Virus record (IMG/VR): IMGVR_UViG_3300007509_000057
Coordinates: 1-25,466 of that record
Origin: a virus
Reading direction: 5' to 3' (one strand)
DNA length: 25,466 bases
Each line of letters starts with the position of its first letter. The stretch's first letter is position 1. The position numbers were made by a program, and so were the translations under genes. Under the pieces are notes generated by a model. That model saw only the letters and a program-made list of their open reading frames with translations. It was not told the DNA's origin and ran no database searches. This document shows positions 1-25,466 of the stretch, in pieces.

Positions 1-93
1 TATCTATTGGGCGGCGAACCGGCAGTTTGTCGGTTCCCTGCCACTCGGTCAGGACGCACCGGGTACAAGCGCATAGGCGCAAGGAGTCATTTC
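1..93 (+). promoter_or_regulatory. leader of the first gene
   Basis: Non-coding leader at the window edge. It has a 6-bp hairpin (GAACCG 16-21 with CGGTTC 31-36) and an AAGGAG ribosome binding site at 81-86, seven bases before the ATG at 94. The first bases, TATCTATTGGG, resemble TTTCTATTGGGG at 1204-1215 ahead of the next plus-strand operon. This might be a shared promoter element, but two copies are weak support. Confidence 0.4.
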
Positions 94-534
94 ATGACTG
101 CAAAAACCATTCCCCTGCTCACGACGAAGCCGAAGATCATCGCGGTCGGTGGCGCGAAGGGCACTGTCGAACTCAACGACCACCCCGTGCGCTCGCTCAA
201 GGTGGGCAAGGCCACGAAGTACGGCGTAGCCGTCAAGGGCAACCTGCACGAAATCCGGGCCGTTGGCCCGATGATCGTCACGGTCGACCTGACCGCGAAG
301 CCGCTCGTGAGTGGGCGCAAGGAGTACCGCGAAGCGTCCAAGGCGTGCACCAAGGCCGATCTCGCGAAGGGCGTGCTCAAGGCGGACGCGGAGCCGGAAC
401 CGGCTGTCACGTTCACGGCCAAGCCCGCGAAGAAGGCGAAGCCTTCCAAGGCCGACGCTGACCTCGCGAAGCGTCTCGACAAAGTCGAGGGCTTGCTCAA
501 GAGCCTGATCGACGCGATGGGTGCTGAGTCGTAA
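94..534 (+). CDS. hypothetical protein with C-terminal coiled coil
   Basis: A 146-residue protein I do not recognise. The ATG at 94 is chosen because AAGGAG lies seven bases upstream; the open frame continues further 5' but without a binding site. Residues 1-85 alternate hydrophobic and polar positions and look beta-rich. Residues 90-125 are an Ala/Lys/Pro-rich linker. The last 25 residues form a short amphipathic helix, KRLDKVEGLLKSLIDAM, that could oligomerise. A strong terminator follows 15 bases after the stop, so this is the last gene of its transcript. The layout (compact beta domain, basic linker, helix) would suit a small virion or nucleic-acid-associated protein, but that is only inference. 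Confidence 0.75.
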   Translation: MTAKTIPLLTTKPKIIAVGGAKGTVELNDHPVRSLKVGKATKYGVAVKGNLHEIRAVGPMIVTVDLTAKPLVSGRKEYREASKACTKADLAKGVLKADAEPEPAVTFTAKPAKKAKPSKADADLAKRLDKVEGLLKSLIDAMGAES

Positions 535-548
535 GCGCAAGCGATTAG

Positions 549-577
549 GGCGACCCCTTCGGGGGTCGCCTTTTTTT
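549..577 (+). terminator. rho-independent terminator
   Basis: A perfect 9-bp GC-rich stem (549-557 with 562-570), a TTCG tetraloop and a run of seven T. It ends the transcript of the gene at 94-534. There is no T-run on the opposite strand, so it works in the plus direction only. Confidence 0.95.
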
Positions 578-653
578 CGTGGTGCGTGCGTGGCTTGGTG
601 GCTTGCCACTCGGGTTTGGCACGGTTTTGGCATGGTTCTAACGACAGCGAAGG
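578..653. other. intergenic spacer
   Basis: No gene is seen between the terminator and the stop of the minus-strand gene. It contains one exact copy of the repeated word CGTGGCTTGG (589-598), followed by the palindrome GTGGCTTGCCAC (599-610). The copy here is outside any credible gene, which matters for interpreting the repeat. Confidence 0.5.
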
Positions 654-1121
654 CTAAGTCGTTGATTTTTCGTCGTCCAAAACTCCCTTGTCAGGGGATT
701 CTACGACCTCACCTTCGTGAATTCCCGACGCAATCGCTTCGAGTTCTTCGCGTGAGAGTTTATTCACGTCAACGTGACGGTGTTCAACCGTCGTATGCGA
801 TTGCGACAAGTCGGGAACGACCTTTGCCATGAGCGTCCTGAACAACGCGACCTGCTGTGGCGTCCACTTGATGTCGCCTTCGACAGCACGAACGGCAAGC
901 GGAAGGATGGTTTGCACTTCATCGCGAATGTATCCACGCAATTTAGCGACATCTCGCATCGTGAGAGGCGCGCGTTCATACATTTTCGCGAGGGATGAGA
1001 CCGTGACTTGCTTAACTTTCTTGCGATTAGGGTCAATTTCTTGCGGAACGATCCTGTGCTCTCGAACGATTGGTTCACGAGTGGCGTCTTCAATCATTTC
1101 AACGTCCTTACGTTTTTTCAT
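654..1121 (-). CDS. putative terminase small subunit-like protein
   Basis: A 155-residue charged protein on the minus strand, isolated among plus-strand genes. Residues around 85-140 show a pattern I associate with phage small terminase subunits: TPQQVALFRTLMAKVVPDL, then a variable stretch and LSREELEAIASG. In that family this region recognises packaging DNA and feeds it to the large subunit. I see no clear N-terminal helix-turn-helix, so the call is tentative. The first ATG (1121) has a poorly placed purine tract. The ATG at 1097 (residue 9, MIEDA) has AAGGA seven bases upstream and may be the true start. No large terminase gene is visible in the window. Confidence 0.45.
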   Translation of the reverse strand: MKKRKDVEMIEDATREPIVREHRIVPQEIDPNRKKVKQVTVSSLAKMYERAPLTMRDVAKLRGYIRDEVQTILPLAVRAVEGDIKWTPQQVALFRTLMAKVVPDLSQSHTTVEHRHVDVNKLSREELEAIASGIHEGEVVESPDKGVLDDEKSTT

Positions 1122-1260
1122 GATCGAAGATTTTCCCTTCCGTGATACAGCCTGTCGTCCTTCACAAAGCCCTCATGTACGCGCCTATTTCTCTGAAAGA
1201 GAAATTTCTATTGGGGAGCGATCCAACCGGATCAAACAACATTCAACCGGAGTAACTGAC
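1122..1260. promoter_or_regulatory. divergent regulatory region
   Basis: Lies between the minus-strand terminase-like gene and a plus-strand operon, so both probably start here. It contains a perfect 8-bp inverted repeat with a 3-base centre (ATTTCTCT 1187-1194, AGAGAAAT 1198-1205) directly followed by TTCTATTGGGGAG. Two copies of CAACCGGA occur before the start of the next gene. No convincing sigma70 -35/-10 pair was found. Confidence 0.35.
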
Positions 1261-1500
1261 ATGAGCAAAGTCCATGAACTGCGCAAGTTAATGCCAGATG
1301 TAGACGACGAAGCCATTGACCTCATCTTCGCGAATAAGCACATCAAGGTGATTTCGCATAACGCTGAGGATTGGGAGCATGGCTTGAGTCCAACACCTGA
1401 GCAGGTTCGTTTTTATCGGGAAATCCTCGGCCTAGACGCACGAGAGGACGACGATGAGGACGAGCCAATCGAAGACGCAATCAACCTTGGCGAGCACTGA
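1261..1500 (+). CDS. small acidic hypothetical protein
   Basis: A 79-residue protein, not recognised. The ATG at 1261 is preceded by CCGGAG at suitable spacing. Residues 1-55 are probably helical, and the C-terminal third is strongly acidic (around residues 60-70, many Glu/Asp). It has no cysteines or membrane segment. It is the first gene of a short plus-strand operon with 1548-1838 and 1835-2164. Small acidic early phage proteins often bind and inhibit host factors, but nothing here identifies a target. Confidence 0.75.
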   Translation: MSKVHELRKLMPDVDDEAIDLIFANKHIKVISHNAEDWEHGLSPTPEQVRFYREILGLDAREDDDEDEPIEDAINLGEH

Positions 1501-1519
1501 TAAACGCAAGCCAACAAGC

Positions 1520-1547
1520 GCGCCCTACGGGGCGCAAGGGGGTTTTT
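1520..1547 (+). promoter_or_regulatory. hairpin next to ribosome binding site
   Basis: A perfect 6-bp stem GCGCCC/GGGCGC with loop TACG (1520-1535) is followed directly by AAGGGGG (1536-1542), five T and the ATG at 1548. The purine tract is the ribosome binding site. The adjoining hairpin followed by T could also act as a weak terminator or modulate ribosome access. Confidence 0.45.
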
Positions 1548-1838
1548 ATGAGTGAGGTAAACACCGATTGGGTGAACGACTCGATCCAAGACGCATCGGA
1601 TCGGGATCACACGCATCTCATGGAGATGTGTGCAGAACTCGATGAGTTCACTCTCAAGATCGAGAAGTACAAGCACGTTATTCGGTGCATGGACTTCGCG
1701 GATGACCTGTCGATCCAGTTCCTCATGGGATGGGATGAACTTCGGCGTGAACCGCCGGACGACATCCTTGGGCCTTGGGACATCGACGTAGCCGCTGACG
1801 CTGTGTTGGCGCGTCTTGGCTTGGAGGTGTTGTCATGA
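1548..1838 (+). CDS. hypothetical protein
   Basis: A 96-residue acidic, probably all-helical protein with no family I recognise. The ATG at 1548 sits five bases after AAGGGGG. Residues 20-60 form amphipathic helices (MEMCAELDEFTLKIEKYKHV). Its stop overlaps the next start as ATGA at 1835-1838, so the two genes are probably translationally coupled. The GGAGG of the next gene lies inside its last codons. Confidence 0.75.
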   Translation: MSEVNTDWVNDSIQDASDRDHTHLMEMCAELDEFTLKIEKYKHVIRCMDFADDLSIQFLMGWDELRREPPDDILGPWDIDVAADAVLARLGLEVLS

Positions 1839-2164
1839 TGTTCGTCAACTGGCACGACTCCAAGACTGGCAACCGCACCGCGTTTGTCACGAAGGAAGGG
1901 CGCAAGTGGATGTACATCGTCGTGTTCGACGGTGGCAAAGGCGTCCGCTTGAAGCGTGTAAAGCGCGACCAGAAGCGGTACATGAGGCCGGTCACGAAGC
2001 CAGACGGTTCTGAGTACCCGCTTGGCGAGGCTGTCGGGAAGTACCTCGGCCTCGGTCGCAATTACGGGATGACCAAAGGCGCATACGAAGCGCTGATCCC
2101 CAAACCCAAGACACGATTGCAACGCAAATTTGACGCGATAAATCGCAAGGCGCTGTTCTCGTAG
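1835..2164 (+). CDS. small basic hypothetical protein
   Basis: A 109-residue basic protein (pI clearly high) of unknown function. Two ATG codons stand in tandem at 1835 and 1838, and GGAGG lies about eight bases upstream inside the previous gene. The first overlaps the upstream stop. The N-terminal half reads as a small beta-sheet (WHDSKTGNRTAFVTKEGRKW, then MYIVVF). The middle is rich in Lys/Arg and the C-terminus is helical, which suits nucleic-acid binding, though this is inference. It is last in its operon and a hairpin follows 20 bases downstream. Confidence 0.75.
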   Translation: MMFVNWHDSKTGNRTAFVTKEGRKWMYIVVFDGGKGVRLKRVKRDQKRYMRPVTKPDGSEYPLGEAVGKYLGLGRNYGMTKGAYEALIPKPKTRLQRKFDAINRKALFS

Positions 2165-2183
2165 AAAAACTCTTAGGGGAACA

Positions 2184-2219
2184 CTAATCCCCTCTCTTTA
2201 GAGAGGGGATTAGTTGTTC
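2184..2219 (+). terminator. hairpin, probable terminator
   Basis: A perfect 13-bp stem (2184-2196 with 2201-2213) with loop TTTA, followed by the T-rich TTGTTCT. It closes the 1261-2164 operon. The T-tract is broken, so termination may be partial. Confidence 0.7.
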
Positions 2220-2280
2220 TCCCTTAGCCAATGCCGGACAGGGGAATTCTGGACTGTTCGGCCCAACCGGAGTTTGATTT

Positions 2281-2418
2281 ATGAAATGTATTCGTAATTT
2301 GAAAACAGGGAAGGTTGTTCGCATGAACGACAACGCGGCCCATGTATTGGTAAGCCAGAAGAAGGCTGAGTACGTGGCGAAACACATTTGGCGCGAAGCC
2401 GGGAGGAAGTACCGATGA
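2281..2418 (+). CDS. 45-residue phage protein
   Basis: A 45-residue basic protein that opens with the sequence MKCIRNLKTGKVVRMND. It resembles a widespread short phage protein that begins RNLKTGEVVRV and ends in a lysine/tryptophan helix. Its function is unknown. The ATG at 2281 follows CCGGAG. The last bases, GGGAGGAAG, are the ribosome binding site of the next gene, whose ATG overlaps this stop (2415-2418). It heads a run of nine coupled genes ending at 4364. Confidence 0.7.
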   Translation: MKCIRNLKTGKVVRMNDNAAHVLVSQKKAEYVAKHIWREAGRKYR

Positions 2419-2771
2419 GTGAGGACATGGCTGATTTGCAGGTTTGGCTTGATCGAAAGTTCAACGCAATCGACGAGAGAATTCGCAAGATTGAGGCAAC
2501 GGATGAGCCTGACTCGGCACACATGGTTGTCGATCATGTGTCTCGTGAGGCGGTCGTGTATTTCTGCGATGCTTTCGGAATCGACAATGACGACGGCCTT
2601 AACTCGTTGTTGCGTGACATCGAAGCGTTCGACGGTGGCCTTGAGGAGTCTTGGGAGGAGTTGCAAGAACTTCGTCAGAAAGACGAGAACATGAGAGACA
2701 ACTTGGGTGATGTCCTCGAACGTGTCAACACCGCTTCCGAGATGATTACAGATTTACGGAGGAATCTATGA
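2415..2771 (+). CDS. hypothetical acidic coiled-coil protein
   Basis: A 118-residue acidic, mostly helical protein of unknown function. The start at 2415 is supported by GGGAGGAAG and by the overlap with the upstream stop. Residues 8-28 (LQVWLDRKFNAIDERIRKIE) and 80-118 carry heptad-like hydrophobic spacing and probably form coiled coils. The middle is acidic. It ends with ATGA overlapping the next gene at 2768. Confidence 0.75.
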   Translation: MSEDMADLQVWLDRKFNAIDERIRKIEATDEPDSAHMVVDHVSREAVVYFCDAFGIDNDDGLNSLLRDIEAFDGGLEESWEELQELRQKDENMRDNLGDVLERVNTASEMITDLRRNL

Positions 2772-2929
2772 GCAAGCCAACGGGAGTAGAGAAGCCTTGC
2801 GAGCGCACTTGGGACGTAGACGGGTGGTGGTGCATTAACGACCACACCGGATGCCTTTGGAACAACGGACACAACGAGTGTCTACATGAAGGGGGCGGAT
2901 TGGCCCCCTTGGAGGACGAGGATGAGTAA
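2768..2929 (+). CDS. small Cys/Trp-rich, possibly zinc-binding protein
   Basis: A 53-residue protein. It has four cysteines (about residues 11, 22, 29, 38), several histidines and four tryptophans (for example GWWCINDHTGC). The spacing could support one zinc site, but no standard zinc-finger spacing is obvious. The start at 2768 overlaps the upstream stop as ATGA, with GGAGG just before it. It ends in an acidic tail (EDEDE) whose codons, TTGGAGGACGAGG, provide the binding site for the next gene. Confidence 0.65.
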   Translation: MSKPTGVEKPCERTWDVDGWWCINDHTGCLWNNGHNECLHEGGGLAPLEDEDE

Positions 2930-3152
2930 GCCAGTGAGTTACGCAATTAGCATGTTCGAGGAGGGCATCTGCCTAAACCCGAAGGAGTACGTGCTCGACG
3001 GGCCAGACGGTGACGTGATGCTTTTCGAGAAGCCGGGGGATGCCGTCGCATACCTTCGGTCAGTTTGGAAAGATATGCCGAAAGACGCGTCTGACATTGA
3101 TGAGTACGGCATTTTCATTGAGCCTTATGGCGAGGAGGACGACGATGACTGA
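2922..3152 (+). CDS. hypothetical protein with acidic tail
   Basis: A 76-residue protein of unknown function. The start at 2922 overlaps the previous gene and follows GGAGGACGAGG. The body is mixed alpha/beta, with helix AVAYLRSVWKDM, and it ends EEDDDD. The codons of this tail, GAGGAGGACGACGATGA, contain the GAGGAGG binding site and the ATG of the next gene. The protein tail and the downstream translation signal are therefore the same DNA. Confidence 0.7.
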   Translation: MSKPVSYAISMFEEGICLNPKEYVLDGPDGDVMLFEKPGDAVAYLRSVWKDMPKDASDIDEYGIFIEPYGEEDDDD

Positions 3153-3396
3153 CTACAAGGGGCTGACCTTGACGAAAGCGCAGGTCAAAGAGATCGCAAA
3201 GAACAACTGGATCGCGCTCGACGAGCCGACGTTTGTTGGTTGCGAGTTTGCTTATCGTGGCCAGAATGTTGCGGAGGAAATGTTGGAGGTCAGTGACGAG
3301 TTTTGCGATCACGTTAACGGTGACGCCTTTATCCACGGTGCGGACTTTCTCATCGTGGCGTATCGGCCAATCAAGATGGAGGACGATGATGAGTGA
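3145..3396 (+). CDS. hypothetical protein with acidic tail
   Basis: An 83-residue protein, not recognised. The start at 3145 follows GAGGAGGAC within the upstream coding tail. The N-terminal part, LTKAQVKEIAKNNW, is a likely helix, followed by a beta-rich part (GADFLIVAYRPIKM). It ends EDDDE, encoded by GGAGGACGATGATGAG, which again supplies the binding site and start of the following gene. Confidence 0.7.
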   Translation: MTDYKGLTLTKAQVKEIAKNNWIALDEPTFVGCEFAYRGQNVAEEMLEVSDEFCDHVNGDAFIHGADFLIVAYRPIKMEDDDE

Positions 3397-3634
3397 CGAA
3401 CAGGGTTGGTACTGGGTTTCATTCTTGAACACATCAAAACTTGAAGTTGAGTCCTTCGCTGTACAAGTGGCCGATGGGGAAGCCTATCTCGACAACCAAA
3501 CCGCGCCAAACACCTTTGTGACGATGTTGGGGCCGTATGAAAGCGAGAAAGAGGCTGAAGGGGGATGGGATGAGTTGTGTCGCATGGCCAAGGAATATGG
3601 CTTTGATCTGAACGAGGAGGGAATACACCCATGA
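3389..3634 (+). CDS. hypothetical protein
   Basis: An 81-residue acidic protein, unknown. The ATG at 3389 lies inside the last codons of the previous gene, seven bases after GGAGG. The pattern YWVSFLNTSKLEVESFAVQV suggests two or three strands at the N-terminus. A helix follows (EKEAEGGWDELCRMAKEYG). It ends by ATGA overlap with 3631, with GAGGAGGG ten bases upstream. Confidence 0.7.
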   Translation: MSDEQGWYWVSFLNTSKLEVESFAVQVADGEAYLDNQTAPNTFVTMLGPYESEKEAEGGWDELCRMAKEYGFDLNEEGIHP

Positions 3635-4029
3635 GTAACCTAAGAGAAAAGTTGTTCCCAAACTCCGTACTCAAGGAACACGAACGTGGTTTGCGTCGCT
3701 ATTACCCATTAGGTGATGTAAAGCATCAGCATCGCGCCGAGGCGATGGAAATTCTTTTCGGGAAACCTATCCAAGATATACCTCCTGTGACGTATTTCGT
3801 ATGTGATCCCTCAAAATACATCGAGGAGTTCGACGGGAAGTTTTGGGTTCGCACCACTGACACTCGGGAGGGTGTGAAAGAGGAAGCGAGGGGGGAGTTA
3901 CTTTCGCGAGTCTTGGAGCAGATCGTAGAAGATGTGCGAACTGACGATCTGGAAGCGATTCACGAATTGATCAACCTGTTGGATGACAAGTGGCTCAAGG
4001 GGTATTTACCCGAGGAGGACGACGTATGA
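3631..4029 (+). CDS. hypothetical protein
   Basis: A 132-residue protein of unknown family, start at 3631 after GAGGAGGG. The first 45 residues are basic (KEHERGLRRYYPLG), and the rest is acidic with a helical C-terminus ending PEEDDV. No catalytic motif was seen. The tail codons GAGGAGGACGACGTATGA hold the binding site and ATG of the next gene, the same device as in the two genes at 2922 and 3145. Confidence 0.7.
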   Translation: MSNLREKLFPNSVLKEHERGLRRYYPLGDVKHQHRAEAMEILFGKPIQDIPPVTYFVCDPSKYIEEFDGKFWVRTTDTREGVKEEARGELLSRVLEQIVEDVRTDDLEAIHELINLLDDKWLKGYLPEEDDV

Positions 4030-4364
4030 GTAGATTCTACGGAACCGTGCAAGGGAACCGAGGCCAAGCCACGAGATGTGGTAACGCATCATCCGGCATC
4101 ACAACGGAAGCCGCAGGATGGGGTGGGTGCATCGAGGTAGTTGTCTTCGGGGAGAGGGGTAGCGACGACGATTTTTTCGTTGTGACCATGAAACCGTGGC
4201 ACGGGAGCGGTGACTCAGTTCGTATCGCAAGCGGGGTGATTGGTAGCGGTTCAAGCATCGCTATCGAGAAAGAGTTGTTTGATGCGCAAGCCAAGAGGGA
4301 GATCGCGGAGCGCGCTTGTGAGATAGGGGAAGAAGTGAGCGACGATTGGGACAGTTACCCTTAG
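4026..4364 (+). CDS. conserved small phage protein, MSRFYG type
   Basis: A 112-residue protein starting MSRFYGTVQGNRGQATRCG. Many tailed phages encode a small protein with nearly this opening (SRFYG..QGNRG.ATR.G...SG), of unknown function, so I am confident that it is a real phage gene. The middle is a short beta-rich module (GWGGCIEVVVFGERG). It is the last gene of the operon that begins at 2281, and a large hairpin follows at once. Confidence 0.8.
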   Translation: MSRFYGTVQGNRGQATRCGNASSGITTEAAGWGGCIEVVVFGERGSDDDFFVVTMKPWHGSGDSVRIASGVIGSGSSIAIEKELFDAQAKREIAERACEIGEEVSDDWDSYP

Positions 4365-4414
4365 AACCCTCACCATTAACTACTAATTTATTAGTAGTTA
4401 ATGGATGAGGTTCT
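4363..4414 (+). repeat. long imperfect hairpin
   Basis: The inner arms 4373-4387 and 4390-4404 are perfectly complementary over 15 bases. The outer arms (AGAACC/GGTTCT and TCA/TGA) extend the stem to about 24 bp with one unpaired base on each side. There is no T-run next to it, so it is not a simple terminator. It could shield the 3' end of the upstream mRNA, extrude as a cruciform or bind a protein. Confidence 0.7.
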
Positions 4415-4416
4415 TA

Positions 4417-4458
4417 GACCGATGGAGTCGGAGCAGTCTGCTTTCGGCCTTTTTTTTG
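4417..4458 (+). terminator. weak hairpin and T8 tract, possible terminator
   Basis: Short complementary pieces (CCGA/TCGG and AGCA/TGCT) precede CGGCC and eight T (4450-4457). The stem is poor. Together with the larger hairpin just upstream it would separate the 2281-4364 operon from the promoter that follows. Confidence 0.4.
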
Positions 4459-4466
4459 CTTTGTTT

Positions 4467-4508
4467 GGGTGTCAACTTGACACCTTTCGTAGTACCGTTT
4501 ATGGTACT
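4467..4508 (+). promoter_or_regulatory. sigma70-type promoter with palindromic operators
   Basis: -35 TTGACA (4477-4482), 17-base spacer and -10 TATGGT (4500-4505). The -35 lies within the palindrome GGGTGTC-AACTT-GACACC (4467-4484). The -10 lies within a second one, AGTACC-GTTTAT-GGTACT (4491-4508). It drives the AAA+/VWA operon from 4540. The first palindrome has the same 7-5-7 geometry as the one at 11042-11060 before the integrase, so one regulator could control both. Confidence 0.8.
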
Positions 4509-4539
4509 TCCATTCATCTTCAACACTGGGGAGTGTTTC

Positions 4540-6552
4540 ATGAAGAAAAATGACTTTGCTGTTTCCGTCTTGGCCGCCCTTGGCTTGGACGGTGTTTCAC
4601 ATAAACGCACTGCGCTTCGCAAGATTGTAGGCGATGTGCTTGAGCAACATTCAGACCCATTATCGTTTCGGGAACTGATCGACAGAAGCCCGTTGTTTGG
4701 GACGGACTCGAATCAAATCAACCTGTCTCGTCACACGGTTCCTGCGGTACGAGACATCCTGAGTAGTAAGGCGTGCCTTGGGTTCGTTAGTCAGATTGTG
4801 ATTGATACGGATCACTACACAAACGGTAAGCAGGGGGGTGATGTAGTAATTCATGCCTCTAACGCGGTTGACCAGTTTCGTCAGGCCATTGCAGAACCAA
4901 ATGATTTTGGCGTCTATAACTCGAAATCAAAAACGGGAGTCGACATAGGCCATCACGTTGATTGGGGAGTCACATCTTACAAAGACAGGTCGGACAATGT
5001 TCGCGAGGTGATTGAGTCGTGGGAATACGAGTCAGGCGATTACGAGTCGGACGAGGAAGGCACAGTCGAGGTGTCGCTGTCTCGTGGTATCGAGATCGTT
5101 GACCTGTATGTGCACGAGTCTAGTCAGCGAGGTGAGCCGACTGGGTGGATCGAAGGAACTGCCACGGTAGGGAGCGCTCTTGGGTGGACGGATGAGAGTT
5201 CGGCTATCGTGAAGTCTACGCTCATCAGTCGGCAAGCAGACCCGGACACCAAGGTGGACGTTGAGGACATCAACCCGGTTGATTTCGATCCCGAGGTTGT
5301 CGAGGCTGTCATGAAGGTGTTCGTTGATGAGGGCAGTATCGAGGAAGCCGAAGCCAAGCCAATCGAGATTGAACTGGTAGGCCCACTCATGACATCGCTT
5401 GATGGCTTGCTTAATGCGGCTACTGGCGGTGCGATTGCGGATGCCAACAAGTTGCGGGAACTGCTGACCGAAGGCGCACAAGCCAAGGTGAAAGCAAAAG
5501 AACTTGAGGATGCCGTATCGAAAGCGGTCATGGTGGGCAAGGGTGCGTCCACCAAGGTTGAGGCCAAGCCGGGAGAGGAGTTGCCGGATGGTGACGTGGT
5601 ATTTCGCAAGGCGTACGAGGTGCTTGGCTTGCGTAAACGTGACTCGCTCGACTTTGAGGTGCCCTTCTTCGATTGGAGCGCTCCCCACCCAATGGTTCCC
5701 GAGGTCGATCCTGACTACATCTTCCGGCCTGACCCGACACTAAAGGCGCTGATGGGCCTTGTGAAAGGCGTCAACACCTACGCTGTGGGGCACACCGGAT
5801 CGGGCAAGACCACACTGTTTACGCAGTTGGCCGCTCGTATGCAGTGGCCTGTGATTCGGGTGAACTTTGACTCGGAGATCACTCGGCTTGACCTGATTGG
5901 TCGTGACGTTTTGCGCTCTGATCCGGCGACCGGTGTGACCGTGAGTGAGTTCATCGAAGGCGTGTTGCCGACTGCGATTGCGGGGCCGTTCATCCTGCTG
6001 TGTGACGAGGTGGATCGGGTGAGGCCAGAGGTGAGTTACGTGTTCCAGAGGGCGCTTGAAGATCAGGGCATCCTGTTGAATGAGGATGGTGGTCGCCTTG
6101 TGAGTCCGCACGATTGGCACCGTATCGTGGCTACGGCCAACACAGTGGGGCAGGGTGACGAGTTTGGCTTGTATCAGGGAGCGAGGCATCAGTCTCAGGC
6201 TTTTCTTGATCGGTTCTCGAATTGGATCGAGATCGGGTATCTGAGCAAGAAGGATGAGACCAAGTTGCTGAAAGCGAAAGCACTCGGCATCGATGAGGTT
6301 GCCGCGAACACGATCATGGATTACGTGGCCGAGCATCGTGCGGCGTTCGTTAATGCAGAGATTCTTCAGCCAATCAGTGCGAGAGGGATAGAGCAGTTGG
6401 GTGTGCAGTATGTGTCTTACAAGTCGTTGCTGTCGAACGATAGCAAGGCAATGAAGATGGCGTTTGATTCTGTGGTGTTGGTGCGTGGCAGTGCGACGGA
6501 TCGTGCAGTCATGACTGGTTTGTTTGACCGTGTACAGCGAGGTGGCGAATGA
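4540..6552 (+). CDS. cobS: MoxR/CobS-type AAA+ ATPase
   Basis: A 670-residue ATPase. Walker A is GHTGSGKTT (417-425), Walker B ILLCDEVDR with D489/E490, sensor-1 ATANT (N534) and a candidate arginine finger in FLDRF (R558). This arrangement fits MoxR/CobS-type AAA+ proteins, which work with a VWA-domain partner to remodel or metallate a client. The partner is the next gene, overlapping by ATGA. Residues 1 to about 390 are unlike the short CobS N-terminus, being mixed and acidic with a helical segment around 290-345, and I recognise no domain there. The ATG at 4540 follows GGGGAG. A longer open frame upstream only translates promoter DNA. Real cobalt chelation is not implied, as phages commonly carry such pairs with unproven function. 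Confidence 0.85.
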   Translation: MKKNDFAVSVLAALGLDGVSHKRTALRKIVGDVLEQHSDPLSFRELIDRSPLFGTDSNQINLSRHTVPAVRDILSSKACLGFVSQIVIDTDHYTNGKQGGDVVIHASNAVDQFRQAIAEPNDFGVYNSKSKTGVDIGHHVDWGVTSYKDRSDNVREVIESWEYESGDYESDEEGTVEVSLSRGIEIVDLYVHESSQRGEPTGWIEGTATVGSALGWTDESSAIVKSTLISRQADPDTKVDVEDINPVDFDPEVVEAVMKVFVDEGSIEEAEAKPIEIELVGPLMTSLDGLLNAATGGAIADANKLRELLTEGAQAKVKAKELEDAVSKAVMVGKGASTKVEAKPGEELPDGDVVFRKAYEVLGLRKRDSLDFEVPFFDWSAPHPMVPEVDPDYIFRPDPTLKALMGLVKGVNTYAVGHTGSGKTTLFTQLAARMQWPVIRVNFDSEITRLDLIGRDVLRSDPATGVTVSEFIEGVLPTAIAGPFILLCDEVDRVRPEVSYVFQRALEDQGILLNEDGGRLVSPHDWHRIVATANTVGQGDEFGLYQGARHQSQAFLDRFSNWIEIGYLSKKDETKLLKAKALGIDEVAANTIMDYVAEHRAAFVNAEILQPISARGIEQLGVQYVSYKSLLSNDSKAMKMAFDSVVLVRGSATDRAVMTGLFDRVQRGGE

Positions 6553-8516
6553 GATTCGATCAGTTTAAAGATGAGGCCGAGGGTACGAGCCGGACGTTGG
6601 GCCGTAACTTTGGTGCGAGGGTGACGTTCCAAGGCGATGGTGCGTTTACAGATAAGCGTCGGGTAAACCTGCCGATGCTTCCCGAAGGCACCGAGTTGAG
6701 TTCGGAGCAGGTGCGTATCACACGGGGGTACATCGATCATGAGGCGGGAGGACATCAACGGTTCACCGACATCGATTCGATGGAGAAGGTGTGTGAGTGG
6801 GCCAAGGAACACAAGAAGCCTGCCGTTCCGAAAATCACGAACGCTATGGAGGATGTGCGCATCGAGCCATTGCATGTGCGTTCGTATCCGGGGGCCAAGA
6901 AGAACCTTGAGGCGACTGTGGATGCTGTGTGTCGCACGTTTATCGAGGACTACGCAACGGAAGGGGGCGAGGATTATGACGCCGAGATTCTGTCGGATCG
7001 AAAGCGCACGCTACCGTTAGCGATATCGTGGGCCGGTCGCAAACTGGCGGGCATCGAGAGCAAGGCGTTGGATGAGTGCATCGAGATGATCGATGACGAC
7101 ATCTATCGTGAGGGCGAGGGTTGGGCCAAGGAGGCGATGGATTGTGGGAACACATGGAGTGTGATCGACCTAGCCAAGAAGGTGCACAGCGAGGTGTACG
7201 AGGACGATGACGATGAGGAGGAAACTCCGCCTCCTCCCCCGCTCGGTGGTGGTACGCCTTGTGAGGACGGTGATGATGGTGATGGGCCGGGAGGTGGCGA
7301 GGAAGGAGATGACGAGGGTGATGGCCCCAAGGTCAAGAAGCCAAGCATCGGAGAGGTTCGGGAGGAGGACAAGCCAAAGCGTGATGACTCGGATGATCCT
7401 ATCGAGATCGACTTTGAATCTGTCGTGTCAAAGGAGTGGGAGAAAGCAATTCGTGGTCGGACGGACTCAGCCTTCAGGAGTTTCACGGATGCCTACGATG
7501 CAATCATTACTCGTGATGGGCCTACGCATCTTGATGGTACGCCTTACAGGGTGGAGAACGGTCATCAAAAGAGAAACCTGAATCGTTACAAGAGGAATCT
7601 TACGAGCGGTAGCCCATCTGATTACGCGCACTTCAGCAAGGAGATGCGGGGGATCATCAGCACGATGCGTCGCAAGTTGGAGCGTGGCTTGGAAGACATG
7701 ATGCGTCGTGGCCGTGATGACGGCAAAGAGTTCGGCTCGTTGGATACGAGGCGCTTGGTGCAGGCGTATAGCGGTAGCCCGAATGTGTTTTGGATGCCGG
7801 ATGAAAGGCCAGAGATGAACACAGCGGTCGAGGTGTTGATCGATCTGAGTGGGAGCATGAGCGGATACAAGTTAGACCTCGCTCAGATGAGTGCGATCTG
7901 TCTTGCCGAGGCGATGAACACCATCACCGTGCCTTACGAGGTGACAGGGTTCTTCAGTGATGGCGAACTTTATGGTGAAGATATTCGTGTTCATGAGTTA
8001 CCGAAAGGTATCTCCCGGTACGAGAACGAAACGTATTACGTATTCAAGGACTTCAATGATTCTTTGCGTGAGTCGAAGTCCAGTCTCGCATCGATCAGGC
8101 GTTGCTGTGGTGCTGAGAATTGTGATGGCGTAAGCGTGGCTTGGGCGGGTCGTCGCCTGATGAAAAGGCCAGAGAACAAGAAGGTCTTGATCGTTCTGAG
8201 TGACGGGCATCCTGCGTATAGGAGTGGCCCCGCACCGGAAGGGTGGGACAGGTATGACTGGTATGTGCACGGCGCATCGTATGTTCGAGATGTGGTTCAG
8301 GACTTGAGCGATAAGGGCGTGCACGTTATCGGCATCGGCATTTGTAGTGACGCGGTTCAGCAGTATTACAAGAACTGGGTCGTGATTAACGAGGTCGAGG
8401 AGTTGCCCGGTGAGGTGATGACGCAGATTGCCAAGGTGTTGATGGGTGAGCGGGTGAACCTGAACAACAAGGAGTTGTTGAAGGCGTCCTCGTTGCGCAG
8501 TCGGAGGGTTGCTTAG
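6549..8516 (+). CDS. cobT: CobT-like VWA-domain protein
   Basis: A 655-residue partner of the upstream AAA+ protein, coupled by ATGA. The C-terminal VWA domain has the metal site DLSGS (D432, S434, S436). It continues with the CobT-like pattern ENCDGVSVAWAGRRL, then VLIVLSDGHP (D552) and HVIGIGI. The N-terminal part (about 1-215) contains RGYIDHEAGGHQRFTD near residues 58-74. Related proteins have a HExxH-like site there, but here the spacing is HExxxH. Residues 220-285 are an extremely acidic, Pro/Gly-rich hinge. In this family the ATPase ring and VWA protein form a metal-dependent remodelling complex in the cytoplasm. Its role in the phage is unknown. Confidence 0.88.
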   Translation: MRFDQFKDEAEGTSRTLGRNFGARVTFQGDGAFTDKRRVNLPMLPEGTELSSEQVRITRGYIDHEAGGHQRFTDIDSMEKVCEWAKEHKKPAVPKITNAMEDVRIEPLHVRSYPGAKKNLEATVDAVCRTFIEDYATEGGEDYDAEILSDRKRTLPLAISWAGRKLAGIESKALDECIEMIDDDIYREGEGWAKEAMDCGNTWSVIDLAKKVHSEVYEDDDDEEETPPPPPLGGGTPCEDGDDGDGPGGGEEGDDEGDGPKVKKPSIGEVREEDKPKRDDSDDPIEIDFESVVSKEWEKAIRGRTDSAFRSFTDAYDAIITRDGPTHLDGTPYRVENGHQKRNLNRYKRNLTSGSPSDYAHFSKEMRGIISTMRRKLERGLEDMMRRGRDDGKEFGSLDTRRLVQAYSGSPNVFWMPDERPEMNTAVEVLIDLSGSMSGYKLDLAQMSAICLAEAMNTITVPYEVTGFFSDGELYGEDIRVHELPKGISRYENETYYVFKDFNDSLRESKSSLASIRRCCGAENCDGVSVAWAGRRLMKRPENKKVLIVLSDGHPAYRSGPAPEGWDRYDWYVHGASYVRDVVQDLSDKGVHVIGIGICSDAVQQYYKNWVVINEVEELPGEVMTQIAKVLMGERVNLNNKELLKASSLRSRRVA

Positions 8517-8614
8517 TGCGAGGAAGCGAGGCCCGACCTGTCGTGTGGCTTGGTACGGCTTGTTCCCAAAGCGACCGAGTAGCGACTTCGCTTTCTGGTG
8601 GCGCGTTGCGTTGA
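8516..8614 (+). CDS. possible 32-residue peptide, GTG start
   Basis: GTG at 8516 overlaps the stop of the VWA gene by one base and lies eight bases after GGAGG, so translation is plausible. The product has no recognisable motif (opens MRGSEARPVVWLG). An alternative frame runs through this region to a TGA at 8698-8700 that overlaps the next ATG. The two readings compete and neither is secure. Confidence 0.3.
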   Translation: MRGSEARPVVWLGTACSQSDRVATSLSGGALR

Positions 8615-8696
8615 GGGTTCAAGAGAAGCGCGTGCGTCATAAGGACAGGGAAAAAGTTTTAGATGTGTGTCTGGAAGTAGACAAGGAGATGCGTTC
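8517..8696. other. gap between VWA gene and next gene
   Basis: About 180 bases without a secure gene. It contains a 7-bp inverted repeat (AAAGCGA 8568-8574, TCGCTTT 8588-8594) with a 13-base loop, and two competing small frames. The second frame ends in ATGA overlap with 8697 and could encode a short basic peptide from an internal GTG (8545 or 8632). There is no promoter or terminator, so transcription probably reads through. Confidence 0.4.
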
Positions 8697-9179
8697 ATGA
8701 GTAGCAAGAGTTTGACCAAGAAGATGTTGAAAGACGTGATGCCCGAAGACGAGAAGCCAAAGAAGAAAGGTGGTTCGAGTCTTTGGGATGACGATTGGCG
8801 TGGCGGCTACGATGATCTGTATGGATCGAAGTCGCCATCGTATATGGATGACTGGGATCGGTCGAAGGGGTACTCGTCCGGGCCATCGTATATGGATACG
8901 TGGAATGAGTCATCGTGGCGGGGCGGGGATGTATTGAACGAAGCCAAGCAGATCATCGACTCGAATTCTGGTGGGGCGAGCAACACGATTGCGCTAGACC
9001 AGTATGACTCGGATGCGTTGGTCGAAGTGTTTCGGGGGTTTATCGAGGATGAGTTCAATGATGCGGGGATTATCTTGACGCAAGACGCCCTCGTTGAGTT
9101 GAGGTCTTCCTTATTGTCCGTTCTGGATTTGTGTAAGTGGAAAAGTGGTGTGTCGTTGTTCGATCTGAAGTTGCGCTAA
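8697..9179 (+). CDS. hypothetical protein with Trp/Tyr repeats
   Basis: A 160-residue protein, unknown. The N-terminus is Lys-rich (SLTKKMLKDVMPEDEKPKKK). A low-complexity section rich in Trp, Asp, Ser and Tyr (about residues 30-80) contains a duplicated unit, PSYMDDWDRS and PSYMDTWNES. The duplication is also clear in the DNA (CCATCGTATATGGAT at 8834 and 8883, approximately). The last 80 residues form an ordered helical domain. The start at 8697 follows AAGGAG. It comes directly after the CobS/CobT-like pair on the same transcript and may be a client or adaptor of that complex, which is inference only. Confidence 0.7.
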   Translation: MSSKSLTKKMLKDVMPEDEKPKKKGGSSLWDDDWRGGYDDLYGSKSPSYMDDWDRSKGYSSGPSYMDTWNESSWRGGDVLNEAKQIIDSNSGGASNTIALDQYDSDALVEVFRGFIEDEFNDAGIILTQDALVELRSSLLSVLDLCKWKSGVSLFDLKLR

Positions 9180-9190
9180 GGAGGCGCGTT

Positions 9191-9613
9191 ATGAACCAAA
9201 AGAAATTCATTGAGTTCAAGTTGCCGGTAGACATGATGGCGGGGTCGGTGATCTTCATTGATCCCACGTCTGGTAAGCCGTTCGTAGAGTTAAATAAGCG
9301 CGAGAGAGAGGGGGCTTATTTCAAAACGGGAATCGTGGCCGTGAATAAGAACGGTCGTGAGTATGCTCTGACTGATACGCAGAAGGGTATCCTGAAGGCG
9401 CTTGAGTGGGGGCGTAAGAACCTGTTTGATCTCCAGAAGGCGTGCTTGGATGACAACGTGCCTGTTTACAACGCGCAAAAGCAGGCAACGGCGCTGATGA
9501 AGCATCGCTGTGTTACGCGCCGCAAAGGCAAAAGTGAAGGAGGACGCAAGGCGTATGTGTACTCCATCACAAAGGTGGGTCGCAAAGTTCTCGAAGAATT
9601 CAGATCGCAATAG
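9191..9613 (+). CDS. winged-helix DNA-binding protein
   Basis: A 140-residue protein. The C-terminal half (about residues 55-140) reads as a winged helix: TDTQKGILKALEWG, a recognition-helix-like NAQKQATALMKHRCV, a Gly/Lys-rich wing (RRKGKSEGGRKAYVYSIT) and a final helix KVGRKVLEEF. The N-terminal half is a separate beta-type piece (SVIFIDPTSGKPFVELN). Probably a transcriptional regulator. The ATG at 9191 follows AAGGAGG. It is the last gene of the operon started at 4477-4505. Confidence 0.7.
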   Translation: MNQKKFIEFKLPVDMMAGSVIFIDPTSGKPFVELNKREREGAYFKTGIVAVNKNGREYALTDTQKGILKALEWGRKNLFDLQKACLDDNVPVYNAQKQATALMKHRCVTRRKGKSEGGRKAYVYSITKVGRKVLEEFRSQ

Positions 9614-9732
9614 AGCGCGGTTATTTACACGGCATTGGCGATGTCGTGATCCAAGCCACGCTCGATGGCGCGCTTTATTGCAGGCCTGACGTTCATAACC
9701 TGCAAGCGTGGCGCTCGCAATTTCGCTAGACA
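9614..9732. other. gap before terminator
   Basis: No secure gene. An exact CCAAGCCACG copy lies at 9651-9660. A 27-codon frame from GTG 9646 to TAG 9729 (reading MIQATLDGALYCRPDV at its start) is protein-like but lacks a ribosome binding site. It may simply be untranslated 3' sequence of the operon. Confidence 0.3.
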
Positions 9733-9762
9733 GAGGGGTCGGTTTCCGGCCCCTCATTTTTT
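9733..9762 (+). terminator. rho-independent terminator
   Basis: A 10-bp stem (9733-9742 with 9746-9755, one G-U pair), a three-base loop and six T (9757-9762). It ends the 4540-9613 operon. The AGGAGA binding site of the next gene begins directly behind the T-run, at 9763. Confidence 0.92.
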
Positions 9763-9771
9763 AGGAGAACA

Positions 9772-9987
9772 ATGTGTATGTGGATGATAAGACGGAAAAA
9801 TGGTCGGCACCTTGAGTACATTGCTTACGGCAATAATGAGAAGGGATGGAGTGCCGAGGGAAAGGTTCGGATGTTCGGGTCTAAAGCGGCGGCAATCAGG
9901 TATTTGCATTTGCGTGGCTTGGATCGCTCGATCAACAGTCGCAACCTATCAGAACTTACGACAATCGAACTCGTGGAGGCGACATGA
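9772..9987 (+). CDS. small basic hypothetical protein
   Basis: A 71-residue basic protein, start at 9772 just after TAGGAGAACA. It has a beta-type N-terminus (MCMWMIRRKNGRHLEYIAYG) and a helix FGSKAAAIRYLHLRGLD, a layout seen in many small nucleic-acid-binding or single-fold phage proteins. It is not recognised. It contains an exact CGTGGCTTGG copy (9913-9922) read as Arg-Gly-Leu. It ends by ATGA overlap with the next gene. Confidence 0.7.
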   Translation: MCMWMIRRKNGRHLEYIAYGNNEKGWSAEGKVRMFGSKAAAIRYLHLRGLDRSINSRNLSELTTIELVEAT

Positions 9988-10208
9988 AAGATCGTAACTT
10001 CAGGTTGAAGACGGGTGAAGGAATCGTGACGTTTACGCCAGAGAAACTGGAAAGTTTTCGTGATGTGTATCAGCAGTGCTCGGGGGGTGATGACTTGGTG
10101 TTTGAGTTTGAAGGGCGTCATTACCTTAAAGGGTACGCTAAGTACATGATCGAATATCTTGAGGGCTTGTGGGTCAAGGACGACAAGCCAAAGGGAGGGG
10201 CGTCATGA
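9984..10208 (+). CDS. hypothetical protein
   Basis: A 74-residue protein of unknown function, coupled to the previous gene by ATGA with GGAGG seven bases upstream. It has mixed alpha/beta character, with FTPEKLESFRDVYQQC a likely helix and DDLVFEFEGRHYLKGYAKYM a hairpin followed by a helix. It ends by ATGA overlap with 10205. The codons AAGGGAGGGG near its end give the next binding site. Confidence 0.7.
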   Translation: MKDRNFRLKTGEGIVTFTPEKLESFRDVYQQCSGGDDLVFEFEGRHYLKGYAKYMIEYLEGLWVKDDKPKGGAS

Positions 10209-10414
10209 TGGGTCACATGAGATGTGGGCAGTGTGGCAGTTTAAAAATGCAGGGCGTTGAGTTCGACGGGTCGTGTATTCAGTGTAAGGATTGCGGGGCG
10301 ATGTGGAACTCGATGTATGCGTTTTATCTTGCAAGGAAAGCCGATGAAGAAGAAAAGAATCAAGCCACGAAGGGGGGTGATCCACCTGTTGCGCAAGGGG
10401 GGAGCACATCGTAA
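10205..10414 (+). CDS. small zinc-ribbon protein
   Basis: A 69-residue protein. It has CxxC at residues 7-10 (RCGQCGS) and a second pair in CIQCKDCG (residues 24, 27, 30), spaced as in a zinc ribbon. Such small phage proteins usually bind nucleic acid or modify a host complex, but the partner is unknown. The start at 10205 overlaps the upstream stop. The C-terminal 20 residues are low-complexity, probably because the DNA there also encodes a separate small basic protein in another frame (10344-10469). Confidence 0.7.
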   Translation: MMGHMRCGQCGSLKMQGVEFDGSCIQCKDCGAMWNSMYAFYLARKADEEEKNQATKGGDPPVAQGGSTS

Positions 10415-10469
10415 GTCACGGAAAGCGGAGCGCCGACTCGTAAGGAGTAAGGGCTATGTCGAGGAGTGA
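10344..10469 (+). CDS. 41-residue basic protein, overlapping frame
   Basis: A 41-residue, very basic protein (opens MKKKRIKPRRG) starting inside the zinc-ribbon gene in another frame, with AAGGA seven bases before the ATG. It overlaps the following start at 10456 by 14 bases. The balance of Lys/Arg and the good binding site argue that it is real and binds nucleic acid. No homologous family is recognised. Confidence 0.55.
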   Translation: MKKKRIKPRRGVIHLLRKGGAHRKSRKAERRLVRSKGYVEE

Positions 10470-10776
10470 TCCGCTCTTTTCGATTGTGATTAACGATGAA
10501 GGCCACATGAATGTGGCGGTGCGTAGGGATTTTTGGGAGCACGAAGATCAGGATGTGGTCATGCAAATATTAACGATTGCAACTTTTCTTTTGAGTGAAA
10601 ACCCAACGATTGTTGAAGCCAAGAATGATTTTGTAGAGGCGTGCTCGATTGCGCTGGAGGATAGCGAGTCGGTCTTTCCTCAAGAGATTGTTGAAATGCG
10701 GGGGGTGCAGGATGAGTCTGACTTTGATATCGAGGATTACGACTTCATCTTCCCGCCAAGCAAGGAGATTCACTGA
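10456..10776 (+). CDS. hypothetical acidic protein
   Basis: A 106-residue acidic protein, start at 10456 after AAGGAG. It has a beta strand opening (DPLFSIVINDEGHMNVAV), then helices with hydrophobic runs (DVVMQILTIATFLLSEN), then an acidic tail (SDFDIEDYDFIF). It is not a membrane protein, since the hydrophobic stretch is short and amphipathic. Unknown function. Its stop shares a base with the next ATG (10776). Confidence 0.7.
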   Translation: MSRSDPLFSIVINDEGHMNVAVRRDFWEHEDQDVVMQILTIATFLLSENPTIVEAKNDFVEACSIALEDSESVFPQEIVEMRGVQDESDFDIEDYDFIFPPSKEIH

Positions 10777-11018
10777 TGGTTTTCCCACATCCATTGCAGG
10801 TGTGTGTAAATGTTGAGCGGCCAAGTCGTGCCACGGGGGCGAGGCACGTAAAGGTTAGGCATCTGAGGCGTGGTGATCAGACTGCGTGCAAGATAGCGAA
10901 GACGAAGCGGAACTCGCCTAAGCCGGTTGAGCCGGTGTTTGCTGATGACCCTGATGATGTGACATGTAAGCGTTGCATGAAATATATCAGGGGTGTTGGC
11001 GATATAAGAAGCGTCTAA
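10776..11018 (+). CDS. hypothetical basic protein with CxxC
   Basis: An 80-residue protein, start by one-base overlap with the upstream stop (TGATG). Its basic middle (ARHVKVRHLRRGDQTACKI) is followed by the ending DDVTCKRCMKYIRG. The VTCKRC element is common near the C-terminus of small phage proteins of unknown role. It has only two close cysteines, so a metal site would need other ligands or a dimer. It is the last gene before the integrase promoter, and no terminator is seen between them. Confidence 0.7.
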   Translation: MVFPHPLQVCVNVERPSRATGARHVKVRHLRRGDQTACKIAKTKRNSPKPVEPVFADDPDDVTCKRCMKYIRGVGDIRSV

Positions 11019-11041
11019 AACATAACTAGAAAAACGCCCTC

Positions 11042-11080
11042 GGGTGTTGGCTTGACACCCAAGTGGCCTTGGTGTATTGT
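11042..11080 (+). promoter_or_regulatory. sigma70-type promoter with palindromic operator
   Basis: -35 TTGACA (11052-11057), 17-base spacer, -10 TATTGT (11075-11080). The -35 sits in the palindrome GGGTGTT-GGCTT-GACACCC (11042-11060), nearly the same as at 4467-4484. A further GACACCC half-site follows at about 11086. It drives the 11195 ORF and the integrase. Confidence 0.8.
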
Positions 11081-11194
11081 TTATTAGACACCCTTTGAGA
11101 TGCGCTATGTAAATTGAGCCAAGTCGAAAAAGGGTAGTTTTGGGTAAGGGAGTTCTTGCGACGGTTTGTTCACTAAATTACAAGGAGGACTATT

Positions 11195-11269
11195 GTGAAA
11201 CGGGATGAGTTAGAGTCGGTTAGACGCAGGCAGTGGCTTGCGATGTTGGAGGAGGTGGCGTTATGCTGA
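11195..11269 (+). CDS. 24-residue ORF coupled to integrase
   Basis: GTG at 11195 lies five bases after AAGGAGGAC, a much better initiation site than most here, and reads MKRDELESVRRRQWLAMLEEVALC. It ends at 11269, after the integrase ATG at 11263, so its translation would deliver ribosomes to the integrase start, whose own binding site GGAGGAGG lies inside this frame. It may be a leader peptide that sets integrase level, or a small Arg-rich protein such as an excisionase-like remnant. Confidence 0.5.
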   Translation: MKRDELESVRRRQWLAMLEEVALC

Positions 11270-12237
11270 AGTTAATTGAAAAAAGCGGCACCTCTATGTT
11301 GCAGATCGTTGGCACTGTCAACGGTAAGCGTGTCCGAAAGAGTACAGGGCTACCCAAGGCTAGATATGCTGATGCCGAGATCATCCGAGCCAAGATGGAG
11401 TTGGCTTTGTTGAAGGGCGGTTCGGAAGAAGCGGTGACGTTCTCTCAGGTTGCGAAGCGCTACGAGACCCGGCGGGGTGGCTTATCTAAAACGCAATCAG
11501 GGCATCTATCACGGCTCGACCGCTACTGGGGTGGATGCGTGGTTGATGACATTGGCCAGTGTGATGTTGATGATTATGTTTCGGATGTGCATCGTGATAA
11601 CAAGGACTCGACCGTGAGGCGGGAACTTAATGCGATGAAGGCGATCATCAATTACGGGCACAGTCGTGGCTTGTGTAATGAGGCGAAGTTCTCGTTGCCG
11701 CCGGATGGTGAGGGGCGGTGTCGTTACCTGTCAGTGTGCGAGCGCACCTCGTTGTTGAATGGGTGCGGTGGCTCGTTGGTGCGGGAGTTGACCTTCCTGT
11801 TGTACTGTGGCGCACGGTTGGGTGAGATGATTAACCTGACGTGGAGCGCTGTGGACTTCGATGACAACAGCGTGACGTTGGTGTCAAAGAAAGGACGCAG
11901 TGGCAAGCCAAAGCGGAGGCGAGTGCCGTTGCATGAGAAGGTGCTCGACGTAATAGGCGAGTCGGGGAAGCCAACCGATCTGGTGTTTGTGAAAGCAAAC
12001 GGCCAGAGGTGGGATAAGACTTCGTTTTACGAGAAGTTTTACGACTCGGCAGACCGGGCGTTCATTGATGACTTCACCCCGCATGACTGTCGGCATACGT
12101 TTGCAAGCCATCTGGTGATGAATGGTGCAGACTTGCGGACAGTGGCAGAGTTGTTGGGCCACACGAGTCTGGCGATGGTAATGCGGTACTCACATTTGTC
12201 ACGAGGGCATCTTGAAAATGCGGTGGACAGGCTATGA
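11263..12237 (+). CDS. int: tyrosine recombinase (phage integrase)
   Basis: A 324-residue site-specific recombinase. The catalytic residues are all visible: R185 (CGARLGE), K209/K210 (SKKG), H274-x-x-R277 (HDCRH), H300 (LLGHTSL) and the nucleophile Y309 (RYSH). The N-terminal ~55 residues form the arm-binding-type beta domain, and residues 57-145 the SAM-like core-binding domain. It joins phage attP to host attB through a covalent 3'-phosphotyrosine intermediate. Its presence argues for a temperate phage or integrative element. The ATG at 11263 follows GGAGGAGG. A longer frame to 11233 has no better site. No att core or tRNA fragment was recognised nearby. Confidence 0.95.
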   Translation: MLKLIEKSGTSMLQIVGTVNGKRVRKSTGLPKARYADAEIIRAKMELALLKGGSEEAVTFSQVAKRYETRRGGLSKTQSGHLSRLDRYWGGCVVDDIGQCDVDDYVSDVHRDNKDSTVRRELNAMKAIINYGHSRGLCNEAKFSLPPDGEGRCRYLSVCERTSLLNGCGGSLVRELTFLLYCGARLGEMINLTWSAVDFDDNSVTLVSKKGRSGKPKRRRVPLHEKVLDVIGESGKPTDLVFVKANGQRWDKTSFYEKFYDSADRAFIDDFTPHDCRHTFASHLVMNGADLRTVAELLGHTSLAMVMRYSHLSRGHLENAVDRL

Positions 12238-12246
12238 GAGGAGAAC

Positions 12247-12465
12247 GTGAAAATGTCACAGTCGAATGTTTATTTCAAAGGTTGGTTGGATCGTGAAATA
12301 CTAGAGTATTCACGGGTATTGATTGCGCAGATCGAGTTCACGGAAGAACAGTTACGGCAGTGTGGGTCAACGCAGGCGACGAACGCATGTATCGATCAGA
12401 TTGCGGATTTCAAAGGGAGTCTGGTCGCATGTGTGTCAGAGATGGTCAGTGATTTAGACGACTAA
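12247..12465 (+). CDS. small hypothetical protein after integrase
   Basis: A 72-residue acidic helical protein that starts nine bases after the integrase stop with GTG (12247) or ATG (12253). GAGGAGA precedes both, at 5 or 11 bases. It carries three cysteines and amphipathic helices (ILEYSRVLIAQIEFTEEQLRQ). Position suggests a recombination directionality factor, but it has no basic HTH-like segment, so the function is open. A terminator follows. Confidence 0.65.
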   Translation: MKMSQSNVYFKGWLDREILEYSRVLIAQIEFTEEQLRQCGSTQATNACIDQIADFKGSLVACVSEMVSDLDD

Positions 12466-12484
12466 ACCTGCATGTTTGTATCAG

Positions 12485-12516
12485 AAGGGGAGAGCGTGGT
12501 GCTCTCCCCTTTTTTT
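12485..12516 (+). terminator. rho-independent terminator
   Basis: An 11-bp stem AAGGGGAGAGC / GCTCTCCCCTT (12485-12495 with 12501-12511), a five-base loop and a T-run. It ends the integrase transcript. Confidence 0.93.
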
Positions 12517-12543
12517 GTTCTAATGTAAGCGGAGGGTAGAGTT

Positions 12544-12915
12544 ATGCTAGTAGCACATACAAACTATTCGATTCGGGAAAGCGTGTATCCGTTTGTGTAT
12601 CTACATGAATGGGAGGAGTTAGGTAGATATTTAAAACTCAACGTGGGTAGAGGGAAAGACGCGGAGGATGATCTGTTAGCCAAGCGGAGGGGAGCGTGGA
12701 ACCGCATGACCGCAAACTTTTTTCGGGAAGGCGATTGGGAGATTGTGTGCCAGTGGGTGGAGGAGCGCATTGATGAATTGGACTCTCAACATCAAAGCCT
12801 TATTGACGGGGAGAGAGATGTGGTGCAGGAGTACATAGTTGATCGCATAAAGGATCGACACATCTGTTGGGAGAGGTTTCGGGAGAAGTTTGTACAGTCG
12901 ATGGAGGTTGAGTGA
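12544..12915 (+). CDS. hypothetical protein
   Basis: A 123-residue protein of unknown function, start at 12544 after GGAGGG. It is helical and rich in Trp and Glu/Arg (CQWVEERIDELDSQHQSLID, then RDVVQEYIVDRIKDRHICW). It is preceded by a terminator, yet no separate promoter could be made out, so it may depend on read-through. It is coupled by TGATG to the next gene. Confidence 0.7.
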   Translation: MLVAHTNYSIRESVYPFVYLHEWEELGRYLKLNVGRGKDAEDDLLAKRRGAWNRMTANFFREGDWEIVCQWVEERIDELDSQHQSLIDGERDVVQEYIVDRIKDRHICWERFREKFVQSMEVE

Positions 12916-13067
12916 TGAAGACTTGTGTGATTTGTGGTGAGGAGTATGAGGGTTATGGGAACAATCCTTATCCTGTAAAGGAGGAAGGTGAGTGCTGTGA
13001 CCAGTGCAACTTAAAGGTGGTCGTGCCTGAGCGGATTCGTCGGATGGAGGAAGCGGAGGCTAGTTAA
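12915..13067 (+). CDS. small zinc-finger phage protein
   Basis: A 50-residue protein, CVICGEEYEGYGNNPYPVK, then CCDQCN and a basic helical end. A near-identical layout (CxxCG..F/YEGYGNN.YP.......CCDxCN..V) occurs in many phages as a small zinc-binding protein of unknown role. The start at 12915 overlaps the previous stop. The stop overlaps the end of the convergent minus-strand gene by four bases (13064-13067). Confidence 0.8.
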   Translation: MKTCVICGEEYEGYGNNPYPVKEEGECCDQCNLKVVVPERIRRMEEAEAS

Positions 13068-14764
13068 ATATTTTCGTACAGCGGAAGCAGGTCTTCTGGA
13101 ATCTGCTCCTTCGCTTCAGTATATGTTTTGAATTTGTCCCAGCCAAAGTGTTTTCTTAGTCCACCGACTTGGTTGCCACTGGCATCTCTCTGACCGTTCG
13201 CCCAATTCTCAACCCAGTCCATTCTTTGATTGGCTTGGATACGTTTTAGTTCGAGTTCCCTAAGTCTATACTCCATTGCCCTAAGTTCTTTTTCTCGATG
13301 GCTTAGTTTTACGCGGCTTAAACGTAAATCTCCCTTTATTTCTTCGGGGGGTATGCTTGCTTTGAATCTGTTTATCTCCGGCAGTAAAGAATTGATTTCG
13401 TCTGAGAGTCTGAAGTAATCAGCCTCCGTTTCTTTCCAGTAAGCCGCCATTTCTTTGGCGAGGTCGTCGTCGCTCTGGAAAATTCTTTTGGTATCACGGG
13501 CCATGATGTCGGCTTGCTCATCGGCTTCGGCTTTCAGGTAGCGCGCCATTGTTGCAGGGGCATCGAGCACGCCGTCTTCGTCAACAACTTTCAAATCGGC
13601 CATCTCTGGATACCAGTCATCGATGCGAGGCTCATCAAACCAACCCTGCATCCTCATTTCATGCCATTCTTCTGGATCAAGAGTACCTTCTTCTGCTTGT
13701 TTAGTTGCTCTTTGCAAATAAGATTCGTCTAACAGTTCGCTGTCCAGAGACTCTAGGTAGTCTTGGGTTTCACGCCAGTCAAGTCGGCCACCTCTTTCTT
13801 GAGGGCCGATGTCGTGCAGGCTATCGGATAGCAGTTCGGGGTGGGACTCTGCTTGTTTAGTAGACGTGCGCTCAATGCCTTTGCGCTTTGCGGCCCAGTC
13901 TAGGAAGTCGGAGTAGTTTCCTGCTTCCTCGAATAATGTTTTGTAGCCGTCGCGCGAATTGGGATGCTTGAACGCATCCAAGGCGAATTCGCCCTCTCGC
14001 CAACCTCTTTCGTCTAACATGACTGAAGTTTGGGCTTTCTTGCCAGAAGATTTCTCGATCAACCCTTCGGCTATGTCCCAACCGCCCCAGTGTCGGAGTT
14101 CCGCTCCAGTGCTGGCGTGCGTTGCGGCTGATGCGAGGGGTGCGTGCGCTATGGTGGCGGCGTCCTTTGCGAATTCGCCAACGAGTGGCGCGCCCTTCTT
14201 TACGATAGTTGAGATGGCGGGTGCGCCGATGATGGCGGCGGCTGTGCCTAAGCCTACGTTGCGCATGGCTTCGCGTCTTGATGGATCGTGCTTGTGGACT
14301 TTGTCCCGTAGCATAGGGGCGGGCGAGTGCAGGAAATCCATAGTGCGGGCGTAGAGGTCATCGAGGGCCGCGCCGATAGCGGAGCCAGCCTTGGAGTCGG
14401 CTATGGCTTGGAGCGCAGGATCAGCGGCGATCTTGCCAGAGCGATATAGGAACTGGCCAAGTGGTGTGGCTGTGGCTGTGAGTCCCAGTTCGAGATAGTC
14501 TTGGAAGTCGAGTTCTTGTTGGTTCGCGGCTTTGTTGATAGGGCGGGAAAATACGCCGCCGATGAAGCCAAGGGGGTAGCCGGGTAGGCCGTAGCGATTC
14601 GTGAACTCTTGGCGGGATACGTCGTCCGACCAGAACTCATCGCTCATGCGTCGCATGTCTTTGGTAAGCCAGTCGGTTAGTGCGGAGACTGGGTTGTTCG
14701 GGGCGTAGAACTGGTGCTCGCCTTCGTATGTTTTGCCTGTGACGGGGGAGGTGTATGAAGGCAT
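13064..14764 (-). CDS. late-type virion-associated protein, unknown
   Basis: A 566-residue protein. The N-terminal third is Pro/Tyr/Phe-rich with hydrophobic helices, and a strongly apolar Ala/Gly stretch about residues 172-225 (NVGLGTAAAIIGAPAIS) could be membrane-active. The rest is acidic, with coiled-coil-like helices near 455-545. I recognise no domain. The length, mixed composition and position beside an HExxH protein on the minus strand suit an internal virion or injected protein, but this is inference. The ATG at 14764 follows the upstream stop by two bases (TAGCCATG). Confidence 0.7.
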   Translation of the reverse strand: MPSYTSPVTGKTYEGEHQFYAPNNPVSALTDWLTKDMRRMSDEFWSDDVSRQEFTNRYGLPGYPLGFIGGVFSRPINKAANQQELDFQDYLELGLTATATPLGQFLYRSGKIAADPALQAIADSKAGSAIGAALDDLYARTMDFLHSPAPMLRDKVHKHDPSRREAMRNVGLGTAAAIIGAPAISTIVKKGAPLVGEFAKDAATIAHAPLASAATHASTGAELRHWGGWDIAEGLIEKSSGKKAQTSVMLDERGWREGEFALDAFKHPNSRDGYKTLFEEAGNYSDFLDWAAKRKGIERTSTKQAESHPELLSDSLHDIGPQERGGRLDWRETQDYLESLDSELLDESYLQRATKQAEEGTLDPEEWHEMRMQGWFDEPRIDDWYPEMADLKVVDEDGVLDAPATMARYLKAEADEQADIMARDTKRIFQSDDDLAKEMAAYWKETEADYFRLSDEINSLLPEINRFKASIPPEEIKGDLRLSRVKLSHREKELRAMEYRLRELELKRIQANQRMDWVENWANGQRDASGNQVGGLRKHFGWDKFKTYTEAKEQIPEDLLPLYENI

Positions 14765-14766
14765 GG

Positions 14767-15411
14767 CTAGTTAAAGAGCGACAGCATTGCGTTCGCATCT
14801 TCCACGAGGGGTGCGGCTTCTCCATGTTCTGAAAGCCACATGTTTGCCTGCTTTCGTGATTCTTCGCCCCCATATATTAGATCGTAGTTACGCATCAAGG
14901 TTTCTTCTTCTGCTTTAGTCAGGTTTAGTTCCGATCCAATAGTTCTATCGTATCCGCGATGGCGAAACTCGTGACGCCATGTATCATTTGGCGTGGGATC
15001 GGAATTAGAGTTGAACAGCGCGACGATGTCGCTACTACTCATCTCATCTCCTGTGTTCTCGACCCAGTTCTCGAAGCCCTGATCGTTGCGAAGCCAGTTG
15101 TTTTTTGAGAGTTTGTCGTAAAGTTTTTCGGGGCTTATTCCGTGGACTCGTGCCGCAAATTCAGCATCGCTTTGTAGGAAGGAGGAGGGCAAATTGTCAT
15201 GTTGCACTCCAGCGTGCGGCCAGAATACCCTGTCGTTCAAGCCAAGGTCGATGTACTCGGCTACGCCTGCGTCGACGCCATGTTTTAGGAGGGGGTCTGG
15301 CTCCATCCACGCGCCCGGTCTCGTGCGGGGCGTAAGCATTTCCATTTCAAATTCCATGTCTCCGAATAGTTCGGAGTAGTATTGCTTGAGACCGAATTCG
15401 TCAGACCACAT
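14767..15411 (-). CDS. putative HExxH metallopeptidase, virion-associated
   Basis: A 214-residue protein with TWRHEFRHRGYDRTIG, giving HExxH at residues 147-151 followed by RG, the pattern of zincin-type zinc peptidases. A Glu-rich stretch (LTKAEEE, 164-170) is a plausible third ligand region. Similar HExxHxG segments occur in phage virion or polyvalent proteins. The N-terminal 140 residues are of unknown type. It lies directly upstream of the 566-aa gene with a two-base gap, so the two are probably expressed and packaged together. The catalytic call rests only on the motif. Confidence 0.6.
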   Translation of the reverse strand: MWSDEFGLKQYYSELFGDMEFEMEMLTPRTRPGAWMEPDPLLKHGVDAGVAEYIDLGLNDRVFWPHAGVQHDNLPSSFLQSDAEFAARVHGISPEKLYDKLSKNNWLRNDQGFENWVENTGDEMSSSDIVALFNSNSDPTPNDTWRHEFRHRGYDRTIGSELNLTKAEEETLMRNYDLIYGGEESRKQANMWLSEHGEAAPLVEDANAMLSLFN

Positions 15412-15435
15412 GATTATCGCAGTGTAGAAAAAGCG

Positions 15436-15654
15436 CTAAGTTGCGTCGTCCCGGTCGATCTGCTCCATCATCTGCTCGTCGAGGAGCACTTGGCAGTAAG
15501 TAATGATTTTGCGAAGATCGGAGACGGCATCGCATCCCGGCATGTTGTAGCGGGAGATGTACTTCACGATACAACCCTCCACAAAGCCAAGGTTGTTTGC
15601 TCGGATGTATTCGAGGGGGTTAATTTTTAGGTCATAGTGGGTGGGCTTGATCAT
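15436..15654 (-). CDS. DUF3310-family protein
   Basis: A 72-residue protein that matches the DUF3310 pattern: HYDLKINPLEYIRANNLGF, VEGCIVKYISRYN, then SDLRKIITYCQVLLDEQM. This family is common in phages, usually near replication and nucleotide genes, and its biochemical role is not settled. The ATG at 15654 overlaps the end of the upstream nuclease gene (ATGA, 15651-15654). It ends 25 bases before the peptidase gene. Confidence 0.88.
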   Translation of the reverse strand: MIKPTHYDLKINPLEYIRANNLGFVEGCIVKYISRYNMPGCDAVSDLRKIITYCQVLLDEQMMEQIDRDDAT

Positions 15655-16082
15655 GGGCCTATCCTTCTGAATCGTGTGGTTGGAATATGGACGGTTGGCT
15701 CGATGTCTTGACTGTCGTTACGGTCTGTCCGGCCAGAGATTACGATGTCGAGGTCGTGGGTGGGGTCGTAGCGGTACTGGAAGTAGGAGTCGGTGTTGTC
15801 TTGGACGATGAAGAAGAACGGAACGCGCCAGTTTGTGAGCCACGATATACCGGCGTTGAGTTTGTGGGTGCTTAGGAATATCGTGGGGTAGGTGGGCGGT
15901 GACATGGATAGGGCGCGCCGCTTGAATTCGACGACGGCGATTGGCTTGTCGCCTCGGGTCACGATAAAGTCGATGTTGTAGCGTATGGGTAGTTTGTGTA
16001 GGTCGGCGCGCCAGTGTCCTTCGAGGTAGGCGGCCAGTTTTTGCTCGTGGGCGAGGTCGGCGGGGGTTTCGTATAACGTCAT
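15651..16082 (-). CDS. PD-(D/E)XK nuclease-like protein
   Basis: A 143-residue protein. YNIDFIVTRGDKPIAVVEFKRR gives the D38...E52-x-K54 signature of PD-(D/E)XK nucleases, with E13 in the first helix. The core is followed by beta strands (PFFFIVQDN). The expected reaction is metal-dependent DNA cleavage, but the substrate is unknown. It overlaps the neighbouring nuclease gene by ATGA at 16079-16082, so two different PD-(D/E)XK proteins are translated in tandem. Confidence 0.7.
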   Translation of the reverse strand: MTLYETPADLAHEQKLAAYLEGHWRADLHKLPIRYNIDFIVTRGDKPIAVVEFKRRALSMSPPTYPTIFLSTHKLNAGISWLTNWRVPFFFIVQDNTDSYFQYRYDPTHDLDIVISGRTDRNDSQDIEPTVHIPTTRFRRIGP

Positions 16083-16450
16083 GAAGTGCCTTCTTCGAGT
16101 TCCTGTAAGTAAGATGCGTAAAGAGTGGTGAAGTCCGACAGAGTTAGGAGGACGTAGGCGTCGTCAATGGCTTGGCGGTTCCGGCGGTTGACGACAACTG
16201 GGATCGAGTCTGCTGGGGCGTTGGCTTGGGCTTGGCGGAGTGCTCCGGGGAAGTCGAGTTTTTCTACACGCTTGGCCTCGATGGATAAGCGGGGCAGGCC
16301 AGTGAGGTCTTCTTGCCCTTGGCCTCGGTCGTGGAACTGTTGGGTGAGGCAGGTGCGCCTGACTTCGAGGCCAGTTTTATCTCGGAAGTAGGCGGCGAGT
16401 TCGCGCTCGAAGGCGTGGCCCTTGGCTCGGATGGTCTTGACGTTAGGCAT
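16079..16450 (-). CDS. PD-(D/E)XK endonuclease / Holliday-junction resolvase-like
   Basis: A 123-residue protein. KGHAFERELAAYFRD supplies the first-helix Glu (E15), EDLTGLPRLSIEAKRVE the D48...E58-x-K60 core, and IPVVVNRR a following strand. This order is typical of phage PD-(D/E)XK endonucleases and Hjc-like resolvases, which cleave branched DNA during recombination and packaging. The ATG at 16450 is preferred, with GGAG at seven bases. A TTG one codon earlier also reads open. It overlaps the stop of the upstream HTH/zinc gene. Confidence 0.8.
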   Translation of the reverse strand: MPNVKTIRAKGHAFERELAAYFRDKTGLEVRRTCLTQQFHDRGQGQEDLTGLPRLSIEAKRVEKLDFPGALRQAQANAPADSIPVVVNRRNRQAIDDAYVLLTLSDFTTLYASYLQELEEGTS

Positions 16451-16745
16451 CAAGGTCTCCGGTGCGTTGGCGTTTCTTACAGCGGTTGCATACGTACTGC
16501 CACTTGGGTCGTGGCTTGGTTGTCTTGCAAATTAGACAGGGGCGTGTCCACTTTTCAGTTCGCCTACTCTCAGCCACGACATACTTTGCGGCGTCGTAGT
16601 GGGCGAGACCTTCTCGCATGAGGATGCGGCGCAACGTGTCTACGCAACAGCCAATGTGGTCTGCTAGTTCTTGCTCAGTTTTCTTGTCTTTGTTCGCTTT
16701 GAGCCAACGCACTTGGGTTGCGGAGAGTTGGATTCTCCGTCCCAT
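16443..16745 (-). CDS. HTH and zinc-ribbon regulator
   Basis: A 100-residue protein with two parts. Residues 8-45 look like a homeodomain-type helix-turn-helix (ATQVRWLKANKDKKTEQELADHIG, then CVDTLRRILMREGL). Residues 69-95 form a CxxC...CxxC zinc ribbon (CLICKTTKPRPKWQYVCNRC). It is likely a DNA-binding regulator and is the first gene of the minus-strand operon, ten bases from the -10 of its promoter. It could therefore regulate that promoter itself. An exact copy of the CGTGGCTTGG word lies within it (16510-16519). Confidence 0.75.
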   Translation of the reverse strand: MGRRIQLSATQVRWLKANKDKKTEQELADHIGCCVDTLRRILMREGLAHYDAAKYVVAESRRTEKWTRPCLICKTTKPRPKWQYVCNRCKKRQRTGDLDA

Positions 16746-16754
16746 TGGGCGCGC

Positions 16755-16783
16755 AATATAAAGGGCGGGGAAGGGGTGGTCAA
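16755..16783 (-). promoter_or_regulatory. sigma70-type promoter of minus-strand operon
   Basis: On the minus strand, -35 TTGACC (16783-16778), 17-base spacer, -10 TATATT (16760-16755). The transcript would start near 16748 with almost no leader. It drives the HTH/zinc gene, two nucleases, DUF3310 and the virion genes. Its -35 is part of TTGACCACCC, also found at the two plus promoters at 16905 and 17131. Confidence 0.8.
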
Positions 16784-16824
16784 CTCATTAGATATGGTAC
16801 TATGGTCTGTGAGGCCAGTGTGGA

Positions 16825-16843
16825 GACACCCGTCAGGGGTGTC
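16825..16843. promoter_or_regulatory. palindromic operator candidate
   Basis: GACACCC-GTCAG-GGGTGTC, seven-base arms with five-base centre. It has the same half-site GGGTGTC as the operators at 4467 and 11042, but the arms are in the outward order. It lies between the minus promoter and the small-RNA promoter. Confidence 0.55.
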
Positions 16844-16904
16844 GACACACACTACGACAGGCGGGGAAAGTAGAAAAGCCAGTTACTACAGGTACTTACG
16901 TGGT

Positions 16905-16933
16905 TTGACCACCCTAACTTTTTCCTGTAAAAT
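16905..16933 (+). promoter_or_regulatory. sigma70-type promoter of candidate small RNA
   Basis: -35 TTGACC (16905-16910), 17-base spacer, -10 TAAAAT (16928-16933), start expected near 16940. No gene follows before the terminator at 17084-17115, so its product should be a short RNA of about 175 nt. Confidence 0.8.
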
Positions 16934-16934
16934 C

Positions 16935-17115
16935 GCTTTCGCTGTTTCTCTGTAGCGCTTGCTCTGCTTCACCCCTTACAGGGTTCAGCAGAGAAGTATC
17001 AAAGATACTCTAGTATAGTAGTACCGTGCGATACAGCGAAAGTGAGAACCAGCATTTTCATGACTCCTCCTCTGTAGTTATTCGGCCCGCCCTAAACAAG
17101 CGGGCCTCTTTTTTT
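16935..17115 (+). ncRNA. candidate structured small RNA
   Basis: The segment has a strong promoter, a terminator and no open frame with a binding site. Its outer arms pair over 11-12 bases (16935-16945 with 17033-17043). Inside is a two-part hairpin (CTCTGCT 16962-16968 with AGCAGAG 16987-16993, inner ACCC/GGGT) and a hairpin AGTATC-AAA-GATACT (16995-17009). Between the outer stem and the terminator, GACTCCTCCTCTG (17062-17074) is unpaired in this fold and resembles an anti-Shine-Dalgarno sequence. If transcription starts near 16940 the outer stem loses its first four or five pairs. It does not match the rod shape of 6S RNA or any RNA I recognise. Confidence 0.55.
17084..17115 (+). terminator. 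rho-independent terminator
   Basis: A perfect 7-bp stem GGCCCGC/GCGGGCC (17084-17090 with 17100-17106), a nine-base loop and TCTTTTTTT. It ends the candidate small RNA. Confidence 0.92.
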
Positions 17116-17130
17116 GTACCTCAAAAGGTA

Positions 17131-17160
17131 TTGACCACCCACCCAAAGGTGTCTTACACT
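17131..17160 (+). promoter_or_regulatory. promoter of zinc-ribbon/lipoprotein operon
   Basis: -35 TTGACC (17131-17136), 18-base spacer, -10 TACACT (17155-17160). The sequence AAGGTGT-CTT-ACACTT over the -10 is an imperfect palindrome that reuses the GGTGT half-site. It shares TTGACCACCC with the two nearby promoters. Confidence 0.6.
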
Positions 17161-17272
17161 TCGTACCGCTCATGCTCAGGTCGAGTCGGATACGCCCACT
17201 CCTGTTCTTTTCGACCCGCGCGTGCCGGGTCTCCTCCGACAGCACGCACCCTTTTCACAACTTGGTGGTGAC

Positions 17273-17539
17273 ATGACAGAAAACACTTTCGTTTGCCGGG
17301 TTTGCGGATCGCGGCAGTTTTTCCACGCCGGGGTGTCAAGTCGGGGATTCCTGACGCAAGGCGAGGGGGATCGGGAGCCTCAGATCAACTATGAGCAGGT
17401 GCACCTGTATGGGTGCGCTAGTTGTACGGCCCTGTTCCTGTTGCCGCAGGCGTTCAGTGCGGTGGACAAGATCGAGCCGCCCGATGAGGACGAACTGCCA
17501 CCTTCCACTCATCCAAGCCACGAAGCGGAGGACGACTAA
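17273..17539 (+). CDS. small zinc-ribbon protein
   Basis: An 88-residue protein with CRVCGSRQF near residue 8 and CASCTALF near 49, two CxxC pairs spaced as in a zinc ribbon, then an acidic Pro/Glu/Asp tail. It is not otherwise recognised. The ATG at 17273 has only a weak binding site (GGTGGTGA). It is the first gene of a three-gene operon with two lipoproteins. The stop TAA shares its last base with the next ATG, and CCAAGCCACG occurs at 17513-17522 near its end. Confidence 0.7.
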   Translation: MTENTFVCRVCGSRQFFHAGVSSRGFLTQGEGDREPQINYEQVHLYGCASCTALFLLPQAFSAVDKIEPPDEDELPPSTHPSHEAEDD

Positions 17540-17685
17540 TGCGTCTCTTAAATATGACAATGCTGGCCGTGTTCTCGGCCATTGTCTTGAGCGGCTGTTC
17601 GGGTCTTGCGGCAATCACCGTGTCCGACACGACCTACAGCACCGGAATATTCATCGATAAGGAGAGAAAACTTGAATTGGACTGA
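17539..17685 (+). CDS. small phage lipoprotein
   Basis: A 48-residue protein: a short N-terminus MRLLN, a hydrophobic run, and a clear lipobox LSGC at residues 17-20, after which signal peptidase II would cleave before Cys20. The mature 29 residues would be anchored by lipid, facing the periplasm or outside. There is no Asp at +2, so sorting to the outer membrane is plausible. Phage lipoproteins of this size are usually spanin Rz1-like or superinfection-exclusion proteins. It lacks the Pro-rich Rz1 composition. Confidence 0.7.
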   Translation: MRLLNMTMLAVFSAIVLSGCSGLAAITVSDTTYSTGIFIDKERKLELD

Positions 17686-17872
17686 ACTGTTACGCGATTA
17701 CTGGAAGATCATCCTCGCGTTCATTGTTGGCTTCCTGCTGTGCTCATCCCTGATGGGATGCGTTGAGGTAGGTGGCTCGTCTACGGGGATAGACGTGTGC
17801 TCTGGAACAGAGTGTTCGGACGGTCACGATGAGTCCGACAGCAGTACGGACAACTCCGACAACTCATCGTAG
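17672..17872 (+). CDS. second small lipoprotein, TTG start
   Basis: A 66-residue protein starting at TTG 17672, seven bases after GGAG and 14 bases inside the previous gene. It has N-terminal charged residues, a hydrophobic segment WKIILAFIVGFLLCSSLMGC and a lipobox LMGC at 27-30. The mature part is short, with two more cysteines (C43, C48) and a Ser/Asp-rich acidic tail. The pairing of two overlapping lipoproteins is unusual. A role in exclusion of other phages or in lysis is possible but unproven. Confidence 0.65.
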   Translation: MNWTELLRDYWKIILAFIVGFLLCSSLMGCVEVGGSSTGIDVCSGTECSDGHDESDSSTDNSDNSS

Positions 17873-17913
17873 TAACGCCAACACGGTATCGGCGGCTGAT
17901 CGTCGCCGGTGCC

Positions 17914-18033
17914 GTGTTACTGACAGCGTTCTATTTGTATCACGGGCTTGCGCTGTATCTCACCAAAACTCAAGATTCTGGTAACGCATGTCTTCAAGTG
18001 ACACTGGCGGGGGCGGAGCCAGAGTGCGATTGA
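17914..18033 (+). CDS. possible small membrane peptide
   Basis: From GTG 17914, a 39-residue frame. Together with the codons just upstream (no ATG) it reads RRLIVAGAVLLTAFYLYHGL, a strong transmembrane pattern with positive charges first, and a Cys-containing end (CLQVTLAGAEPECD). It follows the lipoproteins, but the start is not convincing and its 3' half overlaps the end of the minus-strand gene (17960-18214). It may be real with an unusual start or chance. Confidence 0.3.
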   Translation: MLLTAFYLYHGLALYLTKTQDSGNACLQVTLAGAEPECD

Positions 18034-18214
18034 ATAGTATTCGCTCGATATAGATGTCGAGTAATTGCCTGACCATAGGTTTGTACTCATCGGGCACGTC
18101 TTCGTGAAATCGCCTTTCTCGCTCGACCCCGTCTTTAACCTTCAGTAACGGAAAGAAGTATTGGCGCGGGCTTTTGCCCCCGTAAAACTTAATTTCTTTT
18201 TTTCTTCTCGCCAT
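17960..18214 (-). CDS. small basic hypothetical protein
   Basis: An 84-residue protein starting MARRKKEIKFYGGK at 18214. A longer frame to 18247 exists but has no better ribosome binding site. It is basic at the N-terminus, with a helix near KPMVRQLLDIYIERILF. It is the last gene of the minus-strand replication transcript, overlapping the end of 18189-18386. Unknown function. Its last codons lie opposite a possible plus-strand membrane peptide. Confidence 0.6.
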   Translation of the reverse strand: MARRKKEIKFYGGKSPRQYFFPLLKVKDGVERERRFHEDVPDEYKPMVRQLLDIYIERILFNRTLAPPPPVSLEDMRYQNLEFW

Positions 18215-18386
18215 TCTTCTTTTCTCTTGCCAAACGCATAGCGTCATCTATTGCCGCCTCTCTGGTGAGGGCGTTGCTCGTTACCGACATAAAGGTTTTC
18301 TCTGCGTCTGTGACCGTGCAACCCCAGTTGCCTAACGGGTCTTGGAAGTCTTCGATTCTGAAGCCGTCAATAAGATGTATGCTCAT
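18189..18386 (-). CDS. small hypothetical protein
   Basis: A 65-residue protein, start at 18386 chosen because the ATG overlaps the PrimPol-helicase stop as ATGA. A further ATG four codons upstream has no such coupling. It has a beta-like first half (IDGFRIEDFQDPLGNWGCTV) and a helical, Lys-rich C-terminus (AAIDDAMRLAREKKNGEKKK). Its function is unknown, but its close coupling to the helicase suggests a replication accessory. Confidence 0.65.
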   Translation of the reverse strand: MSIHLIDGFRIEDFQDPLGNWGCTVTDAEKTFMSVTSNALTREAAIDDAMRLAREKKNGEKKKRN

Positions 18387-20299
18387 GCGTGTGTCCATTT
18401 TTTAACAGTGGTGTAAGGAAGTTGAAGCGCGTCAGCGATCTCCTCTAGGGATAGGCCGTCCGCCAGTGCGGCCCGTGCCTTCGCCTTCGGAGACTTCGAG
18501 CCAATCACGATCTCGTTCCCATAGTTATCTTGCGCGAACCCGATGTACTGCACCCACTGGTGGTTGTCAGTCCATTCGCGCACTTTCTTGTAACGAAACT
18601 CCAGTAGCATCCGTATGCGGAAGCCGGTGGGCAGGGCTTCCTCCATACGATTCCAGACTGGCTGTTCCAAGTTCATATCCCACAGCCCTGCGTTCTGCTT
18701 GGCTGTTTCTTCGTGCTTGTACACTTGGGTGATTCGCACCTGTGTGTCGAGCACGGTAAGTTGGTTTGTCGACCCGGCCTCACGCCCCAAGCCAGACTCT
18801 CCGGGCTTGTTTGAGTGATGGGCGAACACGACAGCGAGGCCGATGTTCCGCAAGCGGATAAGCAGGTGGTTCACGTTCGACCACGCCTCCGCATTGTTCT
18901 CGTCCAAGCCAAGGAAGGCTGAACGCACGGTGTCGATGATCACGACATCAGGCTTCTCGGCCTTGATGTAATCCTCAAGCAAGGACAAGCCCTGCTTGGT
19001 TGTGAGGTTCATGTCCTTGTCGTCAAGGAATGAGGCCCATACCTTGAAGGCGTCTCCCGCATCTCCGTGAATCTTTTCGAGTGTCTTGAGGCGCTTACCA
19101 ATTACGCCGCGCCCATTCTCGTAATCGAAGTACAGGACATTGAGCGGCCCTGCGAGTTCAAAGGGGCCGAAGTCTTTCTGGCCTGCGGCAATAGCGTAAG
19201 CCAGATGTTGCAGGAACATTGACTTGCCTGAGCCGGAGTAGCCGTGTATTTGTGTGATTGATCCGCGCCACAGGAAGGGGTCGGCAAAGAAGGCCGTGGC
19301 CTCTGATTCAGCCACCAGTTGGTTGGCGTCACGTACCGTGAGAAGACGGCGGCGTTTGCCGGGGATGACATCGGAGATGGCTTGGGTGTTGTAGATGTAT
19401 TGACCATCTACCCAACGCTCGGGATGGTTCTCTTTCTCCATCCGCTCAACGCTTGCGGCGGTGGCTTCAAATTCATATTCGGGCAGGTCATCTTCAAAGA
19501 ATCGGGCCATGAAGGCTCGGCCCTTCTGCCGTAACTCCTCGCCCCAGTAGCCTTCCAGTACCATGTCAGACAGGTGGCGCATGACACGGTCGTTTCTGCC
19601 GTTGCCTTCGCCGGAGGGAATCTTCCCGCCGCCAAAGTTGGCTTTGCAGAACGACTCCGTCATGTCCCACTCAGGTACTCGGCCACGAGCCTCGACCGTT
19701 GTGAGATCGAGAGAATTGAAATCGACGAGGTCTCCCGTCGCAATATCAATTACGTTTGTGCTTTCGTACGAGGGGGCTTTCGGCGTCCAGTCACGCCAAA
19801 GCGGGAGGTCGGTTTGATCGAATGGGTACTCGATGTCCCACTCATACCCTTGGCTTGGAGGGAGTAGGGCGTACGATCCGTCGCCCCGAAAATCGATGCC
19901 GTCGAATTTAGGCCAATCGGTGCCCCGGCTGTTTGATCCTACGCGCGGCCCTCTGCGCTTCCCGTCTTTCGGGTGCTCGAAGTAGTGGTGGACTCCTCGC
20001 TTGGTCTTAACCCGGACGGGGGATGATAAGGATTCCTCGATGGCGAAGGCGTGCGCCTCGTCGGAATCGCAGTCGACAATAAGTATGCTTGATAGTTCGC
20101 CTGTAACGACCGCAATTCGGGCGTCAGGCCAGTCGGTAAACCACTTCTCAACTTCAAGTTCTGTGGGGCGACGCGCTTGGAACCGCTTCCACGATATGTA
20201 TGGCTTCTTATTTTGAGGATTGATCGGAATGATCGGCCAGCCCAGTTCAAGATACTCCCTCGCCGCGTCAAGTGCTGACGCCTCCCTCGCTAATTTCAT
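18383..20299 (-). CDS. PrimPol-helicase (bifunctional primase/polymerase and RecA-like helicase)
   Basis: A 638-residue replication protein. The N-terminal PrimPol domain (about 10-175) has the metal motif IVDCDSD (D76, D78), VHHYF (H104/H105) and GIDFRG (D136). The C-terminal RecA-like ATPase has Walker A GYSGSGKS (353-360), Walker B VVIIDT (D456) and FAHHS. It ends with an HTH-like LSLEEIADALQLPYTTVKKW. The enzyme should prime and unwind phage DNA at the fork. The ATG at 20299 follows AGGAGA at nine bases and overlaps the end of the Cro-like gene. No separate phage DNA polymerase is seen in the window. Confidence 0.92.
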   Translation of the reverse strand: MKLAREASALDAAREYLELGWPIIPINPQNKKPYISWKRFQARRPTELEVEKWFTDWPDARIAVVTGELSSILIVDCDSDEAHAFAIEESLSSPVRVKTKRGVHHYFEHPKDGKRRGPRVGSNSRGTDWPKFDGIDFRGDGSYALLPPSQGYEWDIEYPFDQTDLPLWRDWTPKAPSYESTNVIDIATGDLVDFNSLDLTTVEARGRVPEWDMTESFCKANFGGGKIPSGEGNGRNDRVMRHLSDMVLEGYWGEELRQKGRAFMARFFEDDLPEYEFEATAASVERMEKENHPERWVDGQYIYNTQAISDVIPGKRRRLLTVRDANQLVAESEATAFFADPFLWRGSITQIHGYSGSGKSMFLQHLAYAIAAGQKDFGPFELAGPLNVLYFDYENGRGVIGKRLKTLEKIHGDAGDAFKVWASFLDDKDMNLTTKQGLSLLEDYIKAEKPDVVIIDTVRSAFLGLDENNAEAWSNVNHLLIRLRNIGLAVVFAHHSNKPGESGLGREAGSTNQLTVLDTQVRITQVYKHEETAKQNAGLWDMNLEQPVWNRMEEALPTGFRIRMLLEFRYKKVREWTDNHQWVQYIGFAQDNYGNEIVIGSKSPKAKARAALADGLSLEEIADALQLPYTTVKKWTHA

Positions 20300-20498
20300 G
20301 CTCTTTGCTCTCCTGTATTACGTACTTCTCGATTCGCACATGAGGGAACGCGCTCAACATTCGCTCAAGTGTTCGTAAGGTCACGTTGCCTGTGCGACAC
20401 CACCTGTAAGGGGCCGTCCGAGGCACCCCGATTGCTTCGGCAACTGCTCTTGCCCCACCCTGATCGTTGATCAACTGGGCAATATCTATCCTTCGCAT
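20268..20498 (-). CDS. Cro/CI-like HTH regulator
   Basis: A 76-residue protein. GGARAVAEAIGVPRTAPYRWC is a Cro/CI-type helix-turn-helix, followed by NVTLRTLERMLSAFP, the usual third and fourth helices. It has no dimerisation/cleavage domain, so it resembles Cro rather than CI. The ATG at 20498 follows GGGAG. Longer frames upstream enter the divergent promoter. It is upstream of, and overlapping, the PrimPol-helicase gene, and divergent from the recombination module. It is the best candidate in the window for binding the GGGTGT half-sites. Confidence 0.8.
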   Translation of the reverse strand: MRRIDIAQLINDQGGARAVAEAIGVPRTAPYRWCRTGNVTLRTLERMLSAFPHVRIEKYVIQESKEHEISEGGVST

Positions 20499-20530
20499 CT
20501 TAACTCCCGTCGTGATTAAAGGCGTCCTTA

Positions 20531-20574
20531 CAGCACCGGAAGGGTGTTGCAAGGGAATCCGAAAGGTGTATAAT
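20531..20574 (+). promoter_or_regulatory. promoter of recombination module with operator-like palindrome
   Basis: -35 TTGCAA (20547-20552), 16-base spacer, perfect -10 TATAAT (20569-20574), start near 20581. The imperfect palindrome CAGCACC-GGAAG-GGTGTTG (20531-20549, one mismatch) overlaps the -35. It lies between the Cro-like gene and the recombination genes, so it probably serves control of both directions. Confidence 0.75.
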
Positions 20575-20610
20575 ATGTCGGACTCAGCGGTTGGTCAAGG
20601 GGGGCCAGAG

Positions 20611-21108
20611 ATGCCGGAAATCGAAGAAGCAGTAGAGAGTGACGAATGGGCCTCTTTCGAGGGCCGTAGCGCTAATTTTGATGACATGTCATCCGGGGCC
20701 GCATGGAAGCGGGCACGGGAAAACCTACGTGTCGCCCAAGAACGCTTGGAAATCGCTGAGAACGCCGTACGTGCCACGTTGCCTGACGACCCTGCACCCG
20801 GAACTACCGAGATCGCAAGGCTCGACGAGCATATATGTGGCGTGCTGAAGGTGCACACCCGATTGAACTGGGACAGCCAGACCTTATTGCAAATGCTGGT
20901 TGACGAAGTTCTTAGTTTCGGGGAAGCCAAGGATTTTGGGCTGAAGTTGTCCTTTAGTCGCAAACACTGGGAGGGGATGTCCGACGATCTTCAGGATCGC
21001 ATCGTTGGCGCTCTCACAGCGAAGCCGTACGAACGTCTCACCTACGTCGAATTCGAGGACGAGTCCGAGGTCGACGACTTTTGCTTGGAGCATGACCCGA
21101 ATGTTTAA
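20611..21108 (+). CDS. phage recombination-module protein, unknown
   Basis: A 165-residue protein. The start at 20611 is chosen because AAGGGGGG lies six bases upstream, while the ATG at 20575 abuts the promoter -10 and would not be transcribed. It has an acidic N-terminus, a coiled-coil segment (ARENLRVAQERLEIAENAV), then a beta-rich domain (HICGVLKVHTRLNWDSQ ... KLSFSRKHWEG) ending with AKPYERLTYVEFE. The pattern resembles a family found next to Sak4/DUF669 genes in phages, possibly substrate binding or regulatory. It overlaps the ATPase start by eight bases. Confidence 0.65.
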   Translation: MPEIEEAVESDEWASFEGRSANFDDMSSGAAWKRARENLRVAQERLEIAENAVRATLPDDPAPGTTEIARLDEHICGVLKVHTRLNWDSQTLLQMLVDEVLSFGEAKDFGLKLSFSRKHWEGMSDDLQDRIVGALTAKPYERLTYVEFEDESEVDDFCLEHDPNV

Positions 21109-21919
21109 CACGAAGAAAACCAACGACACGAAGTTTATTAAAGACAAGACCCTGATTATGAGTCATCACGGATGGGGCAAGACCCATCAGTGCAGGCACT
21201 ATGCGGAATCCTACGGTAAAGGGCTGATCCTTTCCGGGGAGGGCGGTCTCAAGTCTTTGGAAGACACGGACATTGAGTACGTCGATTTCAAATCATGGGA
21301 TGGAGATCACAGGCCGGACGATGGCGTGTACTCGTTCCGTGGGATCGTACGCATGATGTCCTCACCCGAGTTCGCAAAGGCTGGATACCAGTGGCTTGCC
21401 GTGGACAGCCTGACTGAACTCTCCGACCAACTGATGGAGCACGTCGAGGAGGAATTTAAAGACGTGACAAACGGATTCGTGAAATGGGGCGAGTACAGCC
21501 GCCTAATGATAGGCGCGCTGAAGTGGCTTCGAGATGTGGATATGCACGTATATATGACGTGCCTTGTATCCGAGGAAACCGACGATAACGGCAACGTAAA
21601 TTACTGGCCGCTTATCAAGGGCAACAAAGTCGCGAAGCAACTCCCTGCGCTGTTCGATCACGTTTTCTGTGGCGTGCGAACGACGGACGGTGATAAGAAT
21701 TCTCCGACGATTAAGCGCTTCCTGATCACGGAAGAAGTGCGTGGTTGGCACGGGAAGTCCCGCGACCCTCGCGGAAGACTCAAGCCCGTGGAGCCATGTG
21801 ACAACGTGGTAACGCTTCTCAAACTCATACGAACAGATGATGAAAAGTATGCCAAATATCGTGAAAGCCAAAACCGAAAACTTAAACCTACTCAGATCAA
21901 GAAGGAGAAAGCCGCATGA
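21101..21919 (+). CDS. RecA-like phage recombination ATPase (Sak4/AAA_24 type)
   Basis: A 272-residue ATPase with P-loop MSHHGWGKT (K27, T28) and Walker B YQWLAVDS (D102). The compact single-domain layout and the partner DUF669-like gene match Sak4/AAA_24 proteins, which act as recombination mediators or annealing/strand-exchange ATPases. The ATG at 21101 (MFNTKKTND) is used. An ATG at 21092 stands too close to its GGAG. The C-terminus is lysine-rich (KPTQIKKEKAA). The stop overlaps the next gene as ATGA. Confidence 0.85.
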   Translation: MFNTKKTNDTKFIKDKTLIMSHHGWGKTHQCRHYAESYGKGLILSGEGGLKSLEDTDIEYVDFKSWDGDHRPDDGVYSFRGIVRMMSSPEFAKAGYQWLAVDSLTELSDQLMEHVEEEFKDVTNGFVKWGEYSRLMIGALKWLRDVDMHVYMTCLVSEETDDNGNVNYWPLIKGNKVAKQLPALFDHVFCGVRTTDGDKNSPTIKRFLITEEVRGWHGKSRDPRGRLKPVEPCDNVVTLLKLIRTDDEKYAKYRESQNRKLKPTQIKKEKAA

Positions 21920-22413
21920 GCAATACCTTTGCAAGTTTTTCAGAACTCGACCTGTCTTCCGTAACCGAAGCCAAGGGTGTATCCATTCTTCAGCCGGGGA
22001 CTTACGACGTGCGTGTCGCAAACGCCGAGTGGCAGGAGATGAACAACGGTAACGGCCATCAGGTGATGGTCGAACTCGAAGATGTGGGCGGTGGCGGATC
22101 AATCCGTCATTGGATCAACGTGCACCACAAGACATCCAAGATGGCGCAGGAGATTGGTCAACGCCAACTCAAGAGCCTGTTGCAGTTTGGAGGGCATCCC
22201 TCGCCTGACAAGCCGGGGGATATTGCGACTATGCGTGGCCTACACGTCGGCGTCGTGATAGGCATGTCCAAAGAACGCCGTAATCCCAATACGGGGCAGG
22301 TCATGGTCTCCCGTCCAGAGGTAAAGGGATACCGGATGCCAGCCAACGACAGCGCACCCGTGCCAGAGAATGGTGCGGCTCAGGAGTTTGATGATGCGCT
22401 CCCTGATTTTTAG
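21916..22413 (+). CDS. DUF669-like ssDNA-binding protein
   Basis: A 165-residue protein. Residues 25-135 follow the DUF669 layout (GTYDVRVANAEWQEM, then HQVMVELED, and LKSLLQFGG), a beta-barrel thought to bind single-stranded DNA. The acidic C-terminus, EFDDALPDF, resembles the protein-docking tail of SSB proteins. It follows the Sak4-like ATPase with ATGA coupling, the order seen in phage recombination modules. It probably coats ssDNA and recruits the ATPase. Confidence 0.85.
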   Translation: MSNTFASFSELDLSSVTEAKGVSILQPGTYDVRVANAEWQEMNNGNGHQVMVELEDVGGGGSIRHWINVHHKTSKMAQEIGQRQLKSLLQFGGHPSPDKPGDIATMRGLHVGVVIGMSKERRNPNTGQVMVSRPEVKGYRMPANDSAPVPENGAAQEFDDALPDF

Positions 22414-22495
22414 CATGGGACGCTGGTGGATGTCATGGAGCGCGATCTTTGTGTTCTTGATCGCCTTAGTGACTATCGCCATATTTTTGGGATAA
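22394..22495 (+). CDS. 33-residue membrane peptide overlapping SSB-like gene
   Basis: A frame from ATG 22394 (an earlier ATG is at 22391), with GGAG seven bases upstream inside the DUF669-like gene. The product is short: a basic/aromatic start (RSLIFSMGRWWMSW), one hydrophobic helix of about 18 residues (AIFVFLIALVTIAIFLG) and a stop at 22495 just before a terminator. It is out of frame with the host gene over its first 20 bases. The clean membrane profile argues for a real tiny membrane protein, such as a holin or toxin-like peptide. Confidence 0.55.
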   Translation: MRSLIFSMGRWWMSWSAIFVFLIALVTIAIFLG

Positions 22496-22498
22496 GGG

Positions 22499-22527
22499 AG
22501 GGGGCGCACAGCCCCCTTCTTTTTTTT
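22499..22527 (+). terminator. rho-independent terminator
   Basis: A stem AGGGGGC/GCCCCCT (22499-22505 with 22511-22517), a five-base loop and eight T. The next gene's GGAGG lies only a few bases after it, so that gene must be expressed by read-through. Confidence 0.93.
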
Positions 22528-22536
22528 GGAGGCATT

Positions 22537-22785
22537 ATGTTGATACAGCAAACCAGTAGAGAGGCGTTCAGTCGCGTCGGCACGACGCTCAGAGATCGAG
22601 TGAGTCTGCTGATGGAGTCTCGGGCATATACATGTGACGAGGTTGAAGTGCTATTAGGCGCGAAGCATCAATCGATTTCAGCCACGATTAGGCACCTTGT
22701 CAAAGACGGGTTTCTTTCGGATACGGGTGAGCGCAGGCTCACCAGATCGGGGCGAAACGCGATAGTGTGGGGGTCGGTCGAGTGA
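22537..22785 (+). CDS. winged-helix protein of the Sak4/Cas4 module
   Basis: An 82-residue protein that opens MLIQQTSREAF. It has a winged helix: VSLLMESRAYTCDEVEVLLG, recognition helix AKHQSISATIRHLVKDGF, a wing (SDTGERRLTRSGRNAIVW) and an end typical of small phage HTH proteins. The start at 22537 is right behind the terminator with GGAGG. The pairing with a Cas4-like gene and a DUF669-like gene is common in phages. It probably regulates this module or the DNA end. Confidence 0.75.
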   Translation: MLIQQTSREAFSRVGTTLRDRVSLLMESRAYTCDEVEVLLGAKHQSISATIRHLVKDGFLSDTGERRLTRSGRNAIVWGSVE

Positions 22786-23585
22786 CGGCGCAATCACTTA
22801 TGGACGCCCTCGATAAAGAGGGCGATCCTATTCGCTACAAGACGCGCTCCTATATAGGGGCGTCAATTATTGGTAACGACTGCACTGCGTACCTGCATCT
22901 GTCTATGCGTGGCTTCCCCGAAGACTCACCCATGCCGCGCCTTCTTCGCATTTTTAATGTTGGCCATGCTCTTGAAGACATGGTCGTTGCGGATTTGAAG
23001 AAGAAGGGCGGGTATGGTGTAAGCGAAGTGGACGAGATCACGGGCGACCAGTACGAGTACACAGCGCTAGGCGATCATGTTGTGTGCCATCTTGACGGTA
23101 TCATCTACGTGGATGAGGAGCCGTGCGTCTTGGAAATTAAAACGATGAACAAGAGTAAGTTCAGCGCGTTCGAGAAGAAGGGCGTGAAGGTATCGCACCC
23201 GAATTACTTTGCGCAGTGCATGTTAGCGATGCACTTGAGCAAGATGAGGAAGTCATTGCTCGTGGCGATCTGCAAAGACGACTGCAAGTATCACATCGAA
23301 GTCATCGAGTATGATGAGTTTGAGGTCTCGAACTTACGTCAGAAGATTTCGCAAGCCATCAGCGAGCCAGAGCGTGCTCACAAAACGGAATCGGATTGGC
23401 GCTGTCGTGGATGTTTCAAGCGGACATCGTGCTGGCATCCGAACGAGATCGATCCCAAGCCACGGTGTAGCCTGTGTGCACATAGCGTGCCTGACTTATA
23501 CGGTCAGAACAAAGCGTGGTATTGCAATTACCACGACAAGCCAGCGAAAGAGGCTTGCGAGGAGTTTGAACTACTCGTACTTTGA
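22782..23585 (+). CDS. Cas4-like RecB-type PD-(D/E)XK nuclease
   Basis: A 267-residue nuclease. NVGHALEDMV (H62, E65), CHLDGIIYVDEEPCVLEIKTMN (D105, E118-x-K120) and NYFAQCMLAMH (Q145) are the motifs of the RecB/Cas4 nuclease family. C34 lies early, and a Cys cluster near the end (C208, C211, C217, C229, C232, C248) may hold an Fe-S cluster or zinc. Such enzymes trim DNA ends for recombination. The GTG at 22782 overlaps the previous stop. It converges with the virion gene on the minus strand, with 15 bases of overlap. Confidence 0.88.
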   Translation: MTAQSLMDALDKEGDPIRYKTRSYIGASIIGNDCTAYLHLSMRGFPEDSPMPRLLRIFNVGHALEDMVVADLKKKGGYGVSEVDEITGDQYEYTALGDHVVCHLDGIIYVDEEPCVLEIKTMNKSKFSAFEKKGVKVSHPNYFAQCMLAMHLSKMRKSLLVAICKDDCKYHIEVIEYDEFEVSNLRQKISQAISEPERAHKTESDWRCRGCFKRTSCWHPNEIDPKPRCSLCAHSVPDLYGQNKAWYCNYHDKPAKEACEEFELLVL

Positions 23586-25466
23586 TCCGCCGTACTTGGC
23601 CCCGCCGTATGAGGGGCCAGCGTACCTTCCTTTTTTCCCTCTCGTCGGCTCGCCAGCCATCGCATCCACGAGACTTTCTTTTACTGCTTTAATCCCGCCT
23701 ACAACTGGGACGCGCTGAACGAGTTCGCGCGCGGCTTGTCTTCCCTTGCCGTTGGGATCACCTTCATCACCTAACACCATGTTGTGAAGCCCTGATCCGA
23801 GGTTCCACAAGCCAATCGTCTGGCTGACTGTCGGCCCAGCGATGTTGCTCATGGCGCGGGAGTAGCCGTACATTCCGTTGTCTGCCTGCTCTACGACATT
23901 GTGGAGTAGTTCTAGGTAGAGACCAAAGCCACCCATGTGCATGAGACCTTCGACGTACCATCCCGCAAAATCGTTTGGATCGCCGTGAAGGTCAGGGTTA
24001 TACCCGACCGCCTTGAGCCAGTTGATGTTTTTACCGTGGCGATCTCGGAGCATACCCTGATCTTCGTCACCGCGCATCTGGATAATATCCTTGGCGGCAA
24101 TAGCCATCGAGCCACCCGCTGGCCCCATGACTGCGAGCATTGTGAGCGGCTTGTACGAGTGCAGGTTGGTCGGGTCTTTGACTATCTCCATGATCGAGTC
24201 TTTGGACAGGCGAGCCATCATCATGGGGAAGGACTTCAACTGCCAGACCATAGCGCCTGCGGGGGTCTGCGCCCACAGAGGTACATCGTTGGTGTTTGGA
24301 GCGAAGATCGTATCGTTCGCAAACTTAACGAGCGCATCCCGCATCACGTTACTTTGGAGAACGAACTCAGGGTCGATAGATTCGTCGTACTGAGCGCCTA
24401 TGTGTCGTCGGCTTTTCACTAGGTTTTCGATTGGCACGGCACCTTCAGTCGCAAATTCGCTAAGGCCGTACCTTTCTAGTACACGCTTGGCCTTGCGTCC
24501 CGCGCGGCTGTTGAGTCCGTGCTTGGCAATGCGGCGCTGTTCTGTCTTGAACCACTCGAAGCCAATGATGCCTGCCATCTCCCGCATGGAATCCGTCCAC
24601 GGTGAGAGCATGGTTGCATTGAAGAACGCCGTCGTGAGTTTCGATGCGTCTGCGCCATAGAGTCCGACCAGTCGGTTGTGTACGTAGTTCTCGATGGACA
24701 AGCCACTGTCGCGCATCATCTCCCGGTAATCGGGGTCGGCGGCGTACTTCCTCATGCCGCGCACCCATGCGCCCACTTCGCCAGAGCGGAGCAGGGGAAT
24801 GAATGGGTCGGTCAATGACGTGACTGTAGTGAAACTCAGCATGGTCAGCGCATTAAAGTTGCGCATGAATTTCGAGAATGGACGCATTGCTGTCTGGAAG
24901 TGTGAGTCCCCGACTGGCTTACGCATACCGGCTAAGAGCAGGTCTTCCATGACCTTAACTTCACTGGGCGCTACCGCGCCTTTGCTGTGGTTTTCCAAGC
25001 CAGCGACGATGGCTTCGGCGCGGCGATCCCACTGGAACTGTTTCTTGTCCGACAATCGGAAACTAAACAGATCGGGATTCTTTAGGATTTGCTCGGCTTC
25101 CTGAGTTCCGCCGCGTTGAGGATTCTTAATCGCATCCATCACGTCGTTAAGGAGCGCTTGAGCGCCTACCTGATTCTCGCCAAATGGTGCGGGAATCTGG
25201 TCAGTGCGTTGCATCGTCTCGACCTCACCGTCTACGACACCGCGTATTGTGCGGCGCATTTCACGAGGTCTGAGTAGAGCGGCCTGTGCGGCTTCGGGGC
25301 CGTTCTCTAAGATGCGCATGTACATTAAGGCGGCATGATTGTTTACGCCAAATCGTTTTGCGTATTCGATCTTGCGAGTAGAGCCGTCCAGATATTTGGC
25401 AAGAATGGAGGAAATGTCATTTTCAAGGAACTCACTCAGCGCCATGAGATTCTGACGAAACTCTGG
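23571..25466 (-). CDS. giant virion/polyvalent protein, 3' part
   Basis: The C-terminal 624+ residues of a protein whose frame is open to the right edge, so the start is missing. FLENDISSILAKYLDGSTRKIEYAKRFG near the 5' end is the type of segment found in the large polyvalent/internal virion proteins of podovirus-like phages. A long helical part follows, with a hydrophobic stretch (TMLAVMGPAGGSMAIAAK) and a Gly/Tyr/Lys tail (YAGPSYGGAKYGGSKYE). The ATG at 25445 is only an internal methionine. Such proteins are packed in the capsid and ejected with the DNA. The function is inferred from the family. Confidence 0.75.
   Translation of the reverse strand, partial: PEFRQNLMALSEFLENDISSILAKYLDGSTRKIEYAKRFGVNNHAALMYMRILENGPEAAQAALLRPREMRRTIRGVVDGEVETMQRTDQIPAPFGENQVGAQALLNDVMDAIKNPQRGGTQEAEQILKNPDLFSFRLSDKKQFQWDRRAEAIVAGLENHSKGAVAPSEVKVMEDLLLAGMRKPVGDSHFQTAMRPFSKFMRNFNALTMLSFTTVTSLTDPFIPLLRSGEVGAWVRGMRKYAADPDYREMMRDSGLSIENYVHNRLVGLYGADASKLTTAFFNATMLSPWTDSMREMAGIIGFEWFKTEQRRIAKHGLNSRAGRKAKRVLERYGLSEFATEGAVPIENLVKSRRHIGAQYDESIDPEFVLQSNVMRDALVKFANDTIFAPNTNDVPLWAQTPAGAMVWQLKSFPMMMARLSKDSIMEIVKDPTNLHSYKPLTMLAVMGPAGGSMAIAAKDIIQMRGDEDQGMLRDRHGKNINWLKAVGYNPDLHGDPNDFAGWYVEGLMHMGGFGLYLELLHNVVEQADNGMYGYSRAMSNIAGPTVSQTIGLWNLGSGLHNMVLGDEGDPNGKGRQAARELVQRVPVVGGIKAVKESLVDAMAGEPTRGKKGRYAGPSYGGAKYGGSKYE

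Follow-up and report, generated by a model that had tools for sequence, protein, structure and literature searches.

In phage T4, the genes e, soc, 49 and I-TevI possess leaders in which a longer RNA, initiated upstream, covers the translation start with a stem, and a late promoter inside the 5' strand of this stem gives rise to an RNA that lacks the strand and is translated (PMC3014915, PMC2988022). In Frpo, the -35, the -10 and UP are all mirrored (PMC11541004), and the extrusion of the N4 promoter hairpin requires a loop with 5'G and 3'A that is closed by C:G (PMC4496689). NfeR1/alpha-r14 are alphaproteobacterial anti-Shine-Dalgarno (anti-SD) small RNAs (sRNAs) that act in trans and carry CCUCCUCCC loops (PMC10746234, PMC3927594).

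The window, i.e. the whole stretch of 25,466 bases analysed here (an IMG/VR virus record), is a fragment of a marine roseophage of the CRP-810 type. Over 98% of its length, the Prim-Pol/helicase has 50% identity to the counterpart in Roseobacter phage CRP-810, the founder of a family that comprises 251 related genomes of marine viruses (PMC11288001), and both share the gene order cobS-cobT, integrase, Holliday-junction resolvase, Prim-Pol, AAA ATPase and PD-(D/E)XK nuclease.

As in the T4 leaders, a promoter of this phage lies within the DNA for the 5' strand of a long-range stem, the stem overlaps the extended -10 family-wide (30 of 58 loci, see below), and the 3' strand is found at a translation start in most relatives. 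In contrast to T4 with its late promoter, the promoter is of the host sigma70 type, some 85 nt separate the two arms, with a nested multi-hairpin between them, the 3' arm is without a Shine-Dalgarno (SD) sequence, and no sense-strand gene lies directly upstream. In the window itself the 3' strand covers neither a ribosome-binding site nor a start codon, and a terminator instead of a gene comes after it. The stem over the promoter was overlooked in the preliminary description of the locus, which stressed an anti-SD tract; it is the more deeply conserved feature, and it occurs in relatives without tract or terminator. A folding switch that depends on the transcription start site is, to judge from the sequences, the most likely explanation, with a probability of roughly 0.4.

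The likely transcription unit and its close relatives

Positions 16905-17116 are likely a small RNA gene encoding a stand-alone short RNA (Table 1). A clean promoter, a terminator and the lack of a gene had been claimed for this unit, and all three were recovered: the -35 and -10 boxes are 17 nt apart, an untranslated stretch of ~176 nt separates promoter and terminator, and no convincing gene is present between the HTH gene on the minus strand and a Zn-ribbon gene on the plus strand (~17273-17539). The position of the -10 box places the expected start of the RNA at ~16940-16941.

Table 1. Features of the RNA locus and its surroundings in the window
Feature	Positions	Strand	Remarks
HTH plus CxxC/CxxC protein gene	16443-16745	-	neighbour of the RNA; marker for finding relatives
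RNA promoter TTGACC-17 nt-TAAAAT	16905-16933	+	-35 at 16905-16910, -10 at 16928-16933; sigma70-type
Long-range stem, left arm TCGCTTTCGCTGT	16933-16945	+	first base is the last base of the -10 box
Central hairpin CTCTGCT..AGCAGAG, inner ACCC/GGGT	16962-16993	+	among 6 relatives, both bases changed in six pairs
Small hairpin AGTATC-AAA-GATACT	16995-17009	+	kept in L007, altered in others
Long-range stem, right arm ACAGCGAAAGTGA	17033-17045	+	in predictions, paired in read-through RNA but partly free in the own-start RNA
Anti-SD-type tract CTCCTCCTC	17064-17072	+	CCTCC in 4/6, CTCC in 5/6 of the subgroup
Intrinsic terminator GGCCCGC..GCGGGCC plus T-tract	17084-17115	+	present here in 6/6 subgroup members
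Second promoter P2, TTGACC-18-TACACT, with operator-like ACACCCAAAGGTGT	17131-17160	+	putative promoter of the next gene, from sequence

The RNA has a predicted folding energy of -60.4 kcal/mol, compared to -41.2 +/- 3.7 kcal/mol in shuffled sequences (z = -5.2), and none of 200 shuffles folds as well. The arms CTTTCGCTGT and ACAGCGAAAG form ten perfect pairs (16936-16945 with 17033-17042), a number reached by none of 60 crude shuffles. The multi-hairpin body of the earlier account is thus supported, but its closing stem has to be placed differently: with one G.T pair included, the stem reaches 16933, where the -10 box ends, and lies mostly outside an RNA that begins at the expected start. An RNA starting at ~16940 would retain six bases of the left arm, about half of it, and is predicted to close by GCUG-UUCUC/GAGAA-CAGC instead, whereas the full long-range stem is predicted for window RNAs that start at or before 16934.

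A search with the HTH gene yielded six viral contigs, and the whole unit is found at the same place in five distinct relatives (L002, L003, L004, L007 and L006, the last with the near-copy L005). The promoter reads TTGACC-17-TA(A/C)A(A/C)T in L002, L003 and L007, and is kept as TTGAC in L004 and L006. In an alignment of the window with these five, the three helices have 91.7% paired cells and eight pairs changed on both sides, so that the compensatory changes in related phages asked for by the preliminary description do exist; the covariation score is 0.224 versus 0.090 in shuffles (0 of 500 as high). Matched changes include a C-G pair of the left arm that is T-A in L006, and the central hairpin CTCTGCT/AGCAGAG, which is ATCTGCT/AGCAGAT in L004 and ATCTCTG/CAGAGAT in L006. 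Because the unit, the covariation and the terminator are kept in all six, a stand-alone RNA is well supported in the window subgroup. That the window should carry a relic of a leader or attenuator without present function would agree with the restriction of the free-standing form to these six relatives, but covariation within the six and the conservation of promoter and terminator speak against such decay, and we regard it as very improbable.

No DNA match to the RNA region was found among 50,697 phage records. At the gathering score, an Rfam scan retrieved no family in the window and, in the relatives scanned, only a tRNA in CRP-810; the structure of the HTH protein had no significant match in the PDB.

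Several further elements surround the unit. Ten bases, TTGACCACCC, are common to the HTH promoter (minus strand, 16774-16783), the RNA promoter (16905-16914) and P2 (17131-17140), in all three located over and after the -35, which suggests a common control of these promoters. The promoters of the HTH gene and of the RNA have a hairpin between them (GACACCC-GTCAG-GGGTGTC, 16825-16843), with matched stem changes in relatives, and a similar hairpin is present near the HTH promoter in distant loci (e.g. L014-L020). The leader of the Zn-ribbon gene contains an H-type pseudoknot (17215-17247), in which a CCCG/CGGG stem carries the loop GCGTGC that pairs with a downstream GCACGC; in six relatives 60 of 60 cells are paired, L004 and L006 show matched changes such as GAGCGC/GCGCTC, and Rfam has no match for it in the window.

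The CU-rich tract and possible pairing in trans

The preliminary description proposed that the tract GACTCCTCCTCTG (17062-17074) is unpaired and down-regulates phage genes by pairing with their ribosome-binding sites. Such sites do occur in the window, with GAGGAGG at 3132 and 4012 and GGAGGAGG at 11248. The tract, however, is predicted to be free only over 17068-17074 (mean unpaired probability 0.86); over its whole length it is about half-paired (0.55). In L004, L006 and L007 the corresponding probability is 0.81-0.98. These three and the window (4 of 6) possess CCTCC between the right arm and the terminator, a count reached in none of 2000 shuffles; the tail of L003 has CTCC only, and that of L002 CCTC only, neither CCTCC nor CTCC. 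Duplexes of -10 kcal/mol or better are predicted with 29 of 40 gene starts, compared to 254 of 600 random windows (42%). The tract thus favours gene starts, but the preference is unspecific, because any anti-SD word would show the same, and the targets are merely the genes with a strong SD.

A trans-acting sRNA, whose CU tract would block ribosome-binding sites of phage or host mRNAs, is therefore a possible but rather doubtful function. It would fit a free-standing unit of promoter and terminator without an ORF, with the terminator retained in six members, as well as the recurrence of CCTCC in four of the six tails and the predicted accessibility of the tract in L004, L006 and L007, and RNAs of this kind are established in Alphaproteobacteria, e.g. 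NfeR1/alpha-r14 (PMC10746234, PMC3927594). Like these, the window RNA is free-standing and combines a terminator with a CU-rich anti-SD word. Unlike them, with their three identical loops, it has a single variable tract, placed in a weak hairpin before the terminator, it is encoded by a phage, and the tract is not universal among relatives. The loss of the tract in L002 and its shortening in L003, its half-free state in the window, a target set that amounts to the strong-SD genes, and the lack of such a tail in most family members all weigh against this function. For the window subgroup it is compatible with a start-site switch.

The best Rfam match, a weak one, was RF02278 (Betaproteobacteria toxic small RNA; 33 bits versus a gathering score of 50), which was not accepted. 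The window shares with it a CTCC word followed by a terminator (17061-17113), but the first hairpin of RF02278 is unmatched in the window, and that RNA belongs to a different clade.

A mirrored -10 box in the wider family

Two further scans extended the sample to ~150 loci with HTH homologues, redundant copies included. In 58 non-redundant upstream regions promoters were picked blind, by consensus alone, and the 12-mer beginning three bases before the -10 was compared with the sequence 95-135 nt downstream, where a reverse complement of at least 11 of 12 bases was accepted as partner. The extended -10 is mirrored in this way (11 or 12 of 12) in 30 of the 58 loci, by 14 distinct sequences. The same count is 0 at nearly all sampled offsets outside -3 to +12, and no mirroring is seen at the -35 offset in these loci. 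Among 19 versions of the 12-bp arms, 97.8% of cells are paired, a percentage biased upward by the choice of the best match as partner (the position peak is unbiased), and nine of the twelve positions have changed on both sides; the three invariant positions (T, A and A) belong to the -10 itself. The window subgroup represents an offset form, in which the arms begin at the end of the -10 and not, as elsewhere, before it.

Enclosed by the arms are smaller hairpins and a central one, in which a single mismatch often stands ~7 bp below the loop. This mismatch is kept in many families with differing bases (C.T, A.C, T.C, A.A; e.g. L060, L040, L156), which suggests a bound protein. Outside this gene neighbourhood, scans with two patterns returned only chance matches in the loci examined, and the exact arm pair occurs once in CRP-810. 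In the CRP-810 record, 14021-14817 is without annotation; this stretch includes the fold at the promoter (14439-14552) and, on the minus strand, the HTH gene (14044-14316). A small ORF on the plus strand (MNQKQKLL...) begins there at ~14565 and continues into the region of the primase gene.

The arms are inverted versions of a single sequence, located at a promoter next to an HTH gene, and could be taken for two operators of a phage regulator such as the HTH protein. Yet the arm sequence varies freely (at least 14 versions), whereas the HTH helix GCCVDTL-RIL is nearly invariant; the exact arm is found in CRP-810 only as this pair, and changes are matched between the arms. With arms that vary freely and are unique in the genome, we rejected operators as the least probable explanation of all.

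In 49 of 56 elements, what comes after the right arm is not a terminator but a start codon on the plus strand, in nearly all at a distance of 2-38 nt (mostly 10-22, a few further). Between right arm and start codon no SD sequence was seen in the elements read; in most families (L035-L169) a short ATACA-like word stands 6-7 nt past the right arm, just before the start codon. The remaining seven elements, i.e. the six window-group members and L068, have a terminator after the right arm. The genes that follow vary and encode a small KYPEIA protein, a RuvC-like protein, a Zn-ribbon protein or a nuclease; the element is therefore tied to the promoter and not to one gene. The wider distribution of the leader form would imply that a leader became a free RNA in the window subgroup.

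Proposed start-site-dependent folding in RNA or folding of DNA

With RNA energies, 25 of 29 elements have a better fold in the plus strand than in the minus strand (p = 5e-4); with DNA energies the same holds for 21 of 28 untied elements. When wobble pairs are left out of the definition of a helix, single mismatches inside helices are more often G.T (13) than A.C (5). The folded molecule is therefore probably the plus strand, either as RNA or as single-stranded DNA. A cruciform, with both strands paired, had been the first reading and is weakened by the same two observations.

If the folded molecule is RNA, a start-site switch would operate as follows. Since the -10 and start region is occupied by one of the two arms of the closing stem, the full stem would form only in RNA begun upstream, while RNA from the own promoter would lack most of the left arm, fold otherwise and leave the 3' arm partly free. 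In most relatives, where this arm stands just ahead of a start codon without SD sequence, only transcripts from the own promoter would then be translated; in the window subgroup, with a terminator in place of the gene start, a free RNA would result, whose CU-rich tail may pair with ribosome-binding sites. Over 25 families, the right arm has a predicted unpaired probability of 0.07 if the RNA is a read-through product, compared to 0.43 if it begins at the own start (p = 2e-5); the corresponding values in the window group are 0.06 and 0.42. This contrast is partly built in, as the own-start RNA is by definition without the pairing arm. The 'timing switch' of the preliminary description may thus be right in spirit, through start-site-dependent folding rather than through the tract.

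Some observations count against such a switch. The right arm lies upstream of, and not over, any SD sequence, and the central hairpin is without G.T pairs (0 in 498 pairs; the terminators of these contigs have 21 in 411), which is unusual for RNA. The source of a read-through RNA is not obvious, because the upstream genes are on the other strand for ~4 kb. Moreover, the fold is kept where a terminator follows, and translation control can therefore not be its only use.

Alternatively, the non-template DNA strand might fold when the promoter melts or the plus strand is single, and act as a single-strand promoter, an R-loop lock or, beside the Prim-Pol helicase gene, a replication start. The expected start comes only after the end of the left arm in most families, so that the RNA of that promoter would form no stem; the arms are nearly wobble-free, and the central hairpin has no G.T pair at all; 12 of 24 triloops are of the GNA type, the class on which N4 promoter hairpins depend (PMC4496689); and the element is present in one copy, next to the Prim-Pol gene. 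As in Frpo/ssi and the N4 early promoters, a promoter sequence is mirrored, a single strand can fold on the -10, and GNA-type triloops occur. Unlike in Frpo/ssi, only the -10 is mirrored and the -35 is not, so that folding would not restore a double-stranded -35 and -10. The N4 hairpin, which serves the virion RNA polymerase, has a stem of 5-7 bp and a 3-nt loop centred at -11, whereas the stem around the -10 closes a 110-nt fold here, with no known single-stranded stage. The excess of G.T over A.C in helices and the regular place of start codons after the element likewise count against folded DNA, and the GC skew takes no consistent turn at the element and thus gives no support to a replication origin there. 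Folded DNA in general is unlikely. Slightly less probable still is its most specific form, a DNA device in which the non-template strand, displaced as the promoter is melted by host RNA polymerase, would adopt the fold of a conserved three-way junction, hold the promoter open or start replication beside the Prim-Pol gene, and leave the terminated RNA of the window as a by-product. If true, a promoter strand folded in DNA would be more unusual than a start-site switch.

The covariation is sufficient for building a searchable family, and CRP-810 has a cultured host, which makes these ideas directly testable. If start-site-dependent folding is the right explanation, the principle known from the T4 leaders would be used with a host-type promoter throughout an abundant family of marine phages, and would there have given rise to a free RNA.
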